DNA of 64,000 nt from Rhodopseudomonas palustris (GTDB lineage Bacteria > Pseudomonadota > Alphaproteobacteria > Rhizobiales > Xanthobacteraceae), in the NCBI GenBank assembly GCA_016215605.1, contig JACRJB010000014.1, positions 186,001 to 250,000 of the forward strand, read 5' to 3'. The position numbers were made by a program, and so were the translations under genes. The notes below the pieces were generated by a model. The model was not told where the DNA came from. It saw only the letters and a list, made by a program, of their open reading frames with translations, and did not search any database. Positions 1 through 64,000 of the stretch are shown in pieces (within the stretch, counting starts at the first letter, position 1; every line of letters begins with the position of its first letter).

Positions 1-516
1 CTTCGAGAACACCGACACCGCGATGGTCGCGTCGACGTCGGGATGCGCCACGCCGTAGCGCACCACGATGTCGGAGGCCATCGAATGACCGAGCACCGCG
101 GCGCGGCCGTCGCTCTGCGGCAAGGCGCGGGCGTAGTCGGTGACGCGGCCGAGCTCGTCGACCAGCACGCCGGTGATCTTCGTCGGCTCGTCGACGTCGC
201 CGACCATCGTCACCGGATTGCGACCGTGGCCGGTGCAGTCGAACGTCACCGCGATGTAGCCGTTGCGCGCCAGGGTCTGGGCGAACGGCTGCATCAATTG
301 CTGCGAGCCGGCGAAGCCGTGCGCGATCACCACCACCGGTGCCCGCGTCACCGACGGCTGCCGGACCACCGTGACGGGCGTCTGACCGACGCTGGCGTGG
401 CTGACGATCAGATCGCCGGTGGCGCGGTGCAATTGCCACAGCGCGGCGACGATGGCGATCACCGCGGCGATGGCGACGACGATGCGGGCGGGCGTCGCCC
501 TGCCGCGGCCGCTCAT
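1..516 (-). CDS. alpha/beta hydrolase, N-terminal part (runs off the window edge)
   Basis: The first 172 codons read on the minus strand from an ATG at 516. A hydrophobic segment at about residues 10-27 looks like a signal anchor. An alpha/beta-hydrolase core follows, with an oxyanion-type HGFAGS motif near residue 65 and a nucleophile elbow GHSMAS near residue 143. The Asp and His of the triad would lie beyond position 1. The ATG shares one base with the TAA stop of the DUF3422 gene (TAATG), so the two are probably translationally coupled. The substrate cannot be told from sequence. It points away from the photosynthesis genes and is probably unrelated to them. Confidence 0.8.
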   Translation of the reverse strand, partial: MSGRGRATPARIVVAIAAVIAIVAALWQLHRATGDLIVSHASVGQTPVTVVRQPSVTRAPVVVIAHGFAGSQQLMQPFAQTLARNGYIAVTFDCTGHGRNPVTMVGDVDEPTKITGVLVDELGRVTDYARALPQSDGRAAVLGHSMASDIVVRYGVAHPDVDATIAVSVFSK

Positions 517-1877
517 TAATCCTCACCCGCGATGTGTTTCCTGCGGATGTTGCGGACCGTCCACCAGATCAGGAAGGCGGCGATCGGCACGAAGCCGGCG
601 GTGACGACGCTCGGATCGATCCTGATCTGGCCGCTGTCGTAGAGCCCCTTCACCAGATAGCCGAACAGCCCGACCACGTAGTAGGTGATCGCCGCGGTGG
701 ACAGGCCTTCCACCGTAGTCTGCAGCCGGAGCTGCAGCCGCGTCCGCGCGTTCATCGATTTCAGCAGCTCCTGGTTTTGCTGCTCGAGCTCGACGTCGAC
801 GCGGGTGCGCAGCAGATTGGCGGCGCGGGCGAGCTTCAGCGACAGGTCCGACTGCCGCGCCTCGGTGGTGGCGCAGGTGCGCATCGCGGGCTTCATCCGG
901 CGGGCGAGGAACGACGACCAGGTCGGCAGCCCGCCGACCTTGCGCTCGCCGAGCGTCGCCAGCCGGCCGGTCATGATCTCCTCATAGGCGCGGCTGGCGC
1001 TGAACCGGCCGAGGCTGGCGGCGGCGCCGGCTTCGACCTCGGCGGCGAGTTCGGTGAGTTCCTGCAGCAGCCGGTTGTTGATGGCGAGATCGGCCGCCTT
1101 GCGCATCTCGGCGGTGACTTCGGCGAGGCGGCGCTCGCCGTTGCTGATCGACGGGCTCAGCCGCTGCGCCTCCGGCAGGCCGAGCAGCGCCAGCGTGCGA
1201 TAGGTCTCGATTTCCAGCACGCGCTGCACCAGCGCGCCGGCGCGTTCCGGCGCCATGCCGCGATCGATCACCAGCACCCGCACGAAGCCCGACGGGCCGG
1301 CCTGAAAATCCGTCGCATACACCGCCGCGCCGTCGGAATTCTCCGCGACCGCGAGGCTGGCGCGATCGAACAGACGCTCCGGCGCGGTGCGTGGCGGATC
1401 GTCGGGCAACAGATGCAGGTCGACGGCGACCAGGAGTGGCCCCGGCTGCGGCAGCAGCCGCATCGGCGAGGCGAGCGACGAGGCGTCGGGGTGAAACGGC
1501 GTCGCGGTCGGGTCGGCGGTGAATTCCCAGGTGTAGGTGGTGAATTCGGAATGCTGTTCCCAGCGCAGCATCGTCGTGCCGAACGAGGCGCGGTGATGCT
1601 TTTCGCCCGGCGGCGGCGGCTGCAGCCCGCGCGATTCGCAGAAGCTGGTCATCGCCGCGCGGTCCGCCTTGGCCTTGTCGCCGGACGTGTCGAACGCGAA
1701 GTGCAGCACTCGCGACGGCACGGCGAGTGCGGTGAACGGCCGCGCATGGACCTCGCCGAGCACGACCGCCCGCAAAGGATGCGGCGAAAGTCTAGCATCG
1801 CCGTCACCGATCAGAACTTCTGCCGTCATCGCGCTTTTGACCTTGCTCAACATTGCATTGGTTGACTTGAGTAGCAT
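516..1877 (-). CDS. DUF3422 family membrane-anchored protein
   Basis: A 453-residue protein of the DUF3422 family, recognised from the N-terminal segment containing GEVHARPF and the following aromatic-rich domain (FAFD, TYTWEF). Two hydrophobic helices near residues 390-410 and 420-440 form a C-terminal membrane hairpin, and a basic tail (RRKH) follows. The function of the family is unknown. Internal ATGs at 1853 and 1829 are alternative starts; no strong ribosome-binding site decides between them. It is the first gene of a two-gene unit with the hydrolase and is divergent from hemC. Confidence 0.85.
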   Translation of the reverse strand: MLLKSTNAMLSKVKSAMTAEVLIGDGDARLSPHPLRAVVLGEVHARPFTALAVPSRVLHFAFDTSGDKAKADRAAMTSFCESRGLQPPPPGEKHHRASFGTTMLRWEQHSEFTTYTWEFTADPTATPFHPDASSLASPMRLLPQPGPLLVAVDLHLLPDDPPRTAPERLFDRASLAVAENSDGAAVYATDFQAGPSGFVRVLVIDRGMAPERAGALVQRVLEIETYRTLALLGLPEAQRLSPSISNGERRLAEVTAEMRKAADLAINNRLLQELTELAAEVEAGAAASLGRFSASRAYEEIMTGRLATLGERKVGGLPTWSSFLARRMKPAMRTCATTEARQSDLSLKLARAANLLRTRVDVELEQQNQELLKSMNARTRLQLRLQTTVEGLSTAAITYYVVGLFGYLVKGLYDSGQIRIDPSVVTAGFVPIAAFLIWWTVRNIRRKHIAGED

Positions 1878-2076
1878 TGCGGCGCGATGGACTGAAGCTG
1901 AAAGGTTTTGCCCGAGCGGGCAATGTGAGGCCGTCGCTGGCTGCGGAATTGTTCGAAATCAACGACCTCGGCGCCCCGTCGGGGTCTTACGAAAAATCCG
2001 GTAGTCATCTGTTTGCAATCTGGCTCGGACTGGTATGGTTCGACCGTAAGTCGCCGCGGCCCTTCGCGGTCGTCGA

Positions 2077-3069
2077 ATGGAGCGTGTGGTGAAAATTCCA
2101 GTCCGCATTGGGACGCGCAAGAGCGTAATGGCGCTTGCCCAGACCGAGGACATTGCCGCCCAGTTGCGCGCGGCCGCGAGCGAACTCGATCCCCAGATCG
2201 TGAAATTCGAGACCGTCGGCGACAGCGACCAGGTCAGCAAGCTGCTGCCGCACGGCGGCAAGGGCGGCGCCTTCGTCGCCGAGATCCGCGCCGCGATGCT
2301 GCGCGGCGATCTGCATTGCGCAATGCACTCGCTCAAGGACATGCCGGCCAACGAAGAGACCCCCGGCCTGATCGTCGCCGCCACGCTGGCGCGCGATCCG
2401 GCCAACGACTCGCTGGTGCTGCGCAAGGGCCTGACGCTCGACGAACTGAAGAAGACCCGAGGCAAGGGCTACACCATCGGCACCAACGCGGTGCGCCGCG
2501 CCGCCTACGCCAAGCGGCTGTTCCCCGAGGTCAACGTGATCCATTTCCGCGGCGCCGCCGATACGCGGATCCGCAAGCTCGACAATGGCGAGAAGCAGCG
2601 GCTGCCCGACGGCGGCGAGGTCGGTCCGGCCGACGCCTTGATCATGGCCCGGTCGGGACTGGAGCGGGTCGGCTTCGTCGACCGCATCGTCCACGACTTC
2701 ACCCCGCAGGAGATGCTGCCGTCGGCCGGGCAGGGCATCGTCGCGGTCGAATGCCCGATCCACGACTGGCAGACCCGCAAATATCTGGCGCTGATCGACG
2801 ATCCGAAGGCGCGGCTGTTCTGCGAGGCCGAGCGTGAGGTGCTGTGGGTTCTGAACGGCCACTGCAATTCGCCGATGGCGGCGTATTCGACCATCGACGG
2901 TTCGGAGATGACGCTGAGCGCTTCGGTGCTCGACGAAGCCGGTGGCCAGTTCATCGAAGCGACGCGCACGGGTCCCGCCAATCGGCCCCGCGAACTCGGT
3001 CGTGCGGTCGGTCTTGATCTGCTCGACAAGGGCGCCGCCGCGATCATTGAAAAAACGCGGCCGGAGTAA
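2077..3069 (+). CDS. hemC: hydroxymethylbilane synthase (porphobilinogen deaminase), divergent form
   Basis: Polymerises four porphobilinogens to hydroxymethylbilane in the cytoplasm, the third step of tetrapyrrole synthesis. Visible family features are RIGTRKS at the N-terminus, HSLKDMP with the catalytic Asp, and a C-terminal LNGHC with the cysteine that would hold the dipyrromethane cofactor. It diverges from housekeeping HemC: NAVRR replaces the usual SSLRR, GAADTR replaces the usual GN(V/I)xTR, and about ten residues are inserted around KQRLPDGGE. The ATG at 2077 is one option, but GGAG at 2079-2082 lies well placed for GTG at 2089, which would remove four residues. It sits 8 bases before bchI, so it is probably cotranscribed with bchID. 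Confidence 0.9.
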   Translation: MERVVKIPVRIGTRKSVMALAQTEDIAAQLRAAASELDPQIVKFETVGDSDQVSKLLPHGGKGGAFVAEIRAAMLRGDLHCAMHSLKDMPANEETPGLIVAATLARDPANDSLVLRKGLTLDELKKTRGKGYTIGTNAVRRAAYAKRLFPEVNVIHFRGAADTRIRKLDNGEKQRLPDGGEVGPADALIMARSGLERVGFVDRIVHDFTPQEMLPSAGQGIVAVECPIHDWQTRKYLALIDDPKARLFCEAEREVLWVLNGHCNSPMAAYSTIDGSEMTLSASVLDEAGGQFIEATRTGPANRPRELGRAVGLDLLDKGAAAIIEKTRPE

Positions 3070-3077
3070 CCCATCCC

Positions 3078-4100
3078 ATGGCGACCGTATTCCCGTTCTC
3101 CGCCATCGTCGGCCAGGAAGAGATGAAGCTCGCGCTGCTGATCGCGGCGATCGATCAGAAGGTCGGCGGCGTGCTGGCGTTCGGCGATCGCGGCGCCGGC
3201 AAGTCCACCGCGGTGCGCGCGCTGGCCGCGCTGCTGCCGAAGATGAAGGTCGTGGTCGGCTGCCGCTACAATTGCGATCCCGATCTGCCCGAGCGCTTCT
3301 GCGAGGAGTGCAAGGAGAAAGCCAAGCACGGCAAGGTCAAGACCGCGCAGGTGCCGGTGCCGGTGGTCGATCTGCCGCTCGGCGCCACCGAAGACCGCGT
3401 CGTCGGCGCGCTCGATCTCGAACGCGCGCTGGCCAAGGGCGAGAAGGCGTTCGAGCCGGGCCTGCTGGCGCGGGCGCATCGCGGCTTCCTGTACATCGAC
3501 GAAGCCAATCTGCTCGAGGATCATCTGGTCGATCTGCTGCTCGACGTCGCCGCCTCCGGCGAGAACGTGGTCGAGCGCGAAGGCCTCTCGATCCGCCATC
3601 CGGCGCGGTTCGTGCTGGTCGGCACCGGCAACCCTGAAGAAGGCGAGCTGCGTCCGCAATTGCTCGATCGCTTCGGCATGTCGGTGGAAGTGAAGACGCC
3701 CGACACGCTGCCGGAGCGCATCGAAGTGGTGCGCCGCCGCGACGCGTTCGAAAGCGATTCCGCGGGCTTCCTCGAAGCCTGGTCGAAGGAAGAAGCCAAG
3801 CTGCGCCGCAAGATCACCCAGGCCAAGGATCGGCTGCCCGACGTCAGCGTGCCCGATGCGGCGCTGGAGCGCGCCGCCAAGCTGTGCATGACGCTCGGCA
3901 CCGACGGTCTGCGCGGCGAGTTGACGCTGATGCGCGCCGCCCGCGCGCTGGCGGCGCTGGAGCACGACAAGATCGTCACCGACGATCATCTGAAGCGGAT
4001 CGCGCCGTCGGCGCTGCGGCATCGGCTGCGCCGCAATCCTCTGGACGACGCCGGATCGAGCGTTCGTGTCGATCGGGCGATCGCTGAAATCTTCGGATGA
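3078..4100 (+). CDS. bchI: magnesium chelatase subunit I (AAA+ ATPase)
   Basis: AAA+ ATPase ring subunit of magnesium chelatase, which inserts Mg2+ into protoporphyrin IX together with BchD and BchH. The 340-residue protein has a Walker A motif GDRGAGKST near residue 36, a Walker B FLYIDEANLL, and the sensor-like segment GTGNPEEGELRPQLLDRFG. This is the full length of the family. The stop overlaps the bchD start by four bases (ATGA at 4097), which suggests coupled synthesis of the I and D subunits. It follows hemC closely. Confidence 0.97.
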   Translation: MATVFPFSAIVGQEEMKLALLIAAIDQKVGGVLAFGDRGAGKSTAVRALAALLPKMKVVVGCRYNCDPDLPERFCEECKEKAKHGKVKTAQVPVPVVDLPLGATEDRVVGALDLERALAKGEKAFEPGLLARAHRGFLYIDEANLLEDHLVDLLLDVAASGENVVEREGLSIRHPARFVLVGTGNPEEGELRPQLLDRFGMSVEVKTPDTLPERIEVVRRRDAFESDSAGFLEAWSKEEAKLRRKITQAKDRLPDVSVPDAALERAAKLCMTLGTDGLRGELTLMRAARALAALEHDKIVTDDHLKRIAPSALRHRLRRNPLDDAGSSVRVDRAIAEIFG

Positions 4101-5863
4101 GCATCTCGCTCGCATGGTCCGATGCGGTGACCGCGGCGCAGTTGTTCGCGGTGGACCCGGTCGGCACCGGCGGCGTGCTGCTGCGCTCGCGTGCGGGCCC
4201 GGTGCGCGACCGCTGGCTGGCGACGCTGCGCGCCGCGCTGCCGCCTGACCGGCCGTATCGCAATCTGCCGCTGCATATCGCCGACGGCCGCCTGCTCGGC
4301 GGTCTCGATCTGTCCGCGACGCTGCTCGCCGGCCGCCCGGTCGCCGAGCGTGGTCTGCTGGCGGAAGCCGACGGCGGCGTGCTGGTGGTGGCGATGGCCG
4401 AGCGGATGCAGTCCTCGACCAACGTGTATCTGACCGCGGCGATGGACGCGCAGGAGACCGCGGTCGAGCGTGACGGCCTGTCGCTGCGGATGCCGGCGCG
4501 GTTCGGCGTCGTGGCGCTGGACGAAGGCCTCGAGGACGAGTTCGCCCCCGCCGGCCTGCGCGACCGGCTCGGCTTCCATCTCGATCTGGATCAGTTCGCC
4601 TGGCGCGACACCGAGGATTTCCCGGTCGAGCTCGACGACATCCTGGCGGCGCGTGCGCGCCTTCCCTCGATCAAGGTCGAGAGCGCGCAGATCGAAGCGA
4701 TCTGCACCGCGGCGGCCGCGCTCGGCATCATCTCGCTGCGGGCACCGCTGCTGGCGCTCCGCGCGGCGCGGGCGAGCGCGGCGCTGTTCGACCGCGTCGC
4801 GATCGAGCAGGACGACATCACGCTGGCGGCGCGCCTGGTGCTGGCGCCGCGCGCCACCGTGTTTCCACAAGCCGATCAGCCGGATCAGGCCGAGCCGCCA
4901 CCGCCCGAGCCGCCGCCGGAAGACAATTCCGAAGAGAACAACGATCAGGAACAGCAGACCCCGGACATCGACAAGGCGCTCGACGAGGTGATCCTCGCCG
5001 CGGTGAAAGCCGCGATGCCGCCCGGCGTGCTCGAAGCGCTGCGCGCCTCCGCCGGCCGCTCGCGCGCGCGCTCCGCCGGCAAGGCCGGCGAGCTGCAGAA
5101 GTCGAAGAAGCGCGGACGCCCGACCGGCAGCGTGCGCGGCGAATTGCGCGACGGCTCCAAGCTCAACGTCATCGAGACGCTGCGCGCCGCGGCGCCGTGG
5201 CAGCCGCTGCGACGGCGCCAGGCCGAAGTCATGGGCGGCGGCAGGCCGCGCATCCTGGTCGAGAAGGACGATTTCCGGATCGCGCGCTTCAAGCAGCGCA
5301 CCGAGACCATCACCATCTTCGTGGTCGACGCTTCGGGTTCAGCCGCGCTGCATCGGCTGGCCGAAGCCAAGGGCGCGGTCGAGCTGTTACTTGCGGATTG
5401 CTATGTGCGCCGCGATCAGGTGGCGATGATCGCGTTCCGCGGTTCGATCGCCGAGATATTGCTGCCGCCGACGCGGTCGCTGGCGCGCGCCAAGCGCAGC
5501 CTTGCCGGCCTGCCGGGCGGCGGCGGCACGCCGCTCGCGGCCGGGCTCGATGCCGCGTTCATGCTGGCGGACTCGATCAAGCGAAAAGGTCAGACGCCGA
5601 CCGTGATCGTGCTCACCGACGGCCGCGCCAATATCGCGCGCGACGGCGCGCCGGGGCGGCCCAAAGCCGAGGAAGACGCCAATGCCTCGGCGCGGCAATT
5701 CCGCGTTGCCGCGATCAATTCGGTGGTAATCGACATGTCGCCGCGGCCGGGCCCGCAGGCTGCTGCCTTCGCCAAGGAAATGGACGCACGTTATTTGCCG
5801 CTGCCGCATGCCGACGCCACCGTGCTGGCGCAGGCGGTCACTGCCGCGACCCGCGCGGCCTGA
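4097..5863 (+). CDS. bchD: magnesium chelatase subunit D
   Basis: Second AAA+-like subunit of magnesium chelatase, 588 residues, forming the I-D motor for BchH. The N-terminal half resembles BchI but has no intact Walker A, as expected for BchD. A Pro- and acid-rich linker lies near residues 258-295 (QAEPPPPEPPPEDNSEENN). The C-terminal half is an integrin I (VWA) domain with the metal-site motif VVDASGS near residue 412 and VLTDGRAN near residue 510. It overlaps bchI by four bases. In several purple bacteria bchO follows directly; here a minus-strand PilZ gene and hemE intervene. Confidence 0.97.
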   Translation: MSISLAWSDAVTAAQLFAVDPVGTGGVLLRSRAGPVRDRWLATLRAALPPDRPYRNLPLHIADGRLLGGLDLSATLLAGRPVAERGLLAEADGGVLVVAMAERMQSSTNVYLTAAMDAQETAVERDGLSLRMPARFGVVALDEGLEDEFAPAGLRDRLGFHLDLDQFAWRDTEDFPVELDDILAARARLPSIKVESAQIEAICTAAAALGIISLRAPLLALRAARASAALFDRVAIEQDDITLAARLVLAPRATVFPQADQPDQAEPPPPEPPPEDNSEENNDQEQQTPDIDKALDEVILAAVKAAMPPGVLEALRASAGRSRARSAGKAGELQKSKKRGRPTGSVRGELRDGSKLNVIETLRAAAPWQPLRRRQAEVMGGGRPRILVEKDDFRIARFKQRTETITIFVVDASGSAALHRLAEAKGAVELLLADCYVRRDQVAMIAFRGSIAEILLPPTRSLARAKRSLAGLPGGGGTPLAAGLDAAFMLADSIKRKGQTPTVIVLTDGRANIARDGAPGRPKAEEDANASARQFRVAAINSVVIDMSPRPGPQAAAFAKEMDARYLPLPHADATVLAQAVTAATRAA

Positions 5864-5888
5864 TCGACAGCGGCGTCCGTTGGGCCGG

Positions 5889-6620
5889 TCAGGCGTCGAG
5901 CACGTAGGTCTCGCTGTCGCCCTCGGTGGGCCGATTGGCGTCGATCCATTGTTCGGACGGCCTCTCCGACGCCAGCCGCTCGACGCGTGCTTCGGCGGTC
6001 GAATTCCGTCCCGGCGGCCGGGCGATCCGCCATTCCAGTTCGCTGCGATTCTGCAGCTCGCTGAACTTCACCGCGAAACCGTCGCTGCGATGGCGGATGA
6101 CGCGGACGACGCAGCCGCCGACCGCGAGCGGCGTGCCGATCTCGGGCTGAACGTCCGCCGACACCGCGACTCCCGAAATCGACATGTCGATGACGAAGCA
6201 GGTGTGCATGGTGCCGTCGGCGAAGATCAGGCTGGAATGCGGGCAGGCGGGGACGATTCGGGCCTGTTGCCGGGCGTCGACGACCGCCGGATCGTTCAGC
6301 TTCTTTTCCAGCCAGCTCAACTGGTTCGACAGCCGTTCGCGCATCGCGCGGGTCACCGCCAGTTCGAGCAGGAAGCCGCCCGGCACGGTGTCGCTGATGT
6401 GGCCGTCGAGCTTGCCGAAATCGCTGAAATAGGACGAGATCGAATCCCCGACCCGGCCGACCACCGGCACGTCGACGATCATCCGGAACGGTGAGACCCG
6501 GCTGGTGCGGCAGGCGAAGTTTCGCGGCTTGCCGTTCTGGTCGTACCAGTTGGCCAGCGAGTAGTTGCCGCCGACGGCGATATTCACGGCGCGCTGTTTG
6601 AGAAATGCCCGCACGGACAC
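5889..6620 (-). CDS. PilZ-domain protein (probable c-di-GMP binder)
   Basis: A 243-residue soluble protein with two PilZ-like halves. The C-terminal one keeps the signature: RQQAR (RxxxR) followed by DMSISG (DxSxxG), the residues that bind cyclic di-GMP in the family. The N-terminal half, from about residue 35 to 85, looks like a degenerate PilZ fold (RTSRVSPFR and later VPGGFLLEL). The start is GTG at 6620, preceded by GGAGGAG about 8 bases upstream. The gene is convergent with bchD, with 25 bases between stops, and is followed by nothing cotranscribed. Its target is unknown; a link to photosynthesis rests on position only. Confidence 0.85.
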   Translation of the reverse strand: MSVRAFLKQRAVNIAVGGNYSLANWYDQNGKPRNFACRTSRVSPFRMIVDVPVVGRVGDSISSYFSDFGKLDGHISDTVPGGFLLELAVTRAMRERLSNQLSWLEKKLNDPAVVDARQQARIVPACPHSSLIFADGTMHTCFVIDMSISGVAVSADVQPEIGTPLAVGGCVVRVIRHRSDGFAVKFSELQNRSELEWRIARPPGRNSTAEARVERLASERPSEQWIDANRPTEGDSETYVLDA

Positions 6621-6850
6621 GATCGGAACTCCTCCGGTCTGAGCTGCTGTCCTAACTAGACTGCGGAGAATTACGAAGGCCAGCCATTTTGCGAATGATT
6701 TCCGGGCTGGTTATCGAAGCATGACGCGCGCGGGCCGTTGTCGATGTGACTTGTCATCAAGTTGAATCGGCCCGCAGGATCGATGCCCGCGCGTTGGGCA
6801 TCGGGAGCCGGACTGATCGCGACCGTTCAATTCGATTCAAACCGGCACGA

Positions 6851-6878
6851 AAAAAGCCGGCGCTTTCGCGCCGGCTTG
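6851..6878 (-). terminator. Rho-independent terminator of hemE
   Basis: Perfect 8-bp stem GCCGGCGC / GCGCCGGC with a TTTC loop, followed on the minus strand by a run of six T (AAAAAA at 6851-6856 on the plus strand). It lies 23 bases past the hemE stop. Confidence 0.9.
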
Positions 6879-6900
6879 GATCGTTGATCGAAAGGAGATC

Positions 6901-7947
6901 TCAGCCTTTGAAGGCGCGGACCCGCTTCACCATTTGCTCGACATGCGCGACCGGGGCGTCGGGCGTGATGCCGTGGCCGAGATTGAAGATGTGCCGGCCG
7001 GCCGAGTAGTTGCTCAGCACGTCGTCGACGCCTTGATCCAGCGCCGAACCGCCCGCGATCAGCAGCAGCGGATCGAGATTGCCCTGCACCGCGACCTTGG
7101 TCTGGACCTGCTCGCGCACCAGCTTCGGCTCAGCGGTCCAGTCGATGCTCACGGCGTCGACGCCGGTGCGCTCGACGAAGGCCGGCAGCAACGCGCCGGC
7201 GCCGCGCGGGAAGCCGATGATCTTGGTGCCGGGCTTCACCTTGCGGATGCCCTCGACGATCCGGCGGGTCGGCTCGATCGACCACTTCTCGAATTCGCGC
7301 GGCGGCAGGATGCCGGCCCAGGTGTCGAAGATCTGCAGCACGTCGGCGCCGGCCTCGAGCTGCTTCAGCAGATACTGGATCGAGCTCTCGACCAGCACGT
7401 CGATGATCTTGGCGAACGCGCCGGGGTGCTGGTACGCCATCAGCCGCGCCGGATGCTGGTCCGAGGTGCCCTGACCGGCGACCATGTAGGTCGCGACCGT
7501 GAACGGTGCGCCGCAGAACCCGATCAGCGTGGTTTCCGGCGCCAGCTCGCTGCGCACGATCCGCAGCGCCTCGAACACCGCTTCGAGCTTGGACAGGTCG
7601 ATCGCGCCGTTCAGCGTGCCGACCAGGTCCGGCGAATTCAACGGATCGAGCCGGGGGCCTTCACCGACCTCGAAGCGGACGGCGCGGCCGAGCGCGTAAG
7701 GCACCACCAGAATGTCCGAAAAGATGATCGCGGCGTCGAAACCGAACCGCCGGATCGGCTGCAACGTCACCTCGGCGGCGAGCTTGGCGTTGAAGCACAG
7801 ATCGAGGAAGCTCCCGGCTTCGGCGCGGGTCGCGCGGTATTCCGGCAGGTAACGGCCGGCCTGCCGCATCATCCACATCGGGGGAGAGGCCTGACGGTTG
7901 CCCGAAAGCACCTCCATGAACGGTTTCGTCACCAGTTTCTGTGTCAA
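6901..7947 (-). CDS. hemE: uroporphyrinogen decarboxylase
   Basis: Decarboxylates the four acetate side chains of uroporphyrinogen III to give coproporphyrinogen III, in the cytoplasm. The 348-residue product carries the N-terminal signature [15 protein letters not shown] and the internal [13 protein letters not shown] and [10 protein letters not shown] segments of the family, at normal length. The first usable codon is TTG at 7947 (reads [10 protein letters not shown]). GTG at 7932 and ATG at 7917 are alternatives. The weak start codon may lower expression. It is divergent from the hydrolase gene at 8059 and ends in a clear terminator. Confidence 0.96.
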
Positions 7948-8058
7948 GAGAGATACCCATTGTTATACGACAAGCGTTCTTGACGGTCTGATACACTGCG
8001 CACACCGTCTTGACCACGTCGAGATGCGGCCGGAGCTGCCGCGAACAGGAATTTCGAG

Positions 8059-9012
8059 ATGAACGCAACCGCACCCACCCCCGGATCGTCCCCGACGCGC
8101 CGCGAAGGCCCGGATCTTCCTGCACCGGTCTCCGGAGAGCGCCACGACATCGACAGCTTCGGCGGTCGGCTGACCTATTGGGCCGCGTCGCCTGCAGCCC
8201 CGACGTCGGAGCCGCCGATGCTTCTCGTCCACAGCATCAATGCGGCGGGATCGGCCTACGAGATGAAACCGATCTACGAGCACTACGCCAGGAGCCGCCC
8301 GGTCTACGCGATCGAGTTGCCGGGCTTTGGTCATTCGTCGCGCGCCAAGCGTCAATACACAATTCGGATGATGACGGATGCGATACATTCCGTAGTCGCC
8401 GAAATTCAGAAGCGGCACGACGACAAGCCGTTCGACGCGATCGCGCTGTCGCTCGGCTGTGAGTTTCTCGCCCGCGCCGCCGACGAGACGCCGAAGGTTT
8501 TCCGCAGTGTGGCGTTGGTGAGTCCGACCGGCTTCGATCGCCGGCAGGTGCGCTGGGTCAAGGGTTCGCGGGCGATTCCGTGGCTGCACGCGTTCTTCGA
8601 AAACCCGCTGTGGAGCGAGAGCGTATTCGGCCTGCTGACGAAGAAATCGGTGATCGCCTGGTTCCTGCGCAAGACCTTCGGATCGCCGAACATCGATCAG
8701 GGCCTGCTCGACTACGACTATCTGACGACGCATCAGCCCGGCGCGCAGCATGCGCCTTATTACTTCGTCTCGGGCTATCTGTTCAGCCAGGACGTGCTGC
8801 GGATCTATCAGGATCTGAAGATGCCGGCGTGGCTGTCGCACGGCGTGCGCGGCGACTTCGTCGACTACGGCAACAAGAGCACGGTGGAAGGGCGGCCGAA
8901 CTGGACGGTGACGATCTTCCAGACCGGGGCGATGCCGCATTTCGAAATGCCGGGCGAATTCCTCCGCACCTACGACGAATTCCTCGCCCGGGTCGCGAGC
9001 CAGCCGGCCTGA
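8059..9012 (+). CDS. alpha/beta-fold hydrolase, function unknown, upstream of bchO
   Basis: A 317-residue alpha/beta hydrolase. The candidate triad is Ser in ALSLGCE (nucleophile elbow, with Ala in place of the first Gly), Asp in RGDFVDYG and His in AMPHFEMP. LLVHSINAAGSAYE provides the oxyanion-loop region. It is not the same subfamily as BchO, because the two share only the fold motifs. It precedes bchO by 10 bases on the same strand, so the two are probably cotranscribed. I do not recognise a specific function. Position suggests a role in tetrapyrrole or lipid metabolism linked to photosynthesis, which is inference. Confidence 0.85.
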   Translation: MNATAPTPGSSPTRREGPDLPAPVSGERHDIDSFGGRLTYWAASPAAPTSEPPMLLVHSINAAGSAYEMKPIYEHYARSRPVYAIELPGFGHSSRAKRQYTIRMMTDAIHSVVAEIQKRHDDKPFDAIALSLGCEFLARAADETPKVFRSVALVSPTGFDRRQVRWVKGSRAIPWLHAFFENPLWSESVFGLLTKKSVIAWFLRKTFGSPNIDQGLLDYDYLTTHQPGAQHAPYYFVSGYLFSQDVLRIYQDLKMPAWLSHGVRGDFVDYGNKSTVEGRPNWTVTIFQTGAMPHFEMPGEFLRTYDEFLARVASQPA

Positions 9013-9022
9013 GGCGGAGGCG

Positions 9023-9913
9023 ATGTCCGATCTCGTCTGGAGCCGGGACGGCGCCGATTGGCCGCACCGCGAGGCCAGCCGGTTCGTCGAGGCCGGCGGT
9101 TTCCGCTGGCATGTCCAGCAGATGGGGCCGCCGGACGCGCCGGCGATTCTGCTGATCCACGGCACCGGGGCGGCGTCGCATTCCTGGCGCGGCCTCGCGC
9201 CGCTGCTGGCGCAGCATTTTCGCGTGGTTGCGCCGGATCTGCCCGGCCACGGCTTCACCCAGTCGCCGAGGGCGCACCGGCTGTCGTTGCCGGGCATGGC
9301 CGGCGATCTCGCCGCGCTGTTGCGGGTGCTCGGCGTGTCGCCGGACATCGTGGTCGGACATTCCGCGGGCGCCGCGATCGCCACGCGGATGTGCCTCGAC
9401 GGCACGATCGCGCCGCGGCTGCTGATCAGCCTCAACGGCGCATTTCTGCCCTATGGCGGGCCGGCCGCGAACTTCTTCTCGCCGCTGGCCAAGATGCTGG
9501 TGCTCAATCCGTTCGTGCCGAGCCTGTTCGCCTGGCAGGCCGGACACCGCGGTGCGGTCGAGCGGCTGATCGGCAATACCGGCTCGACCATCGATGCGGT
9601 GGGGCTGAAGCTGTACGGCAAGCTGGTCGGGAATTCCGCCCATGTCGCCGCGGCGCTGCGGATGATGGCGAACTGGGATCTTGAGCCGCTGTTGAAAGGG
9701 CTGCCCGATCTGAAGCCGCAGCTGGTGCTGGTCGCCGCCGACGGCGACCGCGCGATTCCCCCGTCGGTGGCCCGTAAGGTCCAGGAAATTCAGCCGAAAG
9801 CGGTGATCGAGCGGATTCCGCGGCTCGGCCATCTGGCCCACGAGGAGCAGCCGCAGCTGATCGCGGACCTGATCGAGCGATATTCGCGACTGACGCCCCG
9901 AAATGTCGAATAG
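9023..9913 (+). CDS. bchO: BchO, magnesium-chelatase-associated alpha/beta hydrolase
   Basis: A 296-residue alpha/beta hydrolase of the BchO type, found beside magnesium chelatase genes in purple bacteria; its precise reaction is not settled. Motifs are LLIHGTGAASHSW (oxyanion region), VGHSAGAA (Ser nucleophile), ADGDRAIP (Asp) and RLGHLAHEEQP (His). In Rhodobacter bchO follows bchID. Here it is separated from bchD by about 3.1 kb containing a PilZ gene, hemE and another hydrolase. It ends 15 bases before the first PpsR operator of crtI. Confidence 0.92.
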   Translation: MSDLVWSRDGADWPHREASRFVEAGGFRWHVQQMGPPDAPAILLIHGTGAASHSWRGLAPLLAQHFRVVAPDLPGHGFTQSPRAHRLSLPGMAGDLAALLRVLGVSPDIVVGHSAGAAIATRMCLDGTIAPRLLISLNGAFLPYGGPAANFFSPLAKMLVLNPFVPSLFAWQAGHRGAVERLIGNTGSTIDAVGLKLYGKLVGNSAHVAAALRMMANWDLEPLLKGLPDLKPQLVLVAADGDRAIPPSVARKVQEIQPKAVIERIPRLGHLAHEEQPQLIADLIERYSRLTPRNVE

Positions 9914-9927
9914 ATCAAAGACAGCGG

Positions 9928-9945
9928 TGTAAGGTTCGCATTACA
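9928..9945. promoter_or_regulatory. PpsR operator upstream of crtI (distal)
   Basis: Exact match to TGT-N12-ACA (TGTAAGGTTCGCATTACA). It is paired with a second exact site whose start is 36 bases downstream, close to an integral number of helical turns, as for cooperative PpsR/CrtJ binding. Confidence 0.85.
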
Positions 9946-9963
9946 CATTTGGACTGGTTCGGC

Positions 9964-9981
9964 TGTCAATTTTTCGTTACA
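9964..9981. promoter_or_regulatory. PpsR operator upstream of crtI (proximal)
   Basis: Exact match (TGTCAATTTTTCGTTACA), ending 9 bases before the crtI ATG at 9991. Because the operator must lie in the promoter, it argues against the in-frame upstream ATG at 9949 as the crtI start. Confidence 0.9.
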
Positions 9982-9990
9982 GTGGTGCCC

Positions 9991-11526
9991 ATGCTCGATC
10001 CCGGTCCCAAATCCGCTCCTCGTCCTTCGAATGATCGCGCACCGCATGCGGTGGTGATCGGCTCCGGCTTCGGCGGTCTGGCCGCCGCGATCCGGCTCGG
10101 CGCCAAAGGGTATCGAGTAACCGTTCTCGAGAAGCTCGATCAGCCCGGCGGCCGTGCTTACGTCCATCGCCAGGACGGCTTCACCTTCGACGCCGGCCCG
10201 ACCATTGTGACGGCGCCGTATCTGTTCGAGGAGCTGTGGAAGCTGTGCGGCAAGCGGATGTCCGACGACGTCACGCTGAAGCCGATGTCGCCGTTCTATC
10301 GCATCCGTTTCGACGACGGCACGCATTTCGACTACTCCGACGACCGCAACGCGGTGCTGGATCAGATCGCGAAATTCTGCCCCGACGACGTGCCGGCCTA
10401 CGACCGCTTCATGGCGGCGTCGCAGGCGATCTTCAAGGTCGGTTTCGAGCAGCTCGGCGATCAGCCGTTTAGCCACTTCACCGACATGCTGAAGATCGCG
10501 CCGGCGATGGTCATGCTGGAGAGCTATCGCAGCGTCTACGGCATGGTCGCCAAGCATTTCAAGGATCCGAAGCTGCGCCAGGTGTTCAGCTTCCACCCGC
10601 TGCTGATCGGCGGCAACCCGTTCATGTCGAGCTCGGTGTACTGCCTGATCACCTATCTCGAAAAGCAGTGGGGCGTGCATTCGGCGATGGGCGGCACCGG
10701 CAGCCTGGTCACCGGGCTGGCGAAGCTGATCGAAGGCCAGGGCAACGAAATCCGCTACAATCAGGACGTCCGCCAGATCGTGGTCGAGAACGGCGCCGCC
10801 TGCGGCGTCAAGCTCGCCGACGGCGAAGTGATCAAGGCCGACATCGTGGTGTCCAACGCCGATTCGGCCTCGACCTATCGCTATCTGCTGGCGCCGGAGA
10901 CGCGCAAGCGCTGGACCGACGCCAAGATCGAACGCTCGCGTTATTCCATGAGCCTGTTCGTCTGGTACTTCGGCACGAAGCGGCGCTACGACGACGTCAA
11001 GCACCACACCATCCTGCTCGGGCCGCGCTACCGCGAGCTGATCGCCGACATCTTCAGCCGCAAGATCGTCGCCGACGATTTCAGCCTGTATCTGCATCGC
11101 CCGACCGCGACAGATCCGTCGCTGGCGCCGCCCGGCTGCGATACGTTCTACGTGCTGTCGCCGGTGCCGAATCTGCTCGGCGACATCGACTGGCACAGCA
11201 AGGCCGAGACCTATCGCGCCTCGATCGCCAAGATGCTCGGCGCGACCGTGCTGCCCGATCTCGAAAACCAGGTGGTGACCTCGAAGATCACCACGCCGCT
11301 GGATTTCCAGGACCGGCTGTCGTCGTTCCGCGGCGCCGCGTTCGGGCTCGAGCCGGTGTTGTGGCAGAGCGCCTGGTTCAGGCCGCACAACAAAAGCGAA
11401 GACGTCAAGAATTTGTATCTCGTCGGTGCGGGGACACATCCCGGCGCCGGCATGCCCGGGGTGTTGTCCTCGGCGCGTGTGCTCGATTCCCTGGTCCCCG
11501 AGGCCGACAGTCTGGTGACATCATGA
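9991..11526 (+). CDS. crtI: phytoene desaturase
   Basis: FAD-dependent desaturase converting phytoene to neurosporene or lycopene in the carotenoid pathway; membrane-associated. The 511-residue protein has the N-terminal dinucleotide fold VVIGSGFGGLAAAIRL at about residue 21, the GGRAYV motif, and the C-terminal carotenoid-desaturase signature with GAGTHPGAGMPG. The ATG at 9991 was chosen because a PpsR site lies just upstream, inside the 14-codon extension that begins at 9949. It overlaps crtB by four bases (ATGA at 11523). Expression is predicted to be repressed by PpsR under oxygen. Confidence 0.97.
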   Translation: MLDPGPKSAPRPSNDRAPHAVVIGSGFGGLAAAIRLGAKGYRVTVLEKLDQPGGRAYVHRQDGFTFDAGPTIVTAPYLFEELWKLCGKRMSDDVTLKPMSPFYRIRFDDGTHFDYSDDRNAVLDQIAKFCPDDVPAYDRFMAASQAIFKVGFEQLGDQPFSHFTDMLKIAPAMVMLESYRSVYGMVAKHFKDPKLRQVFSFHPLLIGGNPFMSSSVYCLITYLEKQWGVHSAMGGTGSLVTGLAKLIEGQGNEIRYNQDVRQIVVENGAACGVKLADGEVIKADIVVSNADSASTYRYLLAPETRKRWTDAKIERSRYSMSLFVWYFGTKRRYDDVKHHTILLGPRYRELIADIFSRKIVADDFSLYLHRPTATDPSLAPPGCDTFYVLSPVPNLLGDIDWHSKAETYRASIAKMLGATVLPDLENQVVTSKITTPLDFQDRLSSFRGAAFGLEPVLWQSAWFRPHNKSEDVKNLYLVGAGTHPGAGMPGVLSSARVLDSLVPEADSLVTS

Positions 11527-12590
11527 GTGTGCAATCCGATCTGCTGGCCCAGTCCGACATGCTCGCATGTCGGGAGATGATCAAGGAAGGCTCGCGCACC
11601 TTCCACGCGGCCTCCAAGGTGCTGCCGCGGCGGATCAGCGATCCGGCGATCGCGCTCTACGCGTTCTGCCGCGTCGCCGACGACGCCGTCGATCTCGGCC
11701 TCGATCGCACCGCCGCGGTCGAAGTGCTGAAGGACCGGCTCGACCGCGCCTGCCGCGGCCTGCCACGGGCCTATCCGTCGGACCGCGCCTTCGCCGACGT
11801 GATTGCACGGTTCTCGATTCCGCCGGCGATTCCCGAGGCGCTGATCGAAGGCCTGGAATGGGATTCGCAGGGCCGCCGCTTCGAAACGCTGTCGGATCTC
11901 TACGGCTATGCGGCCCGCGTCGCCGGCACCGTCGGCGTGATGATGACGCTGGTGATGGGGCAGCGCCGGCCCGATATCGTCGCCCGCGCCTGCGATCTCG
12001 GCTGCGCCATGCAGCTCACCAACATCGCCCGCGACATCGGCGAGGACGCCCGCAACGGCCGCATCTACATGCCGCTGTCGTGGATGCGCGAGGCCGGCCT
12101 CGATCCGGAGACCTGGCTCGCCGATCCGAAATTCACGCCGGAGATCGCCGGCATCGTCAAGCGGCTGATCGACACCGCGGACGCATTGTACGATCGCGCC
12201 ACGCTCGGCATCGCCAATCTGCCGCGTTCGTGCCGCCCCGGCATCTTCGCCGCGCGCGCGCTCTACGCCGAGATCGGCCGCGAGGTCGAACGCTCCGGGC
12301 TCGATTCGGTGTCGTCGCGCGCGGTGGTGTCGACCGGCCGCAAGCTCGCCGTGCTGGCGCGGATGCTGGCGTTCCAGGAAACCGAATGGGCGCCGGCGAA
12401 GTATCTGCCGGCGAAATTCGGCGACATGGAAGAGACCCGCTTCCTGGTCGACGCCGTGATCGCCCATCCGGTCCGCGATCTGCCGTCGATCCCGCGCGTC
12501 AAGCCGATCGAGCAGAAGGTCGCCTGGCTGGTCGACCTGTTCACCCGCCTCGAACGCCGCGACCAAATGCTGCAACGTAGCCGGGTGTAG
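11523..12590 (+). CDS. crtB: phytoene synthase
   Basis: Condenses two geranylgeranyl diphosphates to phytoene, the first committed carotenoid step. The 355-residue protein has both aspartate-rich motifs of squalene/phytoene synthases: ADDAVD near residue 51, and DIGEDARNGR near residue 170. It follows crtI with an ATGA overlap, forming a crtIB operon. The long region after its stop holds only dispersed repeats, so the operon ends here. Confidence 0.97.
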   Translation: MSVQSDLLAQSDMLACREMIKEGSRTFHAASKVLPRRISDPAIALYAFCRVADDAVDLGLDRTAAVEVLKDRLDRACRGLPRAYPSDRAFADVIARFSIPPAIPEALIEGLEWDSQGRRFETLSDLYGYAARVAGTVGVMMTLVMGQRRPDIVARACDLGCAMQLTNIARDIGEDARNGRIYMPLSWMREAGLDPETWLADPKFTPEIAGIVKRLIDTADALYDRATLGIANLPRSCRPGIFAARALYAEIGREVERSGLDSVSSRAVVSTGRKLAVLARMLAFQETEWAPAKYLPAKFGDMEETRFLVDAVIAHPVRDLPSIPRVKPIEQKVAWLVDLFTRLERRDQMLQRSRV

Positions 12591-12613
12591 TTCGGTCTCG
12601 TTGCTACCCTGAC

Positions 12614-12710
12614 TCCGTCATGCCCGGGCGTCGTCCCGGGCATCCACGACCAGCGCCCGCGCCGTGCCCGGCCCCGTGGATGGCCGGGACGAAGCCCGGC
12701 CATGACGCCG
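12614..12710. repeat. palindromic intergenic repeat, two hairpins
   Basis: Two related palindromes lie head to tail: ATGCCCGGG/CCCGGGCAT at 12620-12643 and ATGGCCGGG/CCCGGCCAT at 12680-12703. Both are flanked by CGTCATG-type sequence in mirrored orientation. A third copy lies at 14275-14308. Together they look like a REP-type family of small repeats. The first hairpin, starting 30 bases after the crtB stop, may also act in 3' end formation. Confidence 0.75.
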
Positions 12711-12740
12711 TGTGAGACGTGGGGCCGCGACCCATCCCGT

Positions 12741-12893
12741 GGCCCATGGTTCGAGACGCCCCGCGTCGCCCTATGGGCGTCGCTGGGCTCCTCACCATGA
12801 GGGGGTACTTGCGGCTGTCCACGTCGCGGTACTCCGACATGCTTCATCCTCATCCTGAGGAGGCCGCGTAGCGGCCGTCTCGAAGGATGGGCC
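12741..12893. repeat. inverted pair of a second dispersed repeat
   Basis: GGCCCATGGTTCGAGACG at 12741-12758 matches the reverse complement of 12876-12893 at 16 of 18 positions. CTCCTCACCATGAGG at 12789-12803 matches the reverse complement of 12848-12862 at 13 of 15. The two halves could fold into a large cruciform. With the element at 12614-12710 they fill most of the 407-base gap between crtB and hemF; no gene is seen in that gap. Confidence 0.75.
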
Positions 12894-12997
12894 GCGCGCA
12901 CACCCGCGCCCGCCTCAACCGCCACCCATTTGCAAAAACTCTCGAAGCCGCCACACTGGCATGATACCGATGCTGACGAGCGCAACGGATCACCAGC

Positions 12998-13900
12998 ATG
13001 ACGATCGACACCGACCTCGACACTGTCACCACCAGCCGCGTCGAAGCGCAGCGGACGCAGGCGCGCGCCTGGTTCGAGGGCCTGCGCGATCGGATCTGCG
13101 CCGAGATCGAGACGTTGGAACGCGAGGCGCCGGCCGAGCTGTTTCCCGGCACGCCGGCGACGTTCACCTACAAGCCGTGGCAGCGCAAGACGGGCGCCGG
13201 CGGCGGTGTCGGCGGCTTTCTGTCGAACGGCCGGCTGTTCGAAAAGATCGGCATTCACACCTCGTCGGCCAACGGCCGGCTGACGCCGGAGATGGCGAAG
13301 AATCTTCCCGGCGACGGCGTCACGCTCGACTACGTCTCGACCAGCATCAGCCTGATCATGCATCCGCGCAGCCCGCGGGTGCCGACCGTGCACATGAACA
13401 CGCGCTTTCTGTCGACCTCGCAGGGCTGGTTCGGCGGCGGCGCGGATCTGACGCCGATGCTGCCGGAGCAGCGCAGCCAGGACGCCGAGGACGCGGTGAT
13501 CTTTCACGCCGCAATGAAAGCGGCCTGCGACGCGCACGACCCGAGCTACTACGCCAAGTTCAAGCCCTGGGCCGACACCTATTTCTTCCTGCCGCATCGC
13601 GGCACCGCGCGCGGCGTCGGTGGCATCTTCTACGATCACCTCAACAGCGGCGATTTCGACCGCGACTTCGCCTTCACCCGCGACGTCGGCGCAGCATTGC
13701 TCGACATCTATCCGAAGATCGTCCGCAAGCGCATGATCGAGCCGTGGACCGAGCAAGAGCGCGCGCAGCAGCTCGCCTGCCGCGGACTCTATGTCGAGTT
13801 CAACCTCTTGTACGACAAGGGCACGATGTTCGGCCTGCAGACCGGCGGCAACACCGAAACCATCATGAGCTCGATGCCGCCGCTGGTCAGCTGGAGCTGA
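12998..13900 (+). CDS. hemF: oxygen-dependent coproporphyrinogen III oxidase
   Basis: Oxidatively decarboxylates coproporphyrinogen III to protoporphyrinogen IX using O2, in the cytoplasm. The 300-residue sequence shows the HemF hallmarks: WFGGGADLTP near residue 145, FFLPHRGTARGVGGIFYDHL near residue 195, and the C-terminal YVEFNLLYDKGTMFGLQTGGN. The length is normal for the family. The ATG at 12998 begins MTIDTDL. It stands alone between repeat-rich DNA and a hairpin terminator at 13916. Confidence 0.97.
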   Translation: MTIDTDLDTVTTSRVEAQRTQARAWFEGLRDRICAEIETLEREAPAELFPGTPATFTYKPWQRKTGAGGGVGGFLSNGRLFEKIGIHTSSANGRLTPEMAKNLPGDGVTLDYVSTSISLIMHPRSPRVPTVHMNTRFLSTSQGWFGGGADLTPMLPEQRSQDAEDAVIFHAAMKAACDAHDPSYYAKFKPWADTYFFLPHRGTARGVGGIFYDHLNSGDFDRDFAFTRDVGAALLDIYPKIVRKRMIEPWTEQERAQQLACRGLYVEFNLLYDKGTMFGLQTGGNTETIMSSMPPLVSWS

Positions 13901-13915
13901 CCGAAGCGCGATGCT

Positions 13916-13943
13916 CGGTCCGGATGTTTGCCGGACCGGTTTG
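13916..13943 (+). terminator. probable terminator of hemF
   Basis: Perfect 8-bp stem CGGTCCGG / CCGGACCG around a 7-base loop, 15 bases after the hemF stop, followed by GTTTGC. The T tract is short, so termination may be partial. Confidence 0.6.
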
Positions 13944-13987
13944 CTGATGGAACTGTCGATCCCACCCTCGCTGTCGGGAGAGATGCC

Positions 13988-14122
13988 GTGGAGGAGTATT
14001 ACGGACTGATCGAACTGGTGCTGGTGTTCGCCTGTCTGGCGATCGGCTGGTTCGTGCTCGAACGCCAGGGCAAACGCCTCGACCGCGCCCGCGCCGAACG
14101 CGACAAGGAGCAGTCCCCATGA
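13988..14122 (+). CDS. small single-span membrane protein, first of a paralogous pair
   Basis: A 44-residue protein from GTG at 13988, which has GGGAGA about 7 bases upstream. An in-frame ATG at 13928 lies within the hemF terminator and is unlikely. It has one hydrophobic helix (LIELVLVFACLAIGWFVL) followed by a basic and acidic amphipathic tail beginning ERQGKRLDR. The next gene encodes a protein of the same plan with the near-identical stretch LEWQGKRLDR, and the two overlap at ATGA. I do not recognise the family. The pair may insert as a heteromer in the inner membrane. Confidence 0.65.
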   Translation: MEEYYGLIELVLVFACLAIGWFVLERQGKRLDRARAERDKEQSP

Positions 14123-14271
14123 CCAGCGACAGCGCCTTCAACTACTTCGAAATCCTGATGCTCGGAATGTTCGCCGCGAGCTGGCTGGTGCTGGAATGGC
14201 AAGGCAAGCGGCTGGACCGCAAGCGGGAAGCGGAGAAGGCGTCGAACACGGCCCACCCAGACAAGCACTGA
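14119..14271 (+). CDS. small single-span membrane protein, second of a paralogous pair
   Basis: A 50-residue protein beginning MTSDSAFNYFEIL at 14119 and ending with TGA at 14269-14271. The hydrophobic segment LMLGMFAASWLVL is followed by EWQGKRLDRKREAEK, which mirrors the previous gene product. The ATG overlaps the upstream stop (ATGA), so the two are translationally coupled. Function is unknown. It lies between hemF and the end of crtC, and a copy of the palindromic repeat follows 3 bases after its stop. Confidence 0.65.
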   Translation: MTSDSAFNYFEILMLGMFAASWLVLEWQGKRLDRKREAEKASNTAHPDKH

Positions 14272-14274
14272 ATC

Positions 14275-14308
14275 CGTCATGGCCGGGCTTCGTCCCGGCC
14301 ATCCACGA
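14275..14308. repeat. palindromic intergenic repeat, third copy
   Basis: CGTCATGGCCGGG and its partner CCCGGCCATCCACGA repeat the element at 12614-12710. It sits between the small-protein pair and the crtC stop, where the hairpin could serve both convergent units as a terminator. Confidence 0.7.
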
Positions 14309-14322
14309 AAACGCGCCGCCCC

Positions 14323-15276
14323 TCACTTCCGCCGCGGCATCCGGAACGGAAGCATCGCCTGCACCACCGGCATGTTGAAGCGGTCGAGGGACAGGCTTTC
14401 GTGCATCAGCGTCACCGGTTCGCCGAGCAGCGTGGTGGCGATCATCGAGCGGGCGTAGAACGGGGTATCTTCGAGGGTGCGGATCACCCTGGCGTCCGCT
14501 TCGCTGCGGGCGCTGCGGCTGACTTTCCAGCCGGTGCGGGCGAGCGGCAAGAGCGGCGGCGGGGTGAAGCGCTCCATGTTGCCCTGGGCATCGAACGTCA
14601 TCGCCAGGTCGACGCGGCTGCCGTCGCGGCGCTCGGCTTCGTACAGGATCGCGGTCTTGTCGCGCAGTGCGCCGCGCGCCCATTCCCAATGTCGGAAGCC
14701 CGTCTCGATCGGCGCATCGCCGGCATTGGTGTCGAGATAGGCTTCGCCCGTCCACGACAGGTTCGGCTGATCCAGCGTCACCTCGATCCGCGAGCGCGGC
14801 GCGATCGGCCACCAGCGGTGATTGCCGTCTTCGTTGAGCACGAAGCAGGTCTTGGTCAGCGCCTGCGGGACGACGCGGACGCGGCCCCTGATCCGGCCCG
14901 GAATCGGTGCGCTCATCTCGTTGATGTTGATGGTCAGCGCCTTGCCGTCCCAGCCGAGGTCGCTCGGCCCGATCAGGAACGAATGCAGGTTGCGCGCGAC
15001 CTTGCCGCGCGCGCGCTCGGTCATGGTCCAGCGCTTGCCGGCGCTGTGATACAGCGCCACGTTGAGCGCGCAATGATCGAGCGGGTCGGCGGCGGCGCCG
15101 CGCCGCGCGAATTTGTAGTAGGGCGAGAACACGCTGCCGATGAAGGCGATGATGGTCAGGCCTTCGCGGCCGTCGTCGCTGATCGCGTCGACATACCACC
15201 AGGCGTAGCCGTTGGGCGGAACGTCGAGGTTGAATCCGGCGCGGCGTTCGTCGGTCTCGTTGGGCCAGGCAATCAT
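14323..15276 (-). CDS. crtC: carotenoid 1,2-hydratase (hydroxyneurosporene synthase)
   Basis: Adds water to the end double bond of neurosporene or lycopene in spirilloxanthin synthesis. The 317-residue protein begins MIAWPNETDERRAGF and has the family's Trp- and Tyr-rich blocks (NGYAWWYVDAISDD, FIGSVFSPYY). The conserved C-terminal YARSMI and ESLSLDRF segments are also present. It follows crtD with a 43-base gap on the minus strand, forming a crtDC operon under the PpsR sites near 16930. Confidence 0.95.
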   Translation of the reverse strand: MIAWPNETDERRAGFNLDVPPNGYAWWYVDAISDDGREGLTIIAFIGSVFSPYYKFARRGAAADPLDHCALNVALYHSAGKRWTMTERARGKVARNLHSFLIGPSDLGWDGKALTININEMSAPIPGRIRGRVRVVPQALTKTCFVLNEDGNHRWWPIAPRSRIEVTLDQPNLSWTGEAYLDTNAGDAPIETGFRHWEWARGALRDKTAILYEAERRDGSRVDLAMTFDAQGNMERFTPPPLLPLARTGWKVSRSARSEADARVIRTLEDTPFYARSMIATTLLGEPVTLMHESLSLDRFNMPVVQAMLPFRMPRRK

Positions 15277-15319
15277 CGATTCGTGTGCTTCGTCCTTGCG
15301 CGATTGAATCGCGCGTCGT

Positions 15320-16900
15320 TCAGGTGGCGGCCGGCCGCAGCATCGGCTTCAGGCCCTGCAACTCGGCCTCGAGATCGGCCAGCAGGCTCGCCGCCGCGGC
15401 GCGGCCGGACAGGCCGGCCATCGGCACGCCGGGGCCGGGATGGGTGCTGCCGCCGGCCAGATACAGGCCCGGAATTTTCGTCCGCGCGCCGGGGCGTTCG
15501 AACGAGGCGGTCCAGCCGTGCGAGGCGCGGCCGTACAGCGCGCCGCCGGTCGCGGGAAACAGCCGGTTGAAATCGGCCGGCGTCGTCACCGTGGTTTTGT
15601 CAGGCTGCTGCCGGATGCGCAAGCCGCAGCGCTCCAGTACGGCGAAGGTCCGTTCGGCGCAGCGCGCGATCTCGGCCTCGTCGAACGGCTTGCGGTCGCC
15701 GATCGGCGGCGCGTTGACCAGCACCAGCAGCTCTTCTTCGCCGCCGTCGCCGAGCCGCGCCTCGTCGTCGATGCGGTCCTGACCGCAGACATAGACGGTG
15801 GGTTCGCTCGGCACTTCGCCGCGCTCGAAGATGTCCGTGAACTCGCGCGCGTAGTCGCGCGAGAAGAACACCGAATGCCGGCTCAGCGGAAAGCCCTCGG
15901 TCTTCGCCACCATGCTCCAGGTCATCGCCGACAGCGACCGCAGCTTCGGCGCCAGCGGCGGCACCGCGCGCTGCACCGAGGCGCCGAACAGCCCGCCGGG
16001 CAGGGCGCCGACGTCGGCATTGACGATCACCGATTGCGCGTCGATGCGTTCGCCGCTGGCCAGGATCACCCCGGCGGCGCGGCCGCCCGAGACCATGATC
16101 TCGCGCACCTCCTGCTCGTAGCGGATCGTCGCGCCGAGCGACGCCGCGCAATCGGCCAGCGCCCGCGCCAGCGCATGCATGCCGCCTTCGATGATCCAGA
16201 CGCCCTGCTGCTCGACATGCGCGACCAGCATCAGCGTCGCGGGGGCCTGATACGGCGACGATCCGCAATAGGTCGCATAGCGCCCGAACAATTGCCGCAG
16301 CCGCGGGTCCTTGAAGTAATCGCCGAGCGCATTCCACATCGTCGTGAACGGGCGGATCTTGCGCAGCTCGAGCAGGCCGCCGATTCCGTTCGCGGTGGCG
16401 AGGCCGGGCAGGCTCGGCGCGGTGGCGCGCAGGAACGGCTGTTCGAGGATCTGATAGATCCGCCGGCTGTCGGCGCAGAATTGCCGGTAGCGCTTCGCCT
16501 CGGCGGGGCCGGCGAACACGCCGATCGCATCCGCCGACTGCGCCTCGTCGGCGAACAGATCGAGCCGCGTGGCCTCGTTCCAGGCATGGCGCGCCAGCAC
16601 CGACAGCGGCCGCAGCCGGACGTGATCGGCGAAGGTGAGGCCCGCGCTGGCGAACAGCTCCTCGAACACCCAGCGCATGGTGAAGACGGTCGGGCCGCTG
16701 TCGATCCGCGCCTGGCCGATGCCGACCTCGCGGATCTTGCCGCCGGGCGCGGCTGCGCGCTCGACCACGGTGACGTCGAAGCCGCGCGCAGACAAAGCGA
16801 GCGCCGAGGTCAGTCCGGCCACCCCGGCGCCGACCACCACCACGCGATTCCTTGCGGTCTGATCCCTCAACTCCGACTCCCGCTTCGCCTTAAGTGTCAT
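15320..16900 (-). CDS. crtD: methoxyneurosporene dehydrogenase (carotenoid 3,4-desaturase)
   Basis: Introduces the C-3,4 double bond into hydroxy- and methoxycarotenoids. The 526-residue flavoprotein has an N-terminal dinucleotide fold VVVGAGVAGLTSALAL near residue 20, GGKIREV, and the C-terminal GGSTHPGPGVPMAGLSGRAAA signature typical of CrtD and CrtI relatives. The start ATG at 16900 lies about 20 bases from an exact PpsR operator. It is divergent from crtE, and the 92-base intergene carries operators shared by both directions. Confidence 0.96.
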   Translation of the reverse strand: MTLKAKRESELRDQTARNRVVVVGAGVAGLTSALALSARGFDVTVVERAAAPGGKIREVGIGQARIDSGPTVFTMRWVFEELFASAGLTFADHVRLRPLSVLARHAWNEATRLDLFADEAQSADAIGVFAGPAEAKRYRQFCADSRRIYQILEQPFLRATAPSLPGLATANGIGGLLELRKIRPFTTMWNALGDYFKDPRLRQLFGRYATYCGSSPYQAPATLMLVAHVEQQGVWIIEGGMHALARALADCAASLGATIRYEQEVREIMVSGGRAAGVILASGERIDAQSVIVNADVGALPGGLFGASVQRAVPPLAPKLRSLSAMTWSMVAKTEGFPLSRHSVFFSRDYAREFTDIFERGEVPSEPTVYVCGQDRIDDEARLGDGGEEELLVLVNAPPIGDRKPFDEAEIARCAERTFAVLERCGLRIRQQPDKTTVTTPADFNRLFPATGGALYGRASHGWTASFERPGARTKIPGLYLAGGSTHPGPGVPMAGLSGRAAAASLLADLEAELQGLKPMLRPAAT

Positions 16901-16920
16901 TGCGCCATGTCATTGACACG

Positions 16921-16938
16921 TGTCCATAATAATTTACA
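16921..16938. promoter_or_regulatory. PpsR operator between crtD and crtE
   Basis: Exact TGT-N12-ACA match (TGTCCATAATAATTTACA), in the 92-base divergent promoter region. Confidence 0.85.
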
Positions 16939-16946
16939 GTCGCGCA

Positions 16947-16964
16947 TGACAAGTTAAATTGACA
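16947..16964. promoter_or_regulatory. second PpsR operator between crtD and crtE
   Basis: TGACAAGTTAAATTGACA has one mismatch in the outer triplet, but keeps the wider TGxCAA-N6-TTGACA dyad. It starts 26 bases after the first site. Confidence 0.7.
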
Positions 16965-16992
16965 CTTGCTGCGCTGAGAGCGGGAGTCTGCC

Positions 16993-17856
16993 ATGGATGT
17001 CACCAATCGGATCGAGCGTGCCCTCACCGAGGCGCTCAACCAGGCGGATCTGGTAGGATGCCCGCCCCGACTGGCGGCGGCAATGCGCAGCGCCGTGTTC
17101 CCGCGCGGTGCCCGGGTTCGGCCCCGACTTTGTCACAGCGTTGCCGCAGCCTGCGGCGACGACAATCCGGCCACCGAAGCGGCCGGCGCAGCCCTCGAAT
17201 TGATGCATTGCGCCTCGCTGGTGCACGACGATCTGCCCTGTTTCGACGGCGCCGATATCCGCCGCGGCCGCCCCTCGGTGCACAAGGCGTTCGGCGAGCC
17301 GCTCGCGGTACTGACCGGTGACGCATTGATCGTGCTGGCGTTCCAGACCATCGCCCGCGTCAATTGCGCGCCCGACCGGCTGCTGAAGCTCACCCAGGTG
17401 ATCGGCGCCGCGGTCGGCGTGCCACTCGGCATCGTCGCCGGCCAGGCCTGGGAATGCGAAACCGAAATCAATCTCGCGCACTATCACCGCTCCAAGACCG
17501 GCGCGCTGTTCGTCGCCGCGACCGCGGCCGGTGCGGCCTCGGCCGGTGCCGATCCGGAGCCGTGGCGGATGGTCGGCGAGAAGATCGGCGAGGCCTATCA
17601 GGTCGCCGACGATCTGCGCGACGCCGCCGCCGACGAAGACGAGATCGGCAAGCCGGTCGGTCAGGACGTCGCCCATGATCGCCCGAGCGCGGTGCGCGAA
17701 ATGGGCATCGATGGCGCGGTGTTCCATCTGAAGTCGCTGGTGCGCGGCGCGGTCGAGGCGATGCCGCCCTGTTCCAACGGCAACGAGCTGCGCTCGCTGA
17801 TCATGTCGGAAGCGACCCGCCTGGTGCCGGCGAAGCTGGCGCAATCCGCGGCGTGA
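16993..17856 (+). CDS. crtE: geranylgeranyl diphosphate synthase
   Basis: Makes the C20 precursor for carotenoids and for the bacteriochlorophyll tail. The 287-residue prenyltransferase has the first Asp-rich motif VHDDLPCFDGAD near residue 77 and the second, VADDLRDAA, near residue 200. It is the first gene of a likely transcript crtEF-bchCXYZ-puf, a superoperon arrangement known in Rhodobacter. A double PpsR operator precedes it. Confidence 0.96.
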   Translation: MDVTNRIERALTEALNQADLVGCPPRLAAAMRSAVFPRGARVRPRLCHSVAAACGDDNPATEAAGAALELMHCASLVHDDLPCFDGADIRRGRPSVHKAFGEPLAVLTGDALIVLAFQTIARVNCAPDRLLKLTQVIGAAVGVPLGIVAGQAWECETEINLAHYHRSKTGALFVAATAAGAASAGADPEPWRMVGEKIGEAYQVADDLRDAAADEDEIGKPVGQDVAHDRPSAVREMGIDGAVFHLKSLVRGAVEAMPPCSNGNELRSLIMSEATRLVPAKLAQSAA

Positions 17857-17908
17857 TCCGGTCCAGCCCCGGCTTGGCCTTGGCGGCCGGCTGGTGGTAG
17901 CAGGAACG

Positions 17909-19051
17909 ATGAATTCCTTGAGCCTGCGTGATCGGCTGCTCGGCTGGCGCGATTCGGTTTTGTCGAATCCGCGCTTTCAGCGCTTCGCGGCGGTGTTTCC
18001 GCTGACGCGGCGCGTCGCGCGGCGGCGCGCCGGCGCGATGTTCGATCTGATCGCCGGCTTCGTCTATTCCCAGATCCTGCTCGCCTGCGTGCAGCTGCGG
18101 CTGTTCGATCTGCTCGCCGCGCGTCCCGCCACGGTCGACGAATTGTCCGCGCGATGCGAGTTGCCGCGGGAGTCGATGCAGATGCTGCTCGACGCCGCGA
18201 TCGCGCTGAAGCTGGTGCAGCCGCGCAGCGGCGGCCGCTACGGCCTCGGCCAGCTCGGTGCCGAGCTGTGCGGCAATCAAGGCGTGCTGGCGCTGGTCGA
18301 GCATCACGCGATGCTGTACAGCGATCTCGCCGATCCGCTCGCGCTGCTGCGCGGGCCGCGCGGTGGCGGCGAGCTCGCGGCGTATTGGGCATATGTGCGC
18401 GGCGAGCGCCCGGCAGAGCTCGGCGCCGAGCAGGTCTCGTCCTACACCGCGCTGATGGCCGCCTCGCAGCCGATGATCGCCCGTGAGGTGCTGCACGTCT
18501 TCTCCTTCCGCCCGCACCGCTGCCTGCTCGACATCGGCGGCGGCGACGGCTCGTTTCTGTCGGCCGTCGCCGCAGAAACTCCCGGGCTGCGCTGCATCCT
18601 GTTCGACCTGCCGGCGGTGGCGGCCAAGGCGGCCGAGCGATTCCAGTCCGGCGGGCTCGCGGGCCGCGCGACCGCGGTCGGCGGCAGCTTCCGCACCGAC
18701 CCGCTGCCCGAAGGCGCCGACATCATCTCGCTGGTCCGGGTGATCCACGACCACGACGACGAGGTCGTCGTCGAGCTGTTGCGAGCGGTGCTCAACGCCT
18801 TGCCGGACCAGGGGAAATTGCTGGTCGCCGAGCCGATCGCCGGCCTGCCCGGCACCGAAGCCATCTCCGACGCCTATTTCGCCTTTTATCTGAGGGCGAT
18901 GGGAACCGGTAAAGCGCGAACGTTCGAACGGCTGCGAACCCTGCTGGAGGCTGCCGGTTTCGCGCAAATCGAGCTTCATGCCGTCCCGATGCCTCTGGTG
19001 GCGTCCGTAATTACCGCAATCAAACCCTCCAAATGTGTTAATCTGGCTTGA
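17909..19051 (+). CDS. crtF: demethylspheroidene/hydroxycarotenoid O-methyltransferase
   Basis: S-adenosylmethionine-dependent methylation of the C-1 hydroxyl of carotenoids. The 380-residue protein has an N-terminal winged-helix dimerisation region and a methyltransferase core with LLDIGGGDGSFL and VIHDHDDE, where His would be the catalytic base. ATG at 17909 is preferred over the in-frame GTG at 17894; AGGA lies 3 bases before the ATG. The stop codon overlaps the first PpsR operator of bchC. Confidence 0.95.
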   Translation: MNSLSLRDRLLGWRDSVLSNPRFQRFAAVFPLTRRVARRRAGAMFDLIAGFVYSQILLACVQLRLFDLLAARPATVDELSARCELPRESMQMLLDAAIALKLVQPRSGGRYGLGQLGAELCGNQGVLALVEHHAMLYSDLADPLALLRGPRGGGELAAYWAYVRGERPAELGAEQVSSYTALMAASQPMIAREVLHVFSFRPHRCLLDIGGGDGSFLSAVAAETPGLRCILFDLPAVAAKAAERFQSGGLAGRATAVGGSFRTDPLPEGADIISLVRVIHDHDDEVVVELLRAVLNALPDQGKLLVAEPIAGLPGTEAISDAYFAFYLRAMGTGKARTFERLRTLLEAAGFAQIELHAVPMPLVASVITAIKPSKCVNLA

Positions 19052-19053
19052 CA
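19036..19053. promoter_or_regulatory. PpsR operator upstream of bchC (distal)
   Basis: Exact TGT-N12-ACA (TGTTAATCTGGCTTGACA), overlapping the last codons of crtF. A bchC promoter therefore lies inside the end of crtF, in addition to read-through from crtE. Confidence 0.85.
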
Positions 19054-19061
19054 CTGTCGTC

Positions 19062-19079
19062 CGTCAGTTTAGCATGACA
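19062..19079. promoter_or_regulatory. PpsR operator upstream of bchC (proximal)
   Basis: CGTCAGTTTAGCATGACA has one mismatch (CGT for TGT). It starts 26 bases after the distal site, the same interval as the pair between crtD and crtE, and lies 41 bases before the bchC ATG. Confidence 0.7.
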
Positions 19080-19120
19080 CTCGGCGGCAGGTCTCTGCCG
19101 CACGGGATTTGGAGTGAGCG

Positions 19121-20059
19121 ATGGAAACCATCGCGGTCGTACTCAAGCAGCCACAACACGTCGAACTCAGTCGTCTCGCCCTCACGGCGCCGACTGCGGA
19201 CGACGTTGTCGTCGACGTTGCGTGGAGCGGTGTCAGCACCGGGACCGAGCGTCTGTTGTGGTCCGGCCGGATGCCGCCGTTTCCCGGAATGGGTTACCCG
19301 CTGGTGCCTGGCTACGAGTCGGTCGGCGAAGTGGTTGAGGCCGGGTCGGCGACCGATCTGCAACCCGGCCAGATGGTGTTCGTGCCCGGCGCAAAATGCT
19401 TCGGCGAAGTCCGCGGCCTGTTCGGCGCGTCAGCGTCGCGCCTCGTCGTTCCGGCCAAGCGCGTCGTGCCGCTGGATCAGCAGCTCGGTGAGCGCGGTAT
19501 TCTGATCGCGCTCGCCGCCACCGCTTACCACGCCATCGCCGCCCGCAACGCGACGCCGCCGGACTGCATCGTCGGTCACGGCGTGCTCGGCCGGCTGCTC
19601 GCGCGGATCTCGATCGCGCTCGGCAATCCGCCGCCGACGGTGTGGGAGAAGAACCCGATCCGCAGCGGCGGCGCCGATGGTTACGCCGTGATCGATCCAG
19701 AGAGCGACGAGCGGCGCGACTACAAGAGCATCTACGACGTCAGCGGTGATCCCAAGCTGCTCGACTCTTTGATCTGCCGCATCGCGCCGACCGGCGAGAT
19801 CGTGCTCGCTGGCTTCTACAGCGAGCCGCTGTCCTTCGCGTTCCCGCCGGCCTTCATGCGTGAGGCCCGGATCCGGATCGCGGCGGAATGGCAACCGGCG
19901 GACATCGGCGCGACCAAGGCGCTGATCGATTCCGGCAAGCTCTCGCTGGACGGACTGATTACCCACCATCAGGAGGCGGCCTCCGCGCCTGATGCCTACC
20001 GCATCGCATTCGAAGACCCCGCCTGCCTCAAAATGGTCCTGAACTGGAGATTGAGCTGA
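19121..20059 (+). CDS. bchC: 3-hydroxyethyl bacteriochlorophyllide a dehydrogenase
   Basis: Oxidises the C3 hydroxyethyl group to acetyl, the last ring-modification step to bacteriochlorophyllide a. The 312-residue protein belongs to the medium-chain dehydrogenase superfamily. It has the N-terminal GroES-like fold ([28 protein letters not shown]) and a nucleotide-binding segment [13 protein letters not shown]. Its TGA shares one base with the bchX ATG. Two PpsR sites lie upstream. Confidence 0.96.
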
Positions 20060-21057
20060 TGAACGTCGTTCCGCAGATCAACCTGCAAGACGCGCAACTC
20101 CGGGCCGAGGCGGCGATCGAGCCCGACGCCCCGTCGACGGCCCCCGTCACCAAGGAAACGCAGATCATCGCGATCTACGGCAAGGGTGGCATCGGCAAGA
20201 GCTTCACGCTCTCCAATCTCTCCTACATGATGGCGCAGCAGGGCAAGAAAGTGCTGCTGATCGGCTGCGATCCGAAGAGCGACACCACCTCTCTGCTGTT
20301 CGGCGGCAAGGCCTGCCCGACCATCATCGAGACGTCGTCGAAGAAGAAGCTGGCCGGCGAGGAAGTGAGCATCGGCGACGTCTGCTTCAAGCGGGACGGC
20401 GTGTTCGCGATGGAGCTGGGCGGCCCGGAAGTCGGCCGCGGCTGCGGCGGTCGCGGCATCATCCACGGCTTCGAGACGCTGGAAAAGCTCGGCTTCCACG
20501 AATGGGGCTTCGACTACGTGCTGCTCGACTTCCTCGGCGACGTGGTGTGCGGCGGCTTCGGTCTGCCGATCGCGCGCGACATGTGCCAGAAGGTGATCAT
20601 CGTCGGCTCCAACGATCTGCAATCGCTCTACGTCGCCAACAACGTCTGCTCCGCGGTCGAATATTTCCGCAAGCTCGGCGGCAATGTCGGCGTCGCCGGT
20701 CTGGTGATCAACAAGGACGACGGCACCGGCGAGGCGCAGGCCTTCGCCGCAGCGGCCGGCATCCCCGTGCTGTCGGCGATTCCCGCCGATGACGGCATCC
20801 GCCGAAAGAGCGCCAATTACGAAATCATCGGCCTGCCCGGCGGGGAGTGGGGTCCGCTGTTCGCGGAGCTCGCCGAGAACGTCGCGAACGCACCGCCGGT
20901 GCGCCCGAAGCCGCTCACCCCGGACGGTCTGCTCGGCCTGTTCTCCAGCGACGTGACCGGCCGCGACGTCGTGCTGCTGCCCGCGACGATGGAAGACATG
21001 TGCGGCGCCGCGGTGCTGAACAAGCCTTCGCTCGAAGTGATCTACGACGCGGTGTGA
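20059..21057 (+). CDS. bchX: chlorophyllide a reductase iron protein, subunit X
   Basis: NifH-like ATPase that delivers electrons to BchYZ for reduction of ring B of chlorophyllide a. The 332-residue protein has the P-loop [14 protein letters not shown] near residue 38. Its two 4Fe-4S ligand cysteines lie in GGPEVGRGCGGRG and [11 protein letters not shown]. The substitution of Phe after GKS is usual for BchX, compared with GKSTT in BchL. The complex is oxygen sensitive and cytoplasmic. Confidence 0.97.
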   Translation: MNVVPQINLQDAQLRAEAAIEPDAPSTAPVTKETQIIAIYGKGGIGKSFTLSNLSYMMAQQGKKVLLIGCDPKSDTTSLLFGGKACPTIIETSSKKKLAGEEVSIGDVCFKRDGVFAMELGGPEVGRGCGGRGIIHGFETLEKLGFHEWGFDYVLLDFLGDVVCGGFGLPIARDMCQKVIIVGSNDLQSLYVANNVCSAVEYFRKLGGNVGVAGLVINKDDGTGEAQAFAAAAGIPVLSAIPADDGIRRKSANYEIIGLPGGEWGPLFAELAENVANAPPVRPKPLTPDGLLGLFSSDVTGRDVVLLPATMEDMCGAAVLNKPSLEVIYDAV

Positions 21058-21082
21058 ACCGCCGCGTGTTCGGGAGTTCGTC

Positions 21083-22684
21083 ATGAACGTCATGCCCCGC
21101 TATTCCGGTCCGATCGGCGAGTCGATCGTCAGCGATCCCGCTGATATCGACGTCTCGGCGGATGCCGAAGGCGCTGCGCCCGCGATCAATGCGGCGGCGA
21201 CCAAGACGGACGGTCTCGGCTGCCACGCCGGCGCCTCGGAAATGAAGGCGGCCGCCGAGGCCGCCGGCAAGAGCGAGATTCTCGAGCGCTACGCCGAGGA
21301 CTATCCGAAGGGACCGCACGATCAGCCGCAGAGCATGTGCCCGGCGTTCGGCAGCCTGCGCGTCGGCCTGCGGATGCGCCGCACCGCGACGATCCTGTCC
21401 GGTTCGGCCTGCTGCGTGTATGGCCTGACCTTCGTGTCGCACTTCTACGGCGCGCGCCGCACCGTCGGCTATGTGCCGTTCTCGTCGGAGACGCTGGTCA
21501 CCGGCAAGCTGTTCGAGGATATCCGCGAAGCGGTCTACAAGCTCGCCGATCCCGAGCACTACGACACCATCATCATCACCAATCTCTGCGTGCCGACCGC
21601 GTCCGGCGTGCCGCTCGATCTGCTGCCGAAGGAAATCAACGGCGTCCGGATCATCGGCGTCGACGTGCCGGGCTTCGGCGTGCCGACCCATGCCGAAGCC
21701 AAGGACGTTCTGTCCGGCGCGATGCTGGAATACGCCCGCAAGGAAGCCGAGCAGGGCCCGGTGCAGGCGCCGCGCGGCGGCCGCAGCGAGCGACCGACCG
21801 TGACGCTGCTCGGCGAGGTCTTCCCGGCCGATCCGGTTGGTATCAACCTGATGCTCGAGCCGCTCGGCCTGGCCGCCGGCCCGGTCGTGCCGACCCGTGA
21901 ATGGCGTGAGCTGTATGCCGCGCTGGATTGCCAGGTCGTCGCGGCGCTTCATCCGTTCTACACCGCCTGCGTCCGCCAGTTCGAACTCGCCGGCCGCAAA
22001 GCGGTCGGCTCCGCACCGGTCGGCCATGACGGCACCGAAGCTTGGCTCGAAGCGATCGGCACCGCCTGCAACGTGTCGCGCGACAAGATCGACGCCGCCA
22101 AGAACAAGTTCCTGCCGATGATCAAGGCGGCGCTCGCCGCCAAGCCGATCGACGCGCGGATCACGGTGTCGGGCTATGAAGGTTCGGAGCTTCTGGTGGC
22201 GCGGCTGCTGATCGAAAGCGGCGCGCGCGTGCCCTATGTCGGCACCGCGGTGCCGCGCACGCCGTGGTCGGAGCCGGACCGCCAATGGCTCGAGGCCAAG
22301 GGCGTCAAGGTTCAGTATCGCGCATCGCTCCAGCAGGACTTTGCGGCGATCGACGAATTCAAGCCGGATCTGGCGATCGGCACCACTCCGGTGGTGCAGA
22401 AGGCCAAGACCATGGCGATCCCGGCCCTGTATTTCACCAATCTGATTTCGGCGCGGCCGCTGTTCGGCGTCGCCGGCGCCGGCTCGCTGGCGCAGGTGAT
22501 CAATGCGGCGCTCGGCAATCAGGCGCGCTTCGACGAGATGAAGGAATTCTTCGGCGAGGTCGGGCAGGGCTACGCGGCGGGCGTCTGGGAAGACACGCCG
22601 AAGGACAACCCGGCGTTCCGCGAGAAATACAGGAAGCAGATCGAAGCCGCAGCCAAGAAGCGCAAGGCGGAGGAGATGATCTGA
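21083..22684 (+). CDS. bchY: chlorophyllide a reductase subunit Y
   Basis: NifD/BchN-like catalytic subunit of chlorophyllide reductase, 533 residues. Candidate cluster ligands are the cysteines in [16 protein letters not shown] and [11 protein letters not shown] roughly 50-residue low-complexity N-terminal extension precedes the core. The stop shares one base with the bchZ start (TGATG at 22682), so subunit synthesis is probably coupled. Confidence 0.97.
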
Positions 22685-24132
22685 TGCTTGTCCTCGATCA
22701 CGATCGCGCCGGCGGCTATTGGGGCGCCGTCTATGCCTTCACCGCGGTGAAGGGCCTGCAGGTCATCATCGACGGCCCGGTCGGCTGCGAGAACCTGCCG
22801 GTGACCTCGGTGCTGCACTACACCGACGCGTTGCCGCCGCACGAACTGCCGATCGTCGTCACCGGCCTCGGCGAGGAAGAGCTCGGCAAGCTCGGCACCG
22901 AAGGCGCAATGAAGCGCGCGCACCGGACGCTCGATCCGTTCATGCCGGCCGTCGTCGTGACCGGCTCGATCGCCGAAATGATCGGCGGCGGCGTCACGCC
23001 CGAAGGCACCGGCATCAAGCGCTTCCTGCCGCGCACCATCGACGAGGACCAGTGGCAGAGCGCCGATCGTGCGATCTCCTGGCTGTGGAAGGAATACGGC
23101 CCGAAGAAGATTCCGGAGCGCAAGCGCAAGGACGGCGAAAAGCCGCGGGTCAACATCATCGGCCCGATCTACGGCACCTTCAACATGCCGTCGGATCTCG
23201 CCGAGATCCGCCGCCTGATCGAAGGCATCGGCGCCGAGGTCAACATGGTGTTCCCGCTCGGGACGCACCTCTCCGACATTCCGAAATTGGTGAATGCCGA
23301 CGTCAACGTCTGCATGTATCGCGAATTCGGCCGGCTGCTGTGCGAAGTGCTGGAGCGGCCGTATCTGCAGGCGCCGATCGGGCTGCATTCGACCACGCGC
23401 TTCCTGCGCAAGCTCGGCGAACTCACCGGCCTCGATCCGGAGCCGTTCATCGAACGCGAGAAGAACACCACGATCAAGCCTCTGTGGGATCTGTGGCGTT
23501 CGGTGACCCAGGACTTCTTCGGCACCGCGAGCTTCGCGGTCGTCGCGACCGATACCTACGCCCGCGGCATCCGTCATTTCCTCGAAGAGGAGATGGGCCT
23601 GCCGTGCACCTTCGCGGTGTCGCGCAAGGCCGGGGTCAAGCCGGACAACGAAGCGGTCCGCAACGCGATTCGGCAGACGCCGCCGCTGATCATGTTCGGC
23701 AGCTACAACGAAAGAATGTATCTCGCCGAAGCCGGCGCCCGCGCGATCTACATCCCGGCGTCGTTCCCGGGCGCGGTGATCCGCCGCCATCTCGGTACGC
23801 CGTTCATGGGCTACTCGGGCGCGACCTATCTGGTCCAGGAAGTCTGCAACGCGCTGTTCGACGCGCTGTTCAACATCCTGCCGCTCGGCAGCGATCTCGA
23901 TCGGGTCGATCCGACACCGGCGCGGCGTCACGAAGAACTACTCTGGAGCGACGAGGCCAAGGCGTTGCTCGACCAGGTTCTCGAAGCCCATCCGGTGCTG
24001 GTGCGAATCTCGGCGGCGAAGCGCTTGCGCGATGCCGCAGAAAACAGCGCGCGACGTGCCGGCCAGGAGCGTGTCACCGAAGAATTCGTCACGAAAGCGC
24101 GTGCTGCGCTGATGGACGGGCAGACTGTGTAA
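22684..24132 (+). CDS. bchZ: chlorophyllide a reductase subunit Z
   Basis: NifK/BchB-like partner of BchY, 482 residues, beginning [19 protein letters not shown] at 22684. An open frame extends upstream inside bchY but is a shadow; the ATG overlapping the bchY stop is the real start. [12 protein letters not shown] near residue 35 contains a candidate cluster cysteine. The C-terminal helical region resembles the PCP_red type domain of BchB. It closes the bchCXYZ set and is followed by pufQ. Confidence 0.97.
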
Positions 24133-24208
24133 CGACGATTTGAGCTAGAACAATGCGCTTCACAATGTCGCGACCAAATATGCGCAATCCAAGAGTGAGG
24201 AGATGACG

Positions 24209-24433
24209 ATGTCCGACTACGTCCACACCGACCGTCGCTCGAGGTTGCTCCAAGATCACGCGGCGATCGAGTGCCGGCTGATGTTCGGCGCTTGCTACGC
24301 GTTGTTTCTGGTCCGCGCGATCGTGACGCGGATGATGCCCTGGCGCCCGAGGACGGGACAGCATCAATCGGTGTTCGGTGAAGCCCACAACGCGGCGAGC
24401 GTGATGGTCACTTCATCGTTCATGGGAATGTAA
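24209..24433 (+). CDS. pufQ: PufQ-like protein
   Basis: A 74-residue protein with one hydrophobic helix (LMFGACYALFLVRAIV) after a charged N-terminus, located exactly where pufQ lies in Rhodobacter, between bchZ and pufB. PufQ is thought to aid bacteriochlorophyll supply or assembly. ATG at 24209 is preferred over ATG at 24203, because GTGAGGAG at 24195-24202 is better spaced for it. The sequence match to PufQ is by plan and position rather than strong identity. Confidence 0.72.
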   Translation: MSDYVHTDRRSRLLQDHAAIECRLMFGACYALFLVRAIVTRMMPWRPRTGQHQSVFGEAHNAASVMVTSSFMGM

Positions 24434-24442
24434 TTCGAATTT

Positions 24443-24460
24443 CGTCCGGCTCGCCGGACG
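24443..24460 (+). promoter_or_regulatory. hairpin after pufQ
   Basis: Perfect 7-bp stem CGTCCGG / CCGGACG with a CTCG loop, 9 bases after the pufQ stop, with no T tract. It is more likely an mRNA processing or stability element between pufQ and pufBA than a terminator. Confidence 0.55.
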
Positions 24461-24481
24461 GAACACTGCCGTTCTCGGAAA

Positions 24482-24507
24482 CGAAACGGTAACTCGCTGT
24501 CGTTTCG
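24482..24507 (+). promoter_or_regulatory. inverted repeat in the pufQ-pufB leader
   Basis: CGAAACG at 24482-24488 pairs with CGTTTCG at 24501-24507 across a 12-base loop, and a further partial copy GGAAACGATACG follows. It could be an operator dyad or an RNA stem in the leader of pufBA, which has an intergene of 153 bases. Confidence 0.45.
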
Positions 24508-24586
24508 GAAACGATACGGCAATCGTTGGCCGCCCACGGTCTGGGCGGCGTGTCGGCCGAAAGGCCATCACTAGGAGGTGTACCAA

Positions 24587-24784
24587 ATGAGTGACGGTTC
24601 CATCTCGGGACTTTCCGAAGCGGAAGCCAAGGAATTCCACTCGATCTTCGTGACGAGCTTCTTCCTCTTCATCGTGGTTGCTGTTGTTGCTCACATCCTC
24701 GCTTGGATGTGGCGTCCGTGGCTGCCCAAGGCAACTGGCTACGCGATGGACAGCGTTCATCAACTGACTTCGTATCTGTGCTAA
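24587..24784 (+). CDS. pufB: light-harvesting 1 beta polypeptide
   Basis: A 65-residue LH1 beta subunit beginning [19 protein letters not shown]. One transmembrane helix contains the bacteriochlorophyll-ligating His in [13 protein letters not shown]. The start is set by a very strong ribosome-binding site AGGAGGTG at 24573-24580; an in-frame GTG at 24578 falls inside it. It forms the LH1 ring around the reaction centre with PufA and is first of pufBALM. Confidence 0.97.
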
Positions 24785-24799
24785 GGGGAGACGACTACT

Positions 24800-24979
24800 A
24801 TGTGGCGAATTTGGCTTCTGTTTGATCCGCGTCGCGCGCTGGTCCTGCTGTTCGTGTTCCTGTTCGGCCTGGCCATCATCATCCACTTCATCCTGCTGAG
24901 CACCAGCCGCTTCAACTGGCTGGATGGCCCGAAGAAGACGGCTGAGATCTCTCAGACCTACACCAGCATGCCCGTCTAA
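24800..24979 (+). CDS. pufA: light-harvesting 1 alpha polypeptide
   Basis: A 59-residue LH1 alpha subunit, [15 protein letters not shown], with the ligand His in [16 protein letters not shown]. The ATG at 24800 follows a GGGGAG ribosome-binding site, 15 bases after the pufB stop. A large stem-loop follows 19 bases downstream and probably protects the pufBA message. Confidence 0.97.
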
Positions 24980-24998
24980 CGGCGTGATGAACTGCTTA

Positions 24999-25047
24999 CC
25001 GGAACGGACGGGAAACGGACCCAACTGCCGGGCTCGTCCGCTTCCGG
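24999..25047 (+). promoter_or_regulatory. pufA-pufL intercistronic stem-loop
   Basis: CCGGAACGGACG at 24999-25010 pairs with CGTCCGCTTCCGG at 25035-25047, a 12-bp stem with a one-base bulge and a loop of about 24 bases. In Rhodobacter, hairpins at this position stabilise the upstream LH1 message against 3' decay, raising LH1 over reaction-centre subunits. The same role is inferred here. Confidence 0.8.
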
Positions 25048-25110
25048 GAAGCGATTTCAACTGGATCACTACGATGGATTATCCCTGGCGCGCTCGCGGA
25101 GGAACGATCG

Positions 25111-25944
25111 ATGGCAATGCTCAGTTTTGAGAAAAAATACCGCGTTCGTGGCGGAACGCTAATCGGAGGCGACCTGTTCGATTTCTGGGTCGGTCCGTTC
25201 TATGTTGGTTTTTTCGGCGTCGCGACGGTCTTCTGCGCCCTGATGGGGACCGCCCTGATCATCTGGAATACTGCGCTCGGCCCGACCTGGGTCCTGTGGC
25301 AGATCAGCGTCAACCCGCCGGACGCCAAGTACGGCTTGGGCTTCGCTCCGCTCGCCGAAGGCGGCATCTGGCAGTGGGTCTCGATCTTCGCAACCGGCGC
25401 GTTCGTTTCGTGGGCGCTGCGTGAAGTCGAAATCTGCCGCAAGCTCGGCATCGGTTATCACGTGCCGTTCGCCTTCAGCTTCGCGATCTTCGCTTACGTC
25501 ACGCTGGTGGTCATTCGTCCGGTTCTGATGGGCTCCTGGAGCTACGGCTTCCCCTACGGTATCTTCACGCATCTCGATTGGGTGTCGAACACCGGCTATT
25601 CCTACGGCCAGTTCCACTACAATCCCGCGCACATGATCGCGATCACCTTCTTCTTCACGACCTGTCTGGCGCTGGCGCTGCATGGCGGCCTGGTTCTGTC
25701 GGCCCTCAACCCGGATCGCGGTGAGCCCGTCAAGTCGCCGGAGCACGAGAACACCATCTTCCGCGACCTCGTCGGCTATTCGATCGGTACCATCGGCATT
25801 CACCGCCTCGGCCTGTTCCTGGCGCTGGCGGCTGTGTTCTTCAGCGCGGTCTGCATGATCCTCAGCGGCCCGGTGCTCGCAGAAGGTGGTTCGTGGCCGG
25901 ATTGGTGGAACTGGTGGCGCAACCTGCCGATCTGGAAGTCGTAA
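25111..25944 (+). CDS. pufL: photosynthetic reaction centre L subunit
   Basis: A 277-residue membrane protein with five transmembrane helices that binds the special pair, accessory bacteriochlorophylls, bacteriopheophytin and QA/QB with PufM. It begins [15 protein letters not shown]. The segment [20 protein letters not shown] and the later LHGGLVLSA contain special-pair and non-haem iron histidines. GGAGG stands 8 bases before the ATG at 25111; ATG at 25117 is the alternative start. Confidence 0.98.
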
Positions 25945-25971
25945 TTCAACCGGTCACAAGAGAGTCTTGTC

Positions 25972-26895
25972 ATGGCCCAATATCAGAACATCTTCACACA
26001 GGTTCAGGTCGAAGGACCTGCCTATGCGGGGGTGCCGCTACGACCCGGCAGCTCCCCGCGCGAGACCAAGACCACGTTCTCCTACTGGCTTGGTAAGATC
26101 GGCGATGCGCAGGTGGGTCCGATCTATCTCGGTTTCACCGGGGTCTGTTCGGTCCTGTGCGGCTTCGTCGCGATCGAGATCATCGGCCTCAACATGTTGG
26201 CGTCGGTGGACTGGAGCCCGATCGAATTCCTGCGCCAGTTCTGCTGGCTCGCGCTCGAGCCGCCGAAGCCGGAATACGGCCTGACCATTCCGCCGCTCAA
26301 GGAAGGCGGCTGGTGGCTGATGGCCGGCTTCTTCCTGACAGTGTCCATCGCGCTGTGGTGGGTTCGCACCTATCGCCGCTCGCGGGCGCTCGGGATGGGT
26401 ACCCACGTGTCGTGGGCATTCGCGTCGGCGATCCTGCTCTATCTGGCGCTCGGCTTCATTCAGCCGCTGCTGATGGGGTCGTGGAGTGAAGCTCCGCCGT
26501 TCGGCGTCTTCCCGCATCTCGACTGGACCAACAACTTCTCGATCAAGTACGGCAACCTCTACTACAACCCCTTCCACTGTCTCTCGATCGCCTTCCTGTA
26601 TGGTTCGGCCCTGCTGTTCGCCATGCATGGTGCGACCATTCTGGCCGTGAGCCGCTACGGCGGCGAGCGCGAAATCGAGCAGATGCTGGACCGCGGTACC
26701 GCACTTGAACGCGCTGCTCTGTTCTGGCGCTGGACGATGGGCTTCAACGCGACGGCCGAATCGATCCATCGCTGGGCCTGGTGGTTTGCGGTGCTCTGCC
26801 CGCTGACCGGTGCCATCGGCATCATCCTCACCGGCCCGGTGGTCGACAACTGGTTCGACTGGGGTGTGAAGCACGGCCTCGCTCCGCCGCGGTAG
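25972..26895 (+). CDS. pufM: photosynthetic reaction centre M subunit
   Basis: A 307-residue partner of PufL with five transmembrane helices. It begins [15 protein letters not shown]. The [17 protein letters not shown] segment and the following [20 protein letters not shown] carry the conserved His and iron-ligand Glu environment. A strong terminator follows 31 bases after the stop, so no pufC or pufX is in this operon. The reaction centre is therefore of the type lacking a bound tetrahaem cytochrome. Confidence 0.98.
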
Positions 26896-26926
26896 TGCAA
26901 CCCGACGTCTAACGGACACAAGATTG

Positions 26927-26970
26927 CGCACGCCTGATTGTAAAAAACCGATCAGGCGTGCGTTGTTACT
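26927..26970 (+). terminator. terminator of the puf operon
   Basis: Perfect 12-bp stem CGCACGCCTGAT / ATCAGGCGTGCG with a 12-base A-rich loop, followed by TTGTTACTTT. It ends the crt-bch-puf transcript. Confidence 0.92.
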
Positions 26971-27199
26971 TTCCGCCCCGAAGCCGAGTCACCCGAAAGA
27001 AGTTTTTCCTGACGGTTAATGACGTCCGTGACGATGTGCGGTAAAGGAAGCGCCTCCCACCCGGGCCCGGAAGGCCAACCACAAGCTCGACAATGACGAC
27101 TCGGAGCCACCCAGAGGGCTCGGGATCAATAAGAAGACTCGACTTGTAGGACGGACGCCGGAGTGGAGGACGAGTTTTTGCAGGAGGATATTTGCCCTG
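26971..27199 (+). other. leader region of the first ppsR gene
   Basis: About 230 bases between the puf terminator and the GTG of the PpsR gene. It ends with AGGAGG at 27182-27187. No exact TGT-N12-ACA operator and no convincing small gene was found, so this repressor is not obviously autoregulated by the standard motif. Confidence 0.5.
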
Positions 27200-28633
27200 G
27201 TGCAAGTGTTCAAATCTCCGAAGGAGTCGCTGGGGGATCTCGGTGCTCAATCTGCCGCGAAACTGATCGCCGCTGCGACCGACGTCGCGCTGGTGGTCGA
27301 CGCGCAGGGCGTGATCCGGGACGTGGCGTTCAACAAAGACGAGCTTGCGCTCGAACTGGACGGTCAGGGCCGATGGCTCGGGTCCAGGCTGGTCGACATC
27401 GTGACCTCGGACACCCAGCCGAAAATCCGCGAATTGCTGCTGGACGCCACGGTGCGTGACGCCTCGACCTGGCGCCAGGTCAACCATCCGTCGCCGGGCG
27501 GCGAGGACGTGCCGGTGCTGTACTCGGCCGTCAATTTCGGACGCGACGACCGGCTGCTGGTGGTCGGTCGTGATCTGCGTCAACTCGCGATGATGCAGCA
27601 GCGGCTAATCAACGCTCAGCAGTCGATGGAGCGGGACTATATCCGGCTCCGGCACGCCGAAACGCGCTACCGGCTGCTGTTTCAAGTCTCTTCGGAAGCG
27701 GTCATGATCGTCGACGCGACCAGCGAACTGATTGTCGATGCCAATCCGGCGACGCTGGCGCTGTTCGACACGACGGCGCCGCAGACCCTGAATTCGCCCG
27801 TCAGCGGCTATTTCGACGGCGCCGATCAGCAGGCCGTGCTGAATCTGTTCGGTGACGTCCGCTCCACCGGCCGCGACGGCCGCGCCAAGGTGCGGCTCGC
27901 CAATGGCGCTCGTGAATGCGAACTGGCGGCGTCGCTGTTCCGGCAGGAGAACGCCTCGCTGCTGCTGGTTCGGCTGACCTCGCAATCGGCGTTTCCGGAG
28001 AGCGGCGCGACCAAGAACGCGTCGCTGCTGCTGAAGTATTTCGAATCCGCCGCCGATGCGCTGGTGATCACCCAATTCGACGGCCGCGTGGTGCGGGCCA
28101 ATCTCGCCTTCCTGGAGATGGCGCAGCTCGGCAGCGCCGAACAGGCCCGCGGCGAACTGCTCGACCGCTGGCTCGGACGCACCGGCGTCGACCTCAGCGT
28201 GGCGCTGGCCAATCTGCGGCAGAGCGGCACCATCAAGCTGTTCGCCACCGTGCTGCGCGGTGAATACGGCGCTGCGGCCGAAGTCGAGGTGTCGGCGGTG
28301 GCGCTGAACGACATCGAGGACAAGCCGTGCTTCGGCTTCGCGATCCGCAACGTCGAGAAGCGTCTGCCGGCGTCGCCGAGTTCGAAGCGTGAGCTGCCGC
28401 GTTCGGTGGCTCAGCTCACCGAGCTGATCGGTCGGGTGCCGCTGCGCGACCTGGTGCGTGAGACCACCGATGTGATCGAGAAACTGTCGATCGAGGCGGC
28501 GCTCGAGCTGACCGGCGACAACCGCGCGTCGGCCGCCGACATGCTCGGACTGAGCCGGCAGAGTCTCTACGTGAAATTGCGTCGCTACGGCCTTGCGGAA
28601 CATGCGCCGGAAGGAGAGGCCGCCGATGAGTAA
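27200..28633 (+). CDS. ppsR1: PpsR/CrtJ-type transcriptional repressor, copy 1
   Basis: A 477-residue repressor of photosynthesis genes that binds TGT-N12-ACA. An N-terminal PAS-like domain (about 20-130), a helical Q-linker (about 135-165), two further PAS domains (about 165-265 and 275-390) and a C-terminal Fis-type helix-turn-helix (LELTGDNRASAADMLGLSRQ) follow in order. Two cysteines are visible, in RECEL and KPCFG, but none in the HTH. The start is GTG at 27200; AGGAGG lies about 12 bases before it, which is long. The stop overlaps bchG by 8 bases. The copy number follows the published convention that the bphP neighbour is PpsR2. Confidence 0.93.
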   Translation: MQVFKSPKESLGDLGAQSAAKLIAAATDVALVVDAQGVIRDVAFNKDELALELDGQGRWLGSRLVDIVTSDTQPKIRELLLDATVRDASTWRQVNHPSPGGEDVPVLYSAVNFGRDDRLLVVGRDLRQLAMMQQRLINAQQSMERDYIRLRHAETRYRLLFQVSSEAVMIVDATSELIVDANPATLALFDTTAPQTLNSPVSGYFDGADQQAVLNLFGDVRSTGRDGRAKVRLANGARECELAASLFRQENASLLLVRLTSQSAFPESGATKNASLLLKYFESAADALVITQFDGRVVRANLAFLEMAQLGSAEQARGELLDRWLGRTGVDLSVALANLRQSGTIKLFATVLRGEYGAAAEVEVSAVALNDIEDKPCFGFAIRNVEKRLPASPSSKRELPRSVAQLTELIGRVPLRDLVRETTDVIEKLSIEAALELTGDNRASAADMLGLSRQSLYVKLRRYGLAEHAPEGEAADE

Positions 28634-29546
28634 GACCGATGCGACGCCGATGAGCAACGCCATGGTCGCGCGCCCGGCGCTGTCGGCCGTGCTCGAGGTG
28701 CTCCACCCGATCACCTGGTTTCCGCCGATGTGGGCGTTCGCCTGCGGCGTGGTGTCGTCGGGCGTGCCGCTTTCCGCGCGATGGCCGGAAGTGATCGCCG
28801 GCATCGTGCTGTGCGGGCCGCTGCTGGTCGCCAGCAGCCAAGTTGTCAACGACTGGTTCGACCGCGACGTCGACGCGATCAACGAACCGAACCGGCCGAT
28901 TCCGTCGGGCCGCATCCCGGGACGTTGGGGGCTGTATCTCTCGTGTCTCTGGACCGGCGCCTCGCTGCTGCTCGCCAGCCAGCTCGGCGTCTGGGTGTTC
29001 GGCGCCGCCGCGCTCGGTCTGGTGCTGGCCTGGATGTATTCGATGCCGCCGTTCCGGCTGAAGCAGAACGGCTGGCTCGGCAACGGCGCCTGCGCGATCA
29101 CCTATGAGGGCTTCGCCTGGTTCACCGGCGCCGCGGTGATGCTCGGCGGCCTGCCGCCGTGGTGGATCGTGACGCTGGCGCTGCTGTACAGCGCCGGCGC
29201 GCACGGCATCATGACGCTCAACGACTTCAAGTCGATCGAAGGTGACATCAAGACCGGCGTCGGCTCGCTGCCGGTCAAGCTCGGTGTCGACAACGCCGCC
29301 CGTGTCGCCTGCGCCGTGATGGCGATCCCGCAGGTGGTGGTGATCGCACTGCTGCTGGCGTGGGACCGGCCGATTCAGGCCGGCATCGTCGGCCTCGTCC
29401 TGGCGTTGCAGCTCGGGCTGATGGTTCGGTTCCTGCGCGCGCCGGTCGAGCGCGCCACCTGGTTCAGCGGCCTCGGTGTCGCTCTCTATGTCATGGGTAT
29501 GATGGCGAGCGCGGTTGCGGTGTCGCCGTTCGGACCCGCGGTATGA
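28626..29546 (+). CDS. bchG: bacteriochlorophyll synthase
   Basis: Esterifies bacteriochlorophyllide a with geranylgeranyl or phytyl diphosphate. The 306-residue integral membrane prenyltransferase has the NDWFDRDVDAINEPNRPIPS motif near residue 75 and the second Asp motif LNDFKSIEGD near residue 198. ATG at 28626 lies inside the end of the ppsR1 frame (8-base overlap), so its translation may depend on that of the repressor. It begins a likely unit with a PucC-family gene, bchP and tspO. Confidence 0.96.
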   Translation: MSKTDATPMSNAMVARPALSAVLEVLHPITWFPPMWAFACGVVSSGVPLSARWPEVIAGIVLCGPLLVASSQVVNDWFDRDVDAINEPNRPIPSGRIPGRWGLYLSCLWTGASLLLASQLGVWVFGAAALGLVLAWMYSMPPFRLKQNGWLGNGACAITYEGFAWFTGAAVMLGGLPPWWIVTLALLYSAGAHGIMTLNDFKSIEGDIKTGVGSLPVKLGVDNAARVACAVMAIPQVVVIALLLAWDRPIQAGIVGLVLALQLGLMVRFLRAPVERATWFSGLGVALYVMGMMASAVAVSPFGPAV

Positions 29547-29574
29547 ACGTCAACCCGACCGGAGGCGCCTGATC

Positions 29575-30918
29575 ATGATGCGACCATTGTCCTGGCTCGG
29601 CATTGTCCGGATGGGGCTGGTGCAGACCGGCCTCGGCGCCATCGTGGTGCTCACCACGTCCACGCTGAACCGGGTGATGGTGGTGGAGCTGGCGCTGCCG
29701 GCGATGCTGCCCGGCGCGCTGGTCGCGATTCACTACGCGCTGCAGGTGTTCCGCCCGGCCTGGGGCCACGGCTCCGACCGCGGCGCGCGGCGCACGCCGT
29801 GGATCATCGGCGGCATGGCGGTGCTGGCGCTCGGCGGTTTCCTCGCCGCGGTGGCGACCGCCTGGATGAGCACCCAGCCGCTGTTCGGCGTCGCGCTGGC
29901 GATCGTCGCGTTCTGTCTGATCGGTGGCGGCGTCGGCGCCGCCGGCACCTCGCTGCTGGTGCTGCTCGCCAAGCGCACCGATGAGCGCCGCCGCGCCGCG
30001 GCCGCGACCATCGTCTGGGTCATGATGATCGCCGGCTTCATCGTCACCACCGGCTTCGCCGGTCATCTGCTCGATCCGTTCTCGCCGGCGCGTCTGGTCG
30101 CGGTCTCGGGGGGCGTGTCGCTGATCGCGATGCTGCTGACCTTCGTCGGCGTCTGGGGCATCGAAGGCAAGGCCGCCACTGCTGCGGCCGTGGCCCGGCA
30201 GGCCGCCGAGAAGGGCTCGTTCCGCGCCGCGTTCAAGGAAGTCTGGGCCGAGCCGCAGGCGCGCCGGTTCGCGATTTTCGTGTTTGTGTCGATGCTCGCC
30301 TACAGCGCCCAGGACCTGATCCTGGAGCCGTTCGCCGGCGCGGTGTTCGGCTTCACCCCGGGCGAAACCACCAAACTGTCGAGCGTGCAGCACGGCGGCA
30401 CGCTGCTCGGCATGGCCCTGGTCCCGCTGATCGGCGCATTGTTCCCGAAGTCCCGCGGCAACCTGCAGGTCTGGACCGTCGGTGGCTGCCTCGCTTCGGC
30501 GATGGCGTTGCTGGGTCTGTCCACCGCGGCGATGGTCGGCCCGTCCTGGCCGCTGCGCGAGACCGTGTTTCTGCTCGGCGTCACCAACGGCGCCTATGCG
30601 GTCGCGGCGATCGGCTCGATGATGGAGCTGGTCACCGCGGGCGGAGAGAAACGCGAAGGCGTCCGGATGGGTCTGTGGGGCGCGGCGCAGGCGATCGCCT
30701 TCGGCATCGGCGGTTTCGTCGGCACGCTGGCCAGCGACATCGCGCGCTTCATCCTGTCCTCGCCGGCGCTGTCCTATGCGTCGGTGTTCGCAGCCGAGGC
30801 CGGCCTGTTCATCGCCTCCGCGGTGATGGCGGTGTGGGTGCATCGCGCCCAGATGCGCTCCGCGCAGGGTCGGAGCGAAGTCGTCGATTTGTCCAATGCT
30901 GCAGTTGCGGGAGGTTGA
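29575..30918 (+). CDS. PucC/BCD-family transporter-like protein between bchG and bchP
   Basis: A membrane protein of about 447 residues with roughly 12 hydrophobic helices, of the PucC/LhaA family within the major facilitator superfamily. It occupies the bchG-bchP interval, like ORF428 (Bch2) of Rhodobacter. Motifs shared with LhaA include TSTLNRVMVVEL and the QDLILEPFAG segment. Members are proposed to deliver bacteriochlorophyll during antenna assembly. ATG at 29575 (or 29578) follows GGAGG; the frame extends upstream to 29515 into bchG but without a better start. Confidence 0.92.
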   Translation: MMRPLSWLGIVRMGLVQTGLGAIVVLTTSTLNRVMVVELALPAMLPGALVAIHYALQVFRPAWGHGSDRGARRTPWIIGGMAVLALGGFLAAVATAWMSTQPLFGVALAIVAFCLIGGGVGAAGTSLLVLLAKRTDERRRAAAATIVWVMMIAGFIVTTGFAGHLLDPFSPARLVAVSGGVSLIAMLLTFVGVWGIEGKAATAAAVARQAAEKGSFRAAFKEVWAEPQARRFAIFVFVSMLAYSAQDLILEPFAGAVFGFTPGETTKLSSVQHGGTLLGMALVPLIGALFPKSRGNLQVWTVGGCLASAMALLGLSTAAMVGPSWPLRETVFLLGVTNGAYAVAAIGSMMELVTAGGEKREGVRMGLWGAAQAIAFGIGGFVGTLASDIARFILSSPALSYASVFAAEAGLFIASAVMAVWVHRAQMRSAQGRSEVVDLSNAAVAGG

Positions 30919-30919
30919 G

Positions 30920-32125
30920 ATGAGCGAGAATTCCGCGATCTATGACGTTGTCGTTGTCGGCGGCGGTCCGTCCGGCGCCACTGCGGCGTGCGACCTGGCG
31001 AGGGCCGGCAAACGCGTCGTGCTGCTCGACCGCGCCGGCCGCATCAAGCCGTGCGGCGGCGCGATTCCGCCGCGCGCCATCCGCGATTTCGCGATCCCCG
31101 ACGGCATGCTGGTGGCGAAGATCAACGCCGCACGCATGGTGTCGCCGACCAATGTCGAGGTCGACATGCCGATCGATGGCGGTTTCGTCGGCATGGTCGA
31201 TCGCGAGCATTTCGACGAGTGGCTGCGCAAGCGCGCCGCGAGCGTCGGCGCCGAGCGCCGCACCGGCCTGTTCCGGCGCTTCACCCGCGACGAGAGCGGC
31301 GTCAACACCGTTCACTACGAGGAGCGTCAGCCCGACGGCACCATGCAGGAGCAGACCGTGCGGGCCCGGGCGATCATCGGCGCCGACGGCGCGGTGTCGA
31401 GCGTGGCCCGGCAGTTCCTGCCGGACGCAGATCGCGTGCCGTTCGTGTTCGCCTATCACGAGATCATCAAGGCGCCGCAGGCCGAACAGCGGGCCGCCTA
31501 CGAAAGCCGGCGCTGCGACGTGTATTATCAGGGCAAGGTGTCGCCCGATTTCTACGGCTGGGTGTTTCCGCATGGCGACACTGTCAGCGTCGGCACCGGC
31601 TCGATGCACAAGGGCTTCTCGCTGCGCGATTCGGTCGCCGAATTGCGCAAGCAGACCGGCCTCGACGAGGTCGAGACCATTCGCAAGGAAGGCGCGCCGA
31701 TCCCGCTGCATCCGCTGCCGCGCTGGGACGACGGCCACAGCGTTCTGCTCGCCGGCGATGCCGCCGGCGTGGTGGCTCCGGCTTCGGGCGAGGGCATCTA
31801 CTACGCGCTGCTCGGCGGGCGGCTGGCCGCCGAGGCGGTCGGTGAATTCCTCGAAACTGCCGACGCCAAGGCGTTGAAGCTGGCGCGCAAGCGCTTCATG
31901 CGCTCCAACGGGTCGGTGTTCCGGATCCTCGGCCTGATGCAGTGGTACTGGTACGCGAGCGACAAGCGGCGCGAACAGTTCGTCAGCATCTGCCGCGACC
32001 GCGACGTGCAGAAGCTGACCTGGGACGCCTACATGAACAAGAAGCTGGTGCGCGCCAAGCCGATCGCCCATGTCCGGATCTTCTTCAAAAATCTCGCCCA
32101 CATGACCGGCTTGGCTTCGGTGTGA
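30920..32125 (+). CDS. bchP: geranylgeranyl reductase
   Basis: Reduces the geranylgeranyl tail of bacteriochlorophyll to phytyl. The 401-residue flavoprotein begins MSENSAIYD, with the FAD fold VVVGGGPSGATAACDLARAG, the conserved CGGAIPPRAI segment and the second FAD motif LLAGDAAGVVAPASGEGIYYAL. GGGAGG stands just before the ATG at 30920. It follows the PucC-family gene without a gap and precedes tspO by 16 bases. Confidence 0.96.
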   Translation: MSENSAIYDVVVVGGGPSGATAACDLARAGKRVVLLDRAGRIKPCGGAIPPRAIRDFAIPDGMLVAKINAARMVSPTNVEVDMPIDGGFVGMVDREHFDEWLRKRAASVGAERRTGLFRRFTRDESGVNTVHYEERQPDGTMQEQTVRARAIIGADGAVSSVARQFLPDADRVPFVFAYHEIIKAPQAEQRAAYESRRCDVYYQGKVSPDFYGWVFPHGDTVSVGTGSMHKGFSLRDSVAELRKQTGLDEVETIRKEGAPIPLHPLPRWDDGHSVLLAGDAAGVVAPASGEGIYYALLGGRLAAEAVGEFLETADAKALKLARKRFMRSNGSVFRILGLMQWYWYASDKRREQFVSICRDRDVQKLTWDAYMNKKLVRAKPIAHVRIFFKNLAHMTGLASV

Positions 32126-32141
32126 TTGCTGCAGGTCCGCT

Positions 32142-32609
32142 TTGAATCCGATTTTCGTTGCCGCCGCCGTTGCCCTCCTGGTCGGATTGCTCGGCGGCTC
32201 GCTCACCGACACCGGCATTTGGTACCAAAGCCTGATCAAGCCTTGGTGGCAGCCGCCAGACTGGGCCTTTGGGCCGGCCTGGACGGTGATCTTCGCGCTG
32301 GCCGCGATGTCGGCCGCCTATGCCTGGCGCGGCGCCCGCACCCGGGCGCAGCGCGAGTGGGTGGTAGGGCTATTCGCCGCCAACGGCTTCTTCAACGTGC
32401 TGTGGAGCATGCTGTTCTTCACGGTGCAGCGGCCGGACTGGGCGTTGCTGGAAGTGCCGCTGTTGTGGCTCTCGGTGCTGGCCGGAATCGTGGTGTTCTG
32501 GCGCAGCGCGCGGATCGCCAGCTACTATCTGTTGCCGTATCTGCTGTGGGTCAGCTTCGCGGCGTATCTGAACTGGACAGTGGTGCAGCTCAACGCCCCG
32601 TTCTCCTGA
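32142..32609 (+). CDS. tspO: TspO/MBR family tryptophan-rich sensory protein
   Basis: A 155-residue protein with five transmembrane helices, homologous to the mitochondrial benzodiazepine receptor. TspO binds porphyrins and in Rhodobacter modulates photosynthesis gene expression in response to oxygen. Family markers are WYQSLIKPWWQPPDWAFGPAWT-like spacing of aromatics near residue 27 and FNVLWSMLFF near residue 90. The start is TTG at 32142 with AGGT upstream. It is cotranscribed behind bchP. Confidence 0.92.
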   Translation: MNPIFVAAAVALLVGLLGGSLTDTGIWYQSLIKPWWQPPDWAFGPAWTVIFALAAMSAAYAWRGARTRAQREWVVGLFAANGFFNVLWSMLFFTVQRPDWALLEVPLLWLSVLAGIVVFWRSARIASYYLLPYLLWVSFAAYLNWTVVQLNAPFS

Positions 32610-32641
32610 TCGCCTGATGGGTCTCGCCCGCGGTGTCCGCC

Positions 32642-32917
32642 ATGTCGATGATGTCAGACCTGTTCGCCAGCGGTGTCTTCGTCGACGCCGTGCTGATCGT
32701 GCTCGTGCTCGAGGCGCTCGCGGTGATCGGCTATTGGCTGTGGAAGAAGCGGGGCATCGCGCCGGCCGATTTCCTGCCCGGCATGTGCTCGGGCGCCTTG
32801 ATGCTGCTGGCGCTGCGCGCCGTGCTGGCCGGATCCGCAGCGATCGTGCCGATCATCTGCCTGATGGCGGCCGGAGCGGCGCACCTGATCGACGTCCGCC
32901 GCCGCTGGCGGAGCTGA
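32642..32917 (+). CDS. small hydrophobic protein of unknown function
   Basis: A 91-residue protein with three hydrophobic stretches: an N-terminal VDAVLIVLVLEALAVIGYWLW, a middle SGALMLLALRAVLAG and a C-terminal IVPIICLMAAGAAHL. These are joined by the basic loop KKRGIAPADFLPG. Several starts are possible (GTG 32633, ATG 32642, 32648, 32651), and no ribosome-binding site decides. It follows tspO by 32 bases and is last in the bchG-bchP-tspO unit. Function is not recognised; it is a likely inner membrane protein. Confidence 0.65.
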   Translation: MSMMSDLFASGVFVDAVLIVLVLEALAVIGYWLWKKRGIAPADFLPGMCSGALMLLALRAVLAGSAAIVPIICLMAAGAAHLIDVRRRWRS

Positions 32918-32972
32918 CGCTGCACGCCTGAAGCGAGCGCCTGCCGCTCGCGCCGTCGGTTCCTCAAACGCA

Positions 32973-33007
32973 AAAGCTCCGGTTCTGACGGATCAGAACC
33001 GGAGCTT
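32973..33007. terminator. bidirectional terminator between the tspO unit and cycA
   Basis: A long perfect stem, AAAGCTCCGGTTCTGA and its complement TCAGAACCGGAGCTTT, flanks a 4-base loop. On the minus strand it is followed by TTTTGCGTTTG. It serves cycA, ending 36 bases after its stop, and probably the convergent plus-strand unit. Confidence 0.9.
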
Positions 33008-33042
33008 TGCGTCGGATTCAGTTCGGCGATGTGCCGAGCCGC

Positions 33043-33474
33043 TTACTTCAGCGTCGCGAGGTAAGCCGCGACGTCCTTGCGCTGCTGCTCGTTGGCCAGC
33101 TTGAAGGTCATCTTGGTGGAGCCGGTGGCCTTGTCGGCCTGGCCCTTGTCGGTGAGGAACTTCTTCAGGAAGGCGTTCGGGTCGACCAGATAGTCGACGA
33201 TCTTGGCCTGATCCCACACCAGCCCGGCTTCGCCGGCAGCGTGGTTGAGCGGCGAATAGCTGAAGCCGGCAGCGGTGCCGGTTTTGCGGCCGATAACGCC
33301 GCCGAGCGCCGGGCCGACCATGTTCTTGTCGGCGCGATGGCAGGTCTGGCACTGCTTGAACACGGCTTCACCCTTGGCGGCGTCTTGCGCCGAGGCGATA
33401 CCGGTCGACAGAGATCCTGCGGCAGCGGTAATCGTAACAAGTGCGAGAAGTTTTCGGACCACGTCTCTCTCCAT
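33043..33474 (-). CDS. cycA: cytochrome c2
   Basis: Periplasmic electron carrier from the bc1 complex to the reaction centre. A cleavable signal peptide (VRKLLALVTITAAAGSLSTG, cut after ASA) precedes the mature protein QDAAKGEAVF. The haem site is CQTCH near mature residue 14, and the distal Met is in TKMTF. The sequence is very like R. palustris cytochrome c2. ATG at 33474 is given, but GGAGAGA just after it fits GTG at 33462 as the true start. Since pufC is absent, this protein probably reduces the reaction centre directly. Confidence 0.95.
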   Translation of the reverse strand: MERDVVRKLLALVTITAAAGSLSTGIASAQDAAKGEAVFKQCQTCHRADKNMVGPALGGVIGRKTGTAAGFSYSPLNHAAGEAGLVWDQAKIVDYLVDPNAFLKKFLTDKGQADKATGSTKMTFKLANEQQRKDVAAYLATLK

Positions 33475-33775
33475 AGATCTCGTCGTTGCGCCCAACGGAA
33501 TCGGGCCCACAAGGGCCGGACGCCCATGATATCCAAACCCGTTCTAATGTGGCCTGTAAAGCAATTCTGACAATGGCAGGGTTGCAGGGGGGGAAGTTTT
33601 TGCACGTTATCGCATTGAATCTGCGAAATTTTATTGCCAAATAGTCAATTCGACGAATTTATGGACGGTTGTCGTGACCGGCGCACTTGTCAATGGCACG
33701 CAGTCTGCATAATTGCTGCTGGGCGTGACCGTTCGATTGCGTCTCGGTGACGCCGGACCGCCCACGAGTGGATCG
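33475..33775. other. intergene between cycA and the second ppsR
   Basis: About 300 bases of divergent promoter DNA. It contains a run of seven G at 33587-33593 and a PpsR-like half match, TGT-N12-ACT, at 33670-33687. No gene is seen. Confidence 0.45.
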
Positions 33776-35140
33776 ATGTCTGCAAAACCAGTTCAGCCTG
33801 ACATCACCCTCCTGCTCGATATGGATGGGGTGATCCAGGACGCCACGCTCTCACCGGCCTTGGCCGGAGAAAGTGTCGAGGTCTGGCTTGGCCGGGCCTG
33901 GACCGACATCGCCGGCGAAGACGGCGGCGACAAGGTCCGGCGGATGGTCGAGGACGCCCGCACCAGCGGCATCTCCGCATTTCGCCAGATCAATCAGCGG
34001 TTCCCGTCGGGCGCCGAAATCCCGATCGAGTTCACCACCATGCTGCTCGGCGACCGAACCGGGCTGCTCGCGGTTGGAAAGAACCTGCAGGCGGTGACCG
34101 AACTGCATGCGCGCCTGATTGCGGCGCAGCAAACCATCGAGCGCGACTACTGGCGGCTGCGCGAAATGGAGACGCGCTATCGGCTGGTGTTCGACGCCGC
34201 GACCGAGGCGGTGATGATCGTCTCGGCGAGCGATCTGCGCATCGTCGAGGCCAACCGCGCCGCGGTGCAGGCCCTGAGCGGGATCGACCGCGGCAACGAG
34301 GATGTCACCGGCCGCGAAATCCTCCCCGAAGTCGTCGAGGTTGACCGCGATGCGGTGCGCGAAATGCTGGCGCGCGTGCGCGATCGCGGCAAGGCGCTGA
34401 GCATTCTGGTGCATCTCGGCCGTGACGGACGTCCGTGGATGCTGCGCGGGTCGCTGGTGTCCTCGGAGCAGGGCCAGGTCTTCCTGCTGCAATTCTCGCC
34501 CGTCGCCACCACGTTGCGGGACGACGATCGCGCCGAACCGACCGTCCTCAAGACGCTGATCGACCGTGTCCCGGACGGCTTCGTCGCGCTCGACGCGGGC
34601 GGCGTCATTCGCCACGCCAATCAGGCGTTTCTCGATATCGTGCAGATCGGCTCGAAGGGCTCCGCGATCGGCGAGTCGCTCGGGCGCTGGCTGAATCAGC
34701 CGGGCGCCGATCTCGCCGCGCTGCTGTCGCATCTGCAGCGCTACAAGACCGTCCGGCTGTTCCAGACCACCATTCGCGGTGAACTCGGCAGTGAGACCGA
34801 GGTCGAGATCTCGGCGGTCGATGGCGACGCCCAGAACTATGTCGGGGTGCTGATCCGCAACGTCTCGCGACGTCTCGGCGGCGGCGAAACCGATGCCCTG
34901 CGGTCTGCGCTGGGGCCGATCAGCAAGCAGCTCGGCCGCTCGTCGTTGCGCAAGCTGGTCAAGAACACGGTCGGCATCGTCGAGCGTCACTACGTCAAGG
35001 AAGCGCTGGAACTAACCAAAGGCAACCGCACGGCAACCGCAGAATTGCTCGGGTTGAGCCGACAGAGCCTCTATGCCAAGCTCGCGCGCTACGGGCTCGA
35101 CGACAAGGCCTCCGGTCCCCAAGACAATTCTGAGGAATGA
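33776..35140 (+). CDS. ppsR2: PpsR/CrtJ-type repressor, copy 2 (partner of BphP)
   Basis: A 454-residue PAS-PAS-PAS-HTH repressor of the same plan as copy 1. The helical linker IAAQQTIERDYWRLREMETRY and the Fis-type HTH LELTKGNRTATAELLGLSRQ are closely similar between the two. No cysteine is visible anywhere in the protein, so a thiol switch is not possible. In R. palustris the PpsR2 encoded beside BphP1 is released from DNA by light-activated BphP1; the same role is inferred. ATG at 33776 is preferred over TTG at 33713. The TGA is directly followed by the bphP GTG. Confidence 0.94.
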   Translation: MSAKPVQPDITLLLDMDGVIQDATLSPALAGESVEVWLGRAWTDIAGEDGGDKVRRMVEDARTSGISAFRQINQRFPSGAEIPIEFTTMLLGDRTGLLAVGKNLQAVTELHARLIAAQQTIERDYWRLREMETRYRLVFDAATEAVMIVSASDLRIVEANRAAVQALSGIDRGNEDVTGREILPEVVEVDRDAVREMLARVRDRGKALSILVHLGRDGRPWMLRGSLVSSEQGQVFLLQFSPVATTLRDDDRAEPTVLKTLIDRVPDGFVALDAGGVIRHANQAFLDIVQIGSKGSAIGESLGRWLNQPGADLAALLSHLQRYKTVRLFQTTIRGELGSETEVEISAVDGDAQNYVGVLIRNVSRRLGGGETDALRSALGPISKQLGRSSLRKLVKNTVGIVERHYVKEALELTKGNRTATAELLGLSRQSLYAKLARYGLDDKASGPQDNSEE

Positions 35141-37336
35141 GTGACGGCTGAAGCGACCATCTCCCCCGCATTCGGAACCGCCGACCTTTCGAATTGCGAG
35201 CAGGAGCAGATTCATCTCGCTGGCTCGATCCAGCCTCATGGCGCTCTGCTGGTCATCAGCGAGCCGGATCATCGCATTATCCAGGCCAGCGCCAACGCCA
35301 CCGAATTCCTCAACGTCAAGCAGGTGCTCGGGCTTCCGCTCGCCGAGCTCGAAGGTGACCTGCTGTTTCGCATCCTGCCGCATCTCGATCCGACGTCCGA
35401 AGGGACGCCGATCGCGGTCCGCTGCCGGATCGGCAAGCCGGGTGCCGACTTCGACGGCCTGATTCACCGCCCTGCCGAAGGCGGCCTGATCGTCGAGCTG
35501 GAGCGCGCCGGCCCGCCCGTCGATCTGTCACGGATGGTCGGGCAGGCACTGGACAAGATCCGCTCGGCGAATTCGATCCGCGCGCTGTGCGAGGAAGCGG
35601 CGGTGCTGTTTCAGAACCGCACCGGCTACGACCGGGTGATGGTGTACCGCTTCGACGAGGAGGGCCACGGGGAGGTGTTCTCCGAGCGCCACGTCCCGGG
35701 TCTGGAATCCTATCTCGGCAACCGCTATCCGTCCTCCGACATTCCGCAGATGGCGCGGCGTTTGTACGAGCGCATCCGGGTGCGCGTGCTGGTCGATGTC
35801 GGCTACGAACCGGTGCCGTTGCAGCCGCAGCTGTCGCCGCTGACCGGGCGCGACCTCGACATGTCGAGCTGCTTCCTGCGCTCGATGTCGCCGATCCATT
35901 TGCAATATCTCAAGAACATGGGCGTGCGCGCCACGCTCGTGGTGTCGCTGGTGGTCGGCGGCAAGCTGTGGGGCTTGGTCGCCTGCCATCACTATCAACC
36001 GCGCTTCATCCATTTCGAACTGCGCGCCGTCTGCGAACTGCTAGCCGAGGCGATCGCCACCCGGATCACCGCGCTGGAGAGCTTTGCGCAAAGCCAGTCG
36101 GAGCTGTTCGTGCAGCGGCTCGAGCAGCGGATGATCGAGGCGATCTCGCGCGAGGGCGACTGGCGCACGGCGATCTTCGACACCACGCAATCGATCCTGC
36201 AGCCGGTCAGCGCCACCGGCGCGGCGCTGGTGTATGAAGGGCAGGTGACCACCACCGGAGAGGTGCCCGGCACCCAGGACATCCGGACGATCGCCGCTTG
36301 GCTCAGCCGCCGGCCGCGCGCCTCGGTGACATCGACCTCGTCGCTCGGTCTCGATGCGCCGGAATTCGCGCCGCTGACCCGCGTCGCGAGCGGCGTGGCC
36401 GCCGCGCCGGTGTCCAATCATCCGAGCGAATTTCTGATCTGGTTCCGGCCCGAGCGGGTGCGTACCGTCACCTGGGGCGGCGATCCGAAGAAGCCGTTCG
36501 TGATCGGCGACAAGCCGGCCGATCTGTCGCCGCGGCGCTCGTTCGCCAAATGGAATCAGGTGGTGGAGGGGACGTCTGATCCCTGGACGCCGGCCGACCT
36601 CGCTGCGGCGCGGACGATCGGTCAGTCGGTCGCCGACATCGTGCTGCAGTTCCGCGCGGTGCGGACGCTGATCGCGCAGGAGCAGCTCGACCAGTTCTCG
36701 CGGCAGGTGCTGACCTCCGAGCATCCGGTGGTGATCGCGGACATCGAAGGCAAGATCCTGCTGATGAACGACGCCTTCACCTCGATGCTGCCGACCTCGC
36801 ATCCGCCGGTCCACCGTCTCGACGATCTGGCCTCGGCCTTCCTCGAGCCCTACGACTTCATGCGCAATGTCGGCGAGCTCATCAATCGGCAGCGCGGCTG
36901 GCGAGGCGAGTTGATGTTGCGCGGTGATGGAAACGAGGCGCGGCCGCTGATGGTGCGGGCCGACCCGGTGATGCCGTCGCGCGACCGCGCTCTCGGCTTC
37001 GTGCTGATCTTCACCGACAACGCCGACCGCCGTGCGGCGGACGCTGCGCGCAGTCGATTCCAGGAAGGCATCATCAAGAGCGCCCGCGTCAGCAGCGTGC
37101 GGCTCGATTCGAAGTCCGACCTCGTCTACCAGAACCTGCTGTCGTCGCTGGTCGAGAACGCGCAGCTCGCAGCGCTGGAAATCACCTACGGCGTCGAGAC
37201 CGGACGGATCGCCGAAATGCTCGAAGGCGTTCGCGATTCGACACTGCGCACCGCGGAAGTGCTCGAGCATCTGATGCTGCACGCGTCGCGTACCGCCGGC
37301 GACGGCACGCCCTCGAATCGCAAGACGAAGAAGTAG
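35141..37336 (+). CDS. bphP: bacteriophytochrome
   Basis: Biliverdin-binding red/far-red photoreceptor of 731 residues. Cys19 in DLSNCEQEQ is the chromophore attachment site. Domains in order are PAS (about 15-120), GAF (about 140-320, with PSSDIPQMARRLY), PHY (about 330-510, with the PRRSF tongue motif), a second PAS (about 525-640) and a C-terminal helical output region. No histidine-kinase ATPase motif is seen, consistent with signalling by direct contact with PpsR2. GTG at 35141 has GAGG 7 bases upstream and abuts the ppsR2 stop. It is convergent with the heme oxygenase gene. Confidence 0.96.
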   Translation: MTAEATISPAFGTADLSNCEQEQIHLAGSIQPHGALLVISEPDHRIIQASANATEFLNVKQVLGLPLAELEGDLLFRILPHLDPTSEGTPIAVRCRIGKPGADFDGLIHRPAEGGLIVELERAGPPVDLSRMVGQALDKIRSANSIRALCEEAAVLFQNRTGYDRVMVYRFDEEGHGEVFSERHVPGLESYLGNRYPSSDIPQMARRLYERIRVRVLVDVGYEPVPLQPQLSPLTGRDLDMSSCFLRSMSPIHLQYLKNMGVRATLVVSLVVGGKLWGLVACHHYQPRFIHFELRAVCELLAEAIATRITALESFAQSQSELFVQRLEQRMIEAISREGDWRTAIFDTTQSILQPVSATGAALVYEGQVTTTGEVPGTQDIRTIAAWLSRRPRASVTSTSSLGLDAPEFAPLTRVASGVAAAPVSNHPSEFLIWFRPERVRTVTWGGDPKKPFVIGDKPADLSPRRSFAKWNQVVEGTSDPWTPADLAAARTIGQSVADIVLQFRAVRTLIAQEQLDQFSRQVLTSEHPVVIADIEGKILLMNDAFTSMLPTSHPPVHRLDDLASAFLEPYDFMRNVGELINRQRGWRGELMLRGDGNEARPLMVRADPVMPSRDRALGFVLIFTDNADRRAADAARSRFQEGIIKSARVSSVRLDSKSDLVYQNLLSSLVENAQLAALEITYGVETGRIAEMLEGVRDSTLRTAEVLEHLMLHASRTAGDGTPSNRKTKK

Positions 37337-37417
37337 CGACGCGTGCCTCAGCGTAGATCGAATCGACACCGATGCGCGCGCGTGTCGTTGCGCGCCCGGT
37401 GCGATCGCGAATCGGTC

Positions 37418-38119
37418 TTACGGCGATCCGACGCCCTGTGACTGCGGCGCCGGTTTGCCGGCAAGATGCCGCTGCACCGCGATCGACAATGCGATGTTGC
37501 ATTCGAAGGCGACTGCACCTTCTGCGACGATCGCATCGGTGTCGTGGGCGGCTGCGCCGGCCCGTTCCAGGGCCTGACGATAATCGGTCTTCAGCGCCGC
37601 CGGCTCGGCGATCGCCGAGAAATCGTAGTGCGACAGTTCGCCTGCGCCGAGGCCCAGTGACTTTTCCAGCAGCCGGCGGACGATCAGACCGCCATTGAGG
37701 TCGCCGAGATAGCGGGTGTAGGCGTGCGCGATCAGCCGGCTGCCGTCGCCTTCGGCGGCGCGTGAGATCGTACGGGCATAGGCCTCGCCCTCCGGCAGCA
37801 ACGGCCATTGCGCAGCCCAATCCGGCCCTGCCAGTGCCGTCAGATCCGCCGCGATCGCGGACGTCCGTGCCAAACGCCAGCGGGCCAGCGGGGCGAGGAT
37901 CGGACTGTTGCGATGGCGCTCGATCCCGTCCTCGATTTCGCGATAGGCCGGATGCAGGTTCCGCAGCAGCAGGGCATAGCCCTCGCGGCTCGCGCCGCCG
38001 CGCAGGATCTCGGCCACGACGCCGGTCCGCTCCGCTTCGAGATGCAACGCTCTGGTGCGAACATAGAGTGCGGTCACGACGCTCGACGCGCCGCTGTCCG
38101 CGGTGACTGCAGTGACCAT
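37418..38119 (-). CDS. hmuO: heme oxygenase (biliverdin supply for BphP)
   Basis: Cleaves haem to biliverdin, the chromophore of BphP. The 233-residue protein has the proximal His in RTRALHLEAERTG near residue 26 and the distal-helix signature AYTRYLGDLNGG near residue 138. ATG at 38119 is preceded by GGGGAG. Its stop is 81 bases from that of bphP, in convergent orientation. Confidence 0.93.
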   Translation of the reverse strand: MVTAVTADSGASSVVTALYVRTRALHLEAERTGVVAEILRGGASREGYALLLRNLHPAYREIEDGIERHRNSPILAPLARWRLARTSAIAADLTALAGPDWAAQWPLLPEGEAYARTISRAAEGDGSRLIAHAYTRYLGDLNGGLIVRRLLEKSLGLGAGELSHYDFSAIAEPAALKTDYRQALERAGAAAHDTDAIVAEGAVAFECNIALSIAVQRHLAGKPAPQSQGVGSP

Positions 38120-38185
38120 TTAGGCTCCCCGGCTTGACGCCGGATCATAGCAGAGCTGGAGCGGGGTCGCGAACGTCTAGCAGAC

Positions 38186-39073
38186 TCAGCTTCGGTCTTT
38201 CAGGGCTGCGATCAAGTCGCGCGCAAGTTGCGGCGCCTGCGCGCCGTCGGACGCCATCATGTCGGCCCCGAGCGAACTGGTCAGCTCGGGTCGATGCACC
38301 AGCATCGGACCGCCGATGATGATGCCGATGCGTCGATTGCGGGACTGGCGCCGGACGTCGTGGATATTGCGCTTCAGATCGTCCAGGCGGCGATCGCTGG
38401 TCACCGAGAAGCCGACCACGTCGAACCAGCGTTCGGCGACAAGCGATGACATTTCGCGGTGGGACGCGAACGGCCCGGTGCAAATGTCCCAGCCGTCGTG
38501 CCGGAAGAACTCCGCGACCATGGCCAGCCCGAAACTGTGCTGCTCCCCCGGGATGGTGGTCAGCAGCGCCGCGCCGCTTCGCTGAACGCCTTCGGCGGCT
38601 GAATATTTCTCGCCGAGATGCCGGAGAATGCGCTGCAGGCGGCTGACCCCGAGCGTGACGTTGGCGAAGTCGGTCGTGTCGTCCTCCCACATCTCGCCGA
38701 GCCGTTGCGCGGCCGGCGCGAGCAGGTTGAGGAAGATCAAATCAGTCGGGGCGCCTCGCGCGATAAGACTCTCGACATAGGCGAAGGCGGCACTCTCGTC
38801 GGCGCCGAGCACCAGGAACGTGAACTGCTGCACCTCGAACGGCGCTGCCGGATCGGCCGGAGCCGGAATGTTCGGAAAGGACATGGAGCGCAGGGCGAAG
38901 CCAACCTGGGGGAGCATCTGGGTACGAATCGTATGCGCAATACCGCTGCCGCTGATCGGCGGCCGATATCGCCAAATCGGTTCGGGAGCAGAAAATCCCA
39001 GTGGATCGGACGGTATCGAGGTCCGGTCCATCTCGGTGACGTTCTGGATCGAGAGTTCGTTCCTGTCGGTCAT
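38186..39073 (-). CDS. aerR: B12-binding photosynthesis regulator AerR/PpaA
   Basis: A 295-residue protein with a C-terminal cobalamin-binding domain that acts as antirepressor of PpsR/CrtJ in Rhodobacter. The segment WEDDTTDFANVTLGVSRLQR precedes the domain, GEQHSFGL carries the candidate cobalt-ligand His, and VGFSVTSDRRLDDLK and IIIGGPML follow. ATG at 39073 is chosen because GAGGAGGGAG ends 7 bases upstream; the in-frame GTG at 39091 lies in that site. It is divergent from bchF, with weak PpsR-like dyads between them. Confidence 0.93.
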   Translation of the reverse strand: MTDRNELSIQNVTEMDRTSIPSDPLGFSAPEPIWRYRPPISGSGIAHTIRTQMLPQVGFALRSMSFPNIPAPADPAAPFEVQQFTFLVLGADESAAFAYVESLIARGAPTDLIFLNLLAPAAQRLGEMWEDDTTDFANVTLGVSRLQRILRHLGEKYSAAEGVQRSGAALLTTIPGEQHSFGLAMVAEFFRHDGWDICTGPFASHREMSSLVAERWFDVVGFSVTSDRRLDDLKRNIHDVRRQSRNRRIGIIIGGPMLVHRPELTSSLGADMMASDGAQAPQLARDLIAALKDRS

Positions 39074-39117
39074 TGAATACTCCCTCCTCACCCAGATAAC
39101 CCGGCCGGCCTCATGAC

Positions 39118-39151
39118 CGTCAAGTTTAATTTACGTATGGTTTGGTTGACA
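39118..39151. promoter_or_regulatory. candidate PpsR operators upstream of aerR
   Basis: Two overlapping near matches: CGT-N12-ACG at 39118-39135 (two mismatches, but symmetric, CGTCAAGTTTAATTTACG) and CGT-N12-ACA at 39134-39151 (one mismatch). They lie 45-78 bases upstream of the aerR ATG. Confidence 0.45.
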
Positions 39152-39310
39152 GTAGTGACATCGGAGATTAGCCTTTGTGGATCAGCCCGCACTTAGGGAG
39201 TGGCGCGGTGCATCGTCGAACAGCATCAGATCAAGGAAATGAGGGTCTCGGTGCGACGGTGCCCACCTCCTCCTCGGCTTCATCGGTATCGCATCACCGC
39301 GAACCGAATG

Positions 39311-39328
39311 TGTCAAACGTTCTTTACA
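39311..39328. promoter_or_regulatory. PpsR operator of the bchF operon
   Basis: Exact TGT-N12-ACA (TGTCAAACGTTCTTTACA). It falls inside the longest open frame for bchF (from 39175), so the real start must be downstream or overlap it. Confidence 0.85.
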
Positions 39329-39354
39329 TTGACGCCGTCAAAACATCTTCCGCG

Positions 39355-41183
<1,829 letters not shown>

Positions 41184-41185
41184 TC

Positions 41186-42764
41186 ATGCAGCTCACCGTC
41201 TGGACCTATGAAGGGCCTCCCCATGTCGGCGCGATGCGTGTCGCCACCGGCATGGAAGGGCTGCACTACGTTCTGCACGCCCCGCAGGGGGACACTTACG
41301 CCGATCTGTTGTTCACCATGATCGAGCGCCGCAACAAGCGGCCGCCGGTGACCTACACGACGTTCGCCGCGCGCGATCTCGGCAAGGACACCGCCGAACT
41401 GTTCATGACCGCGGCCCGCAATGCCTATGCGCGCTTCCAGCCGCAGGCGATGATCGTCGGTGCGTCCTGCACCGGCTCACTGATCCAGGACGACCCCGGC
41501 GGACTCGCCAAGTCGCTCGGCTTTCCGATCCCGGTGATCGCGATCGACCTGCCGGCCTATCAGCGCAAGGAGAACTGGGGCGCGGCCGAGACGTTGTATC
41601 AGCTGGTGCGTGCGCTGGCCGGCCCGAAGGCGCCTGCGCCCGGCACCAAGCGTCCGGAGCGCGCCGCGGGCGTCCGTCCGTCCTGCAACCTGCTCGGACC
41701 CACCGCGCTCGGCTTCCGCCATCGCGACGACATCACCGAGATCACCGGCCTGCTCGGCAAGCTCGGCATCGACGTCAACGTCGTCGCGCCGATGGGCGCC
41801 ACGCCGGCGGACATCGCCCGGCTCGGCGATGCCGATTTCAACGTGGTGATGTATCCGGAGATCGCCGGGCAGGCGGCCTCCTGGCTGCACCGCATCTTCC
41901 ATCAGCCGTTCACCAAGACGGTGCCGATCGGTGTCTCCGCGACTCGCGACTTCATCAAGGAAGTGGCGGCGCTCGCCGGCATCGATCCGACCGCCGTCCT
42001 GCAGGAATCCTCGACCCGGCTGCCGTGGTACTCGCATTCGGTCGACTCGACCTATCTGACCAACAAGCGCGTGTTCATCTTCGGCGACGCCACCCACGCC
42101 ATCGCCGCGGCGCGGATCGCATCCGAAGAACTCGGCTTCAAGGTGGTCGGGCTCGGCAGCTACAGCCGCGAGTTCGGTCGCGAGCTGCGCGAAGCCGCCA
42201 AGCACTACGATGTCGAGCCGCTCATCACCGACGACTATCTCGAGGTCGAGGCCAAGGTCGCCGAATTGCATCCCGAGCTGGTGCTGGGCACCCAGATGGA
42301 GCGCCACATCGCCAAGCGGCTCGGCGTTCCCTGCGCGGTGATCTCGGCGCCGGTGCACGTCCAGGACTTCCCGGCGCGCTACGCGCCGCAGATGGGGTTC
42401 GAAGGCGCCAATGTGATCTTCGACACCTGGGTCCATCCGCTGATGATGGGCCTCGAAGAACATCTCCTGACGATGTTCAAGGACGATTTCGAGTTCAAGG
42501 ACGGCGCAATGCCGTCGCATCTCGGCACCGGCCACGCCGCGCCGGTCGCGGAACCCATCGCTGCGCCGGAAGTCGCTGTGGCCGCTGCGCCGGCGCCCGA
42601 AGTCGCAACCGCCACCGGAGCGGCTGCGGCTGCTGTCTGGGCACCCGAAGCCGAGAAGGAACTGCAGAAGATACCATTCTTCGTTCGCGGGAAAGCCCGC
42701 CGGAATACCGAGCGATTCGCCAACGAGAATGGCGTCGCAACCATCACTGTCGAGACTTTGTACG

Positions 42765-42790
<26 letters not shown>
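41186..42790 (+). CDS. bchB: light-independent protochlorophyllide reductase subunit B
   Basis: NifK-like partner of BchN, 534 residues. Asp36 (in [10 protein letters not shown]) is the unusual fourth ligand of the NB cluster known from Rhodobacter. An Ala/Pro-rich linker of about 40 residues lies near 450-490, and then comes a C-terminal PCP_red domain ([15 protein letters not shown]). The end of the gene overlaps bchH by 26 bases. Confidence 0.97.
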
Positions 42791-47445
<4,655 letters not shown>

Positions 47446-47446
<1 letters not shown>

Positions 47447-48147
47447 TGGCGTTGGGCAGCTACATCGAGCGACGCGGAGAGCTTGAAACCTATTTCGACC
47501 GCACTGCGGCCGATACGTGGGCCAAGCTGACGTCCGACGCGCCAGTGAGCGGCATCCGCGCCACCGTGCGCGCTGGCCGCGACGAAATGCGCAACACGCT
47601 GCTGTCGTGGCTGCCGGCCGACATGACCGGGACCCGGCTGCTCGATGCCGGCTGCGGCACCGGCGCGCTGTCGATCGCGGCGGCGCGGCGCGGCGCCAAG
47701 GTGCTGGCGATCGACCTGTCGCCGACGCTGGTCGGAGTCGCGCAGGAGCGCCTGCCGGAAGACATCGACCCGGCGGCGATCGATTTTCGCTCCGGCGACA
47801 TGCTCGATCCGGAGCTCGGCGAATTCGACTTCGTCGTCGCGATGGATTCGCTGATCCACTATCTGCCGCACGACATCTGCCGCATCCTGGCGACGCTGGC
47901 GTCGCGCACCAGGCAGTCGATGGCGGTGACGTTCGCGCCGAAGACGCCGGCGCTGGCGCTGATGCATTTCGTCGGCGGGTTCTTCCCCCGCGCCGATCGC
48001 GCGCCCGCGATCGAGCCGGTCAGCGAGAAGAAACTGCTGACGCTGATTTCGGAAGATCAGGCGCTGCGGTCGTGGCAGCCCGGCCGCACCCATCGGGTGT
48101 CGTCCGGTTTCTACACCTCGCAGGCGCTGGAGATGGTTCGGCGATGA
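47446..48147 (+). CDS. bchM: magnesium-protoporphyrin IX O-methyltransferase
   Basis: Methylates the C13 propionate of Mg-protoporphyrin IX. The 233-residue protein has the SAM-binding motif LLDAGCGTGALSIAAARRGA near residue 65 and a post-motif FDFVVAMDSLIHY. The ATG at 47446 overlaps the bchL stop (TGATG); TTG at 47443 is not needed. It overlaps lhaA by four bases. Confidence 0.96.
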
Positions 48148-49577
48148 GCCAGATGGCAGCCACATTGGCGAAAGGCTGGATGCGTCTCGGCACGCGTTTC
48201 CTGCCGTTCGCCGACGCGGCGACCAAAGAGTTGCCGCTCGGCCGCCTGCTGCGTCTGTCGCTGTTCCAGGTTTCGGTCGGCGCGTCGGTGGTGCTGCTCA
48301 ACGGCACGCTGAACCGGGTGATGATCGTCGAGCTCGGCGTCTCGACGCTGCTGGTCTCGCTGATGGTGTCGCTGCCGCTGGTGTTCGCACCGTTCCGGGT
48401 GCTGATCGGCTTCAAGTCGGACAATCACCGCTCGGTGCTGGGCTGGCGCCGGGTGCCGTACATCTGGATGGGCACGCTGCTGCAGTTCGGCGGCTTCGCG
48501 ATCATGCCGTTCGCGCTGCTGGTGCTGTCCGGCGGCGGCGAATATCCGGCGGTCTACGGTCAGGTCGGCGCCGCGCTGGCGTTTCTGCTGGTCGGTGCCG
48601 GGCTGCACACGACGCAGACCGCGGGGCTCGCGCTCGCCACCGATCTGGCGCCGGAAGATTCCCGGCCGCGCGTGGTTGCGTTCCTCTACGTCATGCTGCT
48701 GGTGGGGATGACTGGCAGCGCGCTGATCTTCAGCGAACTGCTGCGCAGCTTCAGCGAGCTCCGCCTGATTCAGGTGATCCAGGGCGTCGCGGTCACCCAG
48801 CTGCTGCTCAACATCGTCGCGCTGTGGAAGCAGGAAGCGCGCAATCCGGCGCTCACCTCGGCCAGCCGCGAGCGGCCGCAGTTCAATCAGTCGTGGGCGC
48901 GGTTCCGCGCCGCCGGCGGTTCGTCGCGGATGCTGATCGCGGTCGCGCTCGGCACCGCGGGCTTCTCGATGCAGGACATCCTGCTGGAGCCCTATGGCGC
49001 CGAAGTGCTGCGGCTGTCGGTCGGCCAGACCACGGCGCTCACCGCCTTCTTCGCGCTCGGCACGTTGACCGGCTTCGGCCTCGCGGCGCGCACGCTCGGA
49101 CGCGGCGGCGATCCGTATCGGCTGGCCGGATTCGGCGCGCTGATCGGCATCTTCGCTTTTGCCGCCGTCGCGCTGTCGGCGCCGGCGCAGTCGGTGCTGC
49201 TGTTCCGGATCGGCACCGCGCTGATCGGACTGGGCGGCGGTCTGTTCGCCGCCGGCACGCTGACCGCTGCGATGGCGGTGGCCTCCGACAGCGATCCGGG
49301 ACTGGCGCTCGGCACCTGGGGCGCGGTGCAGGCGACCGCTGCGGGCGGCGGCATTCTGCTCGGCGGCGGGATTCGCGACCTGGTCGCCTCGCTCGCCGAC
49401 AGCGGCATGCTCGGCAGCGTGCTGTCGGGTCCCGCGATCGGTTACGGCTTCGTCTACAACATCGAGATCGCGTTGCTGTTCGCAACGTTGGTTGCGGTCG
49501 GTCCGCTCGTGCGCAGTGCACGAACGAACTACGCGCAGCCTTCATCCAAGTTCGGCCTAGCCGAATTTCCAGGTTAA
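48144..49577 (+). CDS. lhaA: LhaA, LH1 assembly protein (PucC/BCD family)
   Basis: A 477-residue membrane protein of about 12 helices beginning MSQMAATLAKGWMRLGTRF. Family motifs are LLNGTLNRVMIVELGV, RVPYIWMGTLLQFGGFAIMPF and QDILLEPYGAEVL. LhaA in Rhodobacter supports LH1 assembly, probably by delivering pigments. The frame is open upstream to 47517, but that part shadows bchM. It is followed by puhA after 22 bases, as in other purple bacteria. Confidence 0.95.
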   Translation: MSQMAATLAKGWMRLGTRFLPFADAATKELPLGRLLRLSLFQVSVGASVVLLNGTLNRVMIVELGVSTLLVSLMVSLPLVFAPFRVLIGFKSDNHRSVLGWRRVPYIWMGTLLQFGGFAIMPFALLVLSGGGEYPAVYGQVGAALAFLLVGAGLHTTQTAGLALATDLAPEDSRPRVVAFLYVMLLVGMTGSALIFSELLRSFSELRLIQVIQGVAVTQLLLNIVALWKQEARNPALTSASRERPQFNQSWARFRAAGGSSRMLIAVALGTAGFSMQDILLEPYGAEVLRLSVGQTTALTAFFALGTLTGFGLAARTLGRGGDPYRLAGFGALIGIFAFAAVALSAPAQSVLLFRIGTALIGLGGGLFAAGTLTAAMAVASDSDPGLALGTWGAVQATAAGGGILLGGGIRDLVASLADSGMLGSVLSGPAIGYGFVYNIEIALLFATLVAVGPLVRSARTNYAQPSSKFGLAEFPG

Positions 49578-49599
49578 CAGAGAGGAAGGGGTCGGTCCC

Positions 49600-50364
49600 A
49601 TGCAACCCGGAGCGTATTTAGACTTTGCACAGGTTACCCTGTACGTATTTTGGATCTTCTTCGCTGGCTTGATCTTCTATCTCCGCCGCGAAGACAAGCG
49701 CGAGGGATATCCGCTCTACTCCGACACGGGCGGCGGCCGCCTGAAGCAGATCGGCATCCCGAATCCGCCGGATCCTAAGACCTATCTGCTGCGCGGCGGT
49801 GCGACCAGGACCGTGCCGAGCACCAGCAACGATCGTCCCAACGTCGCGCTGGCCCCGACCGCTCCCTGGCCGGGTGCACCGTTCGCGCCGACCGGCAATC
49901 CGTTCGCCGACGGCGTCGGCCCGGGCTCCTACGCCCAGCGCCAGGACGTTCCGGAAACCGGTCTCGACAACCTGCCGATCATCGCGCCGCTGCGCGCCGC
50001 CAAGGGCATGTTCCTCGATCCGCGTGACCCGAATCCGGTCGGCATGCCGGTGATCGGCTGTGACGGCCAGGTCGGCGGCACCGTGACCGAGGTCTGGGTC
50101 GACCGGGCCGAAGTTCTGGCCCGCTACCTCGAAGTCGAAGTCGCCAAGACCAAGAAGCGCGTGCTTCTCCCGGTCCCGTTTGCGCTGATCAACAGCCCGA
50201 GCGGCAGGGTCTCGGTCGATGCCATTCGTGGCGACCAGTTCGCTGGCGTTCCGACCCTGGCGAAGGCGGACCAGGTGACCAAGCTCGAAGAAGACAAGGT
50301 CTGTGCCTATTACGGCGCCGGCACCCTCTACGCGACGCCGGAGCGTCAGGAGCCGATCGTATGA
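49600..50364 (+). CDS. puhA: photosynthetic reaction centre H subunit
   Basis: A 254-residue subunit with one N-terminal transmembrane helix (LYVFWIFFAGLIFYLRRED) and a cytoplasmic beta-barrel domain that caps PufLM and controls proton delivery to QB. Conserved blocks are REGYPLYSDT, PDPKTYLLRGG and AKGMFLDPRDPNPVGMPV. GAGAGGAAGG precedes the ATG. It overlaps puhB by four bases. Confidence 0.97.
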   Translation: MQPGAYLDFAQVTLYVFWIFFAGLIFYLRREDKREGYPLYSDTGGGRLKQIGIPNPPDPKTYLLRGGATRTVPSTSNDRPNVALAPTAPWPGAPFAPTGNPFADGVGPGSYAQRQDVPETGLDNLPIIAPLRAAKGMFLDPRDPNPVGMPVIGCDGQVGGTVTEVWVDRAEVLARYLEVEVAKTKKRVLLPVPFALINSPSGRVSVDAIRGDQFAGVPTLAKADQVTKLEEDKVCAYYGAGTLYATPERQEPIV

Positions 50365-51017
50365 CGAACGCCCCCAGCCAGTTTCGTGAGCTTCCGTCGC
50401 CCTTGCCGGAGGGAGAGCGCGTTCTCTGGCAGGGGAAGCCGACCTACAAAGGTCTGGCCATCAGATCCTTCCACATGCGGGCAGTCGCGATCTATTTCGT
50501 GCTGCTGATCGTGTGGAAGGTCTGGTCTCTCTGGTCGAACGGCCAGTCCATCGGGGAAGCATCGGCGTCCGCGTCGATGCTCCTGATCCCGGCGATCGGC
50601 GGTCTCGCACTGCTGGCGTTTCTCGCTTTTCTGTTCAGGCGCGCGAGCTGCTACACCATCACCAGCAAGCGCGTCCTGATTCAGACCGGCGTCGCGCTGC
50701 CGATCACCTTGAACATTCCGCTGGGCAAGATCGGCAATGCCGATCTGAACAAGCACCGTGACGGCAGCGGCGACATCCCGCTGCGGATCATCGATACCAA
50801 ACGCACCTCCTATGTCCTGCTGTGGCCGCACATCCGGCCGTGGCGCCTGCGTGAACCGGAGCCGATGATGCTGTCGGTTCCCGACGCCGAGAAGGTCGCC
50901 GCCACCTTGACCGAGGCGGTCAAGGCGCAGCTCGACTCGTCGGCAGTGTCTCTCGTTCAGACGGCTACCAACGGACCGAAAGAAGGCCCGTTGTCGACGG
51001 CAACCGCAGTAGCCTGA
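50361..51017 (+). CDS. puhB: photosynthetic complex assembly protein PuhB
   Basis: A 218-residue assembly factor for the reaction centre, with an N-terminal LPEGERVLWQGKPTYKGLA segment and two membrane helices near residues 35-50 and 70-90. A PH-like domain then contains the SCYTITSKRVLIQTG core. It overlaps puhA by four bases and precedes puhC by 13 bases. Confidence 0.94.
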   Translation: MTNAPSQFRELPSPLPEGERVLWQGKPTYKGLAIRSFHMRAVAIYFVLLIVWKVWSLWSNGQSIGEASASASMLLIPAIGGLALLAFLAFLFRRASCYTITSKRVLIQTGVALPITLNIPLGKIGNADLNKHRDGSGDIPLRIIDTKRTSYVLLWPHIRPWRLREPEPMMLSVPDAEKVAATLTEAVKAQLDSSAVSLVQTATNGPKEGPLSTATAVA

Positions 51018-51030
51018 ACCGGAGATCGAC

Positions 51031-52918
<1,888 letters not shown>

Positions 52919-52931
52919 GGGGAGTAACGCG

Positions 52932-54008
52932 ATGGTCTCGTATCTGGGCCCACCGATCTTCGCGGCCTTCGTCTGGTGGTTCTCCACCGGAGCGGTGCTG
53001 CTGTTGGTCGGCAGCGTCGGCCGTTCCGGCATGCTGCGGGTGGTGTGCGCCGGCGGAATGATCACCATCGCGCTGTGCGGCCTGTCGGTGACGGCGAACG
53101 ACACCAGTGTCGCCGCCGCCTACATGGCCTTCAGTTGCATCATCTTCCTGTGGGGGGCGCAGGAGATCGCGTTCCTGTCCGGCTGGCTGACCGGCCCTCG
53201 GGGCGAACCGTGCCCGCCCGGCGCGAAGGGCTTCGCGCGGCTGAGCTACGCCATGCAGGCGATCATCTATCACGAGATCTGCCTGCTGGCGTGCGGCGCG
53301 GTGGTGGTGTGGGTCACGCTCGGCGGCGAGAACGAAGTCGGCCGCTGGACCTATCTGGCGCTCTACGTGCTGCGGCAGAGCGCCAAGATCAATCTGTTCC
53401 TGGGTGTGCCCGTCACCAACGACGAACTGATGCCGGACGCCGTCCAGTTCCTCAAGACCTATTTCGCGCGCAAGCCGGTGAGCGCGTTCTTCCCGATCTC
53501 GGTGACGTTGGCGACCGCCGTTCTGGTGGTGATGATTCAGCGCATCGTCGAGGTCGCTAACACGCCGTCCGAAGTCGTCGGCCTGACGCTGGTATCGACT
53601 TTGTTCGCGCTTGGCGTCGTCGAGCATTGGTTCATGCTGCTACCGCTGCCTGCTATCACGTTGTGGAGCTGGGGTATCCGTCCAGGTTTCTCGCCGGAGA
53701 ACATCACCATGGAACAGAATCCGTCCGCCAATATCCTTGTCGCATCCGCGCATTCCGCGCCGACGCAGACGTCCGAATCGCCGCCGACCGCGGCCGAGGC
53801 GCGCAGCGCCGCGCCGCAGCTCGTCGTGGTCCCGACCGTCCGCAACGACGAAGGGCAGCCCAAGGCGCGGTCGAGCTGTGCCAGGCAGCGGCTCGAAGAC
53901 CAGTTCCGCCAGACTTTCCTCGAACAGCATCCCCGCAGTGGTCTGGCGCCAGCCCGGGTCGGTCTTGCCGCGGAACCGGCCGCAACAATCAACGGGAGGT
54001 CGTCATGA
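52932..54008 (+). CDS. puhE: PuhE (DUF3623) with a C-terminal extension
   Basis: Integral membrane protein with about seven helices in residues 1-250 (start [18 protein letters not shown]), the PuhE type found after acsF. In Rhodobacter PuhE influences bacteriochlorophyll levels. Residues 251-358 form an extension that I do not expect from the family core. It is Pro/Ala/Ser-rich and probably disordered, ending in an amphipathic stretch [18 protein letters not shown] (316-333). The end overlaps hemA by four bases. Confidence 0.9.
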
Positions 54009-55216
54009 ACTACGAAGCCTATTTCCGCCGTCAGCTCGAAGGCCTCCACCGCGAGGGCCGGTATCGGGTGTTCGCCGATCTCGAACGCCATGCCGGCTCG
54101 TTCCCGCGTGCGACGCATCACCGGCCGGACGGCGTCGGCGATGTGACGGTGTGGTGCTCAAACGACTATCTCGGCATGGGCCAGCACCCGGCGGTGCTGA
54201 AGGCGATGCACGAGGCGCTGGACAGCTGCGGCGCAGGCGCCGGCGGCACCCGCAACATCGCGGGCACCAATCACTATCACGTCCTGCTGGAGCAGGAGCT
54301 CGCCGCGCTGCACGGCAAGGAATCCGCGCTGCTGTTCACCTCCGGCTACGTCTCCAACTGGGCCTCGCTGTCGACGCTGGCGTCGCGCATGCCCGGCTGC
54401 GTCATCCTGTCGGACGAGCTCAACCACGCCTCGATGATCGAAGGCATCCGCCACAGCCGCAGCGAGACCCGGATCTTCGCCCACAACGATCCGCGCGACC
54501 TCGAGCGCAAGCTCGCCGATCTCGATCCGCACGCGCCCAAGCTGGTGGCGTTCGAGTCAGTGTATTCGATGGACGGTGACATCGCGCCGATCGCCGAGAT
54601 CTGCGACGTCGCCGACGCCCACAACGCGATGACCTATCTCGACGAAGTCCACGGCGTCGGCCTCTACGGGCCGAATGGCGGCGGCATCGCCGATCGCGAG
54701 GGCCTGAGCCATCGCCTGACCATCATCGAAGGCACGCTGGCGAAGGCGTTCGGCGTGGTCGGCGGCTACATCGCCGGCTCCGCCGCGGTCTGCGATTTCG
54801 TCCGCAGCTTCGCCTCCGGCTTCATCTTCTCGACCTCGCCGCCGCCGGCGGTCGCCGCCGGTGCCCTGGCGAGCATCCGCCACCTGCGCGCCAGCTCGGC
54901 CGAGCGCGACCGTCATCAGGACCGGGTGGCGCGGCTGCGCGCCCGGCTCGATCAGGCCGGTGTCGCGCACATGCCGAATCCGAGCCATATCGTGCCGGTG
55001 ATGGTCGGCGACGCCGCGCTGTGCAAGCAGATCAGCGACGAGCTGATCAGCCGCTACGGCATCTACGTGCAGCCGATCAACTATCCGACCGTGCCGCGCG
55101 GCACCGAGCGGCTGCGAATCACGCCGTCGCCGCAGCACACCGACGCCGACATCGAGCATCTGGTGCAGGCGCTCAGTGAAATCTGGGCCCGCGTCGGTCT
55201 CGCCAAGGCGGCGTGA
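54005..55216 (+). CDS. hemA: 5-aminolevulinate synthase
   Basis: PLP enzyme making 5-aminolevulinate from glycine and succinyl-CoA, the first tetrapyrrole step. The 403-residue protein begins [20 protein letters not shown]. It has the glycine loop [22 protein letters not shown], and the PLP Lys in [17 protein letters not shown]. The frame is open upstream to 53627 but shadows puhE; ATG at 54005 overlaps its stop. Being last in the bchF-to-hemA run, its supply of precursor is tied to that transcript. Confidence 0.97.
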
Positions 55217-55250
55217 CCGAGCGGCGCGTCCGGACCTTCAGATCGAGAGC

Positions 55251-55277
55251 AAACGCGCGCCGCGAGGCGCGCGTTTT
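55251..55277 (+). terminator. terminator after hemA
   Basis: A GC-rich stem with left arm AAACGCGCGCC and right arm GGCGCGCGTTTT around a GCGA loop, 34 bases after the hemA stop. It may also limit cbbR read-through from the opposite strand. Confidence 0.88.
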
Positions 55278-55318
55278 GCGTTTCGGGAGGGTGATGGCGC
55301 GCGGCTCGCAGGCCACAT

Positions 55319-56287
55319 TCAGTCGCGCTTACCGCGCGCCGAGGGCCGGGTCAGCCGGAGTCGCCGGTCGGTCCGCGGCAGGAAGTGCGCGCCCTCCGCC
55401 TTGAGAAAGTCCAGCATCGCCCGCGCCGGCGGCAGTAGCACCTTGTCCTTGCGGGTCACCACAAACCACTGCCGGATCACCGGCAGTCCGACCACGTCGA
55501 GGATCACCAGCCGCCGCTCGTCGAGTTCGGTCGCCACCGTGTGCGCCGACAGAAACGCGATGCCGAGCCCGGCGATCACCGCCTGCTTGATGGTCTCGTT
55601 GCTGCCCATCTCCATGCCGATGGTCGGCCGGATGCCGGCATTGCCGAACAGCTGCTCCATCAGGCTGCGCGTTCCCGAGCCGGGTTCGCGGGTGAGGAAG
55701 GTCTCGCCGGCGAGTTCGGCCAATGCAATGTCCTGCTTCCGCGCCAGGCGGTGCGCGGTCGGCGCAATGACGACGTGGGGGTGGTCGCCGATCAGATGAG
55801 TCTCGACGTCGAGATCGACCGGCGGCCGGCCCATGATCGCGATGTCCAGCTCGTAGCCGCGCAGCGCCGCGCCGATCTCCTGGCGGTTGCCGATGAACAG
55901 CCGGACATCGATCTTCGGGTGCTGTTTGAGGAAGCCGGAGATCGCGAACGGCACGAAGTATTTCGCCGTCGAGACGGCGCCGATCGAAATTCGCCCGGCG
56001 GTCTTGCCGGCGATCATCTCCAGCGAGGTGTCGCAGGCGGCGATGGCGGCTTCGATGCGTTCGCACAGCGCCAGCACTTCCAGGCCGGCGTCGGTGAGCT
56101 GCATGCCGTCGCTGCGGCGCTGGATCAGCGGGATCCCGGCGAGGGCCTGCAGGTTGCGCAACTGCAACGTGACCGCCGGCTGGGTGAGGTTCAGCTTGTT
56201 CGCCGCCGCGGTGATGCTTCCCGTCTCCGCCAGCGCCGCGAGCGCCCGCAATTGCCGAATCGACACTGTTCTGAACTGGCGGCTCAT
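55319..56287 (-). CDS. cbbR: LysR-type regulator CbbR
   Basis: Activator of Calvin-cycle genes, 322 residues. An N-terminal winged HTH (RQLRALAALAETGSITAAAN, LTQPAVTLQLRNLQ) is followed by a two-lobe effector domain. ATG at 56287 is chosen because the 47 codons further upstream do not resemble LysR proteins. It is divergent from the response-regulator genes and points towards hemA. Position next to the kinase genes and cbbLS supports CbbR over other LysR types. Confidence 0.93.
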   Translation of the reverse strand: MSRQFRTVSIRQLRALAALAETGSITAAANKLNLTQPAVTLQLRNLQALAGIPLIQRRSDGMQLTDAGLEVLALCERIEAAIAACDTSLEMIAGKTAGRISIGAVSTAKYFVPFAISGFLKQHPKIDVRLFIGNRQEIGAALRGYELDIAIMGRPPVDLDVETHLIGDHPHVVIAPTAHRLARKQDIALAELAGETFLTREPGSGTRSLMEQLFGNAGIRPTIGMEMGSNETIKQAVIAGLGIAFLSAHTVATELDERRLVILDVVGLPVIRQWFVVTRKDKVLLPPARAMLDFLKAEGAHFLPRTDRRLRLTRPSARGKRD

Positions 56288-56761
56288 AAGCGGATATTTC
56301 GCAAGCGGTGAAGATGGCGAACTTTCCGTTATTCGGTCGCAATGGTCAACATTGAGCAGCCGCGTCTCCGAGCGCCACGCCTTCATGTCGACTGAATCTC
56401 GCGCCGCCGCACTTGCCACGATTCTCAATCGTTTCGGTCGGCCGCTGCCTCGTTGCCTTTGAATGTGCGGCTAGTCGCGTCGTGTTCGTCGACTAATCGA
56501 ATGATTTCGGCGAATGCGCACTATCCTGCGTATCGTGATTTGCACGTAGACCTCGTATTGAATCGAGAAATTCATTGAATGCGACATAGCCTAGTCGAAT
56601 AACGAGGTTTCAATTGCGCGTATTGGTAGCAGCGAGATTTGCAACTAATTTAAACGGTAAATTAGCGTGCGGCCCTCAGAGTCGGATCAGGTGATATTCA
56701 TTCCGACGATCAAAGCTGGAGCCAGCGGAGTGAGTATCTGTCGCCACAACGGAGACCGCTT
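56288..56761. other. divergent regulatory region between cbbR and the response regulator genes
   Basis: 474 bases without a convincing gene, with composition richer in A+T than the neighbours. It is expected to hold the cbbR promoter and the promoter of the regulator operon. One clear dyad is listed at 56645-56665. Confidence 0.6.
56645..56665. promoter_or_regulatory. AT-rich inverted repeat upstream of the first response regulator
   Basis: CTAATTT / AAATTAG, perfect 7-base arms with a 7-base spacer, about 97 bases before the GTG at 56762. It is a plausible regulator-binding dyad, perhaps for CbbR. Confidence 0.45.
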
Positions 56762-57451
56762 GTGCGAAGCCGTATCCTGCATATCGATGACGACCCGGCA
56801 ATGCTGGAAGTCGTGGCGCTGGTCTTGTCGCGCGATCCTACGCTCGAAACCAGAGGCTGTCTCACCGGCGAAGAGGGATTGCGTGCCGCCGTCGACTGGC
56901 TTCCGGATTTGATCCTCAGCGACGTCTCGATGCCCGACCTGGATGGCCTCGAAGTCTTCGAGAAGCTGCGCGAGAACGAACTCACCAGCGGCATCCCAGT
57001 GGTGTTCACCACCGCCTGCGGGCGGATCGACGACGTCGGCGACTATCTCGCCTCCGGCGTGGCGGGCATCATCGTCAAACCTTTCAAGCTTCGCGAACTC
57101 ATCGACAGCGTGCGCGAATATCTCGACATGGCCGAAGCCGAGCCGATTGAGTTGACGCCTCCCGATATCGGAATCGGCAAGCGTCTCCAGGACGATGCCG
57201 ATCGTCTCGCGCAGCTGCGTGCCGATTTTGCCTCGCAGGCGGACCCGTCCGCATTGCGCGAAGTGGTGCACAAGCTCGCAGGCGTCGCGGGCGTCTACGG
57301 TTTCGGGCCGATCAGCGAGGCAGCCGCGAGCATCGAACTGAAGCTGGTGGCGCTCACCCGCAAGTCCGCGAACCGCTCTGATGTTCTGACGAAGCTGGAC
57401 GAATTGCTCGGTCTGCTCGATCGGGAAAACCTCGCGCATCCGAAACCATAA
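56762..57451 (+). CDS. cbbRR1: response regulator with receiver and Hpt domains (CbbRR1-type)
   Basis: A 229-residue protein with an N-terminal receiver domain (HIDDDPAML, phosphoacceptor Asp54 in LILSDVSMPDLDG, Lys in VKPF) and a C-terminal Hpt domain with His170 (VVHKLAGVAGVYGF). It has no DNA-binding domain. In R. palustris the CbbRRS system of two such regulators and a hybrid kinase modulates CbbR-driven cbbLS expression. The start is GTG at 56762. The numbering 1/2 follows gene order and may differ from that in the literature. Confidence 0.88.
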   Translation: MRSRILHIDDDPAMLEVVALVLSRDPTLETRGCLTGEEGLRAAVDWLPDLILSDVSMPDLDGLEVFEKLRENELTSGIPVVFTTACGRIDDVGDYLASGVAGIIVKPFKLRELIDSVREYLDMAEAEPIELTPPDIGIGKRLQDDADRLAQLRADFASQADPSALREVVHKLAGVAGVYGFGPISEAAASIELKLVALTRKSANRSDVLTKLDELLGLLDRENLAHPKP

Positions 57452-57473
57452 AACTGACGATTTGGAGAACCGC

Positions 57474-58307
57474 ATGACTGCCCCGAGAATCCTGATAGCG
57501 GACGACGATCCGGCGGTACTGGCGGCACTGTCGGCGCGCTGCAAGAAGATGGGCTTTGAAGTCGACACCGCGACCAACGGGATGCAGATGTTGCTGAAGG
57601 CGCGGCGCACGGCTCCCGATCTGATCATCGTCGACGTCAACATGCCGAAGCTGGACGGCCTCACCGCCTCGTTTCATCTGCTCGAGCCGGGCGGTCTTTC
57701 GGCCGACGTCATTGTCGTCTCCGGGTCCTCGAGCCGCGAGACGATCGAACGCTGCGACGCGATGGGGATGTTCTACGCCTGCAAGAGCGCGGAATTTTGG
57801 CAGGACATCCGCCGCGCCTTGACCGAGATCTTCCCGCATATGACCGAGAAGATCGCTGCGGAGGTCGGTTCGACCGGTGCCTCCGATGTCGTTCCGGCGC
57901 GGCCGCGTGTGCTGGTCGTCGACGACGACGAGCAGGTTGGACAATTCCTGTCGAGCCGCCTGAAGAAGCTCGGCATCGACGTTCTTTACGCTCCCAATGC
58001 CGCGCGCGCCCTGCGCCTTGCTGCGCGGCAGTATCCGAGCGTGGTGGTGACCGACTGTTACATGCCGGAAGGAGACGCTGCCTTTCTGATCATGCGATTG
58101 CGGGGCAACGCGGCGACGGCGGATGTTCCCGTCTTCGTCCTGAGCGGACGCAACATCGACGAGCCGACCGCGAAGATCCTGAAGCGCGACGTTCTCGGGC
58201 ACTCGGGAGCGATCAGGATCTTCAAGAAATCGTTCGAGGTCGACGAGTTGTTCGCTGCGATCCAGGAATATTGCGTGGCAGCCCCCGCCATCGAGCCGGC
58301 AGCCTGA
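57474..58307 (+). CDS. cbbRR2: response regulator with two receiver domains (CbbRR2-type)
   Basis: A 277-residue protein of two tandem receivers and nothing else. Receiver 1 has IADDDPAV and VDVNMPKLDG; receiver 2, from about residue 137, has VVDDDEQV and VTDCYMPEGDA. Both phosphoacceptor Asp are present, but the Lys near the end of each is not followed by Pro (ACKS, FKKS). ATG at 57474 has GGAG 6 bases upstream. It lies between the other regulator and the hybrid kinase in one operon. Confidence 0.88.
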   Translation: MTAPRILIADDDPAVLAALSARCKKMGFEVDTATNGMQMLLKARRTAPDLIIVDVNMPKLDGLTASFHLLEPGGLSADVIVVSGSSSRETIERCDAMGMFYACKSAEFWQDIRRALTEIFPHMTEKIAAEVGSTGASDVVPARPRVLVVDDDEQVGQFLSSRLKKLGIDVLYAPNAARALRLAARQYPSVVVTDCYMPEGDAAFLIMRLRGNAATADVPVFVLSGRNIDEPTAKILKRDVLGHSGAIRIFKKSFEVDELFAAIQEYCVAAPAIEPAA

Positions 58308-58317
58308 GGCGAATGGC

Positions 58318-61300
58318 GTGGTCGTCCCCGGTCCCGAGCACCCGATCGCAGGAGTCGCGCTGGCGCCGAAGGACCAGTCGCGCTGGAACGCCGACCTCGA
58401 CCGCCGGTTGAGATTCGGCGCGACCGGTGTGGTCGGAATCGTCCTGTCGGTGGTGCTCGGCGCCATAGTGGCTGCCGGCGTCGAGCGACAGAACGCGGAA
58501 ATATTGCGGGAGCGGGTGGATGTTGTCGCAAAGCGCTTCAAGGAAACCCTGGAAAAACGCCTGCTGATCTTCGAGTATGGACTGCGCGGCGCAAGAGGCG
58601 CCGTCATCGCCGGCGGCGGCGACAATGCGACCTACGATCAGTTTCGCCGATACATCGAAACGCGCGATGTCGACAGGGAGTTTCCCGGGGCCGGCGGTTT
58701 CGGATTCATCCGTCCCGTGAAGCCTCAGAACATGGCCAGATTCGTCGACCGGGTCCGTCGCGAGGGACAGCCGGAGTTCAGGATCACCGAGGTCGAGCCC
58801 CACGGGGGCGAACGCTATATCGTCGAGTACATCGAGTCCAAATACAACGAGCGCGAAGCCGTCGGACTCGACATCGCGTCGGAGCCGAACCGTCGGGCGG
58901 CGGCCGTCGCCGCTGTCGAGACCGGCAGGGCGACCATCACCGCGCCGATCTCGCTGGTCAGTATGCGTCCGCCGGTGAGCGACGGCTTCTTGATCCTGCT
59001 GCCGGTGTTTCGCAGTGGCGATCCCATCGACACGCCGGCGCAGCGCTGGCGAGCTCTGATCGGATGGGTCCACACCGTCATCGACATCAACGACGTTCTC
59101 ACCAGGTTCGACACGATCATCGGTGACTTCGGCTTCGCGATCACCGATGGCGTCGGCGCCGGCCCGTTCTATTTCACCGAGCCGATCCCGGCTACGACGT
59201 CTCGCGTTCCGATCCGGGACATGACGATCCAGATCTACGGCCGGAGCTGGCTGATCCATCTTTGGACGCTCCCGTCGTTCGTCAATTCAATGAACCTTCC
59301 GGATCCGCTGCTCGCATTTGCGTTCGCGCTCGCGTTCAGCCTGTTGTTGACGGCCGTCGTCTACCTGCAGATGATCTATCGCTCCCGCCGCCGCGAGTAC
59401 GACATCGAGCGCTCCCGGCTCGCCGCGATCGTCGAAGGCTCGAACGACGCGATCATCAGCAAGGCCTTGGACGGGACGATCACATATTGGAATTGTGCGG
59501 CCGAACGGCTGTTCGGCTACAGCGCGGCCTTCGCGGTCGGCAGGAAGGCGAGCGAACTGATCGTCCCGACGCATCTGCTCGGAGAAGAGCAGCGGCTGAT
59601 TGCGGAGGCGCGCGAAGGCGGAGTGGTGACGAATTTCCGGACCCAGCGCCGGACTAGCGACGGACGTCTGGTCGACGTCGCGGTCAGCTTCTCGCGAATC
59701 TGGAACGACAGCGGCGCCGTGGCCGGAATCGCCAGCGCTGCCCGGAACATCACCGATCTCGTCAATGCCGAAAACGAGGTTCGCGAGCTCAACGCCTGCC
59801 TGGAGATGCAGGTCGCGCAGCGAACCGAGGAGTTGCAGAAGACCGGTACGCTGCAGACCGCGATCGTCAAGCGGGCCGCCTATTCGATCATCGCCACCGA
59901 CACGGCGGGCACGATTACGCTGTTCAACCCGGCAGCGGAACGGATGCTCGGGTACGATGCGAAGGAGCTGGTCGGCCGGGAATCCTGTCTGCTGTTTCAC
60001 GATCCCGATGAACTTCGTCAGCGGGCCGAGGCCATCTGTCCGGACGGCGTAACGAATGTCAGTGATTTCGGCGTCATCCTTTCCATTCTCGAAAAGTCTG
60101 ATCCCTCCACGTCGACGTGGACCTACATCGACAAGGACGGAAATCGTATTCCGGTCCGGTTGACGCTCAGTAGTCTGCGCTCCGACAGTTTCGGCGATCT
60201 CGGCGTTCTCGGCATCGCGGTCGACCTGACCGAGCAGCTCAAATACGAGAACGAGCTCAAGGCGGCGCGGGCCAGCGCTGAGCATGCGAGTGCCGCCAAG
60301 GCAGACTTCCTCGCCAATATGAGCCACGAAATCCGCACGCCGCTCAACGGCATCATCGGCTATGCCGATCTGGCGCTCGAAGATCAGAGACTCACGCTCG
60401 ACACCCGCCGGCAGCTGTCGCGTATTTTCGAGGCCAGCAATTCACTACGCGTGATCATCGACGACATCCTCGATTTCTCGAAGATCGAGGCCTGCGGCGT
60501 CAAGCTGGAGTGCAAGCCGCTCTATATCAACGAACTGATCGACAATTGTGCCTCGATCATCGAACCAAAGGCCGACGAAAAGGGCCTCGAGTTGATTGCC
60601 GCGGCTCACGATACGCCACCCGTGCTGATCGGCGATGCCGTGCGGCTGCGTCAGGTGATTCTGAATTTGATGAACAACGCGGTCAAGTTCACGGCAGCCG
60701 GCAAGGTCGAACTCACCGTCTCCAGCCTTTCGCACAGCGACACCACCGCGCGACTCCGCATCGCCGTCACCGACACGGGCATCGGCATCTCGCAGGACGA
60801 ACAGAAACTCCTGTTCAAGCGCTTCAGCCAGGCCGACGAGACGATCTCGCGCAAATACGGCGGCACCGGCCTCGGACTCGCGATCTCGCAGCGTATCGTC
60901 CAGGCGATGGGCAGCGAGCTGAAGATCGACAGCCTACCCGGTATCGGCAGCACGTTCTATTTCGACTTGGATTTGCCGATCGCAGGGCAAATCGATATCG
61001 AGCAGCACGATGGTCCTGTCCACAGCAGCCGCTGCGCTCGCGTTCTGGTCGTCGACGACGTCGAGATGAATCGCGAGCTTTGCAAGACCATGCTGACCCG
61101 CGACGGACACGAGGTCGACCTCGCCGAGAACGGTGGTACGGCGATCACCATGGCCGGCGGCCGCAGCTACGACATGATCTTCATGGACATACAGATGGGC
61201 GAGATGGATGGTATGGAGGCGGCCCGCCGCATTCGCGGTTTGGGCGGTGCGCTTCAGAACGTTCCGATCATCGCGCTGACGGCGAATGTGCTGCCCGAGC

Positions 61301-61806
61301 AGGTCGCACGCTACAAGGCGGCCGGCATGGACGATCATCTCGGCAAGCCGATCAATCGCGTCGAACTTCTCGCCTGCGTGGCGAGATGGACCGGTGTCGA
61401 TCGTGAGAGCACGGAGGCGCACGCGACACCGGCGACTGCCGCCGCGAGCGACACGCCGGTGTGCGATCCGGCGGCGCTGGAGGAGTTGCGGATGTTCGCG
61501 AGCGAGGCCGACATTGCCGGCTTCACCGATCAGCTGTGCAGCGCCGTCACCAACATCCGGACGCAATGGCCGTGCGGCGTCGAGGCGCCGGTTCCCGGTG
61601 AGGATCCATGTGAGCAACTGCGTCTGATCGCCCACAAGACCATCTCGCTCGCCGGTCAGCTCGGCTTCACCCGGCTTGCCGAGGCGTGCCGCAGAATGGA
61701 GAGCGCGTGTCTCGGCCACGCCGACGTGCCCAAGGCGTTCGACGCGCTGCAATCGGCGATCGAGTCGACGGTCCCCGAGTTGGAGTCGCTGCGCGAGGTC
61801 GCGTGA
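58318..61806 (+). CDS. cbbSR: hybrid sensor histidine kinase (CbbSR-type)
   Basis: An 1162-residue membrane kinase. An N-terminal membrane helix ([18 protein letters not shown]), a periplasmic CHASE-type domain (about 60-300) and a second helix ([19 protein letters not shown]) are followed by two PAS domains. Next come HisKA ([18 protein letters not shown]), HATPase ([17 protein letters not shown]), a receiver ([21 protein letters not shown]) and a C-terminal Hpt-like domain ([17 protein letters not shown]). GTG at 58318 has GAGG 8 bases upstream. The signal sensed by the CHASE domain is unknown. It is the kinase of the Calvin-cycle phosphorelay by position. Confidence 0.9.
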
Positions 61807-63471
<1,665 letters not shown>

Positions 63472-63482
63472 GGAGCGAACCC

Positions 63483-63905
63483 ATGCGCATGACCCAAGGC
63501 TGCTTCTCCTACCTGCCGGACCTCACCAACGAGCAGATCGCCGCGCAAGTGCAATACGCGCTCGGCAAGGGCTGGGCGGTGAATCTCGAATTCACCGACG
63601 ATCCGCATCCCCGCAACACCTATTGGGAGATGTGGGGGCTGCCGATGTTCGACCTGCAGGACGCCGCCGGCGTGATGATGGAACTCGCCGAGTGCCGCAA
63701 GGTCTATGGCGACCGCTACATCCGACTGTCGGCGTTCGATTCCTCGCACGGCTGGGAATCGGTGCGGCTGTCCTTCATCGTCAACCGGCCGAAGGACGAG
63801 CCCGGCTTCCGCCTCGATCGCCAGGAAGTCGACGGCCGCAACATCCGCTACACCACAAGGCCCTATGCGGCCGACAAGCCCGAAGGCAGCCGCTACGGAG
63901 GGTGA
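63483..63905 (+). CDS. cbbS: form I RuBisCO small subunit
   Basis: A 140-residue small subunit starting [19 protein letters not shown] at 63483, with AAGGAG upstream. It has the family [15 protein letters not shown] block and the extended C-terminal tail ([15 protein letters not shown]) usual for red-type enzymes. It lies 11 bases after cbbL and 2 bases before cbbX. Confidence 0.97.
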
Positions 63906-63907
63906 CC

Positions 63908-64000
63908 TTGGACACGACCGCCGACAACGAAGCAGCGCCGCCGGACCAGATCGATCTTCGCAAGGAGTTCGACGAGGTCGGCATCGGCGAGGTGCTCGAT
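63908..64000 (+). CDS. cbbX: CbbX, RuBisCO activase, N-terminal part
   Basis: The first 31 codons of an open frame beginning with TTG at 63908, preceded by GGAGGGTGA. The product reads DTTADNEAAPPDQIDLRKEF and continues past the window edge. Position directly after red-type cbbS is the basis for CbbX; the AAA+ motifs are not yet reached. Confidence 0.75.
   Translation, partial: MDTTADNEAAPPDQIDLRKEFDEVGIGEVLD

Follow-up and report, generated by a model that had tools for sequence, protein, structure and literature searches.

A tandem pair of small membrane proteins in a Rhodopseudomonas photosynthesis gene cluster points to an unnamed single-span family linked to phototrophy

Two very small overlapping genes, ORFs A and B, from Rhodopseudomonas palustris are a duplicated version of a single-span protein family that had no name before and whose members have about 45-65 residues, and the tie of this family to phototrophy is nearly certain. 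They lie in the window (the whole stretch of DNA that was analysed, 64,000 nucleotides). The explanation that we favour, with somewhat less than even confidence when taken as a whole, is that the family is dedicated to photosynthesis, sits in the inner membrane, serves assembly or pigment supply, and exists as a pair in Rhodopseudomonas. The region around A and B is a photosynthesis gene cluster with the following features.

9023-9913, + strand: bchO, from a family search; in the sphingomonad-like family described below, bchO is likewise the gene next to the family member on its upstream side
9928-9945 and 9964-9981, + strand: two PpsR-like TGT-N12-ACA boxes in front of crtI
9949-11526, + strand: crtI, phytoene desaturase; open frame counted from TTG, with the actual start perhaps more internal
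11523-12590, + strand: crtB, phytoene synthase, from Pfam and NCBIfam searches
12998-13900, + strand: hemF, oxygen-dependent coproporphyrinogen oxidase, over the Pfam and NCBIfam cut-offs
13988-14122, + strand: ORF A, 44-residue single-span protein with a GTG start, translation VEEYYGLIELVLVFACLAIGWFVLERQGKRLDRARAERDKEQSP
14119-14122, + strand: the sequence ATGA, shared by the stop of A and the start of B
14119-14271, + strand: ORF B, 50-residue single-span protein, paralogue of A, translation MTSDSAFNYFEILMLGMFAASWLVLEWQGKRLDRKREAEKASNTAHPDKH
14323-15276, - strand: crtC, carotenoid 1,2-hydratase, convergent with A and B; best NCBIfam match 282 bits against a cut-off of 400

ORF A begins 87 nt after the end of hemF, its upstream neighbour. 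A and B are identical at 14 of 25 positions in a local alignment (BLASTP E 2e-9) and both contain QGKRLDR; the translations and this alignment confirm the original prediction of tiny paralogues with a shared QGKRLDR tail and an ATGA overlap. From the overlap we infer that translation of A and B is coupled. An AlphaFold2 model of B predicts a single helix over residues 3-45 (mean pLDDT 78). Both ORFs are under purifying selection: pooled pairwise dN/dS was 0.30 for A (codons 2-36) and 0.115 for B (codons 2-38) across 15 of the 16 same-genus genomes, with L029 omitted for its unclear start and with pairs that are not independent of one another. A synonymous excess was present in the reading frame only, with none in the two other frames of A and B. 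The dN/dS values support the view that these are real genes for small single-span proteins.

The pair is a constant feature of the genus. All 16 same-genus genomes in the sample gave two matches, both ORFs were seen in the 15 loci other than that of the window, and nine named Rhodopseudomonas records hold relatives of B, with A also found in eight; conservation of the pair thus held up. In the genus, window included (n=16), A and B overlap by 4 nt in 13 cases and by 8 nt in one, and are about 138 nt apart in the other two. Among the 11 genomes from other genera of the window's taxonomic family that had a strong match, three carry a pair (spaced by a 4-nt overlap, a 22-nt gap and a 39-nt gap) and eight a single copy, and single copies were also seen elsewhere in the class. 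In a phylogenetic tree the B copies form one clade (support 99/97); A is not resolved as one, in a tree with few columns and many unresolved forks. The tandem pair is a lineage-specific duplication in Rhodopseudomonas and close kin. The proposal that the pair is duplicated and kept for a joint function stands as regards paralogy and fails as a general rule, given the single-copy genomes (8/11) in other genera; a joint function fits only the duplicated lineage.

The family has a simple and consistent anatomy. In 47 aligned members, one column at the start of the span is always acidic (Glu in 42, Asp in five), and the end of the span has Trp or Tyr in 42/47 and Gln or Glu in 46/47. Lys and Arg are richer on the C-terminal side than before the span in every one of the 47, which predicts that the N-terminus is out and the C-terminus in. 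Only one of the 47 has a His in the span. A and B both align to the family, with the acidic membrane entry, the Q/E exit, the basic tail and the company of photosynthesis genes; the aromatic residue before the exit Glu is replaced in both (LER, LEW), and A has one additional residue in the membrane span. Searches of Pfam, NCBIfam, PHROGs and the PDB with single sequences and with profiles gave no credible match to the family, the best PDB match (E 0.086) being to a cation-transporting ATPase. Scattered matches of one or two members were set aside as not common to the family: an unnamed PHROG (2.4e-4), NCBIfam SepX/GlpR (0.0015), PHROG 5552 'membrane protein' (0.0025) and Pfam MFAP1 (0.0042).

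The tie to phototrophy is clearest among the 296 genomes of the window's taxonomic family. Family profiles were extended stepwise (A1, A2, A4, A5). A first search with B matched 27 of the 296 genomes, including a chance match in G062, a genome without pufM (L042, E 0.009), that does not belong to the family. Strong matches to A1 (E <= 2.7e-11) were found in 27 of 36 pufM-positive genomes versus none of 260 pufM-negative genomes (Fisher p 6.6e-31), with the rows of A1 drawn mostly from these same genomes and G143 new to it. At a loose limit of 0.1, A1 gave weak matches in 58 more genomes; inspection covered a minority of these, among them the best (L070 in G257, 6e-5), which is no relative. Where other genera have a single-copy relative, it is placed with hemF or crtB on one side and crtC on the other. 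The nine of 36 pufM-positive genomes that gave no match are five of genus g10, three of g44, and G294. The three g44 genomes also gave no crtC match, and in G294 crtB and crtC abut.

Other small single-span ORFs occur in this neighbourhood. One that differs from the family (e.g., MTWETFIPSLALMTLGAFFAFAVMQFVAFSRRRSNREAIKRSF) is near crtC in three of the five g10 loci (L076-L078), and in G643, a genome from elsewhere in the class, another (L121, 1290-1460) lies between the family member and crtC. We rejected these ORFs as members, at E values of 0.03-4 with the first profile and at least 0.4 with the last.

Elsewhere in the class, members were again found in pufM-positive genomes. A search of 385 genomes with A1 (E <= 0.001) matched, beyond the window's own genome, only G460 (6.7e-4) and G542 (6e-4); both proved, when pufM status was looked up afterwards, to be among the 25 pufM-positive genomes of the class. 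The pufM-negative genomes of the class were searched with A1 alone. Profile A2 (which includes G460 and G542), together with a reading of the sequence beside crtC, gave a member for 18 of the remaining 24 pufM-positive genomes. In 14 of these 18 it is beside crtC (G307, G360, G386, G418, G423, G430, G440, G443, G460, G470, G566, G620, G643 and G674), with one small ORF intervening in G643; those of G386, G440 and G620 were identified from the slot sequence and have no score of their own. The member of G578 directly follows crtB, about 4.4 kb from crtC, and reached 4.5e-10 when 3,699 frames were scanned. The member in G323 directly follows a TspO-like ORF (identified by eye) and is 359 kb from crtC, and those of G542 and G622 are away from any recognised photosynthesis gene. 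Several slot matches are weak alone (E 1e-4 to 0.2, with 0.2 for G643), and with A2 genomes that lack a member (G044, G629) also produced matches away from the slot, at E values as low as 0.003, so it is the shared slot and not the score that carries the weak cases. Within the taxonomic family of G542 (17 genomes), four matched: three known pufM-positive genomes and G687, with a locus that was read by eye as crtB-tspO-member-crtC. The pufM test covered four of these 17 genomes, G687 not among them.

A member directly after a TspO-like ORF, judged by eye, was seen in G323 (L085/L129), G443 (L086/L130) and G687 (L139), which suggests that the two genes can form a two-gene unit.

The family is not universal among phototrophs. 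No member was found in six of the 25 pufM-positive genomes of the class (G331, which is fragmented, G391, G400, G547, G629, and G636, with no crtC match). Likewise, seven plasmid regions (five from Rhodobacterales, one from Chromatiales and one from Methylobacterium) had no member in the stretch read; 8 of the 11 plasmid records with crtC were read.

A further set of members outside the window's taxonomic family came from the family of G440, which we take for Sphingomonadaceae because gene order matches, and the sequence is similar, in a named Novosphingobium record. In this record (WP_062786511.1, a hypothetical protein of Novosphingobium capsulatum), the gene has a 4-nt overlap with bchO and faces crtC. 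Profile A5 matched 63 of 267 genomes of G440's family (E <= 0.01). The best 30 of the 65 A5 matches are all 3' of bchO (30/30) and 28 of the 30 are also beside crtC; the profile itself drew rows from three of these genomes, and L177 holds a stop. Fifty of the 65 matches were read, with the phototrophy context judged by neighbouring genes and not by pufM. Among the 20 weaker matches, five are in the crtC slot (some with an internal stop), one is about 1.4 kb from crtC, five are the second gene 3' of pufC, and two (L190 and L191) are family-like with no photosynthesis gene in the fetched stretch. The remaining seven are not family: L189, L192, L195, L196 and L197 were judged to fall outside it, and L193 and L194 are CcmD. 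The pufC-linked copies (five genomes) belong to one genus and show that a displaced member can remain in the company of photosynthesis genes.

Two other genes were noticed near the displaced copies. A membrane-like protein of about 245 residues is encoded between pufC and the member in five genomes (L178, 805-1539; L179; L180; L184; L188), and the L178 protein gave no match in Pfam (E <= 0.01) or NCBIfam (E <= 1e-5). A Tricorn-like S41 protease adjoins the displaced member in L183 (1665-3200) and L191 (2-1495).

The position of the family gene indicates what it is tied to. Its usual slot is the 3' end of a bchIDO-crtIB(-hemF/tspO) run, facing crtC, which is the most constant neighbour of the slot. 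The gene ends the run whatever intervenes (hemF, tspO or nothing) and stays with bchO where crtIB is absent from the slot. Staying with bchO when crtIB is off-slot points to a tie to phototrophy or bacteriochlorophyll and not to CrtB or HemF. The original prediction had also drawn on the setting of the pair among hem and crt genes; the tie to phototrophy survives, and the hem neighbour is incidental, as many members have no hemF in their slot.

The boxes in front of crtI might act on the genes from crtI through A and B. TGT-N12-ACA, which we take to be a PpsR-like consensus, occurs 14 times in the window against 4.2 expected, and control of the run by these two boxes is possible. A scan for promoters and terminators found one terminator-like site, the same number as in shuffled sequences. 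Separately, a repeated palindromic element, which may be REP-like, lies between crtB and hemF (12616-12707, with 33-nt arms that are 91% complementary); a copy of one arm is also present between ORF B and crtC (14275-14307), where it folds into a hairpin (-19.7 kcal/mol, z -1.6).

We tentatively propose that the family protein is a membrane assembly or pigment-supply factor. Its N-terminus would be periplasmic, and the helix would span the membrane with the invariant Glu/Asp near the outer end and continue as a charged helix into the cytoplasm. The helix could bind a membrane partner in bacteriochlorophyll delivery or in the build-up of RC-LH1, and the tail could recruit a soluble partner. In Rhodopseudomonas, the overlapping genes might yield two divergent helices in matched amounts, and these would act together; such an A/B heteromer is possible, if on the unlikely side. 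A bolder version is quite improbable: the family would be a missing general component of photosystem biogenesis in purple bacteria, duplicated to a heteromeric pair in Rhodopseudomonas. It would be a pigment-handling helix that holds bacteriochlorophyll, or one of its precursors, at the invariant Glu/Asp of the membrane edge while the pigment passes from the Mg branch to the reaction centre and LH1.

The slot itself also lends some weight to a different role, that of a membrane anchor or regulator of enzymes of the Mg branch or of carotenoid synthesis, which would hold BchD, BchI, BchO, CrtB or CrtC at the membrane. The location at the end of bchIDO(-crtIB), the 4-nt overlap with bchO in Novosphingobium and crtC as the usual neighbour speak for such an anchor. 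However, the slot may or may not contain crtIB, hemF and tspO while the gene stays, the G323 copy is far from crtC, and the pufC-linked copies are without bchO or crtC in the stretches seen. We regard an enzyme anchor as unlikely, if still a serious candidate.

Could the protein instead be part of the photosystem? The original prediction suggested that the pair may tune a pigment-protein complex, and this part gained no support: there was no credible match to the chains of RC-LH1 6z5r/6z5s or to other PDB chains. The PufM of the window is closest to that of the solved complex 6z5r/6z5s, the RC-LH1 of Rhodopseudomonas palustris (PMC7806223). That no member is among the solved RC-LH1 chains argues against a stable subunit, and thereby favours assembly or pigment supply, and the family protein is probably not a stable structural subunit of RC-LH1. 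Absence from the PDB would also be expected of a weakly bound subunit lost in purification, and it is unlikely, slightly more so than an enzyme anchor, that the protein belongs to RC-LH1 (or LH2) as a labile or substoichiometric subunit that binds at the ring, like PufX or protein-W. The single span, the company of photosynthesis genes and the copies that are second after pufC in five genomes would agree with this, as would the finding, in the consulted part of PMC7806223, that protein-W is present in only about 1-15% of Rps. palustris core complexes, a share that depends on light. Against it, no PDB chain matched although RC-LH1 complexes of a close organism and of other purple bacteria were among those searched, and the near absence of His from the span means that the usual bacteriochlorophyll ligand is missing. 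In addition, LH2-gamma of Rps. palustris is a different protein with serine-bearing repeats (excerpts of PMC9618040).

It is very improbable that the family is distantly derived from small haem-handling helices of the CcmD type and now serves a tetrapyrrole or cytochrome step in phototrophs. CcmD is like the family in having one span, a basic tail and weak profile similarity, and two bona fide CcmD proteins (L193 and L194) were weakly matched by the profile. In hhalign both scored 88% versus 0-38% for ten shuffles of one of them, but both were picked by the profile, which biases the comparison, and another small span protein from the slot scored 82%. Pfam CcmD (PF04995) matches L193 and L194 and not the members (0/32 at E up to 1; 0/26 at E up to 0.05), and no CcmD chain was matched in the PDB. 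Members are not in ccm operons, most loci being beside bchO, crtB, hemF, crtC or pufC, and the aligned stretch of the L194 CcmD excludes the invariant acidic residue of the family. That A and B are non-coding or decaying by-products of an intergenic region, as very short length, the GTG start of A and the lack of a curated family might suggest, is scarcely credible given their dN/dS, the other frames without synonymous excess and the same slot kept across taxonomic families of the class.

The photosynthesis gene cluster is among the most-studied gene clusters. The family is probably an overlooked part of how its hosts assemble or operate photosynthesis. Our literature searches, with subscription papers largely outside their reach, found no description of the family. 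The gene is not in the core photosynthesis-gene lists in the portions of PMC3176799 and PMC4919336 at hand; the maps there include unlabelled grey hypothetical arrows that may include it. For Erythrobacter, the same portion of PMC4919336 gives bchIDO-crtCDF with no named gene between. Dinoroseobacter has a hypothetical gene between tspO and crtC that is labelled as not specific to the cluster (PMC6052148, in part), and additional hypothetical genes are mentioned for Rhodoplanes (PMC10569730, in part). The available sections of PMC10569730, PMC4036050, PMC5989583 and PMC3338782 contain nothing on the family. How bacteriochlorophyll is delivered and RC-LH1 is assembled is an open question, and a family kept in many alphaproteobacterial phototrophs and not found in 260 pufM-negative relatives is a candidate for a part in it. 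The invariant acidic residue offers a single-residue test.

Several known systems resemble this family in part. Like the family protein, PufX and protein-W (PufW), which open the RC-LH1 ring, are small membrane proteins; they are associated with purple-bacterial core complexes, and PufX has one span (PMC7806223, in part). In contrast, they have no sequence match to the family, whose gene sits at the bchIDO-crt slot, and protein-W is a 10.5-kDa protein with three predicted spans (same source). LH2-gamma is also small, is found in Rhodopseudomonas and was overlooked before a structure. According to excerpts of PMC9618040, it is an extended ribbon of six repeats with no helix and is reported from Rhodopseudomonas only; we rejected it as the identity of A or B, which are without repeats of the EYKGHSGHPLIKQEG kind. 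Nor does the family resemble the LH alpha and beta polypeptides, for which a His in the span was the test (1/47 members), and the LH-like ORFs of the window at 24587 and 24800, identified by eye, scored 2% and 9% in hhalign against the family profile. LH1-gamma of Blastochloris is a small single-helix photosystem polypeptide; the family, in contrast, had no sequence match in PDB searches.

If the family acts in assembly or pigment supply, its closest functional parallels may be outside the purple bacteria. PsbN is a small single-span assembly factor of photosystem II that is encoded among photosystem genes; it is required for assembly and is not a subunit. The family likewise has a single span and is encoded among photosystem genes, a likeness of working and not a claim of homology, although PsbN serves another photosystem in other organisms. 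In cyanobacteria, Hlip proteins serve chlorophyll synthase. If the family helix does handle pigment, Hlip proteins would be its functional counterpart.
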